In this document: piece after piece, positions 1-64,000 of the stretch | Layout of the letters: each line of letters starts with the position of its first letter | How positions within the stretch are numbered: position 1 is the first letter of the stretch | From: Fusobacterium sp. JB019 | GTDB lineage: Bacteria; Fusobacteriota; Fusobacteriia; Fusobacteriales; Fusobacteriaceae | Length of the DNA: 64,000 nt | Assembly (NCBI GenBank): GCA_030673965.1 | Contig: JAUTCN010000005.1 | Location: forward strand, 117,344 to 181,343 | Direction: 5' to 3' | Position numbers and translations under genes: made by a program | The notes under the pieces: generated by a model | Databases searched by the model: none | Told to the model about the DNA's origin: nothing | Seen by the model: only the letters and a program-made list of their open reading frames with translations

Positions 1-100
1 AAACAATGTATACCCAAAAATACTTTTTAAATGTGTTATTCAACCATTTAATTATCATATTTAAGTTTTGTTATTTCAACATTTTAATTTCAACAACAAC

Positions 101-134
101 AAAAAAAGAAATAATATAAAATTATTTCTTTTTT
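101..134 (-). terminator. Intrinsic terminator of fabK
   Basis: A 14-bp perfect stem (102-115 with 121-134, loop 116-120) lies just past the fabK stop. Read on the minus strand it ends in a U-run, from the A-run at 101-107. The flank at 1-100 is AT-rich and I see no gene or other signal in it. Confidence 0.75.
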
Positions 135-162
135 ATGTTTTTTATTTAATTTTTAGTACTTT

Positions 163-1110
163 TTATCCTAAATAATTCATTAATCTTTCTTTTTCAATTT
201 CTAAATCATTCATTAAACCTAAAATTATATCTAAAGCTGTTTCTCTTTTTTTAACCATAGATGCTACTTGACCAGCCATAACACTTCCTTCTTTAACATC
301 TCCATCAACTGCTGCAAGTTTTAATCTTCCAACACCTAATTTTTCCATTTCTTCTATAGGAGCTCCTGCTTTTTCTAAACTCAACATTTCTTTAGCTAAT
401 TTATTTTCAATTACTCTAACTGGATGACCTGTAAAAGTTCCTGTTGCAACTGTCGATCTATCTTTAGCTTTTATAATTGCTTGTTTGTAATTATCATGAA
501 CATTACACTCTTCAGCTACTAAAAATTTAGTTCCTACTTGTACCCCTTCTGCTCCAAGAGCATATGCTGCTAAGAATTGTTTCCCTCCACCAATTCCACC
601 AGCTAATATAACAGGAATCTCTACTGCCTCAACTACCTGAGGAGTCAGAGCCATTGTAGTTATTTCTCCAATATGTCCCCCTGCTTCAAGTCCTTCTGCA
701 ATAACTGCATCTGCTCCAATTCTTGCCATTCTTTTAGCAAGAGCTACTGAAGCAACTACTGGGATTACTTTTATATTTGCTGCTTTTAATTTTTCCATAT
801 ATACTCCAGGATTTCCAGCTCCAGTTGTTACAACTTTCACACCTTCTTCGATACATATATCTATTTGCTTTTCTACATTTTCCATCATTAACATTAAATT
901 TACACCAAAAGGTTTATCTCCTGCTATTTCTTTTGCTGTCTTTATTTCTTTTCTTAAAATATCTAAAGGCATTCCACCACCAGCAATAATCCCTAGTCCT
1001 CCTGCTTTAGATACTCCTCCAGCTAAAGTTCCATCAGCTATCCAAGCCATAGCTCCTTGAATTATAGGATATTTTATTCCCAATATTTCACACACTCTAT
1101 TATTTTTCAT
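163..1110 (-). CDS. fabK: FabK-type enoyl-ACP reductase II
   Basis: FMN-dependent TIM-barrel enzyme of the 2-nitropropane dioxygenase/FabK family. FabK reduces trans-2-enoyl-ACP with NAD(P)H in the last step of fatty-acid elongation, in the cytosol. The 315 residues match the family size of about 320. Visible marks are the N-terminal PIIQGAMAW segment, the EAGGHIG motif with the histidine associated with FabK catalysis, and the glycine-rich phosphate-binding segments AGGIGGG and GVQVGTKF. It stands alone, outside a fab cluster, ending at a strong terminator. A GGGGG run lies about 11 nt before the ATG, a long spacing. A nitronate monooxygenase is the main alternative, but the EAGGHIG context favours FabK. 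Confidence 0.85.
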
Positions 1111-1251
1111 TCTTTATATTTCCCCCTTAAATCTTTTATTTCATAACAAAATTATAAAATTTTTATTTCTAAACGCATTATAATTCATAACCTTCATCTA
1201 TTATACCATAACTTTTTAATACTTTCTAATACTAATATTGAATATTTTTAT

Positions 1252-1280
1252 TTGACTGTTTTTAATTTATATTTTATAAT
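1252..1280 (+). promoter_or_regulatory. Promoter of the ThyX-like gene
   Basis: TTGACT (1252-1257), a 17-bp spacer and TATAAT (1275-1280). An AAGGAGGT ribosome site follows shortly before the ATG at 1315. Confidence 0.75.
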
Positions 1281-1314
1281 GAAAAGAAGCATATTTTAAG
1301 GAGGTACATAACCA

Positions 1315-1947
1315 ATGCTAAAAATATTTAATGTAAACGTTTATGGTTTAGAAGAAAGCGCAAAAGCTAGCGGATACCCTATGATTAGCGGAGAAATCCC
1401 ATGTTATGACGATATTGATGAACTATCTGAAAAAGAAATTAAGAGAATAAAACATTTAGGTAATGCTATCCCTGGAAGTGGACATGATTGTTTCTTAAAA
1501 GGAATTACAGTACAATTTGATATTACTTATCCTAATTACTGGACTCCACAATTCCAAAGATATCATTTTGCAGATATTGTAAGTTCAACTTCAAAAATGC
1601 ATAGAATTACAAGAATGGATTTAAATAAAACTTGTAATAAATATGTTGATGACGTTGTTATTGAAAATCTTCAAAAATGGGTAGATATCTATAATTCTTT
1701 CCCTGAAGATAAAAATGAAATAACTATCAAAGAAAACACATATGATAAATATAAAGTATTTATGAAAATTATTTCAAATGCTCCTCTTGGTTTAGAGCAA
1801 ACTATGAGAGTAACAACTAATTATCTTCAATTAAAAAGTATTTATAATCAAAGAAGGCATCATAAATTAAAAGAAGATTGGGGTGCTTTTTGTGATTGGT
1901 GCTTAACATTACCAATGTTTAAAGATCTTTGTATTAAAAATAAATAG
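1315..1947 (+). CDS. Diverged ThyX-fold protein of unknown function
   Basis: A 210-residue protein whose motif order resembles flavin-dependent thymidylate synthase ThyX. It has a GSGHDCFLKGITVQFDI segment where ThyX has an H-x-S-x-L-E-H strand, then QFQRYHFADIVSSTSKMHR where ThyX has Q-x-x-R-H-R-x-x-S-x-N-x-x-S-x-R, and a C-terminal PLGLEQTMRVTTNYLQLKSI helix like the ThyX PLGL...TGNLR region. The second arginine of RHR is replaced, so dUMP methylation is not assured. The C-terminus has an unusual HHKLKEDWGAFCDWC stretch with two cysteines. The gene is monocistronic with its own promoter and terminator. The fold is inferred by eye; the function is unknown. Confidence 0.6.
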   Translation: MLKIFNVNVYGLEESAKASGYPMISGEIPCYDDIDELSEKEIKRIKHLGNAIPGSGHDCFLKGITVQFDITYPNYWTPQFQRYHFADIVSSTSKMHRITRMDLNKTCNKYVDDVVIENLQKWVDIYNSFPEDKNEITIKENTYDKYKVFMKIISNAPLGLEQTMRVTTNYLQLKSIYNQRRHHKLKEDWGAFCDWCLTLPMFKDLCIKNK

Positions 1948-1953
1948 GCAAAT

Positions 1954-1987
1954 AAAAAAAGACAGAGATTAATCTCTGTCTTTTTTT
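1954..1987. terminator. Bidirectional terminator
   Basis: Stem GACAGAGATT/AATCTCTGTC at 1961-1980, extended by an A-run on the left and a T-run on the right. It serves the plus-strand ThyX-like gene and the minus-strand operon ending at 1987. Confidence 0.85.
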
Positions 1988-2877
1988 TATTTTAAAATTC
2001 TTTTGAAAATCATAGGCCATAAACATATTATCCAAATCATTAAAATAAAATATTTTAATCCATAAATAATTAAAGCATCAAAACCTAATAAATCACTAAA
2101 TAATTTAAATGATTTATCTAATAATCCCACTCCTATTAATCCAAGCAATATTTTAAACCCTTGTTCCCATATCCTTATAGTTCTAACTCTGAATTTAACA
2201 AAATTACCTTCTAAATAATTTCCTAAAACAAATCCAAATCCAGCCCCTATAACTTTAGAAGAATCTATCAAATATTTAACCTCTACTGTTTTCTTACTAT
2301 ACAGAATAAAAGTATAACCCAATAATATTATTCCTAAAAAAACAGATATCATCATTAACTCTATTCTTTGGTATCTACTATATTTCTTTGTATACTTTAT
2401 AGTTACAAAGGCAATGGCAGCTGTCAAAGCAAAAGCAAAAATTACATCTTTTGGAGTATGAACCCCTAAATACATTCTTGAAAAACAAACCAGCAATGGT
2501 ACTAAAATTAATACTATTTTTAAAAATCTACTTCTAAAATAAAAAGCTAATCCAGCAAATATAGAAGTTGAACTTTGAACATGTCCACTTGGAAAGGAAT
2601 AGCCTGTAGCTTTTTTCAAAGCAAAATCAACCGCTTTAAAACTAGGATCAATTACCCAAGGTCTAGCTGTTCCAAAACCTAACTTTATTCCTTGAACTAA
2701 AAAAGATGACATAAAAAATATGTACCCTAATATTTTTCCTAGCTTTTTATTAACACACCAATAAATAATACACAATATAATTATTATAGTTGTCCCTTCT
2801 CCTAGTCTAGTAATTAAATTCCAAAAAGTATCTCCAAAGGGAGTTCTATAATTAGATAAAAAACTTAAAAATCTCAT
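1987..2877 (-). CDS. PAP2-family membrane phosphatase
   Basis: A 296-residue integral membrane protein with the full PAP2/lipid phosphate phosphatase signature: K65-x6-R72-P73, PSGH at 96-99, and S133-R134-x5-H140-x3-D144. Members dephosphorylate lipid phosphates, for example undecaprenyl pyrophosphate at the outer face of the inner membrane. About 120 C-terminal residues with further membrane segments extend beyond the PAP2 core. It is the last gene of the minus-strand operon that starts at azlC, 2 nt after the preceding gene. The substrate cannot be read from the sequence. Confidence 0.8.
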   Translation of the reverse strand: MRFLSFLSNYRTPFGDTFWNLITRLGEGTTIIIILCIIYWCVNKKLGKILGYIFFMSSFLVQGIKLGFGTARPWVIDPSFKAVDFALKKATGYSFPSGHVQSSTSIFAGLAFYFRSRFLKIVLILVPLLVCFSRMYLGVHTPKDVIFAFALTAAIAFVTIKYTKKYSRYQRIELMMISVFLGIILLGYTFILYSKKTVEVKYLIDSSKVIGAGFGFVLGNYLEGNFVKFRVRTIRIWEQGFKILLGLIGVGLLDKSFKLFSDLLGFDALIIYGLKYFILMIWIICLWPMIFKRILK

Positions 2878-2879
2878 AA

Positions 2880-3422
2880 TTATTTTTCTCCATTAATATA
2901 ACTTTTCATAATTATAGCTATGTCAGTTGCAAAAATACAAATAACTGCTATTCCTAACATTATAAACTCAGCCGCATTATTCTCCTTCAAAATTCTTTGA
3001 GCTGCGAAACTGCTCAAAACAAAAGCACTTGAAATTATAGCTAAAATATTAATATTTTTCTTAGAAGGAACCTTACTCCCAAGTATTATCATAGCACCAA
3101 TAACAAATACATACACAATCTTCGATATTAACATTTCAATAATAGGTTTATTTTCAACTAAAACTACACATAATCCTAAAGTTGATAAAAATAAAGCAAT
3201 TCCTGCCAGAGAATAAAATACTAAATTTTTAGATTTAAAATCTAATTTCATTAAAACTATCACATACCCTATAAATCCAATAAAAGATATTCCTGCTCCT
3301 ACAGAGTAAACCAAAGTTTCCATATTTGAATTTCTAAAAAATAACATTCCTCCAACTGAAACAATACTAACAAAAAATAAAATAAAAAAATCTAAAAAAC
3401 CTCTCTTTAACTTTAACGACAT
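2880..3422 (-). CDS. Hypothetical membrane protein
   Basis: A 180-residue protein with about six hydrophobic segments and no motif I recognise. The open frame extends upstream to 3500, overlapping the transporter gene. I place the start at the ATG at 3422 because GGAGG sits 6 nt before it, and the upstream extension is polar and has no ribosome site. It is the fifth gene of the azlC operon, between a DMT transporter and a PAP2 phosphatase. This suggests, without proof, a role in the envelope or in export. Confidence 0.65.
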   Translation of the reverse strand: MSLKLKRGFLDFFILFFVSIVSVGGMLFFRNSNMETLVYSVGAGISFIGFIGYVIVLMKLDFKSKNLVFYSLAGIALFLSTLGLCVVLVENKPIIEMLISKIVYVFVIGAMIILGSKVPSKKNINILAIISSAFVLSSFAAQRILKENNAAEFIMLGIAVICIFATDIAIIMKSYINGEK

Positions 3423-3489
3423 TAACTTTCCTCCAAGTATATTTATATCTAATTTTATCATAGAAATACCTAAAAATAAAGGGTTTCCT

Positions 3490-4353
3490 TTATTTGTCAT
3501 TTATTTCACTTATAAAAGTTGATCCTAATATTAATACTGCTCCTATAATTTGAAAAATTCCTAAACTTTCTTTTAAAAATAAAGTTGAAATTAAAACTGC
3601 AAATATAGGATCTATATAACTTAATATTGCTAAAGTTTGCCCTTTTAAATTTTTTATTGCTGAAAAATAAATAGTATATGCTAATCCTGTATGAATTATT
3701 CCTAAAAATAATAAACTATATAAAGATATTCCATGAAGTGACCCAAAATTAAATCCAGTTGTTAATAATATATAAGGGATTAGCATAATTGCAGCTACAA
3801 ACAACTGAACTATTGTTCTATCTCCAGGGGAAATATTTATAATAAACTTATTTGAAATAATTACACTTGCATAAAAAACAGCTGCTAAAATCCCATAAAA
3901 TATTCCTAAAAGATGATTATATTCCACATTTCCACTTGAAGATTTATTAGTCCCTACAATCATCAACATCCCAATCATAGCTAAACATATACATATAACT
4001 TTTTTTAAACTAATTTTTTCCTTAAGAAGCAAAGGAGATGCAATCATTACAAAAATAGGCGCAAAATAATAAGAAATTGTAGCTATTGAAATTGTAGTAT
4101 ATTTGTAAGCTTCAAATAAAAACATCCAATTTAATCCCATTGCAATTCCTGAAAAAACTAATAATTTTAAATTTCCCTTTATTGATGTTACTGATACATT
4201 TGTCTTTAATATATAACTCGTTATCAATAAAAAAACACTCCCTATTATCCCTCTTGAAAAAGCAATCTCACTTGAAGATAAATCTATATTTTTTATAAAT
4301 ATTCCTATGGTTGAAAAGGTTAGCATCGCCCCCATTACTTTTAATTTATCCAT
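3490..4353 (-). CDS. EamA/DMT-family transporter
   Basis: A 287-residue protein with ten predicted membrane segments in two EamA halves, the layout of 10-TM drug/metabolite exporters. The conserved second-half segment GIIHTGLAYTIYFSAIKNLKGQ and SYIDPIFAVLIS are typical. Family members often export amino acids or metabolites. A GGGGGAGAG ribosome site precedes the ATG. It lies between a TrmB-type regulator and a membrane protein in the azlC operon, so a branched-chain amino acid or related metabolite is a fair guess. It has a clear paralogue at 29686-30543. Confidence 0.85.
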   Translation of the reverse strand: MDKLKVMGAMLTFSTIGIFIKNIDLSSSEIAFSRGIIGSVFLLITSYILKTNVSVTSIKGNLKLLVFSGIAMGLNWMFLFEAYKYTTISIATISYYFAPIFVMIASPLLLKEKISLKKVICICLAMIGMLMIVGTNKSSSGNVEYNHLLGIFYGILAAVFYASVIISNKFIINISPGDRTIVQLFVAAIMLIPYILLTTGFNFGSLHGISLYSLLFLGIIHTGLAYTIYFSAIKNLKGQTLAILSYIDPIFAVLISTLFLKESLGIFQIIGAVLILGSTFISEINDK

Positions 4354-4367
4354 TCTCTCCCCCTATT

Positions 4368-5171
4368 TTATTCGAAATATTCTTTTCTTACTTCATCCAT
4401 AGCGTCTTCGTATTCTTTCCTTTGCTTTTCTGATAAAGAGTTTGAATATGAATTCACCATTAAATCATGAACTATATAGTCACTTGTTATATCTATAATT
4501 CCTGGATCATTTGTCCAAGAAACTTGACTAGCCTCTCCCCTTGAAACTATCCCAGTAATAGCTTCTTTTCTATCAATAATCACAACAATATTTCTCTCTT
4601 CTTTTTCACTAAGATAAGTTTTAAGCCTTCTATGAGTCAATACATTTTTTAATTTATTATTATATCCAAAATAAATTCCCTTTACAATAATCCCTCTTTT
4701 TTCTGCTTCTATTAAACTATCTGATAATTGTAAAAATTCTTCATCCCAAATTGAAACGTCTATCCTTTCTTCAGCTAATCCAATTATTAAATTTAGAAAA
4801 CTAAATATTTCTTTTCTACCAGAAAGAATTTTAGTATCATAGTGAACTATATTTTTCAAATAAAGTTCATTTGTTTTTTCTTCTACATTTTTTAATACAG
4901 ACTCATAATTTTTTTTTATTTTACTTATGAATAATTTTGGCTCTAAAGGGAAATAAACTAGCCCTGATTCTATTTTTTTACTAAATACTAATTGCTTTTT
5001 TAGCAAATTATCTAAAACTTCATATATTTTAGATCTAGGAACTCCTGAAGTTTTACTCAAGCTATATCCATTCAAAGGAAAATTTTCCAACAACTTTGTA
5101 TAAGCTTTTGCCTCATATTGATTTAAACCTAATTTTTTCATATCTTCTAATAATTTTAAATTTTCGTCCAT
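4368..5171 (-). CDS. TrmB-family transcriptional regulator
   Basis: A 267-residue protein with an N-terminal winged helix (about residues 10-75: LGLNQYEAKAYTKLLE, then GVPRSKIYEVLDNLLKK) and a C-terminal effector domain (about 110-250) of the TrmB phospholipase-D-like type. TrmB proteins in archaea and some bacteria sense sugars or other small molecules. Here it sits inside the operon azlC-azlD-this gene-DMT, so it probably regulates its own operon. The 18-bp palindrome on the azlC promoter is the obvious target. The ligand may be an amino acid rather than a sugar; this is inference from the neighbours. Confidence 0.75.
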   Translation of the reverse strand: MDENLKLLEDMKKLGLNQYEAKAYTKLLENFPLNGYSLSKTSGVPRSKIYEVLDNLLKKQLVFSKKIESGLVYFPLEPKLFISKIKKNYESVLKNVEEKTNELYLKNIVHYDTKILSGRKEIFSFLNLIIGLAEERIDVSIWDEEFLQLSDSLIEAEKRGIIVKGIYFGYNNKLKNVLTHRRLKTYLSEKEERNIVVIIDRKEAITGIVSRGEASQVSWTNDPGIIDITSDYIVHDLMVNSYSNSLSEKQRKEYEDAMDEVRKEYFE

Positions 5172-5188
5172 AAATCATTCTCCTATAA

Positions 5189-5497
5189 TTATAATCCTAG
5201 ACTTAATAATAGCATACAAATTCCTATTGACCCGAGCACAGGAATAACAATTCCATCTTTTATAAAAGAAAGTACACAAGCTATAATTATTCCTGCTATT
5301 GAAACTATTTCATGATTTGGTATAGCATCTAAAAAACCAGGAACAATAAGAGCACCTAAAGCTGTATAAGGAATATACCCTAAAAATTCTTCTAATTGTT
5401 TTGGTAATCTTTTTCCTGAGACCAATAAAAAAGGTAATAGCCTAGGTAAATATGTTACCACAAACATTCCTAAAATCAAAACATATATCTTATTCAT
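5189..5497 (-). CDS. azlD: AzlD-family branched-chain amino acid exporter subunit
   Basis: A 102-residue protein with four hydrophobic segments and the AzlD pattern (YLPRLLPF near the start, then FLGYIPYTALGALIVPGF). AzlD pairs with AzlC to export branched-chain amino acids across the inner membrane. Its start overlaps the end of azlC by 8 nt, the usual sign of translational coupling. Confidence 0.85.
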   Translation of the reverse strand: MNKIYVLILGMFVVTYLPRLLPFLLVSGKRLPKQLEEFLGYIPYTALGALIVPGFLDAIPNHEIVSIAGIIIACVLSFIKDGIVIPVLGSIGICMLLLSLGL

Positions 5498-6194
5498 TTA
5501 TCTCCTCCTTTGATGAAGAAATAACTAAGCCTAAAAATGAAACAAATAATATAGTCACTACTATACTCCAACCTTGAGCAAGATGAATTACTTTAGTTAA
5601 AACAGTATTCATAATCCCTGATAATAAAACTAAAATTAATATTTTATTCGATTTTTTTAAAGCTGGAATTAATATAGCTACAAATAATGAATATAAAGCT
5701 ATCCCCATACTAGTTTGTACTATTTTTGGTAAAATTCCTCCTAATACATATCCTAAAAAAGTTCCTATTATAAAAGAAGAATAAGCCATCCCTTCTAAAA
5801 CTAACATATATTTACTTGTTAACTCTTTATTTTTTAAAGAAGCTACTGAAAATGTTTCATCTGTTAGGCCAAAAGCTATAAACGGTATCTTGTTTTTCAT
5901 TTCTAAACTAATTTTGGGAGAAATAGATGCTGAAAACAATACATGCCTCATATTAACAAGTAAAGTTGTTAATAATATTTCCCCCATACTAGCTCCTGCT
6001 ATTAATAAATTTACAGCTATAAACTGACTAGCTCCTGCAAAAACAAACAATGAAAAACTCACGCTTTCAGCTAAACTTAGATTTGCTGACTTACATAAAA
6101 TTCCAAATGCCATTGCAATAGGTATAAATCCTATAACTATTGGTGTCCCATCTGTTATAGCATCACGAAAATTACATTTTTTTAAACTTTCCAT
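5490..6194 (-). CDS. azlC: AzlC-family branched-chain amino acid exporter
   Basis: A 234-residue large subunit of the AzlCD exporter. It has the family motif FRDAITDGTPIVIGFIPIAMAFGIL at the N-terminus, FAGASQFIAVNLL around residue 55, and LLVNMRHVLFSAS around residue 80. It is the first gene of the six-gene minus-strand operon. A GGAGGGAAT site lies directly before the ATG. A strong promoter and a palindromic operator lie upstream. Confidence 0.9.
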   Translation of the reverse strand: MESLKKCNFRDAITDGTPIVIGFIPIAMAFGILCKSANLSLAESVSFSLFVFAGASQFIAVNLLIAGASMGEILLTTLLVNMRHVLFSASISPKISLEMKNKIPFIAFGLTDETFSVASLKNKELTSKYMLVLEGMAYSSFIIGTFLGYVLGGILPKIVQTSMGIALYSLFVAILIPALKKSNKILILVLLSGIMNTVLTKVIHLAQGWSIVVTILFVSFLGLVISSSKEEINE

Positions 6195-6215
6195 ATTCCC
6201 TCCAATATTTTTTGT

Positions 6216-6261
6216 TAACTACTGTAGTAGTTACTATAACACAGCTTGTGAAATTTATCAA
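6216..6261 (-). promoter_or_regulatory. azlC operon promoter with 18-bp palindromic operator
   Basis: On the minus strand TTGATA (6256-6261), a 17-bp spacer and TATAGT (6233-6238) form a near-consensus promoter. The perfect inverted repeat TAACTACT-GT-AGTAGTTA (6216-6233) starts at the edge of the -10 box and covers the expected start site, a repressor position. The TrmB-type regulator in the same operon is the likely binder. Confidence 0.7.
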
Positions 6262-6287
6262 TAATTTTTTTTTAAATAAAAAAATAT

Positions 6288-6342
6288 TTGAAATTTTTTT
6301 AAAACTATGATATATTTTACTTACAAGAGTGGTATACACCAC
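6288..6342 (+). promoter_or_regulatory. GH4 operon promoter with HutC/NagR-like operator
   Basis: TTGAAA (6288-6293), a 17-bp spacer and TATATT (6311-6316) are followed by GTGGT-ATAC-ACCAC (6329-6342). The 14-bp inverted repeat lies in the initially transcribed region, so it should repress. Its TGGTATA/ACCA core resembles sites of GntR/HutC-family sugar regulators such as NagR and DasR. It differs from the site before the PTS operon at 22160. Confidence 0.6.
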
Positions 6343-6376
6343 CCATCCATTTAAAAGTTTGTAAGGAGGAAAAAAT

Positions 6377-7702
6377 ATGAAAAAATATTCAATTGCTATA
6401 GTTGGGGGTGCCAGCAGTTATACTCCTGGAATTGTTAGAAGTATTATGAATGCATATGATAAAATGCCTATTAAAGAAATTATATTACAAGATATTGATG
6501 AAGAAAAATTAGATGTTATGGGTGAATATTTAGAAATATTATTTAGAGATGAGAAATTTCCAGCAGATGTAAAATGGACAACTTCTAGAAAAAAAGCTTT
6601 TAAAGGAGTTGACTTTATTTTTACTCAAATTAGAACTGGTGGTCTTGAAATGAGAGAACAAGATGAAAAAGTATCTATAAATTGTGGACTAGTAGGACAA
6701 GAAACTTGTGGTCCTGGAGGTTTTGCTTTTGCTATGAGAAGCATTAAACCTATGATTGAAATAACTAAAGATGCTATAAAATATGCTAAAGATGCTTGGA
6801 TAATAAATTATTCTAATCCTCTTCCTATTTTAGCTGAAGCTATCAGAAGAGAAGTTCCTGAATCTAAATCTTTATTTATATGTGATATGCCTATAGTTCA
6901 GCAAATGACAATGGCTGCTACCCTTGGATACAAAGAAGAAGATTTAATTTTCGAATACTTTGGTTTAAATCATTTTGGTTGGTTCACTTCTATTAAAAAT
7001 AAAGAAGGAGAAGAACTTCTTCCTAAATTAAGAGATATTCTTTTATCTGGATATAAATTAAAATTAGTTGATTTTGGACATCTTGATGAAAGTTGGATTA
7101 AAACATTTGAAAATATTGCTAAAGGAGTTAAGATGTTCCCTGAATATATTCCTTTAACTTATTTACAATATTATTATTTCCCTGATTCTATGGCTGAAAA
7201 AGAAAAAGAACATGCTGATTATACTAGAGCCAACGAAGTTATGGATGGTAGAAGAAAAAAAGTATTTGAAGAATGCTATAAAGTTATTAAAGCTGGAACT
7301 ATTAAAGGATTTGACCATAATTTAGATGCTCATGGAGATTTTATTGTTGATCAAGCAGTTGCAATTGCAACTGATACTCCTAAAAGATTTATGGTAAATG
7401 TCGTTAATAATAAAGCATTTACAAATATGGACGACGATATTGTTATTGAAACTTTTGGTACTATTGATGCAAAAGGAGCATGCGTAAATACTTATAGAAA
7501 AATACCTCAATTTTATAGAGCACTTATGATTAACCAAAATACCTATGAAAAATTAACTGTAGAAGCAGCTTTAGAAGGATCTTACGATAAAGCATTAAAA
7601 GCTCTTTCATTAAATAAAACTGTTCCTTCTGTTTCTAAAGCTAAGGAAGTTTTAGATGCTTTAATTGTTGCTAACAAAGGATATTTCCCTGAACTTAAAT
7701 AA
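6377..7702 (+). CDS. GH4 glycosidase, 6-phospho-alpha-glucosidase type
   Basis: A 441-residue glycoside hydrolase family 4 enzyme. These NAD- and metal-dependent cytosolic enzymes split 6-phospho-disaccharides by an oxidation-elimination route. The Rossmann segment is VGGASSYTPGI near residue 9. C169-D-M-P and N198-H199-F-G-W supply the metal-binding cysteine and histidine. The CDMP signature is associated with 6-phospho-alpha-glucosidases, against CNVP in the beta type. It leads a two-gene operon with a second GH4 enzyme 15 nt downstream and no PTS gene, so phosphorylated substrate must come from a PTS elsewhere, possibly the one at 20540. Exact substrate uncertain. Confidence 0.8.
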   Translation: MKKYSIAIVGGASSYTPGIVRSIMNAYDKMPIKEIILQDIDEEKLDVMGEYLEILFRDEKFPADVKWTTSRKKAFKGVDFIFTQIRTGGLEMREQDEKVSINCGLVGQETCGPGGFAFAMRSIKPMIEITKDAIKYAKDAWIINYSNPLPILAEAIRREVPESKSLFICDMPIVQQMTMAATLGYKEEDLIFEYFGLNHFGWFTSIKNKEGEELLPKLRDILLSGYKLKLVDFGHLDESWIKTFENIAKGVKMFPEYIPLTYLQYYYFPDSMAEKEKEHADYTRANEVMDGRRKKVFEECYKVIKAGTIKGFDHNLDAHGDFIVDQAVAIATDTPKRFMVNVVNNKAFTNMDDDIVIETFGTIDAKGACVNTYRKIPQFYRALMINQNTYEKLTVEAALEGSYDKALKALSLNKTVPSVSKAKEVLDALIVANKGYFPELK

Positions 7703-7717
7703 TCATGAGGTGATATT

Positions 7718-9022
7718 ATGAAAAAAGAATTAAAAATTGCAATAATAGGAGGAGGTAGTAGCTATACCCCTGAAATTATTGAAGGATTTATAAATAGATA
7801 TAAAGAACTTCCAATTAAAGATTTATATTTAGTTGATATTGAAGAAGGAAAAGAAAAATTAAATATAGTTGGTAATTTAGCTAAAAGAATGATTGAAAAA
7901 GCTAATATAAATATAAATATTCACTTAACTCTAAATAGAAAAAAAGCCATTAAAGGTGCTGACTTTGTTACAACCCAGTTTAGAGTTGGATTACTTGATG
8001 CTAGAATTAGAGATGAAAAAATACCTTTAAAATATAATTGCATTGGACAAGAAACCACTGGAGCAGGAGGACTTGCAAAAGCTCTTCGAACTATTCCTAT
8101 AATCCTTGATATCTGTAAAGATATTGAAGAATTATCTCCTAAAGCTTGGCTTATTAACTTTACAAATCCAAGTGGAATTATAACTGAAACTGTAAATAAA
8201 TACACTAATGTAAAATGTATTGGACTTTGCAATGTTCCTATTTTAATGGAAAGACTCTGTAGTGAAGCTCTTGAAACTCCTATGGATAAAATAAAAATGG
8301 ATTTAGTAGGTTTGAATCATTTAGTTTGGGCAAAAGATGTTATTTCAAATGGAGAAAGTAGAATAGACGATGTTATTAAAGCTTTAATTTCTGGTAAAGG
8401 ATATTCTGCTAAAAATATTCCTGATATTAATTGGGGAAAAGAGTTATTAGAATCTCTTCATATGATTCCTTGCCCTTATCATAGATATTATTATTTAACT
8501 AATATTATGTTAAAAGAAGAAATGGAAAGTGCTAAAACAATTGGTACTAGAGGAGAAGTAGTAAAAAAAGTTGAAAAAGAATTATTTGAACTATATAAAA
8601 ATCCTGAATTAAAAGAAAAACCTAAGCAGTTAGAAGAAAGAGGAGGACAATATTATTCTGAAGCTGCTTGCGATTTGATAAATGCAATTTATAATGATAA
8701 AGGAACAATTCATTATGTAAATATAAAAAACAACGGTACTGTCAGTTGCTTACCTAATGAATCAGCAATTGAAAGAACTTGTTATGTTGATAAGGCTGGT
8801 GCTCATCCATTTACTTGTTCCCCTCTTCCATCTAAAGTTAAAGGTTTAATTCAAGTTGTAAACGAATATGAAACTTTAGTTGTTGAAGCTGGTGTTCATG
8901 GAGATTATGGTAGCGCACTTCAAGCTATGCTAATTCATCCTTTAGTTGAAAGTAGTGTAGCAAAAGATCTTTTAGATGAGATCATTCGGAAGAATATTGA
9001 TTATCTTCCTCAATTTAGATAA
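7718..9022 (+). CDS. GH4 glycosidase, 6-phospho-beta-glucosidase type
   Basis: A 434-residue second GH4 enzyme. It has IGGGSSYTPEI near residue 10, the beta-type signature C171-N-V-P, and GLNH with H201 as a metal ligand. The TGAGGLAKALRT segment resembles CelF/LicH-type 6-phospho-beta-glucosidases. It is co-transcribed with the alpha-type enzyme, so the operon could process both anomeric series of phosphorylated disaccharides. A GAGGTGAT site precedes the ATG and a 15-bp-stem terminator follows. Confidence 0.85.
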   Translation: MKKELKIAIIGGGSSYTPEIIEGFINRYKELPIKDLYLVDIEEGKEKLNIVGNLAKRMIEKANININIHLTLNRKKAIKGADFVTTQFRVGLLDARIRDEKIPLKYNCIGQETTGAGGLAKALRTIPIILDICKDIEELSPKAWLINFTNPSGIITETVNKYTNVKCIGLCNVPILMERLCSEALETPMDKIKMDLVGLNHLVWAKDVISNGESRIDDVIKALISGKGYSAKNIPDINWGKELLESLHMIPCPYHRYYYLTNIMLKEEMESAKTIGTRGEVVKKVEKELFELYKNPELKEKPKQLEERGGQYYSEAACDLINAIYNDKGTIHYVNIKNNGTVSCLPNESAIERTCYVDKAGAHPFTCSPLPSKVKGLIQVVNEYETLVVEAGVHGDYGSALQAMLIHPLVESSVAKDLLDEIIRKNIDYLPQFR

Positions 9023-9039
9023 CTTCACTTTTACGTTAA

Positions 9040-9095
9040 ACACCTGCTATTACTCTTTCACTCCAAGATTTAGTAATAGCAGGTGTCCCTTTTTT
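9040..9095 (+). terminator. Terminator of the GH4 operon
   Basis: Perfect 15-bp stem (9040-9054 with 9072-9086), a 17-nt loop, then CCC and a T-run at 9090-9095. Confidence 0.85.
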
Positions 9096-9708
9096 AATTA
9101 TTTGATAGAGCTAACATTTCTAAATAGTACTTAGGATCTCCTGTTAAATAATAATTATACCAAGCTTCTATTATTTCATTTGAAAAAACATTTAAATATT
9201 GTAAAATTTCTTTTGCCCACAATAGAGAACCAGCTGAACTTCCTGTAACTAAATTTCTGTCTCTTACGGCTAATTTATCTTTATAAAGTTCTTCTCCTGT
9301 ATATTTTTTTGAAAAAAGTTTTAAATATTCTTTAGAATTGCTTGTATGTAAATATTCATTCAATATTCCTAAATTAGCTAAAGAAAGAGTTGCGCCACAA
9401 ATAGCACCAACTAAAATACCTTTTTCTAAATACCCTCTAACCCTTGATAGTATCTCTTCGTGCTCTGGATTTCCCCAAGTATCTCCACCAGGAATAAGAA
9501 GAGCTTTCATATTACTTTCATCAATTTCTTCTACTGAACAATCTGGAATAATTTTAAATCCTCCCAAAGTAGTAATAGTATTCTTATTACATGCCACAGT
9601 TTTTATACAATATTCATCATTTATCTCCATACTTACAGCTGACATAACATAACCTAATTCCCAATCTGCCATAGCATTTAAAATATATACATAAATTATC
9701 TTTTTCAT
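9094..9708 (-). CDS. DJ-1/PfpI-family protein
   Basis: A 204-residue flavodoxin-like protein of the DJ-1/PfpI superfamily. The nucleophile elbow is GAICGATLSLA with C104, and LLIPGGD at about residue 71 contributes the usual loop. Functions in the family range from deglycase or chaperone to amidotransferase-like roles, and none can be assigned here. An AGGAGGTATTTT ribosome site lies before the ATG. It is monocistronic and converges with the GH4 operon, meeting its terminator. Confidence 0.8.
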   Translation of the reverse strand: MKKIIYVYILNAMADWELGYVMSAVSMEINDEYCIKTVACNKNTITTLGGFKIIPDCSVEEIDESNMKALLIPGGDTWGNPEHEEILSRVRGYLEKGILVGAICGATLSLANLGILNEYLHTSNSKEYLKLFSKKYTGEELYKDKLAVRDRNLVTGSSAGSLLWAKEILQYLNVFSNEIIEAWYNYYLTGDPKYYLEMLALSNN

Positions 9709-9764
9709 AAAATACCTCCTTAATATATCACATAAAAATTATACCACCATTCCTTATTTTTTTC

Positions 9765-9795
9765 ACAAAAAAAACAAGATACTTAAGTATCTTGT
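9765..9795 (-). terminator. Terminator of the abgT-M20-M20 operon
   Basis: A 22-nt palindrome (9774-9795: ACAAGATACTT and its complement) followed on the minus strand by a U-run from the A-run at 9765-9774. Confidence 0.8.
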
Positions 9796-9803
9796 CTCTC
9801 TTT

Positions 9804-10937
9804 TTACTTAAAGACCTCTAACTTTAACATTATTTCTTTAAATATTTTAAAACCTAATTTCAAAGCTCTTGGATCCATATCAAATGTTGGTGTATGTAAA
9901 GCAGAATTAAATTTTTCTGTCTTTATTCCTAATAAAAATAATAATCCCTTATTCCCCTCTTGAAGATAGAAAGAAAAATCTTCTGAACCTGTTAATCTAG
10001 AATTATCTACAAATTTTTCTTTTGGAATTATTTCTTTTAAAATATCAAAGAATTTTTTTTCATTAATTACAGGTGGATAAAAAGCCTTAAACATCATCTC
10101 TATTTTTATTCCATAAGCTTTTTCAAAACCAGCATTTATTTCTTTAACTCTTTTTTCTAAAAAATCTATTAATCCTGTATTAGCAAATCTAATTGTTCCT
10201 AAAATTTCAACTTTTTCAGGAATAACATTTCTAACTTCTCCTGCTTTAAAACTTCCAATTGTTAAAACCATTGGCTCTATTGGATCTATTTCTCTTGCAA
10301 CTAATAATTGATAAGCTTCTATTAATTTAGCTCCAATATATATTGAATCTATCCCCTTATGAGGCTGAGCTCCATGAGTTCCCTTTCCTATAATTCTTAT
10401 ATCGAAATTTATATTCTGAAAAGATATTGGTCCACAAATACAACCAATTTTCCCTTGATCTATATCAGGAGCAACGTGTAATGCAAATAATCCTTCAAAT
10501 TTTTTAGACTGAAAGAATTCTGACTGAGCTACTACTTGAGCTCCTCCTCTTCCTTCTTCTGCTGCTTGAAATATTAACATTATTGATTTATTCAAAGTTT
10601 TTCCATTCTTAATTTGTTCTTGTAACCATTTTGCTGTATAAAGTAAATTTGTAGTATGTCCATCATGACCACAAGCATGCATCATTCCCTTATACTGAGA
10701 CTTATATTCTTTATCTCCTAATTCTGTAATTGGAAGAGCATCTATATCTCCTCTAAACCCTACCCAAATATCTTTTTTTCCTTTAAAAACAGCAAGGGTA
10801 CTAGTTCCTATTTCAATATATTCAATATTTAATTCATCTAAAAAATTTCTAATATATGCAGCTGTTTTGTGTTCACTAAATGCAATTTCTGGAATTTTAT
10901 GCAAATCACTTCTTACTTTAATATAAAAATCATCCAT
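9804..10937 (-). CDS. M20-family amidohydrolase
   Basis: A 377-residue metallo-aminoacylase/carboxypeptidase of the M20D type. Zinc ligands are visible in H87-A-C89-G-H91-D92, and the catalytic glutamates in FQAAEEGRGGA. These cytosolic enzymes release the acyl or aminobenzoyl group from N-acyl amino acids or peptides. It is the last gene of abgT-M20-M20, 12 nt after its paralogue. In Escherichia coli AbgA and AbgB are two M20 subunits that cleave aminobenzoyl-glutamate taken up by AbgT. The same trio here suggests, but does not prove, that substrate. The protein is shorter than E. coli AbgA or AbgB and may act alone. Confidence 0.8.
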   Translation of the reverse strand: MDDFYIKVRSDLHKIPEIAFSEHKTAAYIRNFLDELNIEYIEIGTSTLAVFKGKKDIWVGFRGDIDALPITELGDKEYKSQYKGMMHACGHDGHTTNLLYTAKWLQEQIKNGKTLNKSIMLIFQAAEEGRGGAQVVAQSEFFQSKKFEGLFALHVAPDIDQGKIGCICGPISFQNINFDIRIIGKGTHGAQPHKGIDSIYIGAKLIEAYQLLVAREIDPIEPMVLTIGSFKAGEVRNVIPEKVEILGTIRFANTGLIDFLEKRVKEINAGFEKAYGIKIEMMFKAFYPPVINEKKFFDILKEIIPKEKFVDNSRLTGSEDFSFYLQEGNKGLLFLLGIKTEKFNSALHTPTFDMDPRALKLGFKIFKEIMLKLEVFK

Positions 10938-10949
10938 ATAAATTCTCCT

Positions 10950-12155
10950 CTAATCTTCTAAATTTTTAAATCTATCTAATATTATTTTAGTAAAAATTTT
11001 TATTCCTTCTTTTAAAGTAGCCTCGTCAGCTATAAAATTAGGATTATGAAGAATGCATTTTCCTTCATTAATGTTTGACTCTGTTCCAATCCACATAAAT
11101 ACAGAAGGAACTTTTTTAGTTATAAAAGAAAAATCTTCTCCTCCTGGAGAAGGAGTCTTTTGTATTTCAATATTTTCCCTTCCTATTAATGGAGTAAGTG
11201 AATTTATAACCTCTTTTGAAAGTTCTAAATCATTATACATAAAATCATACCCATCTTTATAAATTAATTTACCCTCACATCCATAAGCAGAACAAATATC
11301 ATTAACAAGTTTGTGTAATCTCTTTTTTATAATTAATGCTGATTCATCACTAAAAACTCTTACTGTCCCTTCTAGTATAACATAATCAGCTATCACATTA
11401 TACCTATTTCCACCTGACATTTTTCCAATTGTAACAACTGCATTTTCTCCTGACTCTAAATTTCTACTAACTATAGTTTGAATTGCCATAATAATATTAG
11501 CTGCTGTTACAATAGCATCTCTACCTTGAGATGGCATAGATCCATGACTACTTTTTCCCTTTATATGAATCTGAATTGCATCTGATTTTGCATTTGCGAC
11601 TCCAGGTCTAAAAGAAATACTTCCCACAGGACTATTATATACGTGCAAAGCATAAGCTTCATCAACACTAGGATTTATTAACAGCCCTGCATCCATCATC
11701 CCTCTACTTCCTCCAGTTGGAGAGCATTCTTCTGCAGGTTGAAACATAAATTTAACATTACCTTTTAATTTGTCTTTAAATTTTGAAAGAACCATTGCCG
11801 TTCCAAGTACCATTGAAGTATGCATATCATGGCCACAAGCATGCATAACTCCCTTATTTTTTGAAATAAAAGTCAAATTATTTTCTTCTTGAATAGGCAA
11901 CGCATCCATATCTCCCCTAATAAGTATAGTTTTCTTATTTCCGGTTTTTTCATTTCCAAATAAATTGGCTACGATACCGTTCGCTCCAACATTTTCTTTT
12001 ATTTCTAAAGGTAACCTTCTTAAGGCTTCCAAAACTTTCAAAGGAGTTCTTTTTTCTTTCCCTCCAAGCTCAGGATATTCATGTAAATCTCTTCTAAAAC
12101 AAATTACTTCTTCAATATAACTATCTATCACTTCTTCTATTTCAGAAAATTTCAT
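10950..12155 (-). CDS. M20-family amidohydrolase
   Basis: A 401-residue second M20D-type enzyme, with H105-A-C107-G-H109-D110 and FQPAEECSPTGGSRG. It differs clearly from its operon neighbour, which suggests different acyl preferences or a heteromeric enzyme like AbgAB. It begins 9 nt after abgT, with a GGAGG site just before the ATG. Hydrolysis of N-acyl or aminobenzoyl-glutamate imported by AbgT is the working assignment; the family also includes hippurate hydrolases and N-acetyl-amino-acid deacetylases. Confidence 0.8.
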   Translation of the reverse strand: MKFSEIEEVIDSYIEEVICFRRDLHEYPELGGKEKRTPLKVLEALRRLPLEIKENVGANGIVANLFGNEKTGNKKTILIRGDMDALPIQEENNLTFISKNKGVMHACGHDMHTSMVLGTAMVLSKFKDKLKGNVKFMFQPAEECSPTGGSRGMMDAGLLINPSVDEAYALHVYNSPVGSISFRPGVANAKSDAIQIHIKGKSSHGSMPSQGRDAIVTAANIIMAIQTIVSRNLESGENAVVTIGKMSGGNRYNVIADYVILEGTVRVFSDESALIIKKRLHKLVNDICSAYGCEGKLIYKDGYDFMYNDLELSKEVINSLTPLIGRENIEIQKTPSPGGEDFSFITKKVPSVFMWIGTESNINEGKCILHNPNFIADEATLKEGIKIFTKIILDRFKNLED

Positions 12156-12164
12156 AATTCCCTC

Positions 12165-13676
12165 CTAAATAAACATTGTTACTCCTGGTCCTAATGGAAT
12201 ATTTAAACTAAACCAAACAATGGCTAAAATAACCCACATAATTAACATTCCTATTGAATAAGGAAGCATTAAAGATATCATAGTTCCCATTCCTGATTCT
12301 TCATCATATTCTTGAGCTAAAGCTAATATTATAGGCATATAAGGAAATAATGGCGATATAATATTTGTTGTAGAATCTCCAACTCTATACAAAACTTGTG
12401 TTAATGCTGGATTATATCCTAAGAAATAAAACATCGGAATAAATATAGGAGCTAATAATGCCCACTTTGCAGATCCACTTCCTATAAACAAATTTATAAA
12501 TGCTGATAAAAGAATAAAAGCTATAAATAAAGGAACTCCACTAATATTCATACTTTTTAAAAAATTTGCTCCTGCAACAGCAATAACATATCCCATATTG
12601 CTCCATTTAAAAAATGCTATAAATTGACCAATCATAAATACTAAAACTATATAAGAAGACATATCTTTTATAGCTAATCCCATATATCTTGGAACATCTC
12701 CAGATGATTTAATTTTCCCAACAATAACACCATAAGAAATACCACAAATCAAAAATAACACTAAAAGTAATGGTATGATTGATTTTAAAAATGGTGATCT
12801 TAATAAAGAATGAGTTACTGGATTTCTAAAAAAACTATTTTTAGGATAAACTGCTATTCCTATAAGAACTATATAAGCAAGAGATAATATTCCTGCAACT
12901 CTTAATCCTTTCTTTTCTAAAGGACTTACTTCTTCTTGTTCTATTTTTTTACTTCCTTTATATTCTCCTAATCTTGGCTCAATAATTTTTTCAGAAACAA
13001 AAGTACCTACAATCGCTAATAAAAAAGTAGAAACTATCATAAAATACCAGTTAGAAACTACTGATACAGACATATTAGGATTAACTATATGAACTGCTTC
13101 TGTTGAAATTCCTGATAATAAGGCATCTGTTCCAGCAATTATTAAGTTAGCACTAAAACCAGCTGTTGTTGCAGCATAACCTATTGCAATCCCTGCTAAT
13201 GGATGCTTATTTAAAGATAAAAATATAAATGCTGATATCACTGGAATTACAACTATGGCAGCATCTGACGCTATATTTCCACAAATTCCTATCATCATAA
13301 TCATAAAAGTTATAATTTTAGGAGAACTATTTAAGATGGTATTTCTCATAAGAGAAGATACAAAGCCAACTTTTTCAGCAAGTCCAATACCTAAAGTCAT
13401 AACTAAAACTAAACCAAGTGGTGCAAATCCAGTAAAGTTTTTAATTAAATTTTTCAAAATAAAAAGAATTCCTTCACTTGAAAGTAAATTCTTAATTCCT
13501 ATCATTTTTCCACTAACTGGATCTAATATTTCTAATCCAATTACATTGCAAATAGCTGAAATAATAATTACACTAAGTGTTAAAATGCTAAACAATATAA
13601 AAGGATGAGGAATTCTATTCCCTGTCTTTTCTACCCAATCTAAAAAACTATGCTTCTTTTTCAGTGTTACTCCCAT
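12165..13676 (-). CDS. abgT: AbgT-family transporter
   Basis: A 503-residue inner-membrane protein of the AbgT family, with WVEKTGNRIPHPFILFSIL at the N-terminus and the C-terminal FINLFIGSGSAKWALLAPIFIPMFYFLG. AbgT imports p-aminobenzoyl-glutamate in E. coli; some relatives export sulphonamides. Heading an operon with two M20 hydrolases points to uptake followed by hydrolysis. It has a perfect consensus promoter and is divergent from a regulator gene. Imported aminobenzoyl-glutamate would feed folate synthesis; the window also has pabABC. Confidence 0.88.
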   Translation of the reverse strand: MGVTLKKKHSFLDWVEKTGNRIPHPFILFSILTLSVIIISAICNVIGLEILDPVSGKMIGIKNLLSSEGILFILKNLIKNFTGFAPLGLVLVMTLGIGLAEKVGFVSSLMRNTILNSSPKIITFMIMMIGICGNIASDAAIVVIPVISAFIFLSLNKHPLAGIAIGYAATTAGFSANLIIAGTDALLSGISTEAVHIVNPNMSVSVVSNWYFMIVSTFLLAIVGTFVSEKIIEPRLGEYKGSKKIEQEEVSPLEKKGLRVAGILSLAYIVLIGIAVYPKNSFFRNPVTHSLLRSPFLKSIIPLLLVLFLICGISYGVIVGKIKSSGDVPRYMGLAIKDMSSYIVLVFMIGQFIAFFKWSNMGYVIAVAGANFLKSMNISGVPLFIAFILLSAFINLFIGSGSAKWALLAPIFIPMFYFLGYNPALTQVLYRVGDSTTNIISPLFPYMPIILALAQEYDEESGMGTMISLMLPYSIGMLIMWVILAIVWFSLNIPLGPGVTMFI

Positions 13677-13704
13677 AATTATAACCTCCCTGTACTTTTT
13701 GATC

Positions 13705-13774
13705 TTTTAAGACATTTTTAAAGACATCTTGTTTTTAATGCTACGATTATATATTACTAAGTCTTATTTGTCAA
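13705..13774 (-). promoter_or_regulatory. abgT promoter and downstream direct repeat
   Basis: On the minus strand TTGACA (13769-13774), a 17-bp spacer and TATAAT (13746-13751) make a consensus promoter. Between it and abgT, two tandem units TTTTAAGACAT (13705-13715) and TTTTAAAGACAT (13716-13727) form a direct repeat, a possible binding site for the divergent regulator. Confidence 0.6.
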
Positions 13775-13904
13775 TGTTTTTATTTTTCGTTTTAAAAAAA
13801 GATATGATTTTATACTAATAATTAAAACTTATTCAGTAGACTATTTTCTTTTTTTAGTATATAATTTAGTAAAACGTTTATTAAAAATATTGAGGAGGTA
13901 TAGA

Positions 13905-15104
13905 ATGCTAAAATTACTTATATTGACTCCTGAAAATTCAAAAAATTATGTTAAAGAAGCTTTAATTGGTATTGAACAAAAAATAGAATATATAGTTTAT
14001 GATGACTTGCAACAACTTAAAAATATTTATATAGAAGTTGCTCATAAATATGACGCTGTTATAACAAGTGGCCCCATAGGATATGAAATTATAACCACTA
14101 ATGCTAAATTAATAACGCCTGTCTACTATATTGAAATAGATAAATATGAATTATATCGGTGTTTATTTGATGTATTAAAAAGCAATCCTAATATCGATTT
14201 TTCGAAAGTATACATTGATTTCATATCATCTTCAGATAAAAAAGAATGGTTAGAAGATACTTTTACTAATGAAAAAGAACCTATTTTTTGTCCTCTTGAC
14301 TACAGCAGTGTAGAATTATATGATATTTTAAAGAAAAACTATTTAAAACTTCAGCAGGGGAAAAAAGTAAATTTAGTTATAACAAGAATAAGTAATATGC
14401 TTAAATTTTTAGAAGAAATCAATATGCCTTATATATTTTTATTCCCATCTAAAAACACAATCAGAAATATTGTAAATTCAGTTATAATTGATTTAAAAGC
14501 AAAAAATTCAGAAAAAAAAGAAATAATATTAATTAAAATTTTAGTGAAGAAAAACATTACAGAAGTTAGAAAAATTTTAGCTAATAATTTTAATGGAATT
14601 ATTAGTGAACCAAAAAAGAAAGAATTTGAAATACTTACTTTAAAAAAAGATTTCTATAGTTATAACATAGAAAAACTTTTAAAAAATTTATCTTCTTTTG
14701 ATATTAATATCGGTTTTGGAGGTGGATCTAGTATAAATTTAGCTAGGATTTATGCTGAAAAATCTTATCAAAAAAATATAGACTCTGATGGAAATGTTTT
14801 ATGTTTAGTTGAAGAAAACAAAATAACTACTCTAAAAACTTTTATTGCAGATGAAGAAGATAACTTACTAATTTTTGAAAAATTAAAAGAAATTAATATA
14901 ACAGGGAAAAGAGCTCTTGGATTAATTGAAGTATTTAAAGCAAATAAAGCTTTATCAATAAAAGATTTAGCTAACTACTTAAGTACAACTGAAAGAACTG
15001 CTGCAAGAATTTTATTAAAATTAGAAAGCAATAATCTCGCTCAACATATTATTAAAAAAATCCCTAGAGGCAGACCACAAAAAAAATATATTTTAACATT
15101 TTAA
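13905..15104 (+). CDS. Three-part transcriptional regulator beside abgT
   Basis: A 399-residue protein. The N-terminal 190 residues look like a PrpR_N-type sensor (LLILTPENSKNYV, then HKYDAVITSGPIG). The middle has INIGFGGGSSINLARIYAEK, the shape of a degenerate GGDEF-like domain as in CdaR/PucR-type regulators. The C-terminal 70 residues form a winged helix (SIKDLANYLSTTERTAARIL) with a basic end. A longer frame starts at a TTG at 13890, but that TTG carries the GAGGAGG ribosome site, so I use the ATG at 13905. Its divergent position makes it the likely regulator of abgT-M20-M20. Domain calls are by eye. Confidence 0.65.
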   Translation: MLKLLILTPENSKNYVKEALIGIEQKIEYIVYDDLQQLKNIYIEVAHKYDAVITSGPIGYEIITTNAKLITPVYYIEIDKYELYRCLFDVLKSNPNIDFSKVYIDFISSSDKKEWLEDTFTNEKEPIFCPLDYSSVELYDILKKNYLKLQQGKKVNLVITRISNMLKFLEEINMPYIFLFPSKNTIRNIVNSVIIDLKAKNSEKKEIILIKILVKKNITEVRKILANNFNGIISEPKKKEFEILTLKKDFYSYNIEKLLKNLSSFDINIGFGGGSSINLARIYAEKSYQKNIDSDGNVLCLVEENKITTLKTFIADEEDNLLIFEKLKEINITGKRALGLIEVFKANKALSIKDLANYLSTTERTAARILLKLESNNLAQHIIKKIPRGRPQKKYILTF

Positions 15105-15128
15105 AAAGTCGCAATTATGCGACTTTTT
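15103..15128 (+). terminator. Terminator of the abgT-linked regulator
   Basis: Stem AAAAAGTCGCA (15103-15113) with its complement at 15118-15128, loop ATTA, ending in a T-run. Confidence 0.85.
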
Positions 15129-15196
15129 GTTTATTTAAATTTTTAAGGTATAATTAAATTGATGATTATATTTATTTTTTATTAAAGGAGGCAGTT

Positions 15197-15838
15197 ATGA
15201 AAATATTAGTTACTGGATTTGATCCTTTTGAAAAAGAATCTATTAATCCTGCTTGGGAAGGAGTTAAATTACTTCCTTCAAGAATCAATGAAGCTGAAAT
15301 TTTTAAGTTACAAATTCCAACAATTTTTAACGAGTCCATAAAAGTCCTTTTAGATGGAATTGAAAAATATAAACCTGAAATTGTTCTTTGCATTGGACAA
15401 GCAGGAGGAAGATTTGATATCACTGTAGAAAGAATAGCTATTAATTTAAATGATGCGAGAATTAAAGACAATAAAGGAAATCAACCTATTGATAGTAAAA
15501 TATATGAATATGGAGATAATGCCTATTTCTCCTCTCTTCCTATTAAAGCTATTGTAGAATATATAAAAAATGAAAATATTCCTGCTTCTATATCTAATTC
15601 TGCTGGAACTTTTGTATGTAACCATCTTATGTATGGATTATTATACAATATAGATAAATATTCTGTAACTAAAAAAGGAGGATTTATACATGTTCCTTAT
15701 ATTCCAAAACAAGTTTTAGATAAACCTAATACTCCTTCTATGGATCTTAATCTAATAGTTAAAGGACTAGAAGCTGCCATTAGAGGAATTATTGAAAATG
15801 ATCAAGATATAAAAATAACAGGCGGAAAAGAATTTTAA
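15197..15838 (+). CDS. pcp: Pyroglutamyl-peptidase I
   Basis: A 213-residue cysteine peptidase (family C15) that removes N-terminal pyroglutamate from peptides in the cytosol. The catalytic triad is visible: E79 in DITVERIAIN, C141 in SNSAGTFVCNH and H165 in FIHVPYIP. The length is typical. An AAAGGAGG site lies 6 nt before the ATG. It is monocistronic with its own terminator. Together with the M20 enzymes it fits an amino-acid-fermenting lifestyle. Confidence 0.95.
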   Translation: MKILVTGFDPFEKESINPAWEGVKLLPSRINEAEIFKLQIPTIFNESIKVLLDGIEKYKPEIVLCIGQAGGRFDITVERIAINLNDARIKDNKGNQPIDSKIYEYGDNAYFSSLPIKAIVEYIKNENIPASISNSAGTFVCNHLMYGLLYNIDKYSVTKKGGFIHVPYIPKQVLDKPNTPSMDLNLIVKGLEAAIRGIIENDQDIKITGGKEF

Positions 15839-15845
15839 AAAAAGT

Positions 15846-15875
15846 GCTCCTTATAAAATTATAAGGAGCCTTTTT
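15846..15875 (+). terminator. Terminator of pcp
   Basis: Stem GCTCCTTATAA (15846-15856) with TTATAAGGAGC (15859-15869), followed by CTTTTTT. Confidence 0.85.
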
Positions 15876-15976
15876 TAATGCTTATTATAACAATATAATA
15901 AAAGTATTTTATAAAAAAATATTGTATAATATATTTATAATTTTTAATAACCTTGTATTAAATTTAGGAGAATACT

Positions 15977-18900
15977 ATGAAAAATATAGAAGTTGTTGCA
16001 GCAATATTAAAATACAAAAACAAATATTTTTGTGCCCAAAGAAAAGCTTCAGGACCTTTAGCTAAAAAATGGGAATTTCCAGGTGGAAAAATAAAACCTG
16101 GAGAAAGTCAAAAAAATGCATTAAAAAGGGAACTTTTAGAAGAGTTAAATTTAAATGTTAAAATTGGACCTTTATTTAAAACTATAAATCATAACTACGA
16201 TACTTTTTCTATAACCATGCACTCATATCTATGTGAACTTAATTCTATAAGTCTAAAATTAAAAGAGCATTTAGATTATAAATGGTTGCCATTAAAAGAA
16301 TTAAAAAATTTAGATTGGGCAGAAGCTGATATCCCAATTGTAGAAAGTCTAATTAATAAACAAGCTGTTGAAAAATCCTTATTTAACAAATCAATAGATT
16401 CTTTTATTTACAACCCAAGCTTTATAATAAATACTGAAACTAAAAATATAAAAGATAAAATTTTAGATTTATTGTATTCCTCAAAAAGAATTGATATAGC
16501 TGTTAGCTATATTGTATGGTCAGGACTTTCTCTTATTTATAAAGAATTAGAAAAATTTGATAAAAGTAGTAGAATTCTTGTTACCACAGAAGGAATGGTA
16601 AGTGATCCCCTATCTTTAAAAAAGCTTTTAGAATTACCTCTTCAAACTAAAATTTATTCTCCTACTTCTGATAGTAAAGGCTTTCATTTAAAAACTTTTT
16701 TTGGCGAAAAAAAGAATCAAAGTCGAATTCTTGTGGGAAGTTCTAATATTTCTGCTCGAGCTTTTGGACTAGCTCATGAAATGATTGTTGAAATAAATAC
16801 TGAAAATAATGGTTCGCTTATTGAAGAGCATCATAATATTTTTAATAATCTTTGGAATGATCCTTGTTCAAAATTTATAAAAAAAGAATTTATAGAAGAA
16901 TATTCTAAAATATTTTATGAAAAAAAGAAACTAGACAAACAAATTTCTACGCTTTATTTAAAAAACAAAATTATACCTAACTATATGCAAAGAAAAGCAT
17001 TATCTGAATTAGAAAACTATCGTGAATATTCTAATAAAGGATTAATTATCGCAGCAACTGGTACTGGTAAAACTTATCTTTCTGCATTTGATGTGAAACA
17101 GACAAAATCTAAAAAAGTTTTATTTTTAGTTCACAACCGTTTAATTCTTTCATCAGCTTATGAAACCTATAAAAAAGTTTTTCCTGATAACAAATTAATT
17201 GAATTAAATTCTTCAAATACAAACGAAATAAAAAGTAGTCAATTTATTTTCACAACTGATAAAACAGCATATAATCATCTTTATAAAAAATATCCTAATG
17301 ATTATTTCGACTATATAATATATGATGAAGCTCATAAAATTGGAGAAAAAACTCATTATCATTCTCTCATTAAATACTTTACTCCTAAATTTACACTTGG
17401 AATTACAGCTACACCAGAAAGAACAAAGGATCCTAAATTTTTATTTAAGATTTTCGAATATACAATACCTTATGAAATTAGATTGCTTGATGCAATGAAT
17501 CATCAATTAGTATGTCCTTTTACTTATTACGGATTAAATCTCCAAAATAAATTACTAGATGCAAATGAAAAATTTAATTATTATGAGCTAGCTAATTTTA
17601 TGAAATTTCAATTAAATGAAAAAGGACATTTTGGTAAAAAATTAAAAGGAATTGTTTTTTGTTCTAATATCTCAGAAGCTAAAAAATTATCTACTGAATT
17701 AAATAATTTAAAAATTAAAAGTATCGCGATTACAAGCGAACATTCTTCAAGAGAAGAAACAGAAGTTCATATACAAAATCTTAAAAATGATAACAATAAC
17801 CTTAATTTAATATGTGTAGTTAACCAATTTAATGAAGGAATTGATATCCCTGAAATAAATGTTATATTCATGCTTAGAAATACAACATCATCTATTATAT
17901 ATTTACAACAATTAGGAAGAGGACTTCGAAAAACACAAGATCCACATAAATACGTTACTGTCTTTGATATTATTGGAAATTCCAACAATAATTACTCTAT
18001 TGCTGAAGTTTTAACTGGAAATACAACTGCTGATAAAAGAATTCTTTTTAAAGAGGCTAATAAAAAATTCCAAACAGTATCTCCTTTTATAAATGTTCAT
18101 ATTGAAGAAAAAGCTATGGAAAATATTATTAAATCTATTTCGAATAATTTTAAAGTGGAATCAAAGCTAAAAGAAAAATTTAGAAATGAATTATTTAGAT
18201 TTAAAATTATTCCTTCACTTGTCGAACTATATAAAAACCCTAACTTTAAAGAATTAAATCTTTTACAATTGCTTTGTAAAAATTTTTATGAGCCTTTTAT
18301 AGATTATTATGTGAAAAAATACAATATCTCTAAAAATGATAAATTTCTTGAAAAATTTTTTGGTCTTATTACTCAATTTACATTTAGAGGTTATAATCAA
18401 AAAATTTTAAAAGAATATGTTTCTCTTTTAAAAGGAAATAAAACTTCTAATGAAACTCTTATAAAAACTTTAATTCCTAAAAAAACAAATGGTAAAAAAA
18501 CTGCTATTAATAGTGATTATTTTAAAAAAGGAAATAATTTTGTTGATATTTTTAAATATAATAAAACTCTTTCCCTTACTGATGAAATAATTTATGAATT
18601 AAAAAAAAGAAATGCTTATTTACTTTTTCTAGAACATATCGAATTATTTAATGAATTATCAAATCGCCCAAACTACAAAATGAAACCATTTGAACTAGTA
18701 AACAAAGGAGAATTTCTTTTTAACTCCAATGCAAATGATTGTTACATGAATTCCATAGGAGAAAGAATTGACCACATCCAAAAAAGATTTTATTGCATTA
18801 TAAATGTAAGTGCCAAAGAAACTTTTCATGATAATTATATCGATAATTTCAAAAGAATAGTTTATATGACCCAAGAATCTTCAACTGAAGAAAAAGCTAA

Positions 18901-19135
18901 AGAAAAAATAAATTTAATTAAAAATGGATATGATTTATTAATTTGTGCTAAATTTCCTCATCTAGGATACAGTAATACCTCTTACTTTAATTTAGGAAAA
19001 ATTCATGTTGATGAAATATCTTCAGTAATTACTCATCCCACCAAAGATAAAAATAAATTTAAATTTAATCATAAAATATTTTTAAAATTAGAAAATCAAA
19101 TTCCTGAAGAACTCCTTCAATATAAAAATATTTAA
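15977..19135 (+). CDS. NUDIX-PLD-SF2 helicase fusion protein
   Basis: A 1052-residue multidomain protein. Residues 1-130 are a MutT-like NUDIX domain with the box G-x5-E-x7-RELLEELNL (about 37-60). Residues 140-300 are a phospholipase-D-like nuclease domain with H237-x-K239 and G254-S-S-N257, the shortened motif seen in PLD-type restriction nucleases. Residues 340-720 are an SF2 helicase: Walker A ATGTGKT with K365, D450-EAH, TATPERT, and motif VI QLGRGLRKT from Q645. The last 300 residues resemble the DUF3427 region of PLD-helicase proteins, with the SNRPNYKMKPFELVN and LICAKFPHLGYSNT segments. PLD-helicase-DUF3427 proteins are recognised as restriction- or repair-like; the N-terminal NUDIX fusion is the unusual part. 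Base use matches the neighbours. It is monocistronic, between two terminators. Role unknown. Confidence 0.8.
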   Translation: MKNIEVVAAILKYKNKYFCAQRKASGPLAKKWEFPGGKIKPGESQKNALKRELLEELNLNVKIGPLFKTINHNYDTFSITMHSYLCELNSISLKLKEHLDYKWLPLKELKNLDWAEADIPIVESLINKQAVEKSLFNKSIDSFIYNPSFIINTETKNIKDKILDLLYSSKRIDIAVSYIVWSGLSLIYKELEKFDKSSRILVTTEGMVSDPLSLKKLLELPLQTKIYSPTSDSKGFHLKTFFGEKKNQSRILVGSSNISARAFGLAHEMIVEINTENNGSLIEEHHNIFNNLWNDPCSKFIKKEFIEEYSKIFYEKKKLDKQISTLYLKNKIIPNYMQRKALSELENYREYSNKGLIIAATGTGKTYLSAFDVKQTKSKKVLFLVHNRLILSSAYETYKKVFPDNKLIELNSSNTNEIKSSQFIFTTDKTAYNHLYKKYPNDYFDYIIYDEAHKIGEKTHYHSLIKYFTPKFTLGITATPERTKDPKFLFKIFEYTIPYEIRLLDAMNHQLVCPFTYYGLNLQNKLLDANEKFNYYELANFMKFQLNEKGHFGKKLKGIVFCSNISEAKKLSTELNNLKIKSIAITSEHSSREETEVHIQNLKNDNNNLNLICVVNQFNEGIDIPEINVIFMLRNTTSSIIYLQQLGRGLRKTQDPHKYVTVFDIIGNSNNNYSIAEVLTGNTTADKRILFKEANKKFQTVSPFINVHIEEKAMENIIKSISNNFKVESKLKEKFRNELFRFKIIPSLVELYKNPNFKELNLLQLLCKNFYEPFIDYYVKKYNISKNDKFLEKFFGLITQFTFRGYNQKILKEYVSLLKGNKTSNETLIKTLIPKKTNGKKTAINSDYFKKGNNFVDIFKYNKTLSLTDEIIYELKKRNAYLLFLEHIELFNELSNRPNYKMKPFELVNKGEFLFNSNANDCYMNSIGERIDHIQKRFYCIINVSAKETFHDNYIDNFKRIVYMTQESSTEEKAKEKINLIKNGYDLLICAKFPHLGYSNTSYFNLGKIHVDEISSVITHPTKDKNKFKFNHKIFLKLENQIPEELLQYKNI

Positions 19136-19140
19136 ATAAA

Positions 19141-19168
19141 AAAACCTTCAAAATAAATTGAAGGTTTT
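19141..19168. terminator. Bidirectional terminator
   Basis: Stem AAAACCTTCAA (19141-19151) with its complement at 19158-19168, 6-nt loop. It separates the converging helicase and GH4 genes. Confidence 0.85.
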
Positions 19169-19176
19169 TTTATTTT

Positions 19177-20505
19177 CTATTTTAGTTTTGGCCAGTAATC
19201 TTTATTTGCTTCTATTAATGCGTCTAATATTTTTCTTGCTTTTTTTGCATCTACAATAGTTCTGTTTATTGTTAGTGCTTGCAATGCTTTACCATAAGAT
19301 CCTTCAAACCAAGCTTCAGAAGTTAATTGTTCATATGCGTTTTGCTGTTCGATTAATCCTTTATAGAATGTTCCTACTTTTCCAACTCCAAATGGTCTTG
19401 GACCATTAAATCCTAATGTAGCTGCAACTTCAACCATTGCATTATCATCTACATTTGAAATTAAACCATTATTTTTAACTATTACTATATATATTCTATT
19501 TTCATTAAATGCAATTGATTCTCCTATTTCTACAATCATATCTGCATGAGCATCATTATGAACAACATTAGTGTCCCCCATAGATCCTCTTTCTATTATT
19601 TCTCTACATTCTTCAAAAACTCTCTTTTCTCTTCCATCCATAACTTCATTAGCTCTAGTGTATTTCGGATCTAATTTATTACACTTATAATTTGGATAAT
19701 AATAGTATTGTAAATAAGTATTAGGTAAATAATCTGGGAAATCAACAACCATATCTCTTACCATTGCATAAGTATCTAACCAAGACTGATCTCTTTGCTC
19801 AGCATCAGCTGGTATAAACCCTCTTTCTAAAGTTATTTCTTTTATTCTAGGTATTAAATCTTTTCCTGTTTTATCATATAAATGAGTAAACCATCCAAAA
19901 TGATTTAATCCAAAATATACAGGTTCAAATTCTCTAGAATTCATCTCAAGTAATCTTCCGTAAGATCTTAATAAATTTATAGGTTGATCACAAATATTTA
20001 ATATTTTTTTATCATTAGGAAATTGTTTTTCTAAAGCTACTGCAACAATTGCTGCTGGATTAGTATAATTTAATATCCATGCATTTGGAGATTGTTTTCT
20101 TATAAAATTTACAAGTTCTATCATGTCTCTAATTGATCTCATTCCATAAGCAAAACCACCTGCCCCACAAGTTTCTTGACCTATTGCTCCAAGACTTAAT
20201 GGAATTTTTTCATCTAATTCCCTCATTTTATATCCACCTGTTCTAATTTGACAGAATACAAAATCGACATCTTTAAAAGCAACCTCAGGAGATGTTGTAT
20301 ATTCAAACTCTACCCCTTGATACTCTTCTTTAAATAAAATTTTTGCAAATTCTCCAATAGTTCTTTGTCTGTCTTCATTGTTATCATATAATACTACTCT
20401 TTTTAATGGAAATGTATCCTTTCTTTTACATAAAGATTTTAATAATCCTGGTGTCCAAGTACTTCCTCCACCTGCTATAGCAACTGTAAATTTTTTATTA
20501 TCCAT
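19177..20505 (-). CDS. GH4 6-phospho-alpha-glucosidase (MalH-like) with CDQP variant
   Basis: A 442-residue GH4 enzyme co-transcribed with the PTS permease upstream, the arrangement of malB-malH in Fusobacterium mortiferum. AGGGSTWTPG at residue 11 is the NAD-binding start, and NHFGW with H202 and C172 supply metal ligands. The signature is C172-D-Q174-P rather than the usual alpha-type CDMP, so substrate range may differ from MalH. Cytosolic cleavage of maltose-6-phosphate or a related alpha-glucoside-6-phosphate is the working assignment. It ends at a bidirectional terminator. Confidence 0.82.
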   Translation of the reverse strand: MDNKKFTVAIAGGGSTWTPGLLKSLCKRKDTFPLKRVVLYDNNEDRQRTIGEFAKILFKEEYQGVEFEYTTSPEVAFKDVDFVFCQIRTGGYKMRELDEKIPLSLGAIGQETCGAGGFAYGMRSIRDMIELVNFIRKQSPNAWILNYTNPAAIVAVALEKQFPNDKKILNICDQPINLLRSYGRLLEMNSREFEPVYFGLNHFGWFTHLYDKTGKDLIPRIKEITLERGFIPADAEQRDQSWLDTYAMVRDMVVDFPDYLPNTYLQYYYYPNYKCNKLDPKYTRANEVMDGREKRVFEECREIIERGSMGDTNVVHNDAHADMIVEIGESIAFNENRIYIVIVKNNGLISNVDDNAMVEVAATLGFNGPRPFGVGKVGTFYKGLIEQQNAYEQLTSEAWFEGSYGKALQALTINRTIVDAKKARKILDALIEANKDYWPKLK

Positions 20506-20539
20506 TTTAATGCCTCCTAAATATTTATTAATTTTTATA

Positions 20540-22138
20540 TTATTTTATTAATAGTCTTTTTACATCTAAAGCTATTTTTTCTACTTTTGGTCCATATATT
20601 ACTTGAACATGATTTTCCATTTTAAAAATTCCTGCTGCACCTGTTTTTTTAAGTAATATTTCATCTACTTTTGAAATATCTTCTAAATCAACTCTAAGTC
20701 TTGTAAAACAATTATCTACATTTTTTATATTTTCTTTTCCACCTAGTCCAACTATTATTTCACTTTCTATTTCACTAGTTACATTTATATTTATTTCTTC
20801 TTCTTTTTCTTTTAAAGTTTCTTCTTCTCTTCCTGGAGTTGCTAAATCATATTTATTTATTATAAATTTAAAGCCAAAATAATAAACAGGGATATATATT
20901 AATCCTAAAAGCAGAGTATAAATCCAATTAGTATCCATCCCTCTTAAAACACCAAATACTAGAAAATCAATTACTCCTCCCTGAACATTTCCTATCATTA
21001 CTCCAAATAAATTCATAAGCATAAATGATAACCCAAATAACACTGCATGAAATAAAAATAATATTGGAGATATAAATATAAACGCAAATTCTAATGGTTC
21101 TGTAATTCCTGTTGCAAAACTTGCTAATGCTCCTGCTATTAAAAGCCCTTTAGCTCTTTTTCTAGAACTTTCATCCTTAGCACAACTTAGCATTGCCATT
21201 GCAGCAGCTGGAAGTCCAAACATCATAACAGGTATCTTTCCTTGACATAAAAATCTAGTTGCATTTTTTACAATTTCATCTGGTATCATTCCTGGATTTG
21301 CTAATGCTCCATTGAATATAGATAATGCTCCTACAAATTGATGTCCTCCCATATTATAAACTCCTCCTATTGGAGTAAATCTAACTGTTTGATTTAATAT
21401 ATGATGAAGTCCTGTTGGTATCAATATTCTTTCTGTAAAACCAAATATAAAAGTTCCTATTATTCCTGTCTTTTGAATTATTGTCCCAACTCCTATTATT
21501 CCTTTTCCTATAAATGGCCAAACATTTGCCATTACAACTCCTACTACTGACATTACTATTACTGTTATAATTGGTACAAATCTTTTCCCACCGAAAAAAT
21601 TTAAAGCATCTGGTAATTTTACAGTATAATATTTATTATGTAATTTACTTGTTATAATTGCTGATATAATTGCTCCAAATACATTTGTTCTATAAGTAAA
21701 TATTCCTAATTCATATCCGAATTGAGAATTATACATAATTGCCGCTTCTTTTCCCATTCCAGAATTTACAAGTGCCTGTACATTAACAGTTCCAGGAGTT
21801 ATTCCTGATATTTTAAGTGCATAATTAATTCCAACATTCATAACTATAAAACCTATTACTGCAGAAAAAGCTGCTGTTGGTTTTTCATCTTTAGCAAGCC
21901 CAATTGCTACAGATATTGCAAATAATATTGGAAGATTTCCAAATAAACTTCCTGATACTTTTCTTATAAATCCTATTACAATTTGTATCATTTTAATATT
22001 CGCAAAATTTCCAACAATATGTGGATTTTGTAAAGCTGCTGCTAATCCTAGAAAAATTCCTGCTGCTGCTATTATCGATATTGGCATCATTAGAGATTTT
22101 CCTAGTTTTTGTAAAAAGTCCCCTACTCTTTTCTTCAT
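20540..22138 (-). CDS. PTS EIICB permease, alpha-glucoside (MalB-like)
   Basis: A 532-residue PTS component of the glucose superfamily. The membrane EIIC domain covers about residues 1-420 (LQKLGKSLMMPISIIAAAG at the start, ITEPLEFAFIF near 340). A linker and an EIIB domain follow, with the phosphorylated cysteine C477 in NVDNCFTRLRVD. There is no EIIA domain, so EIIA must be supplied elsewhere. It imports and phosphorylates an alpha-glucoside, which the downstream GH4 enzyme would split. It has a consensus promoter covered by a GntR operator. Confidence 0.9.
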   Translation of the reverse strand: MKKRVGDFLQKLGKSLMMPISIIAAAGIFLGLAAALQNPHIVGNFANIKMIQIVIGFIRKVSGSLFGNLPILFAISVAIGLAKDEKPTAAFSAVIGFIVMNVGINYALKISGITPGTVNVQALVNSGMGKEAAIMYNSQFGYELGIFTYRTNVFGAIISAIITSKLHNKYYTVKLPDALNFFGGKRFVPIITVIVMSVVGVVMANVWPFIGKGIIGVGTIIQKTGIIGTFIFGFTERILIPTGLHHILNQTVRFTPIGGVYNMGGHQFVGALSIFNGALANPGMIPDEIVKNATRFLCQGKIPVMMFGLPAAAMAMLSCAKDESSRKRAKGLLIAGALASFATGITEPLEFAFIFISPILFLFHAVLFGLSFMLMNLFGVMIGNVQGGVIDFLVFGVLRGMDTNWIYTLLLGLIYIPVYYFGFKFIINKYDLATPGREEETLKEKEEEININVTSEIESEIIVGLGGKENIKNVDNCFTRLRVDLEDISKVDEILLKKTGAAGIFKMENHVQVIYGPKVEKIALDVKRLLIK

Positions 22139-22159
22139 GTCCCACCTCTTTTTTATTAT

Positions 22160-22210
22160 TTGTATAGTTGTCTATACAAGGATGATATAACATTTATTAT
22201 TTTTTGTCAA
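22160..22210 (-). promoter_or_regulatory. PTS-GH4 operon promoter and GntR operator
   Basis: On the minus strand TTGACA (22205-22210), a 17-bp spacer and TATCAT (22182-22187). The perfect inverted repeat TTGTATAG-TTGT-CTATACAA (22160-22179) lies immediately downstream, over the expected start site. Its form is that of HutC-subfamily operators (TreR/GmuR-like), matching the GntR regulator encoded next door. Confidence 0.8.
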
Positions 22211-22233
22211 CTATTTTTTTGATTTTAGAGTAT

Positions 22234-22262
22234 AAAAAAACCTCTTAGTGTTCTCTAAGAGG
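22234..22262 (-). terminator. Terminator of the GntR regulator gene
   Basis: Stem CCTCTTAG (22241-22248) with CTAAGAGG (22255-22262). On the minus strand it is followed by a U-run from the A-run at 22234-22240. It insulates the regulator from the PTS promoter. Confidence 0.8.
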
Positions 22263-22265
22263 TCT

Positions 22266-22991
22266 CTATGTTCTTGCTATCAACTTAAATTTATACTTTC
22301 TTTGATTGTAAAAAATTTCAGAATATTCTAAAATTTCTCCATTTTTTAAATATGTTACAGATTCAGCTACTAATACTGGTTCGTTCCTTTTTAGCTCTAA
22401 AATATTTGCAATATCATCTTCAGGAATTTTTGCAATTATTTCCCTTTCACTTTTTTCTATTTCCAAACCTTTTAATTCTATGTAATTAAATTTAGATTTA
22501 TATAAATCTTTCTTTTTTAAATTTGGCAATATTTTTTTTCTTATATAACTTTTTTCAAAAACTGCTGCTACCCCTTCAACTTTTCTAAGTCGTTCCATAT
22601 ACCAAACCTTTTCTTTACCTTGAATATCTAACGCCTTTGAAATTTTATACTCTGGATGTTTTTCTTCAAATTTTAAAACTTCATTTTCAGGAGTTAATCC
22701 CATAGATATAACTTTCTCACTAAATCCATTTATTTTATTTAATGGTAGTTCTATCTTTTTTTCTTCAAATTTTACAAACGTTCCTATTCCTTTTTTTCTT
22801 TCTACAATTCCCTTTATTTCTAAATTATCTAATGCTTTTTTTACGGTCATCCTACTTATTTTATATTTTTTAGATAATTCATTCTCAGAGGGAATTATTT
22901 CTCCTTGATTTATCTCTTTAGTTTTTATATAATCTTTTATTAAGATTTCAAGCTGTATATACAAAGGAACTGAAGAATTTTTATTTATCAT
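22266..22991 (-). CDS. GntR/HutC-family sugar regulator (MalR-like position)
   Basis: A 241-residue protein with an N-terminal winged helix (residues 8-75: PLYIQLEILIKDYI, IPSENELSKKYKISRMTVKKAL, GTFV) and a C-terminal UTRA effector domain of the HutC subfamily. It lies upstream of, and in the same direction as, the PTS-GH4 operon but has its own terminator. The 20-bp operator on the PTS promoter is its likely target, with a sugar phosphate as the likely inducer. A TreR-like or MalR-like repressor role is inferred from context. Confidence 0.85.
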   Translation of the reverse strand: MINKNSSVPLYIQLEILIKDYIKTKEINQGEIIPSENELSKKYKISRMTVKKALDNLEIKGIVERKKGIGTFVKFEEKKIELPLNKINGFSEKVISMGLTPENEVLKFEEKHPEYKISKALDIQGKEKVWYMERLRKVEGVAAVFEKSYIRKKILPNLKKKDLYKSKFNYIELKGLEIEKSEREIIAKIPEDDIANILELKRNEPVLVAESVTYLKNGEILEYSEIFYNQRKYKFKLIART

Positions 22992-23097
22992 TTTTCCTCC
23001 TAGTAATACTAAAATTATACCATCTAATAAAAATTATACTATACGTGCTATAAGTTATCAACTAATATTTATTTTTATAATTTTATTTTAACTTTTT

Positions 23098-23127
23098 TTG
23101 ACTAAAATATTATTACAATGTTATAAT
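23098..23127 (+). promoter_or_regulatory. Promoter of the RpiR regulator gene
   Basis: TTGACT (23098-23103), an 18-bp spacer and TATAAT (23122-23127). The 22 bp at 23089-23110 are repeated exactly at 30586-30607, before an unrelated lipoprotein gene. Confidence 0.65.
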
Positions 23128-23193
23128 GGCTTTAATTAGTTTAATATTTTATAACAAAGGAGGATAACATAATTAATTTATGTTTAAATAACC

Positions 23194-24057
23194 ATGGATA
23201 TAATAGAAAAGATTATGGAAATTAAAGATGTCGTACCCAAAAAACAAAAGTTATTATGTGACTATATTGTTCTAAATTACAAAGAAATTGGAATGATGAC
23301 TGCATCTGAAGTTGCCGAAGCTGCAGGAGTTGCTACCACAACAGTAATGAGATTTATGAAATTACTTAAATTTGAATCTTATAATGATTTTAAAAATGCT
23401 TTTTTAGAATATTCGCTAAAAAATACCATGTCTTCTTATGGAAGTATAAAAGAAAATTTTAAACATATTGTTAAAGGAGAAGAATCTGATCCTCTAACTA
23501 CCACTTGTTATGAAACCATTCACACAATAGAAAATTTTATAACCCCTAAGAATATTGAAGAAATAAACAATTCTATAAAATTAATGATTAATTCTAAATG
23601 GATTAATCTGCTAGGACTTAGATCTTCTAGACCTGTAAGTTTATATATGGAAGCTTCTGTCAATAGATTTTATCCTAAAGTAAGACAACTCAGTACTGAT
23701 GACAGTTATCTTTATGATCGAGCTCTAAGAATTGAAAAAAATGAAACTTTAGTTGTTTTTTCTATTTGGCCATGTACTAAAAAAACTGTTAAATTAGCTG
23801 AAATTTGTCACAAAAGAAAAATACCAATCATATTAGTTACAAATACAACTTTAAATCCAATCGCTAAATTTGCAGATATAGTTATTGATACAAATTCGGT
23901 CCATAGTCCTCTTGGAAATTTACCAGCTTTGGTAATTGTTGAAACATTAGTTGCTGAACTTGCTAAACAAACAATTCCTGAATCAACTAAAAATATTGAA
24001 AAATTAGAAAAAGATTTAGATAAATTAGATTTATTCATTTGGGAATCTAAAGCATAA
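23194..24057 (+). CDS. RpiR-family transcriptional regulator
   Basis: A 287-residue protein with an N-terminal helix-turn-helix (about 1-75: TASEVAEAAGVATTTVMRFMKLL) and a SIS sugar-phosphate-binding domain (about 115-250). The family controls sugar-phosphate or amino-sugar genes. The ATG at 23194 gives the standard family N-terminus, but the only strong ribosome site (AAAGGAGG, ending at 23163) is 30 nt away. Between them is a four-codon frame ATG TTT AAA TAA (23180-23191) that ends 2 nt before this ATG, a possible leader cistron. It converges with the DUF6282-like gene, and the metabolic module at 24.1-29.6 kb is a possible target. Confidence 0.82.
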   Translation: MDIIEKIMEIKDVVPKKQKLLCDYIVLNYKEIGMMTASEVAEAAGVATTTVMRFMKLLKFESYNDFKNAFLEYSLKNTMSSYGSIKENFKHIVKGEESDPLTTTCYETIHTIENFITPKNIEEINNSIKLMINSKWINLLGLRSSRPVSLYMEASVNRFYPKVRQLSTDDSYLYDRALRIEKNETLVVFSIWPCTKKTVKLAEICHKRKIPIILVTNTTLNPIAKFADIVIDTNSVHSPLGNLPALVIVETLVAELAKQTIPESTKNIEKLEKDLDKLDLFIWESKA

Positions 24058-24084
24058 AAAAAGTCGCTTAATAGCGACTTTTTA
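24056..24084. terminator. Bidirectional terminator
   Basis: Stem AGTCGCT (24062-24068) with AGCGACT (24073-24079), loop TAAT, flanked by an A-run and a T-run. It lies between the RpiR gene and the converging DUF6282-like gene. Confidence 0.8.
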
Positions 24085-24951
24085 TTTTGATATTCTATTT
24101 ACAATTAATTTAGGAACTTCTTGAACCATTGTTCTAATTTCTTCTTCTGTAAATCCTTCTTCAAGTAAAACTTCTATAAATTTCATCATTCCATAAACTG
24201 GTGTTTCAAAACCATTTTGACCTCTATCTGTTGAAAGATATACATTTTCAAATCCTGCACTTCTAATATTATTTGCCATTTCCTTTGCTGTTACTGATTG
24301 TTCTGCAATATTTAACCAATTCTTTTCTATTAAAACTCCTAAACTAGATAAATATTTTTGAGTTTCTCCATCAATCATCGTTCTTTGCCATTCAGGATGA
24401 GTAAGAATCATATTAACTCCTAATTTTCTTCCTTCTTCACATAATAAAATAGATTCTTCGACACTTAAGTGTCCTGTTGCTAAATATCCATTATATTTTT
24501 TCATTATTTTAAATATCTCATAAACTTCTTGTTTTAATTTTCCTTTTTTTTCTAATACTGAAATTCCTGGTCTTTTAAAAAAATCTCCAGGCATATCCCC
24601 ATACTTTAAACAATTTTCAGAATCCCTTGTGGGCATCCATACTATAACTGCTCCAGTTTTCAAAGCATTTTCTACTGCGTAAGGATTTAATCCTCCATTT
24701 GGCCAATTTAAAACTATTCCCCCGTAAGCTTTTGTTTTTAAGTTACTCTTTAAATTCACTAAAGCTGCTCTTGACTGAGTAGGTTCATAATGACTCTTTA
24801 TTAAAACTCCTGCCATCTTAAATTCATTTGCTTCTTTAACTAAATCAAAATCATCCAAAGCTCGATTAAAAGCAGAAGGTTCTGTATGAGTATGAAGATC
24901 ATAGGCTCCTTCTAATAATCTTTTTATAATATCCTTATTTTTTTCTTTCAT
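24082..24951 (-). CDS. DUF6282-like metal-dependent hydrolase
   Basis: A 289-residue protein that looks like a DUF6282-type, amidohydrolase-related TIM barrel. It begins with YDLHTHTEPSAFNRALDD, a His-x-His metal site, followed by LIKSHYEP. ATGHLSVEE and LTHPEW supply further histidines and STDRGQ an aspartate. No substrate is known to me. The longer frame from 24984 is rejected because AAGGAG lies 7 nt before the ATG at 24951. That ribosome site is one arm of a 14-bp hairpin, so translation may be controlled. It is divergent from the alpha/beta hydrolase gene. Confidence 0.7.
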   Translation of the reverse strand: MKEKNKDIIKRLLEGAYDLHTHTEPSAFNRALDDFDLVKEANEFKMAGVLIKSHYEPTQSRAALVNLKSNLKTKAYGGIVLNWPNGGLNPYAVENALKTGAVIVWMPTRDSENCLKYGDMPGDFFKRPGISVLEKKGKLKQEVYEIFKIMKKYNGYLATGHLSVEESILLCEEGRKLGVNMILTHPEWQRTMIDGETQKYLSSLGVLIEKNWLNIAEQSVTAKEMANNIRSAGFENVYLSTDRGQNGFETPVYGMMKFIEVLLEEGFTEEEIRTMVQEVPKLIVNRISK

Positions 24952-24959
24952 AATTAATC

Positions 24960-25006
24960 TCCTTTTTATATTTTTTATCATCAAAAGAAATCAAATATAA
25001 AAAGGA
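24960..25006 (-). promoter_or_regulatory. Hairpin sequestering the DUF6282 gene ribosome site
   Basis: TCCTTTTTATATTT (24960-24973) and AAATATAAAAAGGA (24993-25006) are perfect complements, with a 19-nt loop. On the minus-strand transcript the AAAAGGA arm carries most of the AAGGAG ribosome site of the gene starting at 24951, so the stem would hide it. Confidence 0.55.
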
Positions 25007-25007
25007 A
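24980..25007. repeat. 28-bp direct repeat, copy 1
   Basis: This stretch matches 25204-25231 in 26 of 28 positions, in the same orientation. Copy 1 is in the leader of the minus-strand DUF6282-like gene and overlaps the hairpin. Copy 2 is in the leader of the divergent plus-strand gene. It could be a shared operator. Confidence 0.55.
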
Positions 25008-25131
25008 TTTTTTTAATTAAACCTTTATCTAAAATTATCATAACATAATCTATAAAATAAATAAATATTCTAAAATTTATTTTATAAATTTTCCCAAGGT
25101 AACTGCCCAAAAAAAGAAAAGAAAGAAGCAT

Positions 25132-25231
25132 AAAAAAGTTTTTAAAAACTTTTTTATCAAAAAAAGGTTTGACAAATTCTTTTAGCTGTGATTTAATAGA
25201 TGTATCAAAAGAAACCAAATATAAAAATGAA
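25132..25231 (+). promoter_or_regulatory. Promoter region of the alpha/beta hydrolase-GltS-nitrilase genes
   Basis: The 306-nt gap 24952-25257 holds no gene. It contains a 24-bp AT-rich palindrome (25132-25155), TTGACA (25169-25174) with a 17-bp spacer and TTTAAT (25192-25197), and direct repeat copy 2 (25204-25231), which begins about where transcription should start. An AAGGAG ribosome site precedes the ATG at 25258. Confidence 0.6.
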
Positions 25232-25257
25232 AATAATTCAAACAAGGAGTGATGTAA

Positions 25258-26184
25258 ATGAAACAAAAAGACGTAGTTTTTTACAGTGAAGGTGACAAAG
25301 TTTTAGGATCTATCTATTATCCAGATGATTACAAAGAAGGAGAAAAAAGACCAGTAGTTATCGCTAACTCAGGATGGACAGGAATAAAAGTAGTTTACCC
25401 TGAACTATTCTCAAGAAACTTAGTAAAAAAAGGTTACATTTGTATAGGGTTTGATTATAGAGGATTTAAACCAACTGAAGGAATAGCGAAATACACTACA
25501 TTAGAAAGAGAAGTTGAAGATATTTGTGCAGCTATCAACTTTGCTAAAGCTCAACCTGAAATTGACAAAGATAAAATAGGATTAATCGGTTGGGGAGTTG
25601 GAGGTGCTGTTTGTATAGAATGTGCTAGACGTGAACCAACTGTTAAAGTAGTTGCTACACTTAACTCTTTTGTAGATGGTGATCGTTGGATGAGAATGGG
25701 TATGGGAAATGATAAATATCATAGAGCACTTGAAATGTTAGAAGAAGATAAAATGACTAGAGCTACTACTGGTGACTTAGTTATGAGACATCCTTATGTT
25801 GCTTATCCTAATATTACTGAATCTGGAGATTTCTATGTAGATAACACTCTTAAAAAAATAAATGGTGGAGTAGATAAAATAGCCGATGGTGATGCTGGAG
25901 AATCATTCCCTACAGCAATGTCAACAGCAATAGCAGATTCTTTCTTTAGATTTAATGTAGAAGATGCTTTAAAAAGACTTAAATGTGGAATATTTGTAGG
26001 ACATGGAAAATACAATGAACTTCATGACAGAATAGAAGCTGATGAAGCATATAAAATTGCAAATGAACCTAAAGAGTTATACTTTGTTGAAGGAAAACAT
26101 AATGAATGGATGTTTGATGAAGATCCTAAATTCTTAGAATTAATGAATAATCTAGATAATTTCTTCGCTAAATTTCTTAAATAA
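25258..26184 (+). CDS. Alpha/beta hydrolase-fold protein lacking the nucleophile
   Basis: A 308-residue protein of the dienelactone-hydrolase/X-Pro-peptidase-like alpha/beta fold. It has the strand-loop NSGWTG, FDYRGF at 65-70, and the elbow IGWGVGG at 110-116. Active members have serine or cysteine at the centre (G-x-S-x-G); here residue 113 is glycine, read clearly as GGA. A late histidine in EGKHNEW remains. It may be a pseudo-enzyme, a binding protein, or use other chemistry. It is the first gene of a likely operon with GltS and a nitrilase lipoprotein. Codon use seems richer in C-ending codons than its neighbours, which may indicate high expression. Confidence 0.75.
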   Translation: MKQKDVVFYSEGDKVLGSIYYPDDYKEGEKRPVVIANSGWTGIKVVYPELFSRNLVKKGYICIGFDYRGFKPTEGIAKYTTLEREVEDICAAINFAKAQPEIDKDKIGLIGWGVGGAVCIECARREPTVKVVATLNSFVDGDRWMRMGMGNDKYHRALEMLEEDKMTRATTGDLVMRHPYVAYPNITESGDFYVDNTLKKINGGVDKIADGDAGESFPTAMSTAIADSFFRFNVEDALKRLKCGIFVGHGKYNELHDRIEADEAYKIANEPKELYFVEGKHNEWMFDEDPKFLELMNNLDNFFAKFLK

Positions 26185-26203
26185 TTAAAATAAATAAAAT
26201 CAC

Positions 26204-26236
26204 CTTGATAAAGCTAGAAATTCTAGCTTTATCAAG
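26204..26236 (+). other. Intercistronic hairpin without a T-run
   Basis: CTTGATAAAGCTAGAA (26204-26219), one A, then its exact complement (26221-26236): a 16-bp stem between the alpha/beta hydrolase and GltS genes. No T-run follows on either strand, so it is not a standard terminator. It may stabilise or process the mRNA. Confidence 0.6.
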
Positions 26237-26321
26237 ATATTAGATATTGATATTCCTTCTGTCTATAATATTAAGATCTAATATTTTTGATGTTTATACT
26301 ATACAAAACAAGGGGGTAAAA

Positions 26322-27713
26322 ATGAATTTCACGCCGTATTCAATGTTGTTAGATTTCAGTATTATGTCAGGTCTTTTATTTATTGCACAAATCATGAGAA
26401 GTAAAATAAAATTTTTACAAAATTATTATATTCCTTCTTCATTAGTAGCCGGTTTCCTAGGATTATTTGGAGGTCCACAATTTTTAAACATTTTACCATT
26501 CAGTGGTAAAACAGGATCTTATCCTTATTTATTAGTTTGTGTTTTATTTGCTGGTATATTTTTAGGTAAGCAAGAAAAGTTTAGCTTAAAAGAAACAGTA
26601 CATAAAGTAGGCGACACATTCTTAATAAATATGTCTAGTGAAATATTATGTTTTGGATTAGCTTGTTTAGTAGGTGGTGCATTGGTAATTTTCTTATTTC
26701 CAAATGTCTTTTCTGAAATAGCAGTTCTTCTTCCTGCAGGATTTATGGGCGGACACGGATATGCAGCTGCTATAGGAGGAACTATTAACACCTTACTTGG
26801 TAGAAATGATGGAGTTGTAATAGGTCAAACTTTTGCTACTTTAGGTCTTTTAAGTGGAATTTTTGGTGGAATAATTTGTATTAACTACGCTACTAGAAAA
26901 GGCGCTACAAGATTAGTTAAAAGTATAGGTGCTTTACCTCAAGAATGTAAAACAGGAATGATCCCTTTAGAAAAAAGACAAACAATGGGAGATGAAACAG
27001 TTCATCCTATGGCCATGGATCCTTTAGCTTGGCATATTGGTTTAATACTTATGACTACTGGAATAGGTTATGCTATTTATTATGGATATAAACCTTATTT
27101 TCCTAAAGTAGAAGTTCCTTTAATGTGTGTTACTATGATTGTTGGAGTTTTTATTCAAGCTATTTTAAATAAAACTGGTTATGGAACATATGTAGATAAA
27201 AGAATAATTGATAGAACAGGCAGTGGAGTTACTGATTATTTAGTTGCTTTTGGTATCGCTACTATAAAATTATCAGTTGTATTAGAATTTATTGGTCCTA
27301 TCCTTGTTCTTGTTGCAGTTGGTATTGCTTGGCCATGTATTTTAGTTTTCTTTGTAGGTAGAAGATTATTTAGAAACTTCTGGTTTGAAAGATCTATATT
27401 TATTTTTGGATATATTACTGGAGTAGTTGCAGTTGGAGTTACTCTTTTAAGAATCGTAGATCCTGAAATGAAAAGTGGAACATTAAGTGATTTTGGAACT
27501 GCATATACTCTTCAATCTATAGTTGAATTATTTATAGTTACTATGGTTCCTGTCTTTGCTGTATCTTTGGGTGTAATCCCAGTTGGAGCTGTTCTTGTTA
27601 CCATTGGAGTTATAATGCTATTAACTTGCAAATTTAAATATGGTTCTTATAAAATGCCAATGAATCAATTAAGAGAAGGAGAAGCAGAAATAATTACAGC
27701 AGTTAATGATTAA
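26322..27713 (+). CDS. gltS: GltS-family sodium/glutamate symporter
   Basis: A 463-residue inner-membrane protein of the glutamate:sodium symporter family, with two related halves. The pore-loop segment AGFMGGHGYAAAIGGT is in the first half, and FGIATIKLSVVLEFIGPILV and LGVIPVGAVLVTIGV are in the second. The longer frame from 26247 is not used because AGGGGG lies 6 nt before the ATG at 26322. Its substrate could be glutamate or another dicarboxylic acid; the catabolic-looking neighbours make a non-glutamate substrate possible. Confidence 0.8.
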   Translation: MNFTPYSMLLDFSIMSGLLFIAQIMRSKIKFLQNYYIPSSLVAGFLGLFGGPQFLNILPFSGKTGSYPYLLVCVLFAGIFLGKQEKFSLKETVHKVGDTFLINMSSEILCFGLACLVGGALVIFLFPNVFSEIAVLLPAGFMGGHGYAAAIGGTINTLLGRNDGVVIGQTFATLGLLSGIFGGIICINYATRKGATRLVKSIGALPQECKTGMIPLEKRQTMGDETVHPMAMDPLAWHIGLILMTTGIGYAIYYGYKPYFPKVEVPLMCVTMIVGVFIQAILNKTGYGTYVDKRIIDRTGSGVTDYLVAFGIATIKLSVVLEFIGPILVLVAVGIAWPCILVFFVGRRLFRNFWFERSIFIFGYITGVVAVGVTLLRIVDPEMKSGTLSDFGTAYTLQSIVELFIVTMVPVFAVSLGVIPVGAVLVTIGVIMLLTCKFKYGSYKMPMNQLREGEAEIITAVND

Positions 27714-27736
27714 TCAAATTTAAAAATATATACTCT

Positions 27737-27768
27737 CAATAAAGATGGATATAAATCCATCTTTATTG
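27737..27768 (+). other. Second intercistronic hairpin without a T-run
   Basis: CAATAAAGATGGAT (27737-27750), loop ATAA, then the exact complement (27755-27768). It lies between gltS and the nitrilase gene, with no T-run after it on either strand. Confidence 0.6.
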
Positions 27769-27798
27769 TTAATTAAAAACTATAAAAGGAGAATTTAT

Positions 27799-29628
27799 AT
27801 GACCTACTTTAAGATTAAAAAAAATAAAATTTTCAGTTTACTTATCTTATGTACTCTTCTATCTATTTTTTCTGGATGCTTCAAGAAAAAAGAAAATAAT
27901 AAAAAAATTAAAAACTCATTTAAAGTGGCCAGCATTCAATTTAACCCTCAACTAAATGAACTCGATAAAAATGTAAATGCTTTATTAAAAGTTACTGAAA
28001 CAGCTTTTAAAAATGGAGCTAAACTTGTAGTAGCTCCTGAAATGGCAACAACTGGTTATTACTATAAGAATAGATCTACTATCAAACCATTCGTAGATTC
28101 TCTTCCTGGTAAAACCACAGATAAATTTTCTAAGCTAACCGAAAAATACAATGCTTATATTATTTTTGGGATGCCAGAAATAGATAAAACAACAGATTTA
28201 TATTATAACTCTGCCGCCTTAGTTGGACCAAATGGATATATTGGAAAATATAGAAAAACTCACCAATGGGAAAGCGAAGAACATTGGGCTGCTTGGGGAG
28301 ATTTAGGAGTTCCTGTTTATGAAACTAATTTAGGGAAAATAGCTATCAATATTTGTATGGATTCCGCGTATTTTGAAAGTGCTCGCCTTGCAGGAATTCA
28401 AGGAGCTAATATTCTTGCTTTCCCTACCAATTCATCAGCCCAAGCAATTTCTGCTTTACCTGCAAGAGCAGAACAAAATGGGTTTTATGTAGTTAGTGCT
28501 AACAGATCAAACACAGAAAATGGGTTTCATATGATAGGAGGAAGTGCTATTTGGACACCAGAAGGTAAAAAATTAAATGAAGCTCCTATCTTAATGACAA
28601 AGGAAGAAGATATTGATGAATCTACTATAATTTATGCAACTATTGACCCTAAAAAATATAATAATAAAAATAGATTAGCTCTAGAAAAAAGACGTCCTGA
28701 ATTATATAAAGATTTAATGCTTTATCTTTCTCCTTGGGATTACACTAAAAATATAAATTCAAATAAAGTTATAGCAGCTTCTTTACAATATGAACCTAAA
28801 GTAGGAGATAAAGAATATAATAAAATAAAAGTTTCTAACCTAATCAAAAAAGCTAAAAAGAAAAATGACAATATAAATCTTATTGTTTTACCTGAATTAT
28901 CTTTAATCGGACCAACAGATAATTTGAAATTGGAAGAAATAAAAAAACTTTCAGAAAAAGCAAATGATAATTCCTTCAATTATTTTTCTAATTTAGCTAA
29001 AGAAAATAATATTTGTATAATTTTTGGATTAATAGAAAATCAAGACGATAAGTTATATAACAGTGCTATTTTCATTAATGAAAGTGGTAATAAAATCGGT
29101 GCATATCAAAAAACTCATTTAAGTAAAACAGATGAAAGATGGGCTACTAAAGGAAATCAATTATCAGTTTTCAAATCAGAAAAATTAGGAAAAGTAGGTA
29201 TTTTAATTGGAGAAGATGTCATGTATCCCGAAGCATCAGGAGTTTTAGCAATTAATAGAGCAGATATAATAGCTATCCCTTCAGCCTGGTATGGTCAATA
29301 CGGAAGCAATATGGAAATAAATAAAATCGTTTCAGCTAAAAAATATCCTAAAGGAGCTATGACTTTATGGGATTCTACCGCTTTAAGTTCTCAAGCTTAC
29401 ACTATTATTTCTAACTTTGTAGGAACAAAGAAAAATTATAAAGGAAGAAGTAGTCTTTATACACTAGATCCTTTATATGGACTTGATCAACCTATTATTG
29501 CTTCTAATAAAGATGAAGAAACTTTAATATTCACTTTTGAAACTTTGCAAAATAAATGGTGGTTCAATCAAGAAAAGTTAATTTCTTCAAGAAGAACCCC
29601 TTATTACATTAAACTAATTCAAGAATAG
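27799..29628 (+). CDS. Lipoprotein with two nitrilase domains, the second degenerate
   Basis: A 609-residue protein. A lipoprotein signal ends in IFSG-C27, placing the body outside the inner membrane. Two carbon-nitrogen hydrolase domains follow. Domain 1 (about 42-300) keeps the triad: E81 in VVAPEMATTGY, K153 in YRKTHQW and C186 in INICMDSAYFE. Domain 2 (about 323-600) keeps E366 and K438, but the cysteine position is G471 (LIGEDVMYPE), so it should be inactive. Family members hydrolyse amides or nitriles and are mostly cytosolic single-domain enzymes. The start is the ATG with GGAGA before it; an upstream in-frame extension lacks a ribosome site. Confidence 0.82.
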   Translation: MTYFKIKKNKIFSLLILCTLLSIFSGCFKKKENNKKIKNSFKVASIQFNPQLNELDKNVNALLKVTETAFKNGAKLVVAPEMATTGYYYKNRSTIKPFVDSLPGKTTDKFSKLTEKYNAYIIFGMPEIDKTTDLYYNSAALVGPNGYIGKYRKTHQWESEEHWAAWGDLGVPVYETNLGKIAINICMDSAYFESARLAGIQGANILAFPTNSSAQAISALPARAEQNGFYVVSANRSNTENGFHMIGGSAIWTPEGKKLNEAPILMTKEEDIDESTIIYATIDPKKYNNKNRLALEKRRPELYKDLMLYLSPWDYTKNINSNKVIAASLQYEPKVGDKEYNKIKVSNLIKKAKKKNDNINLIVLPELSLIGPTDNLKLEEIKKLSEKANDNSFNYFSNLAKENNICIIFGLIENQDDKLYNSAIFINESGNKIGAYQKTHLSKTDERWATKGNQLSVFKSEKLGKVGILIGEDVMYPEASGVLAINRADIIAIPSAWYGQYGSNMEINKIVSAKKYPKGAMTLWDSTALSSQAYTIISNFVGTKKNYKGRSSLYTLDPLYGLDQPIIASNKDEETLIFTFETLQNKWWFNQEKLISSRRTPYYIKLIQE

Positions 29629-29634
29629 ATTAAT

Positions 29635-29659
29635 ATCTCGAGGAAACTCGAGATTTTTT
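29635..29659 (+). terminator. Terminator after the nitrilase lipoprotein gene
   Basis: Stem ATCTCGAG/CTCGAGAT with a GAAA tetraloop and a T-run at 29654-29659. It closes the alpha/beta hydrolase-gltS-nitrilase unit. Confidence 0.85.
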
Positions 29660-29685
29660 CTTATCTTTTTTATAAAGGAGATTTC

Positions 29686-30543
29686 ATGAATAAATTAAAA
29701 TTTATTTTTATTCTCATATTATTTTCAACTGTTGGAGTTTTTGTAAAAAAAATACATTTAGATTCTGGAAAAATAGCATTTATAAGAGCAATAATTGGAT
29801 TTATATTTTTAGTTTTTATAGCTTTAATCAAAAATAAAAAAATTTTTCTAACACAAATTATATATAACAAAAGAAAAATAATTTCTTCAGGCTTTTTACT
29901 AGGATTAAATTGGCTTTTTTTATTTCAAGCATATAAATATACAACTCTTTCAATAGCAACTATTGCTTGTTATTGTGCTCCTATCTTTATGCTTTTTTTA
30001 TCTATTTTATTCTTGAAAGAAGAACCTGACATAAAAAAAATAATTTGTATTCTAATTTCTATATTTGGTATGATTTTAATTTTTTACAATAGCAATGATT
30101 CTAGTAGTAGCATTATATATAATCACACTTTAGGGATTTGCTACGGCCTCCTAACCGCTATTTGTTATTCTGTTGTAATTATTATTAATAAATCTCTAGA
30201 AGATATTTTTTCTCTAGAACAAACTTTAGGTCAATTTTTTTCTGCAATTATTATATTACTATTTTATCTATTAATATTTGAAAACTTTAATTTTAAAGGA
30301 TTAGATATAATCTCATCAATAAATTTAATTGTTATCGGAGTTATACATACAGGATTTGCTTTTTTTATTTATTTTTCTTGCATTAAAAATATACCTGGAC
30401 AAAGCGTTGCAATCTTAAGTTACATAACTCCTATATTTGCAGTTTTTATATCTATATTTTATCTAAAAGAACCTATCAATATCTTTCAACTATGTGGAGG
30501 AAGTTTAATTTTAATATCAACTTTTATAGCTGAAAAAAAATAA
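29686..30543 (+). CDS. EamA/DMT-family transporter
   Basis: A 285-residue ten-TM drug/metabolite transporter, closely similar in layout to the one at 3490-4353. Both share the GFL-x-GLNWLFLFQAYKYTT-type segment and IHTGFAFFIYFSCIKNIPGQ-type second-half motif. An AAAGGAGATTTC site precedes the ATG. It starts 27 nt after a terminator, so it may depend on read-through or a weak promoter overlapping the terminator. Substrate unknown; export of an amino acid or metabolite is likely. Confidence 0.85.
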   Translation: MNKLKFIFILILFSTVGVFVKKIHLDSGKIAFIRAIIGFIFLVFIALIKNKKIFLTQIIYNKRKIISSGFLLGLNWLFLFQAYKYTTLSIATIACYCAPIFMLFLSILFLKEEPDIKKIICILISIFGMILIFYNSNDSSSSIIYNHTLGICYGLLTAICYSVVIIINKSLEDIFSLEQTLGQFFSAIIILLFYLLIFENFNFKGLDIISSINLIVIGVIHTGFAFFIYFSCIKNIPGQSVAILSYITPIFAVFISIFYLKEPINIFQLCGGSLILISTFIAEKK

Positions 30544-30585
30544 TCTCTCTTTAAAAAAAGTTTATACATTAGTTCACTTTAAATA

Positions 30586-30624
30586 TAACTTTTTTTGACT
30601 AAAATATAGTTGCAGTGTTAAAAT
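30586..30624 (+). promoter_or_regulatory. Promoter of the lipoprotein gene, shared block
   Basis: TTGACT (30595-30600), an 18-bp spacer and TAAAAT (30619-30624). The 22 bp at 30586-30607 equal 23089-23110 before the RpiR gene, and similarity continues into the -10 box. Confidence 0.5.
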
Positions 30625-30681
30625 AATCATAATCACTTTTAAAATAAAAAATTATTAAACTTATAAAAAGGAGCAAATAAA

Positions 30682-31290
30682 ATGAAAAAGAATTTTATAT
30701 TATTAATATTAACTTTAACACTATTCAGTTGTTCTCCTGCTAATAGAAAATTAAATAGCTTTAAACAATCAAGGTCATTAAAATTGTCTAAAACAGTAAT
30801 AATTAAAGATAATATGTTTTTTAGTGATATGCAAAGTAGTGTAAAAGGTGGATTAAATAGTCTTCTTGGAGATTTTTTAGCAAATAGCATGGATAATAAA
30901 AAAGAAAAATTTATTAAAGTTATGATAGAAAATAATATTAATATAGAAAATATTGTTTTAAAATCAGCAAACAAAGAATTAAAAAAAGCAGGAATAAATA
31001 ATTCTGATAATTCAGAATTTGAAATAAAATTTATTGTTAGACTATACGGTTTCGGACAAAGACAAGGACTTTCGAAAAAACTAAAACCTATAATGGTTAT
31101 TGAAGCTAAAATAAGTGACAATAATAATGAAATTGTCTTTAAGGACATTGAAAACATTACTACTTTTAATTCAAAGACCAAACATTATGAAATAGATGAA
31201 TATATTAAAGATTATAATAAAATAAATGCTGCATTAGAAGGAGTTGCATCTATTGCTATATCAAATATTTTAAAAAATTTAAATTCATAA
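30682..31290 (+). CDS. Unknown lipoprotein
   Basis: A 202-residue protein with a lipoprotein signal (LTLFS-C17). The mature part is alpha/beta-like, with a KFIKVMIENNINIENIVLKSANKELKKAG helix region and a strand-rich second half (FEIKFIVRLYGFG, IMVIEAKI). I recognise no family. It might be an outer-membrane or periplasmic lipoprotein. It has its own promoter and a GGAGC ribosome site. It is followed, with an 88-nt gap and another promoter-like stretch, by tspO. Confidence 0.7.
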   Translation: MKKNFILLILTLTLFSCSPANRKLNSFKQSRSLKLSKTVIIKDNMFFSDMQSSVKGGLNSLLGDFLANSMDNKKEKFIKVMIENNINIENIVLKSANKELKKAGINNSDNSEFEIKFIVRLYGFGQRQGLSKKLKPIMVIEAKISDNNNEIVFKDIENITTFNSKTKHYEIDEYIKDYNKINAALEGVASIAISNILKNLNS

Positions 31291-31378
31291 AGTAGCTAAA
31301 ACAGATAATTTTGTAATTTTATTTTTTTAGGGTATAATATATATATAATTATATTACTTTAATTTAAGGGGGCTTTTT

Positions 31379-31843
31379 ATGAAAAAATTCAATTTACCTA
31401 AGTTTCTTTTTTGTCTTTTAATCCCTGCTATATCTGGAGGGGTTTCTGGATTTTTCAATCAAAATTCAGTTGAATTATATGAGAAACTTGTTCTTCCTGA
31501 GTTTGCTCCACCTTCTTTTGTTTTTCCATTGGTCTGGACTTTTCTTTATACTTTTATGGGAATAGGATTTTATTTAATTCTTGAAAAAAGAAGAAATAAA
31601 TTTGCAGTAACTAGTTTTTTTATCCAATTAATAGCCAACTTTGCTTGGCCATTTGTATTTTTTAAATTCAATTTAATTATTCCAGGATTTTATTTACATA
31701 TGTTCTTATTACTAAGCGTAATATGGATGACATTCAATTTTTTTAAACTAAATAAATTTGCAGGGGTTTTACAGTTACCATATATAATTTGGTTAAGCTT
31801 TGCAGGATATTTAAATTATTACATTGTTTTACTCAACGCTTAA
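31379..31843 (+). CDS. tspO: TspO/MBR-family membrane protein
   Basis: A 154-residue five-TM protein of the TspO/peripheral benzodiazepine receptor family. Visible family segments are LVLPEFAPPSFVFPLVWTFLY, the aromatic AWPFVFFKF, and LQLPYIIWLSFAGYLNYYI at the end. TspO binds porphyrins and other hydrophobic ligands and tunes stress responses. TATAAT stands about 40 nt upstream of the ATG with a TTGTAA 16 bp before it. An AAGGGGG site precedes the start. Confidence 0.92.
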   Translation: MKKFNLPKFLFCLLIPAISGGVSGFFNQNSVELYEKLVLPEFAPPSFVFPLVWTFLYTFMGIGFYLILEKRRNKFAVTSFFIQLIANFAWPFVFFKFNLIIPGFYLHMFLLLSVIWMTFNFFKLNKFAGVLQLPYIIWLSFAGYLNYYIVLLNA

Positions 31844-31852
31844 ATTTATAAA

Positions 31853-31887
31853 TAAAAAAATAGAGTGAATTAATTTCACTCTATTTT
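31853..31887. terminator. Bidirectional terminator
   Basis: Stem TAGAGTGAA (31861-31869) with TTCACTCTA (31875-31883), flanked by an A-run and a T-run. It lies between tspO and the converging HU gene. Confidence 0.8.
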
Positions 31888-31895
31888 CATCTTTT

Positions 31896-32189
31896 TTATT
31901 TTATTTTAGCTTTTGATTTAGCAACTTTATCTTCTAAAGTTTTTCCCACTCTAAATTTAACAACTTTTTTTGCTTTTATTTTCATTTTTTTACCTGTTTG
32001 AGGATTTCTGACTTCTCTTGCTTCTCTTTTTACTACTTCCCATTTACCCCAACCAACAAAACTAACTGAATTTCCTTTTTCTAGGTTATCTGAAACTGTA
32101 TCTAAAAATAAATTTACCACTTTTTCCGCATCTTTTTTTGCTATTGCTCCATTTTCAGCAATATCTGCTATAAATTCCTTTTTTGTCAT
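31896..32189 (-). CDS. hup: HU-family DNA-binding protein
   Basis: A 97-residue histone-like protein that bends and compacts DNA. It has the MTKKEFIADIAENGAIAKKDAEKVVN start, FVGWGKWEVVKREAREVRNPQTGKKM (the HU signature around residue 45) and a basic C-terminus. The arm carries KKMKIKAKKVV. It is monocistronic, with a consensus promoter about 120 nt upstream and an AGGAGAGGT ribosome site next to the ATG. Confidence 0.93.
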   Translation of the reverse strand: MTKKEFIADIAENGAIAKKDAEKVVNLFLDTVSDNLEKGNSVSFVGWGKWEVVKREAREVRNPQTGKKMKIKAKKVVKFRVGKTLEDKVAKSKAKIK

Positions 32190-32307
32190 ACCTCTCCTCC
32201 TTATTTTTTATCTAAAACACTACTATGGTTATAGCCCGTAATTCTTAATTTGTAAAGCTTTTTTTTATTTTTTTAATTAAAAGCAAATTAAAAAAAAGGA
32301 AATTTAA

Positions 32308-32336
32308 TAGATATTTTGAATAATAATATGTGTCAA
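32308..32336 (-). promoter_or_regulatory. HU gene promoter with long leader
   Basis: On the minus strand TTGACA (32331-32336), a 17-bp spacer and TATCTA (32308-32313). The predicted leader is over 100 nt; I see no known regulatory RNA in it. Confidence 0.6.
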
Positions 32337-32383
32337 GGTGTTATGGATTTTTTCTCAAACAAACTCATATATCTTTACTATTT

Positions 32384-32413
32384 AATTAAGGGGAAAATAT
32401 TTTCCCCTTAATT
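32384..32413 (-). terminator. Terminator of csoR-copA
   Basis: A 30-nt perfect palindrome centred on GGGGAAAA/TTTTCCCC just after the copA stop. The U-run on the minus strand is weak (TTAATT), so termination efficiency is uncertain. Confidence 0.6.
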
Positions 32414-32421
32414 TATTTTTA

Positions 32422-32631
32422 TTAACTTATTTTAATAACTTTATACCCTGCTGATTCAATAGTATTTTTTATAATTTCATCATTAATGTTATCTAAAACG
32501 TTAAAAACTGCTATTTTTGTTTCTAAATCAACTTTAACATCTGTTACTCCTGAAACTTCATTTAAAGCATCTGTCACATGCTTTACACAATGCATACAAC
32601 TCATCCCTTCTATTAAAACTTCTTTTCTCAT
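32422..32631 (-). CDS. copZ: Possible CopZ chaperone from an internal copA start
   Basis: The last 69 codons of copA begin with ATG at 32631, preceded on the mRNA by AGAGGAGG with a 5-nt spacer, as strong as any ribosome site in the window. The product [19 protein letters not shown]... is a complete HMA-type copper chaperone with its CxxC. This may be a nested gene made by internal initiation, or a relic of a copA/copZ pair fused by loss of a stop codon. The sequence shows the site; use in the cell is inferred. Confidence 0.5.
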
Positions 32632-34878
32632 AATATCCTCCTCTATTTTAAATCTTTTTAATCTAAGAGCATTAGTTACAACAGATACAGAGCTAAAACT
32701 CATAGCCGTTCCTGCTATCATTGGATTTAGCAAAGGCCCACCAAACAAATGTAAAACTCCCATAGCAACAGGAAGACCTAATGTATTATAAGCAAAAGCC
32801 CAAAATAAATTTTGTTTAATATTTTTTATAGTACTTTTGCTCAATAAAATAGCTGTAGGAACATCTCTTAAATCATTTTTCATAAGAACAATATCTGCTG
32901 ATTCAATAGCAACATCTGTTCCACTCCCAACTGCTATTCCTATATCTGCTTGTGCTAAAGCTGGAGCATCATTTATTCCATCTCCTACCATTGCAACTTT
33001 TGTATTATATCCTTGGAATTTTTTAACTGCTTTTGATTTATCTTCCGGAAGAACTTCAGCAAGAATTGTATCTATATTTACTTGCTTACCTATGGCTTCT
33101 GCTGTTTTCTTATTATCTCCTGTTATCATCGCTACTTTAATTCCCATTTCATGTAATTTTTCAATAGCTCTTCTACTATTTTTTTTAACTGTATCTGCCA
33201 CTGCTACTATTCCTGCAATTTCATTATCAACAGCTATATACATTGGAGTTTTACCTTCCATAGCTAATCTATCTGACGCCTCTTTTAAATCTTTTAATTT
33301 AATTTTCTTATCTTTCATAAGTTTTAGATTTCCAGCTAATATCTTTTTACCTTCTATTTTTACTTCAATACCATGTCCTGGAATCGCTTCAAAAGAAGAC
33401 ACTTTTTTTAATTCTATTCCTCTTTCTATAGCTTCATTAACAATAGCTTCTCCTAGAGGATGTTCTGATCCTTTTTCAGCTGATGCTATTAATTGTAATA
33501 ATTTATTTTCTTCTAAATTCCCTAAATTAATTATATCTGTTAATCTAGGTTTTCCTTCTGTAATTGTTCCTGTTTTATCAAAAATTACCATCTCAACTTC
33601 ATGAGTTTTTTCTAAAGCTACTCCACTTTTTATTAAAACTCCATTTTCTGCACCTTTCCCCGTCCCTACCATTATAGCTGTTGGAGTTGCTAGTCCTAAA
33701 GCACAAGGGCAAGCTATAACTAATACTGATATAAAAATAGTTAAAGAAAACTTAACTGTTTCCCCTCCTATAAAATACCAAGCTAAACTTGATAAAAGGG
33801 CTAACCCTATGACCGTTGGTACAAAATATCCCGCTATAACATCTGCTAAATTAGCTATAGGAGCTTTTGAACCTTGAGCATTTTCGACTAATTTTATTAT
33901 TTGAGCAAGAGTAGTATCTTCTCCTATTTTTATTGCTCTATATTTTATAAATCCATTTTTATTAATACTTGCACCTACTATATTATCCCCAATATTTTTT
34001 TCAACCGGAATACTTTCTCCTGTAATCATAGACTCATCAACAGAAGTATTTCCACTTATAATTTTTCCATCTACTGGAATCTTTTCTCCAGGTTTTACTA
34101 TTATTATATCTCCAACTTGGACTTCTTCTATAGGAATAGTAACTTCTTTTTCCTCCCTAATAATCGTTGCTATTTTAGGAGCTAAATCTATTAATTTCTT
34201 TATTGCTTCTGAAGTTTTACCTTTCGAAACTGCTTCTAAATATTTTCCTAAAGATATTAAAGTTATAATAACTGCAGCTGATTCAAAGTATAAATTTTTT
34301 GCATAAATTATATTTCCAATCATAACTTGATATGCTGCATATACTCCATAAAGAAAAGCTGCTCCAGTTCCTATTGCTATCAATGAATCCATATTAGGAT
34401 TTCCTTTAATTAAAGTCCTTATTCCTACTGTATAAAATCTATATCCAAATATTACAACAGGTAATGTCAATATTAATTGAGATAATGTAAAATTAACTGG
34501 ATTTATCATTGGGTTTAAAAAATTGGGTAAAGCTAAACCGAACATATGTCCCATAGATATATATAAAAGAGGTACTGTAAATATAGCTGCTGCTAAAAAT
34601 CTTTTCCAAAGCAATTTAATTTCACTTTGTTTTTCTTTATTCCTCTCTTCAAAAGAAGGAAATTCTTCCTTACTTAAAGCTGTGTAACCTGCATTTTCAA
34701 TAACTTTTTTTATTTCTTTCTCTGAAACTAATCCTTCATTATAACTAATACTTAGTTCCTCTGTAGTTAAATTAACACTTGCTTTAGTAACCCCATCTAA
34801 TTTTAAACTAACTCTCTCAACAGTTTTTGCACAAGCAGCACATGTCATTCCTTGAATTTTCAATATTTTTTTCATCAT
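32422..34878 (-). CDS. copA: Copper-exporting P1B-type ATPase with C-terminal CopZ domain
   Basis: An 818-residue inner-membrane ATPase that pumps Cu(I) out of the cytosol. In order: an N-terminal HMA metal-binding domain with C13-x-x-C16, membrane helices, the actuator domain (TGES), the ion-binding CPC in [14 protein letters not shown], the phosphorylation site DKTGTITEG, the nucleotide domain and [10 protein letters not shown]. An extra HMA domain at the C-terminus (from about residue 750) has GMSCMHC and equals a CopZ chaperone. The codon beginning that domain is an ATG with AGGAGG 5 nt before it, so free CopZ could also be made. It follows csoR by 15 nt. Confidence 0.93.
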
Positions 34879-34893
34879 AGTAATCCCTTCCTT

Positions 34894-35160
34894 TTATTTT
34901 CCCATCATTTTGGTTAAAAGTTTTATAACCTCATCTATTTTTTCATCTTCATTATTGTTCTTAAATGATTCTTTTACACAATGTTTCATATGTTGCTTAA
35001 TTATTAATATATCTGCTTTTTTTAAAAGAGATTGGGAAGCTAAAATCTGATTAGAAATATCAATACAATATCTATTATCCTCTATCATCTTAATTGCAGC
35101 TTCAACCTGTCCTCTAGCTATTTTCAAAGTTTGTAATGCTTTTTTTCTTTCTTCATTCAT
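34894..35160 (-). CDS. csoR: CsoR-type copper-sensing repressor
   Basis: An 88-residue all-helical repressor. The Cu(I) ligand set C32, H57 and C61 has the exact spacing of CsoR (25 then 4 residues). With copper bound it would release the operator and allow csoR-copA transcription. It is the first gene of the operon. A GC-rich inverted repeat lies between its promoter and ribosome site. FrmR/RcnR relatives differ at these residues, so copper is favoured. Confidence 0.92.
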   Translation of the reverse strand: MNEERKKALQTLKIARGQVEAAIKMIEDNRYCIDISNQILASQSLLKKADILIIKQHMKHCVKESFKNNNEDEKIDEVIKLLTKMMGK

Positions 35161-35179
35161 TTTATAAACATCCTCCTCT

Positions 35180-35236
35180 ACCCCCCCTGCACGGGGGTGT
35201 TTCTATATGTATACCATCTTTATTTTTATTTGTCAA
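35180..35236 (-). promoter_or_regulatory. csoR-copA promoter and CsoR operator
   Basis: On the minus strand TTGACA (35231-35236), a 17-bp spacer and TATACA (35208-35213). It is followed by the inverted repeat ACCCCC...GGGGGT (35180-35198), a G/C tract that stands out in this AT-rich DNA and has CsoR-site form. Confidence 0.8.
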
Positions 35237-35302
35237 TAAAAATAAAGAAAGAGAAAAAACTAATTCTCTTTCTTTAATCTTAATATTTATGAAATTAAAT
35301 TC

Positions 35303-38035
35303 TTATATTAATTTATGTAAAGCTATAATAAGCTCCTTTATATTTATAGGTTTACCTATATGACTATTCATCCCTACTTTGAAAGATTTTTCCATATCTT
35401 CATCATAAGCATTAGCAGATAATGCTATAATAGGAACCTTTTTATTAAAATTTCTTATTTTACTTGTCGCTTCTAATCCATCCATTATAGGCATTCTTAT
35501 ATCCATTAAAATTGCATGGAATATATTTTCCCTTGTTATTTCTACAGCCTCCCTACCATTTTTTACCCAAGCATAATCAAAATTATGATTTTCTAATATT
35601 TTCATTACAATCTTAGCATTTATTTCAATATCTTCACATATTAATATTTTTTTACCTTTAAATTTATCAAAATCTATTCTATGATAATTTTCCTCTTTTT
35701 TTCCTTTAATTCTTTTTTTATCTATCAAATCAAAAGTAGCTATAATTTTAAAAGTTGTCCCTTCTCCCACTTTACTTTTACAATAGATTTTCGCTCCCAT
35801 AGCATCTACAATCCTCTTACAAATCGAAAGTCCTAACCCTACTCCATCAGTTTCTGAAGTATCTTTATTTTTTTCTCTAGAAAATGCATTAAACATTATT
35901 TTTTGAAAATCTTTAGATATTCCTATTCCATTATCAGATATTTCATCAATAATTGTTAGTCTTTTATTTTCAACAAAAAATCTAGTTTTCCATATAACTT
36001 TTCCTCCTGAAGGAGTATATTTTATCGCATTATTTAATAAATTTATCAATACCTGTTCTACTCTTTTAGAATCAAATTTAGAATAATATTCTCTATCTAT
36101 TTCTTCTGTATCTATTTGAAAATCTATATTTTTTTCTAAAGCTTTAGTTCTAATTATTGTTTGAACTTTATTAGAAACTCCACCTATTTTTTGAACTTTA
36201 TTTTTTAAAAATATATTCTCTGATTCTAATCTTTGAAGATCCAAAACATCTGTTAAAAGTTCTAATAAATATTCTGAACTTTCTTTAATTTGTCTAAAAT
36301 ATTTTTTAGTTTTTATATCTTTAGTTTCATCTATTCCAAAGTTAGACAAACCTATTACTGCACTTAAAGGAGTTCTCATATCATGACTCATTCTAGCTAA
36401 AAAGTTAGTTTTTGCTAAATTAGCTTTATCTAATTCTTTATTTTTTTTATGCATTCTCATAGAATGAACTAGAAATCCATAAAGTAATATTAATATCGTA
36501 ATAAAAGATAACATCAAATCATATCTATAAGCATAAAGCCATGTTGAAAAATCCATTTTATAATGAACTTCCATTACATTTTTAGTTACAATTGATTTAA
36601 AAATAGATTCATCCATGCTTATTATTGTTTTGTCCAATATCCTTTTCACTAAAGGATTTACATCAGATGATATAACTAAATTCATAGAATTATCCATCAC
36701 AGGCATAGGATATATTTTTAAATCTTTAAATCTTGGATTTTGTAAATAATATTGTGCGTCAAGATTACTAACAACGGTACAACTAATATCTCCTCTTTGA
36801 ATTTCTCTAAAACACTCTTCTATAGTTTTAAAATCTCTTATTATCCAATTTGGCTTAGTTTTTTTTATAAATTCACGTACTGATAAAAAATTTTTTGGAA
36901 TACCTATTATCTGTTTTCTATTAAAATTTATTTTTCTATCTTTTTCATATACAAAAGACCATTGCATTTTAATTAATTTTTTAGCAAAAACTAATTGTTC
37001 ATTAGACAATAGCTTTTCTGTTTTTTGAAGCCCTATAGACATATCTGTACTCTTATTTTCAATACTTGTTAATAAATTTTCTCCATTCTTAGTGCCTTTT
37101 ATCTTTAACTTTATCCCTGATTTTTTAGATATTGCTCTTATTATATCCGCTTGAATACCTTCATATCTTTTAGTTTTATTGTCATAATGTGATAAAAAAA
37201 ATCGATTTGGTAATACTGCTACGGTATACTCTGGTTTAATTTTTAAAAACTCTTTTTCTTCTCTTGTAAGTTGTGTTTTTTCATTATAAATTTTTGAATA
37301 ATATTTTTTTATAAGACTTGTATTAAATAAAGGATTATCTTCATATAATTTTCTTTGAGCTTTATTAAATAGTTCTATTTTACCACTACCTTTTAACCCC
37401 ATAACATAAAGAGGTGATAAATCAAAATAATCTACCGCTCTCAATGTTGATGAATATTCCATTATTTCAGAAGCTATCATATCTATTTTTTGTTTCTGCA
37501 ATGCTTCTTCAGCTTTAAATCTTGAAGAAAATCTAATCAATTCACATTTAAAATTATTTTCTTTTGCATATTCTAAAAATCTTTCCCCTAAAGGATCACA
37601 AGAATATCCGATCTTTTTATTATTAAAATTTTTATAATCTTGATAATAAATTTCATTTTTTGGCTCTGTATAAACTATTCCTTTAGAATATCCCATACTA
37701 TATCTTGAAAAATCATACTTCTTTTTTCTTTTCTCTGTTATATGACCTAACATTATTAAATCAAGATTACCATTTTCTAAACTTTTTACTATCCCATCCC
37801 AAGATCCTGAAATTAATTTTATTTTTATATTTCCCTTTTTTTCCAGTTTTTTTATATACTCATAGGCATAACCACTTGCATTTCCTTCTTTATCAATTTT
37901 ATTAAAATCACTAAATTCCATATACCCAATTTTAATCAACTGATCATTATTTTCTTTAGCCAAAGCGTTACAGATTATACTTATTTGAAAAACTAATACC
38001 CATATAAAAAATAATACTTTTTTTATATTTTTCAT
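35303..38035 (-). CDS. BvgS-like hybrid sensor histidine kinase
   Basis: A 910-residue inner-membrane sensor. A signal peptide (1-26) is followed by two periplasmic solute-binding domains of the SBP_bac_3 type (about 30-250 and 265-490), one membrane helix (about 505-525), a HisKA domain with H551 in ARMSHDMRTPLS, a HATPase domain (NLLNNAIKYTPSGG, DNGIGIS, GVGLGLSICKRIV) and a receiver with D845 in ILMDIRMPIMDG. It has no HPt domain and no response regulator next to it, so its output partner is elsewhere. The Venus-flytrap pair suggests sensing of an amino acid or similar ligand. It is a single gene with AAAGGAGA before the start. Confidence 0.9.
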   Translation of the reverse strand: MKNIKKVLFFIWVLVFQISIICNALAKENNDQLIKIGYMEFSDFNKIDKEGNASGYAYEYIKKLEKKGNIKIKLISGSWDGIVKSLENGNLDLIMLGHITEKRKKKYDFSRYSMGYSKGIVYTEPKNEIYYQDYKNFNNKKIGYSCDPLGERFLEYAKENNFKCELIRFSSRFKAEEALQKQKIDMIASEIMEYSSTLRAVDYFDLSPLYVMGLKGSGKIELFNKAQRKLYEDNPLFNTSLIKKYYSKIYNEKTQLTREEKEFLKIKPEYTVAVLPNRFFLSHYDNKTKRYEGIQADIIRAISKKSGIKLKIKGTKNGENLLTSIENKSTDMSIGLQKTEKLLSNEQLVFAKKLIKMQWSFVYEKDRKINFNRKQIIGIPKNFLSVREFIKKTKPNWIIRDFKTIEECFREIQRGDISCTVVSNLDAQYYLQNPRFKDLKIYPMPVMDNSMNLVISSDVNPLVKRILDKTIISMDESIFKSIVTKNVMEVHYKMDFSTWLYAYRYDLMLSFITILILLYGFLVHSMRMHKKNKELDKANLAKTNFLARMSHDMRTPLSAVIGLSNFGIDETKDIKTKKYFRQIKESSEYLLELLTDVLDLQRLESENIFLKNKVQKIGGVSNKVQTIIRTKALEKNIDFQIDTEEIDREYYSKFDSKRVEQVLINLLNNAIKYTPSGGKVIWKTRFFVENKRLTIIDEISDNGIGISKDFQKIMFNAFSREKNKDTSETDGVGLGLSICKRIVDAMGAKIYCKSKVGEGTTFKIIATFDLIDKKRIKGKKEENYHRIDFDKFKGKKILICEDIEINAKIVMKILENHNFDYAWVKNGREAVEITRENIFHAILMDIRMPIMDGLEATSKIRNFNKKVPIIALSANAYDEDMEKSFKVGMNSHIGKPINIKELIIALHKLI

Positions 38036-38230
38036 TCATGTCTCCTTTGATTAAAATTTTTATATTTTCACAAAAAATACAATTTATCTATTTTATTATA
38101 CAAAACTTTCTTTAAAATTACTATTGTATTTCTAGTTTTAAAATAAATTTTTAGTTATTAAAAATTTATTTTTATGATATAATCAAAATAATTTTAATAC
38201 TATAATATTTAATAAAATTTGGAGGCCTCT

Positions 38231-39997
38231 ATGTTTCTTAAATTAAAAAACTTATTTTTATCTTTTGCTATATTATTTTTACTTACTGGAACAAGTTTTT
38301 TCTTTGCTTATAATTGGAATTATATGGGAAATTATGAAAAATTATCGTTACCCTTATTTTTAATATTACTTGGAATTATCGGTTGGCTATTTTTTCAAAA
38401 AAATAAAAAATATCGTCAGCTTTGCTTATTTTCATCTTCTTTTTTTATAGGATCTCTTTTTGCTGTATTTGGACAAATCTACCAAACAGGAGCAGATTCT
38501 TATATTTTATTTCGTAATTGGGGATTTTTTATTATTTTATTTTCAATAATAGAAAAATTTTACCCTCTTTGGATTTTAAATATTACTATATTTACAATTT
38601 CAATTATGAAATATATTGACTTTTTCTATGATGATTCTATACTAGTTCTATTTTCTGGAGGAATATTTCTTTTCTTTTGTTTTTTTATATATATAATATT
38701 ATCAAAAAAAATGTCTTCACCTATTAAAAGATATTTTTACAATTTAATATCCTTTTCATCAATTATTTTTTTAACACTTGGTTTTTGTTCTTCTTTAGTT
38801 TCATCTAGAATTAAATTTTATGACAAATCCATTCTTGGAATTATTTTTATAATTGTTATGATTTCATTTTTTTTCTTAAATAAAAAAACTCTAGATAAAC
38901 CAGAAATAAAAATATTTCAAATAACTTCTATTACTTTTGTCATAAGTTCTTTTGTTATTAATAATGTTATAGGTTTCAACTTCTATTCTCTTGAGACTGC
39001 TATTTTGGGAATATTCTTTATTATTTGTCTATTTCTTATTAGTTTAATAATAATTTCAAAAAAATATAAAAATTCTTTTTTTACACAAAGTTTTATAGGA
39101 TTTTTTAAAACATTTTTAATAATTCTTACTATTTTATTTTTCTTAGGCTTAAGTTCTCTATTAGGACTTAAAGAATTAGGCTTTTACTTGGGAGGAATTT
39201 TTCTTGTTTTTATAGCTAGCTTTTCACCTAAATATTTAAAATTTAAAAAAGAAACTATTGAAATAATTACTTTTATTTCTGGACTTATTTTAATATTTTT
39301 AGGAATTATGGAAACAATTACTTCTAATAAATTAATTGGAATTTTAATTATTTGGATAATTTATGGAACTTTTTGGATTGTAAGAAAATCTATGGCTTTA
39401 GATTTTCTTTCTGTTCCTACTTTAATTTTTGGACTTTATTTTTCTAATATTATTCCTTATAAATTTGAAAGTATCTTTGTTATTATTCCTTTAATTATTT
39501 TATTAATATCTTTACTTTACAATAACTTTTTAAATAATAAATTAAAAAGAATACTTAGAGGTACTGAAATATCAGCTATGATATCTATTTTTTCAATTTA
39601 TTTAAATAATAAAATTCATATTGGTATTTATATAATTGATCTCTTAATTATGGGAATATCTTTAATTATTTTTTATAAAATTTTTCATAAAAAAAATATT
39701 AATCTTTTAATTTCAATAGGGTTAATTATTCTTTTAATTGAATTTTTTATTTTAAATGGTAGTCTTACTAATTTAGAATTTATTAATTTAGGAATAATGT
39801 TTACATTGTTTTATATTTTCAAAGAAGAAAAAAAAATGTTAATAATTTCAATTCTTTTTCTAGGAGGTCAAATTATAAGTTATTATTATAATTTAGATAT
39901 AACATTAATTAAAAAATCATATATGCTTTTGGAAAGTAGCGCCTTATTATTTCTAGGATATTATCTTCTTAACAAATTAAAATTGGAGGTTAAATAA
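38231..39997 (+). CDS. DUF2157/DUF4401-type polytopic membrane protein
   Basis: A 588-residue, almost wholly hydrophobic protein with roughly eighteen or more membrane segments. The first 140 residues resemble DUF2157 (FFFAYNWNYMGNYEKLSLPL, then FGQIYQTGADSYILFRNW). The remainder resembles DUF4401. These families occur next to GDYXXLXY proteins, as here. Function is unknown, probably envelope-related. An in-frame TTG at 38219 overlaps the GGAGG ribosome site, so the ATG at 38231 is the start. Its stop overlaps the next ATG by one base. Confidence 0.75.
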   Translation: MFLKLKNLFLSFAILFLLTGTSFFFAYNWNYMGNYEKLSLPLFLILLGIIGWLFFQKNKKYRQLCLFSSSFFIGSLFAVFGQIYQTGADSYILFRNWGFFIILFSIIEKFYPLWILNITIFTISIMKYIDFFYDDSILVLFSGGIFLFFCFFIYIILSKKMSSPIKRYFYNLISFSSIIFLTLGFCSSLVSSRIKFYDKSILGIIFIIVMISFFFLNKKTLDKPEIKIFQITSITFVISSFVINNVIGFNFYSLETAILGIFFIICLFLISLIIISKKYKNSFFTQSFIGFFKTFLIILTILFFLGLSSLLGLKELGFYLGGIFLVFIASFSPKYLKFKKETIEIITFISGLILIFLGIMETITSNKLIGILIIWIIYGTFWIVRKSMALDFLSVPTLIFGLYFSNIIPYKFESIFVIIPLIILLISLLYNNFLNNKLKRILRGTEISAMISIFSIYLNNKIHIGIYIIDLLIMGISLIIFYKIFHKKNINLLISIGLIILLIEFFILNGSLTNLEFINLGIMFTLFYIFKEEKKMLIISILFLGGQIISYYYNLDITLIKKSYMLLESSALLFLGYYLLNKLKLEVK

Positions 39998-40479
39998 TGA
40001 AAAAAATACTTGTTCTTTCAAACATTTTTTTATTATTAATTACTTTTGGATATTCTGTGTCTAAAGAAGAAACTAACTTAAAAAAATATTCTTTTTATTT
40101 AAAACTTAGTCCTGTTGACCCAAGATCTTTAATTCAAGGAGATTATATGAATCTTGATTATCAAATAATAAATGATAGTTATAAAGACCTTAAAAACTTA
40201 AAAAAAGGATATATTAAAATTTATATAGACGAACAAAACATAGGACACTACATGGATATTCAAAATTCTTTAACTCCTTTATCTACCAATGAAAAATTAA
40301 TCTATTTCATTAAAACTTATAGCACTCTAGATATTGGAGCCAATTCTTTTTTCTTTCAAGAAGGACAAAGATATCTCTTCCAAAATGCAAAATATGCCGA
40401 AGTTATTATTCTTAAAAATGGAAAATTAAGATTAAAATATTTATTAGATAAAAATTTAAAAATTATAAAAGCAAAATAA
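39997..40479 (+). CDS. GDYXXLXY-domain protein
   Basis: A 160-residue protein with an N-terminal signal or anchor segment and the family hallmark GDYMNLDY at about residue 48, in SPVDPRSLIQGDYMNL. A second conserved piece is FFFQEGQRYLFQNAKYAEV near 125. It is translationally coupled to the DUF2157-type protein (TAATG overlap), and the two probably act together at the inner membrane. The biochemical role is unknown. Confidence 0.85.
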   Translation: MKKILVLSNIFLLLITFGYSVSKEETNLKKYSFYLKLSPVDPRSLIQGDYMNLDYQIINDSYKDLKNLKKGYIKIYIDEQNIGHYMDIQNSLTPLSTNEKLIYFIKTYSTLDIGANSFFFQEGQRYLFQNAKYAEVIILKNGKLRLKYLLDKNLKIIKAK

Positions 40480-40506
40480 AAAGGAAATGTAATACATTTC
40501 CTTTTT
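40478..40506. terminator. Bidirectional terminator
   Basis: Stem GGAAATGTA with TACATTTCC (40483-40501), flanked by an A-run and a T-run. It lies between the GDYXXLXY gene and the converging M20 gene. Confidence 0.75.
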
Positions 40507-40508
40507 AT

Positions 40509-41693
40509 TTATATATTTTTTAAATAATCATAAGCTTTTAATAAATTCATAATTTGAACTTTAACTCCTAAGCTTAATGATGACTCCTCAATCGAAAATA
40601 AACCATTATGTAAAGGTTTATTTTCCTCTCCTTTTTTCCCTACTCCAAGATTGAAAAAAGCACCTGGAACTTTATCCAAATAATATGCAAAATCTTCAAC
40701 TACCATTTCTGGAACTTTCTTTTCTTTAACATTTTCAAATCCTAAAATTTCATTTCCACTTAATTTTATTAAATCTACAAATTCATCTTTATTTATAAGA
40801 GCCATATAACTGTCTCTATATTCTACTTCTCCTATAGCTCCCATTCCTTCACAAATCATTTCAACCATATTTTTTATTTTTGGTTTTATAGAATCTCTCA
40901 AACTATTAGAAAGAGTCCTAATAGTTCCTTCTAATAAAACATCCCCTGTTATTACATTTTCAGTTTCTCCACCTATAATTTTCCCAAAACTTAAAACCAA
41001 CGATTCTCTTGAATCTATATTTCTACTAACTATTGTTTGAAGAGCAGTTATTACTTGAGCTGCTATAACTATTGCATCAATTCCAGTACTTGGATAAGCT
41101 CCATGACAACTTTTCCCTTTAATTTTTATTTTTATCCCTGTTGAAGCTGCATTCATAGCTCCATACTTAATTGCTATCTTTCCTGCATTTATAGAAGGAT
41201 CAACATGTAACCCAAATATTCCATTCACATTTTTAAGAACCCCTTCTTCTATCATTGGAACTGCTCCTCCTGTTGTTTCTTCTGCTGGTTGAAATATTAA
41301 TCTAACATTGCATGGAAGCTCTTCTTTATTTTCTGAAATAACTTTTGCCACCCCAAGTAAAATACTCATATGAGCATCATGCCCACATGCATGCATTTTC
41401 CCATAATGTTCTGATTTAAATTCAAATTCAGTTTCTTCAATTATTGGTAATGCATCCATATCTGCTCTAAAAGCTAAAGTTATATTTTTATCTTTCCCTT
41501 CTATGTTTGCAACAATACCACTTTCACCTATATTTTTTTGATAATCTATTTTTAAATTATCTAATATTTTACAAATTATTTCAGTTGTTTTGGGAAGAGA
41601 AAAACCTAATTCTGGGTACTTGTGTAATTCCCTTCTAACATCAATAACAAAATTTCCTATCTTATTTGCTGAATTTAATATTTTTTTTTTCAT
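40509..41693 (-). CDS. M20-family amidohydrolase, possible N-acetyl-DAP deacetylase
   Basis: A 394-residue M20D-type metallohydrolase with MHACGHDAH (zinc ligands), FQPAEETTGGAVPM (catalytic glutamates) and GKSCHGAYPSTGIDAI in the dimerisation region. It is divergent from the lysine/DAP operon, whose DapH and aminotransferase make N-acetyl-LL-DAP. The deacetylase needed next is an M20D protein in other bacteria and is absent from the operon, so this gene is a good candidate by position. A general N-acyl-amino-acid amidohydrolase is the alternative. GGAGGAG lies just before the ATG. Confidence 0.75.
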   Translation of the reverse strand: MKKKILNSANKIGNFVIDVRRELHKYPELGFSLPKTTEIICKILDNLKIDYQKNIGESGIVANIEGKDKNITLAFRADMDALPIIEETEFEFKSEHYGKMHACGHDAHMSILLGVAKVISENKEELPCNVRLIFQPAEETTGGAVPMIEEGVLKNVNGIFGLHVDPSINAGKIAIKYGAMNAASTGIKIKIKGKSCHGAYPSTGIDAIVIAAQVITALQTIVSRNIDSRESLVLSFGKIIGGETENVITGDVLLEGTIRTLSNSLRDSIKPKIKNMVEMICEGMGAIGEVEYRDSYMALINKDEFVDLIKLSGNEILGFENVKEKKVPEMVVEDFAYYLDKVPGAFFNLGVGKKGEENKPLHNGLFSIEESSLSLGVKVQIMNLLKAYDYLKNI

Positions 41694-41821
41694 ATTTCTC
41701 CTCCTAATTTTTTTCTTTATCTAATTAAAACAAGTTTAATCAAAAATAGCAATTAAATAAAATATATTATATCAATACTATTCATTTATAAAATATATTT
41801 TTATTTTGCCTGTTATAAGTG

Positions 41822-42091
41822 TATAATACACCTTAATTAAATAAGAATCAGATTGAGGAGCAATTGACATTAGTAGCTATATAGAGTTTACCTAAAATTT
41901 TGAAATATAGTGAAAGGGAAAATTGCCGAAGTATGAACCTTAGGTAAGTTTATATTGGGGACATAATTAAAAGTTGTGTTACTGTCATTGATTATTCAAT
42001 GTTGTGCTTTCTGTTGTGTCTTACTAGACTTTAGTATGCGTCATTAGTATAAATTACTAGACCAACAGTTTGTAATCTGTTGGTCTTTTTT
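41822..42091 (+). ncRNA. Lysine riboswitch (L-box) with terminator
   Basis: The 434-nt gap before lysC holds a -10 box TATAAT (41822-41827), a lysine aptamer (about 41846-41993) and a terminator (stem 42061-42068 with 42077-42084, T-run to 42091). The aptamer shows the conserved GTGAAAGGGAAAATTGCCGAAG core at 41910-41931 and the TTGGGGACA and TTACTGTC elements. The outer P1 strands are 41846-41850 and 41985-41993. Lysine binding should favour the terminator and switch off lysC-asd-dapABH-aminotransferase. The remainder of the gap (41694-41821) is AT-rich, with no further feature seen. Confidence 0.92.
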
Positions 42092-42127
42092 ATTTAATTA
42101 AATTTTTAAAACAAAGGAGATTTACAA

Positions 42128-43333
42128 ATGAGAGTAGTACTAAAATACGGAGGTTCTAGTGTTGCCACAATTGACAAAATAAAAGCTATTGCTGAGTATA
42201 TAATAAAATTAAAGAAAACTAAATATGATGAAATAGTTATAGTTGCTTCTGCAATGGGAAAAACTACAAATAAATTAATTTCATTAGCTAAAGATATTTC
42301 TGAAACTCCTAATCAAAGAGAATTAGATTCTCTTCTATCAACAGGAGAGCAACAAACTGTTTCCCTTATTTCAATGGCTATTAATTCCATGGGAACAAAA
42401 GCTATTTCCTTAACAGGATCTCAAGCAAATATTTTAACTAGTGGAGTGCACACAAAAAGTAAAATTAAAAGTATTAATACAGATAGAATAAAGGCATATC
42501 TTAATGAAGGAAAAGTAGTAATCGTTGCTGGTTTTCAAGGAATCAATGAACATGGAGATATAACAACTCTTGGAAGAGGAGGTTCTGACACTAGTGCTGT
42601 TGCATTAGCTGCAGCTTTAAAATGCGAATGCAGAATTTATACTGATGTAGATGGAATATACAGTGTTGATCCTAGACTACACCCAAAAGCTAAGTTTATA
42701 GAACAATTATCATATGAAGAAATGATGGAAATGTCTAATTTGGGAGCTGGAGTTATGGAAACTAGAGCTGTGGAAATAGGTAAAAAATATAATGTGCCTA
42801 TATTTGTCGGGAAATCTTTAAGTGAATCTGGAGGAACTTATATCATGAATACAATTAATGCATTAGAAGAAAAATTAGTTACAGGAATTAGTATTACAAA
42901 AGAAATTATTATTACAAGAATATTAAATATTGGTTATTCACCTGAAAAAATTTCTAAAATATTTTCAATTGTTGATGCTGGAGGATTAAATATAAATATG
43001 ATTACACAAAATATGACTAAAGACTGTCATGTTGATCTTTCATTTAGTTGTAAATCTGATGAAAAATATTTATTAGAACAAGTTATTGAAAAAGTAAAAG
43101 AAACTATTCCAGAAGCTGAAGTTGATTATAATGACAATTTAGGAATGATTTCTATTGTTGGAGTTGGAATGATTAATAACTCTGGTATAGCTGGAAGATT
43201 CTTTTCATCTTTAAGCAAAGCTAATGTAAATTTCTATCAAGTAACTACTTCTGAAATAAGTGTTTCATGTAGTATTGATAGAGAGTTAGTTGAAACTGCT
43301 GTTAAAGCCGTTGCTGAAGAATTTAATTTATAA
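42128..43333 (+). CDS. lysC: Aspartate kinase
   Basis: A 401-residue cytosolic kinase that phosphorylates aspartate, the first step to lysine, DAP, threonine and methionine. The amino-acid kinase domain covers 1-235, with KYGGSSVA at the start, GRGGSDTSAVALAAAL near 155 and DVDGIYSVDPRL near 178. Two ACT domains follow (about 255-401), as in feedback-controlled enzymes. It is the first gene of the riboswitch-controlled operon, which points to DAP/lysine as its main duty. Confidence 0.95.
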   Translation: MRVVLKYGGSSVATIDKIKAIAEYIIKLKKTKYDEIVIVASAMGKTTNKLISLAKDISETPNQRELDSLLSTGEQQTVSLISMAINSMGTKAISLTGSQANILTSGVHTKSKIKSINTDRIKAYLNEGKVVIVAGFQGINEHGDITTLGRGGSDTSAVALAAALKCECRIYTDVDGIYSVDPRLHPKAKFIEQLSYEEMMEMSNLGAGVMETRAVEIGKKYNVPIFVGKSLSESGGTYIMNTINALEEKLVTGISITKEIIITRILNIGYSPEKISKIFSIVDAGGLNINMITQNMTKDCHVDLSFSCKSDEKYLLEQVIEKVKETIPEAEVDYNDNLGMISIVGVGMINNSGIAGRFFSSLSKANVNFYQVTTSEISVSCSIDRELVETAVKAVAEEFNL

Positions 43334-43353
43334 ATAAACTAGGAGGATTTAAA

Positions 43354-44340
43354 ATGAAAGTTGCTATTGTTGGTGCTACTGGGTTAGTAGGGAGTACTTT
43401 TTTAAAAGTTTTAGAAGAAAGAAATTTAGAAATAACAGAATTATATTTATTTGCATCTAAAAGAAGTGCAGGTAAAAAAATTAGCTTTAAAGGTTCTGAA
43501 TATATAGTTGAAGAATTAACTGAACATAGTTTTGATCGTGGAATAGATATCGCTTTATTTTCTGCTGGAGGAGATACTAGTAAAAAATTCGCTCCTATAG
43601 CTGCTGAAAAAGGATGCCTTGTGATAGACAATTCTTCTGCTTGGAGGATGAATGACTCTGTTCCTTTGATTGTTCCTGAAGTTAATAGTAATGCTGCTTT
43701 TAATAATCATAAAATTATAGCTAACCCTAATTGTTCTACTATTCAATGTATGCTTCCTCTTAAAGCATTAGCTAATAAATATGGATTAAAGAGAGTAATT
43801 TTTAATACTTATCAAGCTGTTTCTGGTTCAGGACAAAAAGGTGTTTTAGACTTAACTAATGGATTAAAAGGAGAAAAGCCTCAAAATTATCCTCATCCTA
43901 TAGTTAATAACTGTCTTCCGCATATTGACATATTTTTGGATAACGGTTACACTAAAGAAGAGATGAAGATGGTAAATGAAACTAGAAAAATATTAGAATT
44001 ACCTAATCTTCCAATAACTGCAACATGTGTTAGAGTTCCCGTTGTTAATTCTCATTCTGTTTCTATCACTGCAGAACTTGAAACTGATTTTGATTTAGAT
44101 GAAGTAAGAGATATTTTTTCTAAATATCCAGGAATGATTTTAGTGGATAATCCTGAAAATAATGAATATCCATTAGCCACTAATGCAACTGGACATGATG
44201 AAATTCTTGTAGGAAGAGTTAGAAGAGATTTTAGTGCTCCTAAAAGCATTAACTTTTGGGTTGTAGGAGATAACATTAGAAAAGGAGCAGCTACTAATGC
44301 TGTTCAAATTGCAGAATTATTTAAAAATATAAATAAATAG
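43354..44340 (+). CDS. asd: Aspartate-semialdehyde dehydrogenase
   Basis: A 328-residue NADPH-dependent enzyme converting aspartyl phosphate to the semialdehyde. It has the Rossmann start AIVGATGLVGSTFL, the catalytic cysteine in ANPNCSTIQCMLPL (about residue 127), and the PHIDIF and RVPVVNSHSVSI segments. An AGGAGG site lies 6 nt before the ATG. It is second in the operon, 20 nt after lysC. Confidence 0.95.
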   Translation: MKVAIVGATGLVGSTFLKVLEERNLEITELYLFASKRSAGKKISFKGSEYIVEELTEHSFDRGIDIALFSAGGDTSKKFAPIAAEKGCLVIDNSSAWRMNDSVPLIVPEVNSNAAFNNHKIIANPNCSTIQCMLPLKALANKYGLKRVIFNTYQAVSGSGQKGVLDLTNGLKGEKPQNYPHPIVNNCLPHIDIFLDNGYTKEEMKMVNETRKILELPNLPITATCVRVPVVNSHSVSITAELETDFDLDEVRDIFSKYPGMILVDNPENNEYPLATNATGHDEILVGRVRRDFSAPKSINFWVVGDNIRKGAATNAVQIAELFKNINK

Positions 44341-44351
44341 GAGGAAAAAAT

Positions 44352-45239
44352 ATGACCTTATTTACAGGATCAGGAGTTGCAATAATCACACCATTTACAA
44401 ATTCAATGGAGGTAAATTATCCTAAACTTAAAGAACTTTTAGAATTTCATATTGAAAATGAAACAGATGCTATAATCATCAATGGAACAACTGGAGAATC
44501 TGCTACTATGACAGATGAAGAAAGTTTGAAAGTAATTAAATTTACTGTTGAAGTTATTAATAATAGAATTCCTGTAATTGCAGGAACTGGTTCAAACGAC
44601 ACAAGACATGCTATAGAATTTAGCGTTGCGGCTACAAAACTTGGAGTAGATGGATTATTAATTGTTACTCCTTATTATAATAAAGGTAATGAAAATGGAA
44701 TATATAATCACTATAAAGCTATTGCTGAAGCCGTTAATTGTCCTATCATTCTTTATAATGTTCCTTCTAGAACAGGAGTTAATTTATCAATACCTCTTTT
44801 AGAAAAACTTTCTAAATTTGATAATATTATAGCAATTAAAGAAGCTAGTGGAAATATTTCTTATGCTGCTGAAATAGCTAGAGTTATTCCTTCTCTTACT
44901 ATCTATTCTGGTAATGATGATATGGTTGTTCCCTTATTATCACTTGGAGCTAAAGGAGTTATTTCTGTTTCAGCTAATATAATACCTAAAATAACACATA
45001 AAATGGTTATTTCATTTTTAAATTCTGACATTAATAAAGCAATGAGATTACAATTAGATTATAATGATTTAGTAAATGCTTTATTTATAGAAACAAATCC
45101 TATTCCTATAAAAAATGCTATGAATTTTTTAGGTTATAATGTTGGACCTTGTAGATTACCTCTTGGAGAAATGTTTGAAGAAAACAAAAAAACTTTACAT
45201 ACTATATTAAATAAACATGGAGTTGACAAATGGATATAA
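44352..45239 (+). CDS. dapA: 4-hydroxy-tetrahydrodipicolinate synthase
   Basis: A 295-residue TIM-barrel lyase that condenses pyruvate with aspartate semialdehyde. It shows GTTGESATM, YYNKGNENGIYNHYKAIAEA, the tyrosine of LYNVPSRTG, and the Schiff-base lysine of IAIKEASGN (about residue 162). It is third in the operon, and its end overlaps dapB by 10 nt. Confidence 0.95.
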   Translation: MTLFTGSGVAIITPFTNSMEVNYPKLKELLEFHIENETDAIIINGTTGESATMTDEESLKVIKFTVEVINNRIPVIAGTGSNDTRHAIEFSVAATKLGVDGLLIVTPYYNKGNENGIYNHYKAIAEAVNCPIILYNVPSRTGVNLSIPLLEKLSKFDNIIAIKEASGNISYAAEIARVIPSLTIYSGNDDMVVPLLSLGAKGVISVSANIIPKITHKMVISFLNSDINKAMRLQLDYNDLVNALFIETNPIPIKNAMNFLGYNVGPCRLPLGEMFEENKKTLHTILNKHGVDKWI

Positions 45240-45925
45240 TTATACACGGAACAGGAGCTATGGGAAAAGTAGTTTCTGACCTATTAAAAGAAGAAGAAAA
45301 TTTAAATGTTAGTGGCTTTGCAGATGAATTAACAAATGAAAAAGGAGATGTTATAATCGATTTTTCTCATTTTTCTAGATTAAATTCTCTACTTGAATAT
45401 GCTAGAGAAAATAAAATTCCTTTAGTTGTTGCAACTACCGGATATGATGATAACACTTTGAATAAATTAAAAGATTTTTCAAAAGAAATACCTATTCTTC
45501 TATCATCGAATATGTCATTAGGAGTTAATCTTATGCAAGATGTTCTTAAAAAAATAGTTCCAATATTATATGATAAATACGATATTGAAGTTATTGAAAA
45601 ACATCATAATAAAAAAGTTGATTCTCCAAGTGGAACTGCTAAAACTATTTTAGAAGTTATTGAAGAAGGCTGCAAAGAAAAAATGAAAGAACAATATGGA
45701 AGAGAAGGAATTAAAAAAAGAGAAGAAAATGAGATCGGAGTACATGTTGTTAGAGGCGGAACTATTGTTGGAGAACATTCTGTTTTATTCTGTGGAAATG
45801 ATGAAATCATTGAAATAAAACATACTGCAATGTCTAAAAAAATATTTGCAGAAGGGGCTATAACAGCTGCTAAATTTTTATCTGACAAACCTGCTGGGCT
45901 TTATTCTATGAAAGATATATTTTAA
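45230..45925 (+). CDS. dapB: 4-hydroxy-tetrahydrodipicolinate reductase
   Basis: A 231-residue NAD(P)H reductase. It has the nucleotide-binding GTGAMGKV at residue 7 and the substrate motif [16 protein letters not shown] (about 122-137). The ATG at 45230 lies inside the 3' end of dapA with GGAG just upstream, so the two genes are translationally coupled. It is slightly shorter than many DapB proteins but intact. Confidence 0.95.
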
Positions 45926-45951
45926 TAATTAAATTTAAACGGAGGACAATA

Positions 45952-46656
45952 ATGAACGGATTAAATACTGCTGAAGAAATAATAGCATTTATAAAAAACT
46001 CAACAAAAAGTACACCTGTGAAGGCTTATATTAATGGTAATTTAGAAAATTTAAAAACAACTGCAAAAGTTTTTAAAGGAGAAGGTTCTTATATATTAAT
46101 AGGAGAATCTGATGAAATATCTAAAATATTAGAAAATTACAAAGAAACTATAACTGATTTTCATATTGAAAATGATAGAAGAAATTCTGGAGTTCCTACT
46201 CTTGACCTTAGAAATATAAATGCAAGAATAGAACCTGGAGCTGTTATTAGAGATAAAGTTACTATTGGAGATAATGCAGTTATAATGATGGGAGCTGTTA
46301 TAAATATTGGATCTATAATCGGAGAAAATACCATGATAGATATGGGAGCAATCCTTGGTGGAAGAGCTACAGTCGGTAAAAACTGTCACATTGGAGCTGG
46401 AACTGTTCTAGCCGGGGTTATCGAACCTTCTTCTGCAACTCCAGTAATAGTTGAAGATAATGTCTTAATTGGTGCTAATTCTGTAGTTATAGAAGGAATT
46501 AGAATTGGAAAAGGAGCTGTTGTTGGAGCTGGTTCTATAGTTTTACAAGATGTTCCTGCGGGAGCTGTTGTTGGAGGTAATCCAGCAAAAATTATAAAAA
46601 CAGTTGATGAAAAAACTTTAGGAAAAACTCAACTTGTTGATGACTTAAGAAAATAG
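45952..46656 (+). CDS. dapH: Tetrahydrodipicolinate N-acetyltransferase
   Basis: A 234-residue left-handed beta-helix acyltransferase. The hexapeptide repeats cover about 85-200 ([15 protein letters not shown]..., [15 protein letters not shown]), with an N-terminal domain of the DapH type. DapH adds acetyl rather than succinyl, so this organism uses the acetylase branch to meso-DAP. GGAGG lies just before the ATG. Its product is the substrate of the next gene. Confidence 0.92.
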
Positions 46657-46678
46657 TCTTAAAGATAAGGAGGCATAA

Positions 46679-47815
46679 ATGGAAGTAAACAAAGTAGTTA
46701 GTAATTTACAATACTCTTTAATCAGAGCATTAAAAGAAGAAGCAACAAACTATTCAGATGTTATTGATTTAACTGTAGGGGAACCAGATTTAGAGACACC
46801 TAAGGAAATTGTATTAGAAGCATTTGAAAGAGCTAAGGATATAAAACTTAGTTATCCACCAACTGGAGGTGGAGAAAGAATTCGTTCTCTTATCGCTAAA
46901 CATTATAATAAAAAATATAATACAAATTATCAAACTGATAATATTATTGTAAATGTAGGAGCATCTGAGGCTATATCTTCTTGTTTTAGAACTATTCTTA
47001 ATCCAGAAGATGAAGTAATTGTTCTTTCTCCATTTTATGCAGGATATCCTCCTATGATAGAACTTTGTTATGCAAAACCTGTTTATATTGATATTTCTAA
47101 ATATGATTTTGTATTAACTCCTGAAATTTTAGAGAAATATATAACTGATAAAACAAAAGCTATCTTATTTTGTAACCCTTGTAATCCTACAGGAAATGTT
47201 ATGGGATATGAAGAAATGAAAAATCTTGCAAATTTTTTAGCAGGAAAAGATTTATTTATAATTTCAGATGAAATTTATAGTGAACTTGCTTTTGAAGAAT
47301 TTTATTCTTTCGGTTCTTTTGAAAATATAAAAGAACAGCTTATTATTATAAATGGATTTTCAAAATCTCATTCTATGACTGGATGGAGAATTGGTTATAC
47401 TATTTTCCCTGTTAAATATCGAAAAAACTTTTTAAACACAACACTTTATACATTAAGTTCACCTATGGCAGTTTCAATTCTTGCAGGAGAAGTTGCTCTA
47501 GAAAGATTTGATGATAGAAGTGAGTTTAAAGATATCTATAAAAAAAGAGCTCTTTATCTATATGACGAGCTAAAAAAATTGGGACTTGAACCAGTTAAAC
47601 CTAAAGGAGCTTTCTATATTTTTGTTAACTATTCTAATATTTCAAAGCTAAATTCTTATGATTTTGCTATTGATTTACTAAAAAAATCAAAGGTTGCCCT
47701 TGTGCCAGGGATTGCTTTTGGTGTAGAAAATTATTTTAGAATATCTTCTATCTACGATCTCCCTATCTTGGAAGAAGTTGTTAACAGATTAAAAATATAT
47801 ATAGAAGGGAATTAA
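46679..47815 (+). CDS. PLP aminotransferase, probable N-acetyl-LL-DAP aminotransferase
   Basis: A 378-residue class I/II aminotransferase of the PatA/aspartate type. It has TVGEPDLETP at residue 31, FCNPCNPTGN (170s), SDEIYSEL and the PLP lysine in NGFSKSHSMTGWRIGY (about 235). As the last gene of lysC-asd-dapA-dapB-dapH, it most likely transaminates N-acetyl-2-amino-6-oxopimelate, the step after DapH. A strong terminator follows. Specificity is inferred from the operon. Confidence 0.87.
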   Translation: MEVNKVVSNLQYSLIRALKEEATNYSDVIDLTVGEPDLETPKEIVLEAFERAKDIKLSYPPTGGGERIRSLIAKHYNKKYNTNYQTDNIIVNVGASEAISSCFRTILNPEDEVIVLSPFYAGYPPMIELCYAKPVYIDISKYDFVLTPEILEKYITDKTKAILFCNPCNPTGNVMGYEEMKNLANFLAGKDLFIISDEIYSELAFEEFYSFGSFENIKEQLIIINGFSKSHSMTGWRIGYTIFPVKYRKNFLNTTLYTLSSPMAVSILAGEVALERFDDRSEFKDIYKKRALYLYDELKKLGLEPVKPKGAFYIFVNYSNISKLNSYDFAIDLLKKSKVALVPGIAFGVENYFRISSIYDLPILEEVVNRLKIYIEGN

Positions 47816-47844
47816 AAAAAGCGGTGAAATTTCACCGCTTTTTT
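47814..47844. terminator. Bidirectional terminator
   Basis: Stem GCGGTGAA (47821-47828) with TTCACCGC (47831-47838), between an A-run and a T-run. It separates the DAP operon from the converging bioB. Confidence 0.85.
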
Positions 47845-47861
47845 CTATTATTTAATTATTT

Positions 47862-48827
47862 TTATTTAGCCCATAATTTTTTTAAATTTTCTATAAATTT
47901 AAAATCATCTTCAATACTTCTTCCATTTATTGTAAGATATCCACCAATCATCATTCCATTAGCTCCTGCTAAAAATGCATTTCCCATAAAATCTTTTAGA
48001 ATACTTTCTCTTCCTGCTATTACTTTTATTCCCTTATCTTTTAATATTAATCTATATATAGCTATTGTTTTTAATATTTCATCCACTGATAATATTTCTC
48101 TATTCCCATGAGGAGTTCCTGGAATTGGATTCAAAATATTCATTGGAACTGCATCTACATTTAATTCTTTAAAAGTAAAAGCCATATCCATTCTATCTTC
48201 CCATGTTTCACCCATTCCTAATATTCCGCCACAACAAATTTTCATTCCTGCTTTTTGAGCATTTTTTATAGTTTCAATTCTATCTTCCACATTATGAGTA
48301 GTTGCAACTATATCTTTATATGATTTTATAGATGTCTGTAAATTTGAATGAAATCTATTAATCCCTTTTCCTTTTAAATATCTAAGCTCTTCTTCTGATA
48401 AAAGACCTATTGAGCAACAAATTTCAATTTTACCATCCTTTGTCATATCTTCTGCAAATTTAGCTACTGTTTCATAGTCTTTTGTTCCTTGATTAATTCC
48501 TCTTCCACTTGTAACTATTGAGAATCTATCGCTATTATGTTCTATTGCAACTTTACATTCTTCTTCTAAAGTTGCAATATCCTTCATAGGATAAGTGGTT
48601 ATACAAGTATTATACTTCTCAGATTGAGCACAAAATTTACAATCTTCTGAACATTTTCCAGACTTTGCATTTGTTATTGTACAAGTTTCTATTTTATCAC
48701 CACAATATTTTTCTCTTGTCATATTAGCAACTTTAAATAATTCTAAAAGTTCACTTCCTTTTAAATTAACTAACTCCATTGCTATTTCTTTTGTTACTTC
48801 GCCATCAATATACTTTTCTAAATTCAT
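47862..48827 (-). CDS. bioB: Biotin synthase
   Basis: A 321-residue radical SAM enzyme that inserts sulphur into dethiobiotin. The radical SAM cysteines are in GKCSEDCKFCAQS (about residues 53-65), and NILNPIPGTP and the arginine in VIAGRES are BioB marks. It is monocistronic, with no other biotin gene in the window, so dethiobiotin must be made or taken up by genes elsewhere. A BirA-type operator overlaps its promoter. Confidence 0.95.
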   Translation of the reverse strand: MNLEKYIDGEVTKEIAMELVNLKGSELLELFKVANMTREKYCGDKIETCTITNAKSGKCSEDCKFCAQSEKYNTCITTYPMKDIATLEEECKVAIEHNSDRFSIVTSGRGINQGTKDYETVAKFAEDMTKDGKIEICCSIGLLSEEELRYLKGKGINRFHSNLQTSIKSYKDIVATTHNVEDRIETIKNAQKAGMKICCGGILGMGETWEDRMDMAFTFKELNVDAVPMNILNPIPGTPHGNREILSVDEILKTIAIYRLILKDKGIKVIAGRESILKDFMGNAFLAGANGMMIGGYLTINGRSIEDDFKFIENLKKLWAK

Positions 48828-48891
48828 TTTCCATTCTCCCTTTTAACTTTATAATTTTTGTAATATAATTCAAAGTTATGTTACAGAAGAA

Positions 48892-48944
48892 ATTATACAA
48901 TCTATTCAAAAAATTGTAAACATTTTTTATTCCGATGGTTAACA
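48892..48944 (-). promoter_or_regulatory. bioB promoter with BirA box
   Basis: On the minus strand TATAAT (48892-48897) lies 17 bp after TTTACA (48915-48920). TTGTAAAC (48914-48921), a 15-nt spacer and GGTTAACA (48937-48944) form the inverted pair typical of BirA sites and cover the -35 box. Biotin-loaded BirA would repress here. Confidence 0.75.
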
Positions 48945-48957
48945 TTTCATATTTTGC

Positions 48958-49290
48958 CTATTTTATCCATTCCTTCCATATTTCTGGCTTATACCCTATA
49001 GTCACTTTATTTTTTTCTCTTAAAATTGGAGTCTTAAAAAGAGTAGGTGAATCCATTAATAATTCCAAAGTATCAAAAACATAATATTCTAAATTACGTT
49101 TTTTAAATTCTTTTCCTTCTCTATCTAAGAGATCTCCAATATCAAAAATTCGTACTATGCTTTTCAACTCTCCTTTTGAAATTCCTTTTTCTTTGAGATT
49201 AATAAATTGAATATCAATTTTTCTATCCTTGAAAAATCTTATAGCTTTTTTTGTATCATTACAATTTTTAACTCCAAATATCTGTATCAT
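48958..49290 (-). CDS. ArsC/Spx-family protein
   Basis: A 110-residue thioredoxin-fold protein of the ArsC/YffB/Spx family. It has a single N-terminal cysteine in VKNCNDTKKAIRFFK (residue 10), DLLDREGKEFKKRNL and the late TPILREKNKVTIGYKPEIW. That is the arsenate-reductase-like pattern, but without ars genes nearby a redox or Spx-like role is equally possible. It ends just beside the BirA box of bioB. Confidence 0.85.
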   Translation of the reverse strand: MIQIFGVKNCNDTKKAIRFFKDRKIDIQFINLKEKGISKGELKSIVRIFDIGDLLDREGKEFKKRNLEYYVFDTLELLMDSPTLFKTPILREKNKVTIGYKPEIWKEWIK

Positions 49291-49414
49291 TAATAACTCC
49301 TCACATTTATATAGTCATCTTATTTTACTACATTAATTAAAAAATGTTAAACTATATCTTAAAAAAAATAATATTTTTTTAAAAAAACGTTCGAAAATAA
49401 AGCTTAAAAATCAT

Positions 49415-49459
49415 TTGACAAACAAAAGTTATAAATGTATAATGATGTAAGCGGTTACA
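49415..49459 (+). promoter_or_regulatory. rbs operon promoter with RbsR operator
   Basis: TTGACA (49415-49420), exactly 17 bp, TATAAT (49438-49443): a perfect consensus promoter. The LacI-family site TGTAAGCGGTTACA (49446-49459) sits over the start point. The same form recurs at 50464. Confidence 0.85.
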
Positions 49460-49475
49460 TGATAAGGAGAGTAAT

Positions 49476-50447
49476 ATGAAAATAAAAGATATCGCACGAC
49501 TAGCTGGTGTATCCACGGCTACTGTATCAAGAGTAATAAATAATTCTTCTTCAGTAAAAGAAGAAACAAGAAAAAACATTTTAGAAATTATTAAAGCTAA
49601 AAATTACAAGCCTAATATAACAGCCCAAAATTTAGCTAAAAAAGAAAACAACACTATCGGAGTAGTTATTCCTGATTTAGATAATCCCTTTTTTGGAAAA
49701 ATTATAAAAGGAATTTATGAAAAAATCGAAAAAGAAAATTTAAATATTATCCTTTTAAATAGCTATAGTAGTTTAAAAAAAGAAAAAAGAGTAATTGAAA
49801 CTTTAATAGAGCAAAGAGTTAAAGGAGTTATAATAGTTCCTATAGCAAAAGATAAATTTTCTAGTTATGAACATTTTAATAGATTAGATGAATTTAACAT
49901 TCCTTATGTTCTTATAGATAGAGAAGTTGAAGGAGATAATTTTTCTAAAGTTTATTTAGAAAATAGAAAAGGAGCCTACAATGCAACTAAATATTTAATG
50001 AATAAAACAAAAAATATTGCTATGATTTCAGGCCCTACTAGAACAACCACTGCAACTAAAAGATTAGAAGGTTATAATATGGCCATGGATGAAGAAAATT
50101 TAGAAAAAAAAGTTTATTATGGAGATTATAAAATAGATTCAGGTTATAAAATAATAACCGAAATTATAAAAAAAAATAATCTTCCAAAAGCTTTATTTAT
50201 AGCTAATAATATGATGACACTTGGAGTAATAAAAGGACTTATAGAAAATAACATAAAAATACCTGAACATATTTTAATATTTAGTTTTGATGAGGTAGAA
50301 ATGGCTGAAATTTTTGGTATTAAAATAGATTATCTTGAATTTAATGTAAAAGCTGTTGGAGAAAAAGCAGTAAATATATTAAAAGATAAATTAAATGGTG
50401 ATAATTCTAGAAAAATTATCAAAATACCTGGAAAAATAAAAAAATAA
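49476..50447 (+). CDS. rbsR: LacI-family ribose operon repressor
   Basis: A 323-residue LacI/GalR regulator. The helix-turn-helix is IKDIARLAGVSTATVSRVIN at residues 3-22, followed by a hinge with NITAQNLAKKENNTIGVVIPDL and a periplasmic-binding-like sensor to the end. As first gene of rbsRKDACB it should repress its own operon until ribose binds. Two TGTAANCGGTTACA sites, before this gene and before rbsK, fit such a protein. Confidence 0.9.
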   Translation: MKIKDIARLAGVSTATVSRVINNSSSVKEETRKNILEIIKAKNYKPNITAQNLAKKENNTIGVVIPDLDNPFFGKIIKGIYEKIEKENLNIILLNSYSSLKKEKRVIETLIEQRVKGVIIVPIAKDKFSSYEHFNRLDEFNIPYVLIDREVEGDNFSKVYLENRKGAYNATKYLMNKTKNIAMISGPTRTTTATKRLEGYNMAMDEENLEKKVYYGDYKIDSGYKIITEIIKKNNLPKALFIANNMMTLGVIKGLIENNIKIPEHILIFSFDEVEMAEIFGIKIDYLEFNVKAVGEKAVNILKDKLNGDNSRKIIKIPGKIKK

Positions 50448-50463
50448 TTTTTTTAATTTTAAA

Positions 50464-50477
50464 TGTAAACGGTTACA
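50464..50477 (+). promoter_or_regulatory. Second RbsR operator
   Basis: TGTAAACGGTTACA in the 50-nt gap between rbsR and rbsK, differing from the 49446 site at one base. It could form a loop with the first site or act as a roadblock. I see no clear promoter beside it. Confidence 0.65.
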
Positions 50478-50497
50478 AAATTAATGAAAAGGAGGAT

Positions 50498-51439
50498 ATG
50501 ACAAATTATTTGCCATATAAAATTATGAAAAAAATATTAGTAATTGGAAGTCTTAATATGGATTTAGTTACCATGGCTAAAAGACACCCTAAATTAGGAG
50601 AAACAATTATTGGAAAAAGTTTCTTTCAAATTCCAGGGGGAAAAGGAGGAAATCAAGCAGTTTCCATTGCAAAATTAGGTGGAAATGTAACTATGTTTGG
50701 TTGCGTAGGTAAGGATTCTCATGGACAAATATTAATAAATGAATTAGAAAAGAATAATATCCAAACTAAGCACATAAAAAAAGTTGAAACTAATACTGGT
50801 ATTGCTACAATAGTAGTAGATGAAAATGCTGATAATACTATAATTGTTGTTCCTGGAGCAAACTTTGAAATAAATAAAACAGATATTGATAATAATATAA
50901 ATTTAATAAAAGAAGCAGATATAATTCTTCTTCAATTGGAAATTCCTATAGAAATAGTTAAATATATCTTAAAAAAAGCAAAAGAAAATAATAAAATTAC
51001 TATTCTTAATCCTGCTCCAGCTAAAAAACTTTCTAAAGATATAATCAAAAATGTTGATTTTTTAATTCCTAATGAAACTGAATTAGAACTTTTAAGTGAA
51101 ATGCCTACTACTTCTAAAGAAGAAATTTTAATAGCTTGTAAAAAACTTCTAAACAAGGGTGTTAAAAATCTTATAGTTACATTAGGTAAAAAAGGATCAA
51201 TATTTGTAGGAACAGACAAAACTTTTAGTGTTGGGATTCACAAAGTAAATGCTATTGATCCAACTGCAGCTGGCGATTCCTTCATTGGAGGAGTTATAAG
51301 AATGTTATCAGAAGATAAAGAAATAAAAGAGGCCATGGAATTTGGAGCTCAAGTAGGAGCTATCACAGTAACTAAAAAAGGAGCTCAAAGTTCTCTTCCT
51401 ACATGGAATGAAGTTATTGATTATAAATTTAAAAAATAA
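50498..51439 (+). CDS. rbsK: Ribokinase
   Basis: A 313-residue PfkB-family sugar kinase making ribose-5-phosphate. It has GSLNMDLV near the start, GGKGGNQAVSIAKLGG, and the ATP/anion-hole motif AIDPTAAGDSFIGG with the catalytic aspartate. The start is uncertain. The ATG at 50498 lies only 2 nt after GGAGG and adds nine residues; the family-like start MKKILVIGSLNMD is the ATG at 50525, 29 nt after GGAGG. It is second in the rbs operon. Confidence 0.9.
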   Translation: MTNYLPYKIMKKILVIGSLNMDLVTMAKRHPKLGETIIGKSFFQIPGGKGGNQAVSIAKLGGNVTMFGCVGKDSHGQILINELEKNNIQTKHIKKVETNTGIATIVVDENADNTIIVVPGANFEINKTDIDNNINLIKEADIILLQLEIPIEIVKYILKKAKENNKITILNPAPAKKLSKDIIKNVDFLIPNETELELLSEMPTTSKEEILIACKKLLNKGVKNLIVTLGKKGSIFVGTDKTFSVGIHKVNAIDPTAAGDSFIGGVIRMLSEDKEIKEAMEFGAQVGAITVTKKGAQSSLPTWNEVIDYKFKK

Positions 51440-51464
51440 TATAAATATTTAAAGGAGATAAACT

Positions 51465-51872
51465 ATGAAAAAAGGCAGATTATTAAACAGTGAAATTAGT
51501 TCTGTAATCTCTAAAATGGGACATACAGATCACATAACAATAGGGGATGCTGGGCTACCTATTCCAGGTAAAGTAAATAGAATAGACTTAGCTTTAGAAA
51601 AAGGAATTCCTAGCTTTTTAGAAACCTTAGAAGTGATTTTAGAGGAATTACAAATAGAAGAAGTTATTATTGCTAAAGAAACAGAAGAAATAAGTATAGA
51701 TTTATACACTAAAATATTAAACTTATTAGAAAAAAAATGTGGAAAAATAACTATTTCAAAAGTGTCTCATGAAGAACTAAAAAAAATTACAAAAGAAAGT
51801 AAAGCTGTAATTAGAACAGGAGAATGCACACCTTATGCTAATATTATTTTAAAATCAGGGGTAACTTTCTAA
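51465..51872 (+). CDS. rbsD: D-ribose pyranase
   Basis: A 135-residue mutarotase converting the pyranose to the furanose form of ribose for the kinase. The catalytic H20 is in [19 protein letters not shown], and the C-terminus [17 protein letters not shown] is characteristic. AAAGGAG lies 7 nt before the ATG. It lies between rbsK and rbsA. Confidence 0.95.
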
Positions 51873-51884
51873 GGAGAAAACAAT

Positions 51885-53390
51885 ATGAAAAAAATATTAG
51901 AAATGTCTGGAATAATTAAAAATTTTCCAGGAGTAAGAGCATTAGATAATGCTAATTTAAGTATATATGAAGGAAAGGTAATGGCTCTACTTGGTGAAAA
52001 TGGAGCTGGAAAATCAACTATAATGAAAATAATGACTGGAATATATAAAAAAGATGCTGGAATAATTAAATATAACGGAAAAAAAGTTGAATTCAATGGA
52101 CCAAAAGAGTCTCAAAATGCTGGAATAGCTATAATTCATCAAGAATTAAATTTAATAGATAATCTGTCTATTGCTGAAAATATTTTTTTAGGAAGAGAGT
52201 TAACTAAAAATTTTAAAATAGATTGGAATATAATGTTCAATGAAGCAGATATAATCTTAAAAAAATTAAATTTAAAATATTCCTCTAAAGAATTAGTTGG
52301 AAATTTAAGTATCGGAGAAAAACAAATGGTAGAAATAGCAAAAGCTCTTTCTCAAAATGCTAAAATAATAGTTATGGATGAACCTACCGATGCTCTTACT
52401 GATACTGAAACAAAAAGTTTATTTAAAGTAATAAATGAATTGGTAGCTGAAAATAAAAGTATCGTCTACATTTCTCACAGGTTAAAAGAAATATTTGAAA
52501 TATGTGACTTTGCTACTATTATGAGAGATGGAAAATTTATAGATGAACTTATTGTAAAAAATACAACAGAAGATATTATTATCGAAAAAATGATAGGTCG
52601 AAAATTAGAAGATCAATTTCCTAGAATAGATACTAAGTTTGGTGATATTTCTTTAAAAGTAGAAAATCTTAATGGAGAAGTTACAAAAGATATTAATTTT
52701 TTTGTTAGAAAAGGTGAAATATTAGGAATAGCTGGACTTATGGGTGCTGGAAGAACTGAATTAGCAAAAACTATTTATGGATGTTTTAAAAAAACAAATG
52801 GACAAATTTATATTGAAGGAAATAAAGTAGAAATTAATTCTCCCCAACAAGCTTTAGAAAATAAAATTGCTTATGTTTCAGAAGATAGAAAGGGAGATGG
52901 ATTAATTGTCGGGCTTTCTGTGAAAAAAAATATGAGTTTATCTTCACTATCAAAATTTGAAAATTTTTATAAAAAAATTGAACCAAATAAAGAAAAAAAA
53001 TCAGTGAAAAATTTTATATCAAAATTTAATATAAAAACTCCTACAATGGACCAATTGATAAAAAATTTAAGTGGAGGAAATCAACAAAAAGTAGCTATAG
53101 GAAAAGCTCTTATGACCAATCCTAAAATATTAATTTTAGATGAACCTACAAGAGGAGTTGACGTAGGAGCTAAAAAAGAAATTTATAATCTTATAAATGA
53201 GTTTAAAAAACAAGGTATGAGTATTATTATAATTTCTTCCGAAATGCCAGAAATACTAGGGCTTAGTGATAGAATAATGGTTATGTATAATAAAACTATC
53301 ACAGGAATTTTTAATAAAAATGAAGCTACCCAAGAAAAAATAATGAAATGTGCTATAGGCTTTATAAAGGAGAAGAATAATGAAAACTAA
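51885..53390 (+). CDS. rbsA: Ribose ABC transporter ATP-binding protein
   Basis: A 501-residue protein with two fused ABC ATPase domains, as usual for sugar importers of the RbsA/MglA type. The first has GENGAGKST and [15 protein letters not shown]. The second has the altered Walker [11 protein letters not shown] and an intact [15 protein letters not shown]. It powers ribose import at the inner membrane with RbsC and RbsB. Its 3' end overlaps rbsC by 11 nt. Confidence 0.95.
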
Positions 53391-54351
53391 TACAATATCA
53401 AATGACTTATCAATAAAAAAAGAAAATAAATTTTTAGAAAATAAACCTTTAGTTGGTTTAGTTATATTTTCAATAATTGTCTCAATATTAAATCCAAGAT
53501 TTTTATCAATAGCTAACTTTTTAAATATATTAAGACAAACATCTATAAATGCAATAATAGCAACTGGAATGACTTTTGTTATATTAACTGGAGGAATAGA
53601 CCTTTCAGTTGGATCCATTTTAGCTCTTTGTGGTGCTGTATCTGCTAGTATGCTTACTAATGGAGTAAATGGTTATATTGTTTTGACAGTAACTCTTATT
53701 TTAGGAACCATTCTTGGAGCAATTAGTGGAAGTTTTATCAGTTATGGAAAACTTCAAGCCTTTATAACAACTTTAGTAGCTATGACTTTATTAAGAGGTG
53801 CTACTTTAGTTTTTACAGATGGAAAACCAATTTCTATGGGATTTAGAGATAATGCTCTTTTATTTGATACTATTGGTGGAGGATATATTTTAGGAATCCC
53901 TGTTCCTATATATATAATGATTTTTGTATTTGCTGTATGCCATTATATTTTAAAAAATACCAGATTTGGTAGATATGTTTTTGCAGTAGGTGGAAACGAA
54001 GAAGCTACTAAACTTTCTGGAATTAATGTTGATAGATTAAAAGTTAAAGTATATGCTATAAGTGGAGGTTTATCCGCCTTAGCTGGAATTATTATCACAT
54101 CTAGATTAGGATCTGCACAACCTACAGCAGGAACAGGATATGAATTAGATGCTATTGCTGCTGTAGTTTTAGGTGGAACTTCACTTTCTGGAGGAATTGG
54201 AAGCATCTCTGGAACTATAACTGGAGCTTTAATTATTGGGGTTCTTGGAAATGCTTTAAACCTTTTAGATGTATCATCATATTACCAAATGATGATAAAA
54301 GCAATTGTTATCTTAGCTGCAGTATTAATTGATAAAAAAACAAATAAATAA
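53380..54351 (+). CDS. rbsC: Ribose ABC transporter permease
   Basis: A 323-residue permease with about ten membrane segments and the family motif [15 protein letters not shown] (about 68-82). [31 protein letters not shown] is near the C-terminus. The start overlaps rbsA, with GGAGAAG just before the ATG. It forms the channel of RbsABC. Confidence 0.95.
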
Positions 54352-54365
54352 AAAGGAGAAGAATA

Positions 54366-55235
54366 ATGAAAAAAGTATTAAAATTATTAATTGTAGGATT
54401 TTGTATTGGAATGATTTCAACAGTGGCTTTTGCTAAAGGAAAGGTAGGATTAGTAGTATCAACTTTAAATAATCCTTTCTTTGTAGATTTAAAAGAAGGT
54501 GCTCAAGATAAAGCAAAACAACTAGATATGGAACTTATAGTTTTAGATTCCCAAAATGATCCCGCTAAAGAATTATCAAATGTAGAAGATTTAATTGTAA
54601 GAGGAGTTGATGTAATATTAATTAATCCCACAGATTCAGATGCAGTATACAGAGCTGTAAAAAATGCTAACAGATCTAAAGTTCCTGTTATTACTTTAGA
54701 TAGAGGAGCAAATAGAGGCGAAGTAGTAACTCACATCGCATCTGATAATGTTGCTGGAGGAAAAATGGCTGGAGAATTTATTCTAAACAAATTAGGTAAA
54801 AATTCTAAAATTATTGAATTAGAAGGTATACCTGGAACAACTGCTGCAAGAGATAGAGGAAAAGGATTTAATGAAATCGCTAATGATAATTTAAATGTAG
54901 TTGCAAGACAAGCAGCTGATTTTGATAGAACAAAGGGGCTTAATGTAATGGAAAATATGATCCAAGCTCAACCTGAAATAGATGGTGTTTTTGCTCACAA
55001 CGATGAAATGGCTCTAGGAGCTTTAAAAGCTATTGGAAATAAAAATATATTAGTTGTAGGATTTGATGCAACTGCTGATGCTGTTAAATCAGTTGAAGAA
55101 GGAAAATTAGCTGCTACTATAGCTCAACAACCTAAATTAATTGGAGCAAAAGGAATAGAAACATCAAATAAAATAATAAAAGGAGAAACAACTCCTAAAT
55201 TTATTCCAGTGGATTTAAAATTAATTAAAAAATAA
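54366..55235 (+). CDS. rbsB: Ribose-binding periplasmic protein
   Basis: A 289-residue substrate-binding protein. The signal peptide [23 protein letters not shown] carries no lipobox, so the mature protein should be free in the periplasm, consistent with an outer membrane. The body shows [30 protein letters not shown] and [16 protein letters not shown], all typical of RbsB. It is the last gene of the operon. Confidence 0.95.
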
Positions 55236-55250
55236 TATAAGCATAAAAAG

Positions 55251-55281
55251 AACAGACTAGCATTTTTAATGTTAGTCTGTT
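55251..55281 (+). other. Hairpin after rbsB
   Basis: AACAGACTA (55251-55259) pairs with TAGTCTGTT (55273-55281), around a CAT-loop-ATG inner stem. It is followed by TAATTAATTAA rather than a clean T-run, so it is at best a weak terminator; mRNA 3'-end protection is possible. Confidence 0.5.
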
Positions 55282-55380
55282 AATTAATTAACGAATCAAT
55301 ATTTAAAAAAATATCTCTCCTTCATTTTCATTTACTTAGATAGAGAATACCACAATTAAACCTTTTCTGTCAATATTTTT

Positions 55381-56823
55381 TTAATTACAAGTTACTTTAC
55401 TATCTTTTTTTACACCAAATAAATATTTTTCAGTTATGGTAATCACAATAGCATTTATAGCAAAAGCTGGAACTATTTCATATAAATATGCTCCATAACC
55501 AATAGTTTTCCATAAAATAAGAGTTATAGTTCCTATTAACATTCCAGAAAATACACTTCTCCAATTTAAACCTTTTACATAAAGAGTTGCAATAATTGCA
55601 GGACCGAATACTCCTCCGAATCCTCCCCAAGCATAGGAAACCATAGCTAGTATTTTTGTAGATGGATTCATAGCCATTACTGTAGCTATTGCAGATATTA
55701 TTATTATTCCAAATCTTCCAGTCCACATTATTTCTTTTTCAGTTGCATTTTTCTTTATAAATTTATAAAAATCTTCAGATAAAGTAGAAGAAGATACTAA
55801 TAACTGAGAATCAATAGTTGACATTATTGCTGAAAGTATTGCTGCAAGTAATATTCCTCCTACCCAAGGATTAAAAAGTTTTGTAATCATATATATAAAC
55901 ACTCTTTCAGAATCTCCACCTATCTCAGCAATATCCTTAAATACAGCTATACCTGTTATTCCTATTGCCATAGCTCCCATTAATGAAATAATTACCCATA
56001 CCATTGCTATTTTTCTAGCTTGAGCTAATTCTTTTAACCCTTTAACACTCATAAATCTTGATAATATATGTGGCTGTCCAAAATATCCAAGCCCCCAAGC
56101 AAGAGAAGAAATTATTGCTAAAGTTCCTATATTTCCAGATTTAAATACACTTAAAGATATTTCTTTTGCTTGAGCTGCCATTTGTATTTCTGCCATTCCT
56201 CCACCTTTTACATAAGCAAGTCCTGGTACTACTAATATCGCTAAAAACATTAAGCTTCCTTGAAAAAAGTCTGTCCAACAACAAGCTAAATATCCTCCCA
56301 TAAAAGTATAAAAAACTATTGTTCCTACTCCTATCAATACTGCTACTTTATAATCTATTCCTAAAATACTTTCAAATAATTTTCCAGAAGCAACAAGTCC
56401 TGATGCAGAATAAACAGTAAAGAAAAATAATACTATTGCTGCAGAAAATATTCTTATTGTTCCTGTTTTATCTCCTAATTTTTCACTTAAAAAATTAGGT
56501 AATGTCATTGTCTTTGTTTCTTCTGTTTGTACTCTCAATTTAGGAGCTACATATCTCCAATTGAGATAAGTTCCCACAGCAAGACCAACTACAACCCATA
56601 TTTGTGACATTCCAGATGAATAAACAGCCCCAGGTAATCCCATCAATAACCATCCACTCATATCACTTGCCTGAGCCGAAAGAGCTGTTACCCAAGACCC
56701 CATACCTCTTCCACCAATTAAATAATCTTCTGCACTTTCTGTTTTCTTATAAAAATAAATTCCTACTCCTACTAAAAATATTAAATACACTACAAATGTT
56801 ATCATTGTCTCCATTGTCATCAT
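55381..56823 (-). CDS. putP: Sodium/proline symporter
   Basis: A 480-residue inner-membrane transporter of the sodium:solute symporter family, PutP type, with about thirteen membrane segments. It has YLIGGRGMGSWVTALSAQASDMSGWLLMGLPG near the N-terminus (sodium and proline site region) and SAIMSTIDSQLLVSSSTLSED in the middle. It imports proline with sodium. GGAGG is 7 nt before two adjacent ATGs. A long structured leader with a terminator precedes it. Confidence 0.92.
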   Translation of the reverse strand: MMTMETMITFVVYLIFLVGVGIYFYKKTESAEDYLIGGRGMGSWVTALSAQASDMSGWLLMGLPGAVYSSGMSQIWVVVGLAVGTYLNWRYVAPKLRVQTEETKTMTLPNFLSEKLGDKTGTIRIFSAAIVLFFFTVYSASGLVASGKLFESILGIDYKVAVLIGVGTIVFYTFMGGYLACCWTDFFQGSLMFLAILVVPGLAYVKGGGMAEIQMAAQAKEISLSVFKSGNIGTLAIISSLAWGLGYFGQPHILSRFMSVKGLKELAQARKIAMVWVIISLMGAMAIGITGIAVFKDIAEIGGDSERVFIYMITKLFNPWVGGILLAAILSAIMSTIDSQLLVSSSTLSEDFYKFIKKNATEKEIMWTGRFGIIIISAIATVMAMNPSTKILAMVSYAWGGFGGVFGPAIIATLYVKGLNWRSVFSGMLIGTITLILWKTIGYGAYLYEIVPAFAINAIVITITEKYLFGVKKDSKVTCN

Positions 56824-56871
56824 TTCTTTTCCTCCGTCCTTTTATTAAACTCACAATAAATTTTAATTTCT

Positions 56872-56916
56872 TTACCTACTTATTTGTAAGCTCCCGGGGA
56901 CTTTAATTAATTTCAT
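56872..56916 (-). CDS. Possible 14-residue leader peptide of putP
   Basis: A small frame encoding MKLIKVPGSLQISR. It has a good ribosome site (AAGGAG, 7 nt before the ATG) between the putP leader terminator and putP. Its middle, CCCCGGGAG, is GC-rich against the surroundings. It may be a translated leader that couples to putP or responds to translation speed. It could also be chance; the ribosome site is the only support. Confidence 0.35.
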   Translation of the reverse strand: MKLIKVPGSLQISR

Positions 56917-56953
56917 AATTCAACTCCTTTATATTAATATTTTTTAAACTTAA

Positions 56954-57231
56954 ATAAAAAAACCATTTAATGCATCTAAATGCAGTTAAATGGCTTTATC
57001 ATATAAAGAAAGACTTTCTTTAGTTTAGCTCAATTCCACATTAGATACAAATCCAAATTTTCAGCTTAAAATGGATTTATACCTATGATTTAAAATCATA
57101 CACACAAATCCTAATTATGGAACCATGGGGTTTTGGAATTCTACTGCTATCACTAATTTTTTCACGAGTCTCTCCTTCTAATCTAAAATTTAATTTACAT
57201 TTATTGTACATATTTTTCAACTAAAAGTCAA
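56954..57231 (-). ncRNA. Structured putP leader with terminator, candidate riboswitch
   Basis: A promoter TTGACT (57226-57231), 17 bp, TACAAT (57203-57208) starts a leader of about 240 nt, ending in an intrinsic terminator (stem 56963-56975 with 56980-56993, U-run from 56956-56962). Inside, 57134-57140 pairs with 57032-57038 to close a multi-helix domain containing 57111-57115 with 57040-57044, and a hairpin at 57084-57100. The strand at 57073-57078 can pair with either 57106-57111 or 57049-57054, a mutually exclusive choice typical of a switch. I find no consensus of T-box, glycine, lysine, SAM, TPP, FMN or cobalamin elements. The gap 56824-57323 otherwise holds only the leader peptide and the promoter side of the next gene. 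Confidence 0.6.
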
Positions 57232-57323
57232 TATTTTTTTATTTTTGAATTTTATAACTGGACTATATACAGAATAAAGACTATAATATGGACATGAATT
57301 AAAATAACTATTGGAGGATTAAA

Positions 57324-57674
57324 ATGGAAAAAATAATTATAAAGTGTCCTAAATGTAAGAAAAAAATGAGGGTTAGAAATCAAGTAGCAAAATATAAATG
57401 CCCAAGTTGTTCTCATATATATAAACTAAATAAGTTCAAGATTATTTTATTAAATATTAAAGGATTTTTTATTGGTTTTATAGATACTATCGTAGGAATT
57501 AAATCTAGTATTATTTATAAATTTAAATCTATGGTTTCAACTTATAAATATATGAATAAAGTTAGAAAAAATATGAAAGCTGATCCAAACTGGTCTAATT
57601 ATCATAGAGAACAAAAAGAAATGAAAAATGCAAATAAACGTTCTTTCAAAGATATCTTTAAAAGAAAAAAATAA
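57324..57674 (+). CDS. Zinc-ribbon membrane-associated protein
   Basis: A 116-residue protein with an N-terminal zinc ribbon (C9-PKC12 and C28-PSC31), one hydrophobic segment (about 44-62: IILLNIKGFFIGFIDTIVGI) and a strongly basic, lysine-rich C-terminal half. Function is unknown. It has an AGGAGG-type site (TTGGAGGATTAAA) before the ATG and appears monocistronic; the methionine operon promoter begins just past its stop. Confidence 0.7.
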   Translation: MEKIIIKCPKCKKKMRVRNQVAKYKCPSCSHIYKLNKFKIILLNIKGFFIGFIDTIVGIKSSIIYKFKSMVSTYKYMNKVRKNMKADPNWSNYHREQKEMKNANKRSFKDIFKRKK

Positions 57675-57682
57675 AAAAACAT

Positions 57683-57874
57683 TTGACAAAATAAGAAAAT
57701 TAGTATATTATTATTTCAAATAAATATCCATCAAGAGAAACTGAGGGACTGGCCCTTTGAAGTTTCAGCAACCTGCTTGTATAGTGTGGTGCTAATTCCA
57801 GACAGATGGCGATGACCCAAAATCGTTGAACCAAATCTCTAAAACTTGATGTATATAGTTTTAGAGATTTTTTT
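57683..57874 (+). ncRNA. SAM-I riboswitch (S-box) with terminator
   Basis: The promoter TTGACA (57683-57688), 17 bp, TATTAT (57706-57711) is followed by an S-box aptamer (57728-57809). P1 is CCATC/GATGG, with AAGAGAAACTGAGGGACTGG, GCAACC and GGTGCTAATTCCAG elements in order. A terminator with a 14-bp stem (57833-57846 with 57857-57870) and T-run follows. Bound SAM should end transcription before metN. Confidence 0.95.
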
Positions 57875-57906
57875 ATATATTTTGCAACAAAAGAAAGGAG
57901 CACTAC

Positions 57907-58914
57907 ATGATACGTATACAAAACATTAATAAAACTTATCCCAATAATTTCGCTGCTGTTAAAAATGTTAATTTACACATTAAAAAAGGAGACATATTTG
58001 GTGTTATTGGTTTAAGTGGAGCTGGAAAATCATCTTTAATTAGACTTTTAAATAGATTAGAAGAGCCTACAAGCGGTGAAATAATTATTGATGGAACTAA
58101 TATAACTTCTTTAAATAAAAAAGAACTTCTTGAAAAAAGAAAAAAAATTGGAATGATTTTTCAACATTTTAATCTTTTATCTTCTAGAACTGTTGAAGAA
58201 AATGTCGCTTTTTCTTTAGAAATAGCTAAATGGGAAAAATCTAAAATCAAATCAAGAGTTAGTGAACTATTAGAACTTGTTGAACTTTCTGACAAAAGTA
58301 AGTCTTACCCCAGTCAACTTAGTGGTGGACAAAAACAAAGAGTAGCTATAGCTAGGGCTCTTGCTAACAATCCTGAAATACTATTATCAGATGAAGCAAC
58401 TTCTGCTTTAGACCCTAAAACAACTAAATCAATTCTACAGTTAATAAGAAATATCCAAAATAAACTAGGTCTTACTGTAGTTATGATTACTCACCAAATG
58501 GAGGTTATAAGAGATATCTGTAATAAAGTTGCTGTAATGTCTCATGGAGAAATAGTAGAAACTGGGGGAGTTCATCATATATTTTCAAATCCTAAGACTG
58601 AAACTACAAAAGAACTTATATCTTATCTTCCAAATAATGAAGAGTCTACTGCTGATTTAATGAAAACTAAAGGAAAAATGTTAATTAAATTAAATTTTCT
58701 TGGATCTATTTCAAAAGATCCTATTATTTCAAGAGCAATTAAAAAATTTAATGTGGATTTTAGTATAATAGGCGGATCAATTGAAAGTCTTTCTACAATG
58801 AGAGTTGGTCATTTATATGTAGAACTTTCTGGAGATTTTGAAGAACAAAAATTAATTATTCCTTGGTTAACAGAAGAAGGAGTTATTGTGGAGGTGATAT
58901 ATAATGGTCTTTAA
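57907..58914 (+). CDS. metN: Methionine ABC transporter ATP-binding protein
   Basis: A 335-residue ABC ATPase. Walker A is GLSGAGKSS (about 38-46), the signature [15 protein letters not shown], and Walker [16 protein letters not shown]-terminal NIL regulatory domain (about 255-335) binds methionine for transinhibition. It is the first gene behind the SAM riboswitch. Its end overlaps metI by 11 nt. Confidence 0.96.
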
Positions 58915-59551
58915 TATGATTTTTAATTCTACATTAGAAACTTTATATATGGTTTTATTTTCAACTTTATTTTCTTTAGTTATTGGTTTTCCTATTGGTA
59001 TCTTACTTGTTATAACAAAGGAAGGAAATATCTGGGAAAAACAAAAATTAAATCAAATTTTAGAATTTATTATTAATACTCTTAGATCTTTTCCATTTAT
59101 TATTCTTATGATTTGTTTATTTCCACTATCTAGAATAATTGTAGGAACAACCATTGGAGTTAATGCTGCTATAGTACCTCTTTCAATATCTGCTGCACCT
59201 TTTGTAGCTAGAATAGTTGAAGGTGCTCTAAATGAAATTGATAAAGGTTTAATTGAAGCTAGTTCTAGTATGGGAGCTAATAATTTAACTATAATCTTTA
59301 AAGTAATGATACCTGAAACACTTCCTCATCTTATACACGGAATTACTGTAACTATAATCAGTCTTATTGGATACTCTGCAATGGCTGGAACTATAGGTGC
59401 TGGAGGTCTTGGAGACTTAGCTATTAGATTTGGATATCAAAGATTCAAGGTTGACATTATGATTTATGCTGTTATTGTTATAATAATTTTGGTTCAATTA
59501 ATACAAAGTTTAGGTAACTATCTTGTTTATAGAACAAAGAAAAATAGATAA
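58904..59551 (+). CDS. metI: Methionine ABC transporter permease
   Basis: A 215-residue permease with five membrane segments. The EAA loop is [22 protein letters not shown] (about 106-127), and [25 protein letters not shown] follows, as in MetI. GGAGGTG lies just before the ATG inside metN. It forms the membrane pore of MetNIQ. Confidence 0.96.
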
Positions 59552-59580
59552 TTAAATATATATAAAGGAGAGGATTTATT

Positions 59581-60372
59581 ATGAAAAAAACATTTAAAAC
59601 ATTATTATTAACAGGTATCAACTTATTACTTTTAAGCCAATTAGCTTTTGGAAATACCATATTAAAAGTTGGAGCTACCCCTGTACCACATGCTGAAATA
59701 TTACAAGCAATTAAACCTGATTTAGCTAAAGAAGGAATCGATCTTAAAATAGTTGAATTCACTGATTATGTTACTCCTAATTTAGCTCTTGCAGATAAAG
59801 ATTTAGATGCTAACTTTTTTCAACATGTTCCTTATTTAGAAAAATTTAAAAAGGAAAGAAACTTAAAACTTACATCAGCTGGAAATGTTCACGTAGAACC
59901 TCTTGGACTTTATTCTAAGAAACATAAATCTTTAGACGAACTTAATAAAAAAGACACTATTGCTATACCTAATGATCCATCTAATGGAGGAAGAGCATTA
60001 ATCCTTTTACATAACAAGGGAATTATTACTTTAGCTGATCCTACTAATCTTTACGCTACTGAATTTAATATTGCTAAAAACCCTAAAAAATTAAGATTTA
60101 AATCTTTAGAAGCTGCCCAACTTCCTCGTGTTTTAGATGATGTTGACTTTGCTGTTATAAATACTAATTTTGTTATTGAAACTGGTTTATCCCCTGAGAA
60201 AGATGCTTTATTACTTGAAGGAAAAGATTCTCCATATGCTAATATTGTTGCTGTTAGAAATGATGATTTAAACAAACCTGAAATAAAAAAATTAATGGCT
60301 GCTTTACAAAGTGAAAAAGTTAAAAAATTTATTGAGAAAAAATATAATGGTGCTGTTGTTACTGCATTCTAA
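59581..60372 (+). CDS. metQ: Methionine-binding protein MetQ, copy 1
   Basis: A 263-residue NlpA/MetQ-family binding protein. The signal peptide ends LSQLAFG-N with no lipobox cysteine, so it appears to be a free periplasmic protein rather than the usual lipoprotein. The mature part starts TILKVGATPVPHAEILQ and includes DLDANFFQHVPYLEKF and IPNDPSNGGRALILL. It is paralogous to the next gene, and 136 bp (59917-60052) are identical between them. Confidence 0.93.
   Translation: MKKTFKTLLLTGINLLLLSQLAFGNTILKVGATPVPHAEILQAIKPDLAKEGIDLKIVEFTDYVTPNLALADKDLDANFFQHVPYLEKFKKERNLKLTSAGNVHVEPLGLYSKKHKSLDELNKKDTIAIPNDPSNGGRALILLHNKGIITLADPTNLYATEFNIAKNPKKLRFKSLEAAQLPRVLDDVDFAVINTNFVIETGLSPEKDALLLEGKDSPYANIVAVRNDDLNKPEIKKLMAALQSEKVKKFIEKKYNGAVVTAF
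59917..60052 (+). repeat. 136-bp identical tract shared by the metQ copies
   Basis: Bases 59917-60052 equal 60714-60849 without a mismatch, while the genes differ freely, including at silent sites, on both sides. This is the pattern of recent gene conversion. It encodes KKHKSLDEL through the NDPSNGGRA region to DPTNL. Confidence 0.9.
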
Positions 60373-60389
60373 GATAGGAGGAACTTTTT

Positions 60390-61169
60390 ATGAAAAAAAT
60401 ATTATCACTACTAATATTAACTATTCTTAGTTCTCAGCTTTTATTTGCAAATATTGTCTTAAAAGTAGGAGCTAGTCCTGTACCACATGCTGAGGTATTA
60501 GAAAATATTAAACCTTTACTTAAAGAAAAAGGAATTGATCTTAAAATAGTTGAGTTTAATGAATATGTTACTCCTAATCTTGCTCTTGCTAATAAAGATC
60601 TAGATGCTAATTTTTTCCAACATATACCTTATTTAGAAAAATTTAAAAGAGAAAGAAATTTAAAACTTTCTCAAGTTGGAGATGTTTTAATCGGTCCAAT
60701 AGCTCTTTATTCCAAGAAACATAAATCTTTAGACGAACTTAATAAAAAAGACACTATTGCTATACCTAATGATCCATCTAATGGAGGAAGAGCATTAATC
60801 CTTTTACATAACAAGGGAATTATTACTTTAGCTGATCCTACTAATCTTTTTGCCACAGAATTTGATATTATTAAAAACCCTAAAAAATTAAAATTTAAAT
60901 CTTTAGAAGCACCTCAACTTCCTCGTGTTTTAGATGACGTTGACTTTGCTGTTATAAATAGCAATTATGCTATTCAAGGAGGCTTATCTCCAGTTAAAGA
61001 TGCACTGCTTAGAGAAGATAAAAATTCTCCTTATGTTAATGTTGTTGCTGTTAGACAAGGAGATGAACAAAATGAAACTGTTTTAGAATTAGTTAACGCT
61101 CTTAGAAGTCAAAAATCAAAAGATTTCATTCTAAAAAAATATCAAGGATCTATAATTCCAACTTTTTAA
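60390..61169 (+). CDS. metQ: Methionine-binding protein MetQ, copy 2
   Basis: A 259-residue second binding protein, 17 nt after copy 1 and with the same layout. Its signal peptide ends SSQLLFA-N, again without a lipobox cysteine. It differs from copy 1 mainly at the N-terminal lobe and the C-terminus, so ligand preference may differ (for example L- versus D-methionine or peptides). It shares the conserved 136-bp tract at 60714-60849. A strong terminator follows. Confidence 0.92.
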   Translation: MKKILSLLILTILSSQLLFANIVLKVGASPVPHAEVLENIKPLLKEKGIDLKIVEFNEYVTPNLALANKDLDANFFQHIPYLEKFKRERNLKLSQVGDVLIGPIALYSKKHKSLDELNKKDTIAIPNDPSNGGRALILLHNKGIITLADPTNLFATEFDIIKNPKKLKFKSLEAPQLPRVLDDVDFAVINSNYAIQGGLSPVKDALLREDKNSPYVNVVAVRQGDEQNETVLELVNALRSQKSKDFILKKYQGSIIPTF

Positions 61170-61177
61170 AACAAATT

Positions 61178-61213
61178 AAAAGACCTTAACTTTAAAAAGT
61201 TAAGGTCTTTTTT
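61178..61213. terminator. Bidirectional terminator
   Basis: Stem AGACCTTAACTTT (61181-61193) with its complement (61196-61208), flanked by an A-run and a T-run. It separates metNIQQ from the converging pab operon. Confidence 0.85.
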
Positions 61214-61932
61214 AATTCATTTGTAAATTGCATCTTATAATTTAAGTTGTTTATTTTACTAATAGGCATTATCCCCATAAGAGAATTAGTTATAAATATT
61301 TCATCTCCAGTTAATAAAAATTCTTTATCCATATTTTCTTCGTAAACTTCTATCCCTAATTTTTTGAGAGAATCAATTATTTTTTGTCTAATAATTCCGT
61401 TTAAAATCCCACTTTCTAATTTTGGAGTATATATTTTTTTATTTTTCACTACAAATATATTGCTTGTAGAGCATTCTCCTATTTGACCTTTTGTATTTAA
61501 AAATATAACTTCATTATATCCATTTTCTTTAACTCTCTTTAACTCTCTAAGATTTTCTAAATAATTCAAGGTTTTATGATATACTATTTTAGAAGTTTCA
61601 TTTTTCAATATATCAGAAAAAGTTAATTTAAATCCATCCTTATACATCTTTTGGGTATAGTTTATTTCTCGTATAGAAAAAATCATACTGCTCATATTAT
61701 TATCTTTTAAAACACTTACTCTTAAAGCAAAATTTTCATTAGGAAATTTATTTATTTCTTTTCTTATTTTTTCCTGAAATTCTTCAAAATCTATATACAG
61801 ATTTATATCTAATTCCTTACTGGAATTCTTCATCCTATCAAAATGTTCCAACAAATAAATAGGTTCATTATTTATAACTTTTATAGTTTCAAATAGTCCA
61901 TATCCATATAATAAACCTTCATTAATTTTCAT
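61192..61932 (-). CDS. pabC: Class IV aminotransferase, probable aminodeoxychorismate lyase
   Basis: A 246-residue PLP enzyme of fold type IV. The PLP lysine is in VYHKTLNYLENL (about residue 125), and the GECSTSNIFVVKNKKIYTPKLESGILNGI segment is typical. In pabA-pabB-pabC order it should split 4-amino-4-deoxychorismate into 4-aminobenzoate and pyruvate. D-amino-acid or branched-chain aminotransferases share the fold, but the operon favours PabC. The ATG overlaps the end of pabB with GGAGGGG just before it. Confidence 0.85.
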   Translation of the reverse strand: MKINEGLLYGYGLFETIKVINNEPIYLLEHFDRMKNSSKELDINLYIDFEEFQEKIRKEINKFPNENFALRVSVLKDNNMSSMIFSIREINYTQKMYKDGFKLTFSDILKNETSKIVYHKTLNYLENLRELKRVKENGYNEVIFLNTKGQIGECSTSNIFVVKNKKIYTPKLESGILNGIIRQKIIDSLKKLGIEVYEENMDKEFLLTGDEIFITNSLMGIMPISKINNLNYKMQFTNELKKTLTF

Positions 61933-63298
61933 TATTTCCCCTCCAAATTAATGCTTCTTTAAGTGCTTTTCCTTTTAAAAGACTTTCTTCATATTCTAAT
62001 TCACTATCAGAATCCCAAATTATTCCTCCCCCTACTTGATAATAAGCTTTAGATTTCTTACATAATATACTTCTTATGGCTATATTAAAATCCATATTTT
62101 TATTAAAACTTATATAACCTATATTCCCAGTATATATATTTCTTGTTTTTTCTTCTAGTTCACCTATAAGTTTCATAGCACTTATCTTGGGAGCTCCTGT
62201 AATAGATCCTCCTGGAAAAGTTCCCTTGATAATTTCTTTAATAGAAAAACCTGACCTTAATTTTCCTGAAACATTCGCAACTTGCTGAAAAACTGTAGCA
62301 TATTCTTCTATATGAAAAAGTTCTTCAACTTTTACACTTCCACTTTCACAAATTTTTCCTATATCATTTCTTTCTAAATCTATAATCATTAATAATTCAG
62401 CTTGATCTTTTTCACTATTTTCAAGAATTTTTCTATTTTTTATATCTTCTGTTTTATTTTGTCCTCTAGCAATAGTTCCTTTTATAGGCCTTGTATCTAT
62501 ATTATCTCCCCTAACTCTGACAAATCTTTCTGGAGAAGATGATACTATCTGATAATCTTTATAATCTAAATAAGCAGCAAATGGAGATTTATTTGTTTTA
62601 GAAAGCCTATTATACAAAGTAAATGGAGACTTATTTAAATTACAGTTAAATCTTTGAGTAAAGTTTATTTGATAAACATTTCCATTTTCTATATTGTTTT
62701 TCACACATGAAATAGCATCTAGATACTTATCTTTTGATATTTCATTTTGTATTTTTACATCTGTATTATAAAAACTATCCTTTATTTCAGAAGGATTTAA
62801 TATTTTATCTTCTATCTTTTTAATTCTTTCCTCAACATTTTCTAAAAATTCATGAGAAATTAAATAGATTTTTTCTTCTTTATTATCTATTAAAATAACT
62901 TCATTATAATAACTAAAATACATATCATAAATATTTAAATCATCCTCTTGATTAATATCTAATTTTTCAACTTCACCATAAAAATCATATGCAAAATATC
63001 CAATTGCTCCACCGATAAATGGCATTTTTTTCCCCTCTTCTATCTTATATTTTTCCATATATTCTACCAAAGTATCTAATGGGCCTTTCTTTTCAATTTG
63101 CCATTTTTTATCTTTATATATTTCAACTTTAGTCCCTTTACTTCTAATTCTAAAAAATGGATTACTTGCTATTATTGAATATCTTCCTAAATTTTTATCT
63201 AATTTTTGACTCTCTAAAAGAACCGGAAGCTCATCTTGTAAAAAATTATTAAAAATTTCTTTGACATCACTTTTTAATTTATATTCTCTTATATTCAA
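61922..63298 (-). CDS. pabB: Aminodeoxychorismate synthase component I
   Basis: About 458 residues of the chorismate-binding family. It has YQINFTQRFNCNL, PFAAYLDY, SSPERFVR, the TRPIKGTIARG motif, LMIDLERNDIGKICESGSV and the C-terminal TFPGGSITGAPK and YTGNIGYIS. The IKGTI lysine motif is the PabB form, where anthranilate synthase has another residue. With PabA it makes aminodeoxychorismate from chorismate and glutamine. The frame opens at a TTG at 63316, but that codon is part of the AGGGGG ribosome site. A TTG at 63298, 9 nt after that site and 4 nt after the pabA stop, is the likelier start. Confidence 0.88.
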   Translation of the reverse strand: MNIREYKLKSDVKEIFNNFLQDELPVLLESQKLDKNLGRYSIIASNPFFRIRSKGTKVEIYKDKKWQIEKKGPLDTLVEYMEKYKIEEGKKMPFIGGAIGYFAYDFYGEVEKLDINQEDDLNIYDMYFSYYNEVILIDNKEEKIYLISHEFLENVEERIKKIEDKILNPSEIKDSFYNTDVKIQNEISKDKYLDAISCVKNNIENGNVYQINFTQRFNCNLNKSPFTLYNRLSKTNKSPFAAYLDYKDYQIVSSSPERFVRVRGDNIDTRPIKGTIARGQNKTEDIKNRKILENSEKDQAELLMIIDLERNDIGKICESGSVKVEELFHIEEYATVFQQVANVSGKLRSGFSIKEIIKGTFPGGSITGAPKISAMKLIGELEEKTRNIYTGNIGYISFNKNMDFNIAIRSILCKKSKAYYQVGGGIIWDSDSELEYEESLLKGKALKEALIWRGNNEN

Positions 63299-63302
63299 AA
63301 TA

Positions 63303-63869
63303 TTATTCCCCCTCAAAAAAATTATTTAACATTTCTAATCCATATTCTGTTAGCAAAGCTTCTGGATGAAATTGAATTCCTTCTATTAAATATTTTTTAT
63401 GCTTTATTCCCATAATGACATTATCTTCTGTTTTCGCTGTTATTATAAAATCCTTTGGTAAGGAAGATTCTTCAACTACTAAAGAATGGTATCTAGTTAC
63501 ATTTAGAGGAGATTTTAAATGTTTAAAAACTCCCAATCCATCATGATTAACTTTAGAAATTTTTCCATGAACTGGCTCTTTTCCTTTTACTATTTTTCCT
63601 CCAAATGCTTCTGCTATTGACTGATGCCCTAAACAAATACCTATAATCGGAATTTTTCCTTTAAATTTATTAATTACTTTTAAAGTTATTCCTGCTGATT
63701 TGGGATTCCCTGGACCTGGAGATAACAGTATCCCTTCAGGATTTAGATTTTGTATTTCTTCTAAACTTATTTCATCATTTCTTTTTACCATTATCTGTTT
63801 ATTTAATATCTCCAAATACTGAACTAAATTATATGTAAATGAATCATAATTATCTATTATTAATATCAT
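63303..63869 (-). CDS. pabA: Aminodeoxychorismate synthase glutaminase component
   Basis: A 188-residue class I glutamine amidotransferase. The nucleophile cysteine is in GICLGHQSIAEAFGG (about residue 79), the oxyanion PGPGNP lies earlier, and the His-Glu pair is in QFHPEALLTEYG. It supplies ammonia to PabB. TrpG is the close alternative, but pabB and pabC follow directly. AAGGAGAGG precedes the ATG. It is the first gene of the operon. Confidence 0.9.
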   Translation of the reverse strand: MILIIDNYDSFTYNLVQYLEILNKQIMVKRNDEISLEEIQNLNPEGILLSPGPGNPKSAGITLKVINKFKGKIPIIGICLGHQSIAEAFGGKIVKGKEPVHGKISKVNHDGLGVFKHLKSPLNVTRYHSLVVEESSLPKDFIITAKTEDNVIMGIKHKKYLIEGIQFHPEALLTEYGLEMLNNFFEGE

Positions 63870-63900
63870 ATATCCTCTCCTTACTAAATCACATTAGTAA

Positions 63901-63929
63901 TAGTTTATCATAAACTAAATTTATTTCAA
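63901..63929 (-). promoter_or_regulatory. pabABC promoter with inverted repeat
   Basis: On the minus strand TTGAAA (63924-63929), a 16-bp spacer and TAAACT (63902-63907). TAGTTTAT-C-ATAAACTA (63901-63917) is a perfect inverted repeat covering the -10 box, a candidate operator. Confidence 0.5.
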
Positions 63930-63958
63930 TAAAAGTTTTTATTCTATTTATTTTTCAT

Positions 63959-63988
63959 TTGGACTTTTCTTTTTAAATACTATATAAT
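63959..63988 (+). promoter_or_regulatory. Promoter facing out of the window
   Basis: TTGGAC (63959-63964), an 18-bp spacer and TATAAT (63983-63988), reading rightwards. It would drive a gene beyond the window edge, divergent from pabA. Confidence 0.5.
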
Positions 63989-64000
63989 TATATAATGTAG

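What the first reader, a model, noticed from the sequence alone, without database searches (positions are those of the whole stretch)
15977..19135. NUDIX domain fused to a PLD-nuclease/SF2-helicase protein
One 1052-residue chain joins a MutT-like NUDIX hydrolase, a PLD-like nuclease with HxK/GSSN, a full SF2 helicase and a DUF3427-like tail. PLD-helicase-DUF3427 proteins look like single-chain restriction or repair enzymes. A NUDIX domain at the front could sense or cleave a modified nucleotide or a nucleotide signal, linking nucleotide chemistry to DNA attack. It is the strongest candidate here for an undescribed defence or repair system.
Basis: partly seen in the sequence, partly recalled or inferred. 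Interest (0 to 1): 0.8.

Follow-up and report, generated by a model that had tools for sequence, protein, structure and literature searches.

The report
Restriction enzyme fused to dCTP-pool cleaner
A bacterial enzyme that probably shreds DNA carrying methylated or hydroxymethylated cytosine is joined to a small enzyme of the kind that destroys exactly those modified cytosine building blocks, and the same pairing recurs next to several unrelated enzymes of this class across bacteria and archaea, which suggests how such enzymes avoid cutting their own cell's DNA.

Summary
The 1052-aa ORF is real: an intact NUDIX domain (1-127), PLD nuclease, SF2 helicase, coupler and C-terminal SRA-like reader. 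Residues 129-1052 are a deep-branching SauUSI-type (type IV, 5mC/5hmC-dependent) restriction enzyme, not a repair helicase. DUF3427 is missed by Pfam, but the predicted fold matches SauUSI's SRA domain. The fusion is fixed in a second species (80% identical); in a third genome the two genes are separate, 1 bp apart. The main result is general. A NUDIX of this type lies directly beside SauUSI-type genes in most cross-phylum loci (64/80) and some Fusobacteriota loci (16/60, this one counted twice), upstream, downstream or convergent; S. aureus SauUSI has it too. NUDIX genes at gene distance 1: 79/268; at distances 2-9: 3/964. The same NUDIX also pairs or fuses with unrelated SRA-HNH, EVE-like HNH and Vsr nucleases. 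The nearest assayed relative (B. fragilis Q5LBB1/3GWY) hydrolyses 5-Me-dCTP and 5-hydroxymethyl-dCTP near the diffusion limit, the two bases SauUSI targets in DNA. Best explanation: the NUDIX keeps modified dCTP out of DNA, protecting the host from its own nuclease (or starving phages that use such bases). This protein's biochemistry is untested; no paper searched states this link.

The parts
15846..15869 (+). intrinsic terminator between the upstream pyroglutamyl-peptidase-like gene and this gene, so the gene is probably its own transcription unit
   Evidence: stem-loop plus T run; sequence read
15977..19135 (+). NUDIX-PLD-SF2 helicase-SRA fusion protein, 1052 aa, with AGGAG 8 nt before the ATG
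15977..16357 (+). NUDIX domain (aa 1-127): Nudix box GGKIKPGESQKNALKRELLEELNL, glutamates intact, D118 at the position of NudG D118 / MutT N119
   Evidence: Pfam; alignments; pLDDT about 90
16358..16417 (+). short low-confidence linker (aa 128-147); in G028 the stop of the NUDIX gene and the start of the nuclease gene lie here, 1 bp apart
   Evidence: pLDDT under 50 at 130-143; junction sequences
16418..16876 (+). PLD-family nuclease domain (aa 148-300), H237xK239 and GSSN
   Evidence: Pfam PLDc_2; H and K invariant in 17 SauUSI-type relatives
16952..18208 (+). SF2 helicase-like ATPase (aa 326-744): Walker A K365, DEAH 450-453, motif VI 644-652
18209..18688 (+). alpha-helical coupler region (about aa 745-904)
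   Evidence: helical in the model; position as in SauUSI (7clg)
18689..19132 (+). SRA-like target-recognition domain (about aa 905-1052)
   Evidence: separate model of aa 870-1052: VIA Z 10.1 to 7clg, 6-7.5 to AspBHI, MspJI and SUVH5/6
19134..19175 (+). bidirectional terminator-like hairpin downstream

Best explanation
[quoted passage not shown] The SRA-like C-terminus reads C5-modified cytosine in DNA, the SF2 motor translocates, and the PLD domains of a dimer cut both strands. [quoted passage not shown] Preferred purpose: self-protection. C5-modified nucleotides, from salvage of degraded foreign DNA or from phage enzymes, are removed before the host polymerase can put them into the chromosome and mark it for the cell's own nuclease. 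Shown here: architecture, intact catalytic residues, recurrent physical linkage, and nesting of the NUDIX among relatives including one with this measured activity. Inferred: the substrate of this NUDIX, the base read by this SRA domain, and the purpose.
For: (1) SauUSI homology along the chain with the nuclease and ATPase residues kept; SRA fold at the C-terminus. (2) Linkage: NUDIX within 200 bp of the SauUSI-type gene in 64/80 loci from Bacteroidota, Bacillota, Actinomycetota, Pseudomonadota, Spirochaetota and archaea, and in 16/60 Fusobacteriota loci (the window's copy counted twice); gene distance 1: 79/268 genes, distances 2-9: 3/964, Fisher p 8e-53 (loci are related, so p is nominal). 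Orientation (up, down, convergent) changed at least 11 times on the tree among linked loci. (3) Fusion in two species and split genes 1 bp apart in a third genome. (4) S. aureus SauUSI, identical to 7clg over the stretch compared, has the NUDIX 1 bp upstream; that NUDIX is PDB 5X1X. (5) Chemistry: B. fragilis Q5LBB1 (3GWY, 44% identical to this NUDIX, nested among SauUSI-linked NUDIX) has kcat/Km 4.8e6 on 5-Me-dCTP, 4.4e6 on 5-hydroxymethyl-dCTP and 8.5e4 M-1 s-1 on 5-OH-dCTP, with much lower activity on canonical NTPs (PMC5158307); SauUSI cuts m5C and hm5C DNA, not m4C (PMC3874153). (6) The same NUDIX type pairs or fuses with unrelated nucleases whose common factor is a known or likely C5-cytosine reader: SRA-HNH in prophages, EVE-like HNH, HNH-NUDIX, NUDIX-Vsr. 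(7) All 83 linked NUDIX keep the catalytic glutamates checked; 85/87 SauUSI-linked and 26/26 HNH-linked have Asp at the NudG D118 position, where MutT has Asn.
Against: No biochemistry on this protein. The window's SauUSI part is a long, separate branch and its SRA domain has diverged, so it may read another base. The NUDIX is optional: most Fusobacteriota SauUSI-type loci lack it, and one pair of near-identical loci differs only by its presence. Asp118 is also present in unlinked housekeeping NUDIX (17/17 aligned), so it does not mark the partnership. Whether Q5LBB1 itself lies next to a SauUSI gene could not be checked. The genome contigs sample was drawn with NUDIX-linked queries among others and is biased towards linked clades. 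The purpose (protection or starvation) is not decided by sequence.
Confidence: 0.56

Rival explanations
1. Starvation: the NUDIX is an offensive arm. It destroys hm-dCTP or 5-Me-dCTP made by phages that build modified genomes, so phage DNA is made slowly or with plain C and falls to other nucleases, while DNA that does carry the modification is cut by the SauUSI-type part.
For: Same substrate evidence; the nearest assayed relative does not discriminate between 5-Me and 5-hydroxymethyl (PMC5158307), and free 5-hydroxymethyl-dCTP is mainly a phage product (general knowledge). Linked NUDIX genes travel in prophages and on plasmids with HNH-type partners.
Against: Would predict NUDIX as a stand-alone anti-phage gene; here it mostly accompanies readers of the same base. 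Pools in an infected cell are large, and a fused, stoichiometric NUDIX looks modest for depletion.
Confidence: 0.22
2. General pool sanitation (8-oxo-dGTP, 5-OH-dCTP) linked to restriction because DNA degradation raises damaged-nucleotide levels; the match with the reader's base is coincidental.
For: MutT-type family; NCBIfam mutt model 75 bits (cut-off 97.9) and NudG model 88 bits (cut-off 156), neither reached. NudG also acts on oxidised nucleotides (PMC5158307).
Against: Asp rather than MutT's Asn at the base-contact position; the close assayed relative prefers 5-Me and 5-hm over 5-OH by about 50-fold; partners are C5-cytosine readers rather than restriction enzymes in general (one NUDIX-HsdR neighbour seen, L254).
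Confidence: 0.12
3. Regulatory NUDIX: it senses or hydrolyses a nucleotide signal that switches the nuclease on during infection.
For: Fusion in cis fits regulation; NUDIX domains occur in nucleotide-signal conflict systems (PMC7159879).
Against: No synthase or signalling gene next to it; S. aureus SauUSI works as a single protein in vitro and in E. coli (PMC3874153); the nearest assayed NUDIX hydrolyses modified CTPs; the partner is on either side or on the opposite strand, which tight allostery would not need.
Confidence: 0.07
4. A DNA-repair enzyme (RadD-like helicase with a repair nuclease).
For: SF2 core resembles RadD (7r7j, 6jde).
Against: RadD equivalog cut-off missed by far (64 of 720 bits); PLD plus SRA architecture and full-length match to SauUSI; patchy distribution; a homologue without NUDIX (L057) has a two-piece DUF262-like (GmrSD-type) ORF and a likely type I specificity gene nearby (sequence read).
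Confidence: 0.03

Closest known systems
SauUSI (type IV restriction enzyme of Staphylococcus aureus, PDB 7clg)
   Same: PLD nuclease with HxK, SF2 ATPase, helical coupler, SRA-like C-terminus; 782 residues aligned, VIA Z 30.8; a NUDIX gene also lies 1 bp upstream of SauUSI
   Different: NUDIX is in cis here; the window's clade is a long separate branch; DUF3427 not recognised by Pfam; target base unknown
Q5LBB1 of Bacteroides fragilis (3GWY), 5-substituted (d)CTP pyrophosphatase
   Same: 44% identical NUDIX, Nudix box and D118, nested among SauUSI-linked NUDIX
   Different: stand-alone 140-aa protein; its gene neighbourhood could not be checked
E. coli NudG (Orf135), CTP / 5-methyl-dCTP pyrophosphatase
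   Same: 38% identical, same base-contact Asp; 5-methyl-dCTP preferred over CTP (PMC5158307)
   Different: housekeeping enzyme, not linked to a nuclease
PDC-S07 (PADLOC defence candidate, no mechanism)
   Same: the model hits this NUDIX domain and the stand-alone partners; in S. suis PDC-S07 and RM type IV were co-localised in 23/23 occurrences (PMC12813430)
   Different: the model also hits E. coli NudG and MutT, so a hit alone means only 'MutT-like'
SRA-HNH (McrA/TagI-like) type IV enzymes
   Same: a NUDIX of the same type overlaps or is fused to such genes
   Different: unrelated nuclease, no ATPase

Membership tests
SauUSI-type type IV restriction enzyme | PLD nuclease with one HxK motif and GSxN | tested here: met
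   H237, K239, GSSN 254-257; H and K invariant among relatives
SauUSI-type type IV restriction enzyme | SF2 helicase-like ATPase after the nuclease | tested here: met
   ResIII and Helicase_C, motifs intact
SauUSI-type type IV restriction enzyme | coupler plus SRA-like target-recognition domain | tested here: met
   whole-chain VIA alignment to 7clg 145-1051; isolated domain Z 10.1 to 7clg and 6-7.5 to AspBHI, MspJI and SUVH5/6
SauUSI-type type IV restriction enzyme | Pfam DUF3427 match | tested here: inconclusive
   no hit in this protein at E 1; strong hits in other SauUSI-type relatives; the domain has diverged
SauUSI-type type IV restriction enzyme | cuts 5mC/5hmC DNA with ATP, two sites, not m4C | not testable with these tools
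   needs the purified protein
5-substituted-dCTP pyrophosphatase (Q5LBB1 / NudG type) | catalytic Nudix box | tested here: met
   GGKIKPGESQKNALKRELLEELNL, glutamates intact
5-substituted-dCTP pyrophosphatase (Q5LBB1 / NudG type) | Asp at the NudG D118 position | tested here: met
   D118; also found in housekeeping NUDIX, so weak
5-substituted-dCTP pyrophosphatase (Q5LBB1 / NudG type) | groups with the assayed enzyme | tested here: inconclusive
   the smallest clade holding both window and 3GWY has 49 tips, mostly SauUSI- and HNH-linked, support 0.85, modest inside
5-substituted-dCTP pyrophosphatase (Q5LBB1 / NudG type) | measured activity on 5-Me-dCTP and 5-hm-dCTP | not testable with these tools
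   needs an enzyme assay
NudG equivalog (NCBIfam PRK10546) | curated score cut-off | tested here: not met
   88 bits, cut-off 156
MutT 8-oxo-dGTPase (TIGR00586) | curated score cut-off and Asn119 | tested here: not met
   75.2 bits, cut-off 97.9; Asp at the Asn119 position
RadD DNA-repair helicase | curated score cut-off | tested here: not met
   64 bits, cut-off 720

The most novel reading that the evidence does not exclude
A general rule: nucleases that attack C5-modified cytosine in DNA (SauUSI-type, SRA-HNH, EVE-like HNH, possibly Vsr-type) are deployed with a dedicated hydrolase for the matching free nucleotide, which prevents self-marking of the chromosome; the pair is the real defence unit, and this window shows it as one polypeptide.
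Probability: 0.5. Interest if true: 0.87.

Novelty: new variant of a known kind. Interest (0 to 1): 0.76.

Why it matters
SauUSI-type enzymes are a major barrier to gene transfer, including in S. aureus, yet how a cell with such an enzyme avoids incorporating salvaged or phage-made 5-methyl-dCTP and cutting itself has, as far as the papers searched show, not been asked. The fusion and the recurrent linkage give a directly testable answer, assign a chemistry to the widely counted but unexplained PADLOC candidate PDC-S07 where it sits beside a type IV enzyme, and give a likely context for the S. aureus NUDIX structure 5X1X and the B. fragilis enzyme 3GWY. If right, it changes how type IV systems are annotated (two parts, not one) and may help in cloning them safely.

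Tried and rejected
Single-protein scan of genome contigs found nothing; an alignment was needed. Two-copy biology: rejected, palindromic contig. RadD-like repair and generic HsdR readings: rejected on curated cut-offs. Asp118 as a unique marker of linked NUDIX: rejected, housekeeping NUDIX share it. PDC-S07 as a specific model: rejected, it hits E. coli MutT and NudG. Attempts to reach B. fragilis itself, to see whether Q5LBB1 lies beside a SauUSI gene, failed. Literature: the only paper found holding both 'SauUSI' and 'nudix' mentions them in separate contexts; subscription journals and bioRxiv are not in the library, and the original SauUSI and mycobacterial MutT2 papers were not held, so absence of a prior report is not proven. 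Promoter matches upstream are no better than chance.

Full report
Observation. The ORF at 15977-19135 (+) is one open frame of 1052 aa. Pfam finds NUDIX (7-123), PLDc_2 (168-293), ResIII (332-482) and Helicase_C (554-651). Pfam does not find DUF3427 here. An AlphaFold model made with an alignment has mean pLDDT 81, with the NUDIX domain near 90. The frame is also intact in a second species of the genus (80% identity), at a syntenic locus with changed immediate flanks, while in G028 the two parts are separate genes 1 bp apart (63% and 69% identity). The fusion is therefore real and probably young. The apparent second copy in the genome comes from a contig that is its own inverted duplicate.

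What the large part is. Residues 129-789 match PADLOC mREase_IV (4e-86), and the top PDB hit is 7clg, SauUSI (1.5e-85). The whole model aligns to 7clg over residues 145-1051 (782 aligned, Z 30.8, rmsd 7.7 across moving domains). Residues 870-1052 predicted alone (pLDDT 69) match the SauUSI C-terminus (Z 10.1), then AspBHI, MspJI, SUVH5/6, ScoMcrA and AbaSI, nearly all readers of modified cytosine. The alignment behind that model contained SauUSI-type sequences; no template was used. On a tree of 140 SauUSI-type proteins the window's clade of four is a long, well-supported separate branch, so its target base may differ.

What the NUDIX is. It is most like NudG/MutT-type NUDIX without meeting either curated cut-off. 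The best PDB hit is 3GWY from B. fragilis, then 5X1X. 5X1X is identical to the NUDIX next to SauUSI in S. aureus. At the base-contact position it has Asp, as in NudG, where MutT has Asn. 3GWY (Q5LBB1) was screened on 74 substrates: kcat/Km 6.7e6 on 5-Me-CTP, 4.8e6 on 5-Me-dCTP, 4.4e6 on 5-hydroxymethyl-dCTP, 8.5e4 on 5-OH-dCTP, and much less on canonical NTPs (PMC5158307). Its nearest neighbours in the NUDIX tree are SauUSI-linked, and the 27-tip clade around it (support 0.91) holds 24 SauUSI-linked NUDIX. The window's NUDIX is 44% identical and joins at the 49-tip level.

Linkage. I fetched 60 SauUSI-type loci from Fusobacteriota and 80 from a cross-phylum collection. A NUDIX lies within 200 bp of the SauUSI-type gene in 16 of 60 and 64 of 80; the 16 include the window's copy twice because of the palindromic contig. 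In the second set 42 are upstream, 14 downstream and 8 on the opposite strand. Across 140 SauUSI-type genes NUDIX genes occupy 79 of 268 nearest-neighbour positions and 3 of 964 positions further out (Fisher p 8e-53, nominal because loci are related). On the tree the orientation changed at least 11 times among linked loci. Reshuffled order with kept adjacency argues for function rather than mere inheritance. In one pair of otherwise collinear loci (L069 and L070, 90-91% identical) the NUDIX cassette is present in one and cleanly missing in the other, so it is useful but optional. S. aureus SauUSI itself has the NUDIX 1 bp upstream.

An independent line. Viral contigs were searched with the NUDIX alone, so the partner was free to be anything. 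Most of the strong NUDIX hits proved to overlap, neighbour or be fused to HNH nucleases: SRA-HNH in Acinetobacter-type prophages and others, an EVE-like/HNH pair, and HNH-NUDIX fusions; one lay beside a SauUSI-type gene. Annotated plasmids added a Sphingomonas NUDIX-HNH pair, a Paenibacillus HNH-NUDIX fusion, a Collinsella NUDIX-Vsr fusion and a Selenomonas NUDIX next to a weak EVE match and near a GmrSD-type gene. These nucleases are unrelated to SauUSI. What they share is reading, or dealing with, C5-modified cytosine. Weaker NUDIX hits in viruses had ordinary phage neighbours.

Mechanism. SauUSI needs m5C or hm5C in DNA, not m4C (PMC3874153; PMC7913695). The nearest assayed NUDIX removes the matching triphosphates. 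The simplest joint reading is that the NUDIX stops C5-modified dCTP from entering DNA: for the host this prevents self-marking, for a phage with modified DNA it is starvation. I prefer self-protection because the NUDIX accompanies readers of the base and because salvage of degraded modified DNA is a steady source of such nucleotides; this step is inference. The NUDIX-free SauUSI systems show that protection, if that is the role, is not always needed.

Known or new. The DNA-cutting part is a divergent member of a known kind. The NUDIX partner is counted by PADLOC as PDC-S07 without a mechanism, and one S. suis survey reported its co-localisation with type IV RM in 23/23 cases without explanation (PMC12813430). 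No paper in the searched library joins SauUSI-type enzymes with a 5-substituted-dCTP hydrolase. The fused architecture and the proposed pairing rule are the new elements.

Limits. No assay of this protein exists; Asp118 is not specific to linked NUDIX; the PDC-S07 model also hits E. coli NudG and MutT; the cross-phylum sample is biased towards linked clades by the query; B. fragilis itself could not be reached.

Noticed in passing
window 1-64000 (genome contig G000:C5, 204898 bp): The contig is its own perfect inverted duplicate (x maps to 204899-x over the stretches checked), an assembly artefact that doubles every gene in it, including the rest of this window.
   Followed up: partly
L069 4994-8240 and L070 5048-7996: Collinear loci, 90-91% identical, that differ by the clean presence or absence of the NUDIX cassette after the SauUSI-type gene: a natural pair for testing its role.
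   Followed up: partly
L236 5001-5990 (Collinsella aerofaciens NZ_OY725717): NUDIX fused to a Vsr-type endonuclease, another enzyme tied to 5-methylcytosine.
   Followed up: partly
L238 2921-4384 (Paenibacillus polymyxa plasmid) and L275 3924-5396: HNH nuclease fused to a C-terminal NUDIX, with an unassigned N-terminal region.
   Followed up: partly
L232 4001-7499 (Selenomonas ruminantium pSRC2): NUDIX next to a protein with a weak EVE match, a nucleoside 2-deoxyribosyltransferase and a GmrSD-type gene: a possible modified-base defence cluster.
   Followed up: no
L052 3995-7742 (Limosilactobacillus fermentum): Besides the NUDIX, a gene annotated 'nucleotide pyrophosphohydrolase' (perhaps MazG-like) lies directly after the SauUSI-type gene.
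   Followed up: no
L113 6001-9456 and similar Bacteroidota loci: SauUSI-type proteins with a C-terminal extension of about 170 aa that weakly matches Peptidase_S24.
   Followed up: no
L175 4363-8895 (Collinsella): A 1510-aa ORF with roughly 500 extra residues before the PLD domain of a SauUSI-type protein, without a Pfam match.
   Followed up: no
L254 2092-5399: NUDIX overlapping by 4 bp the end of a large HsdR-like (type I) gene, the one case seen of a partner that is not an evident modified-base reader.
   Followed up: no
L057 1618-9700 (G063): A NUDIX-free homologue of the window protein sits after a two-piece DUF262-like (GmrSD-type) ORF and before what looks like a type I specificity gene (read from sequence, not searched).
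   Followed up: no
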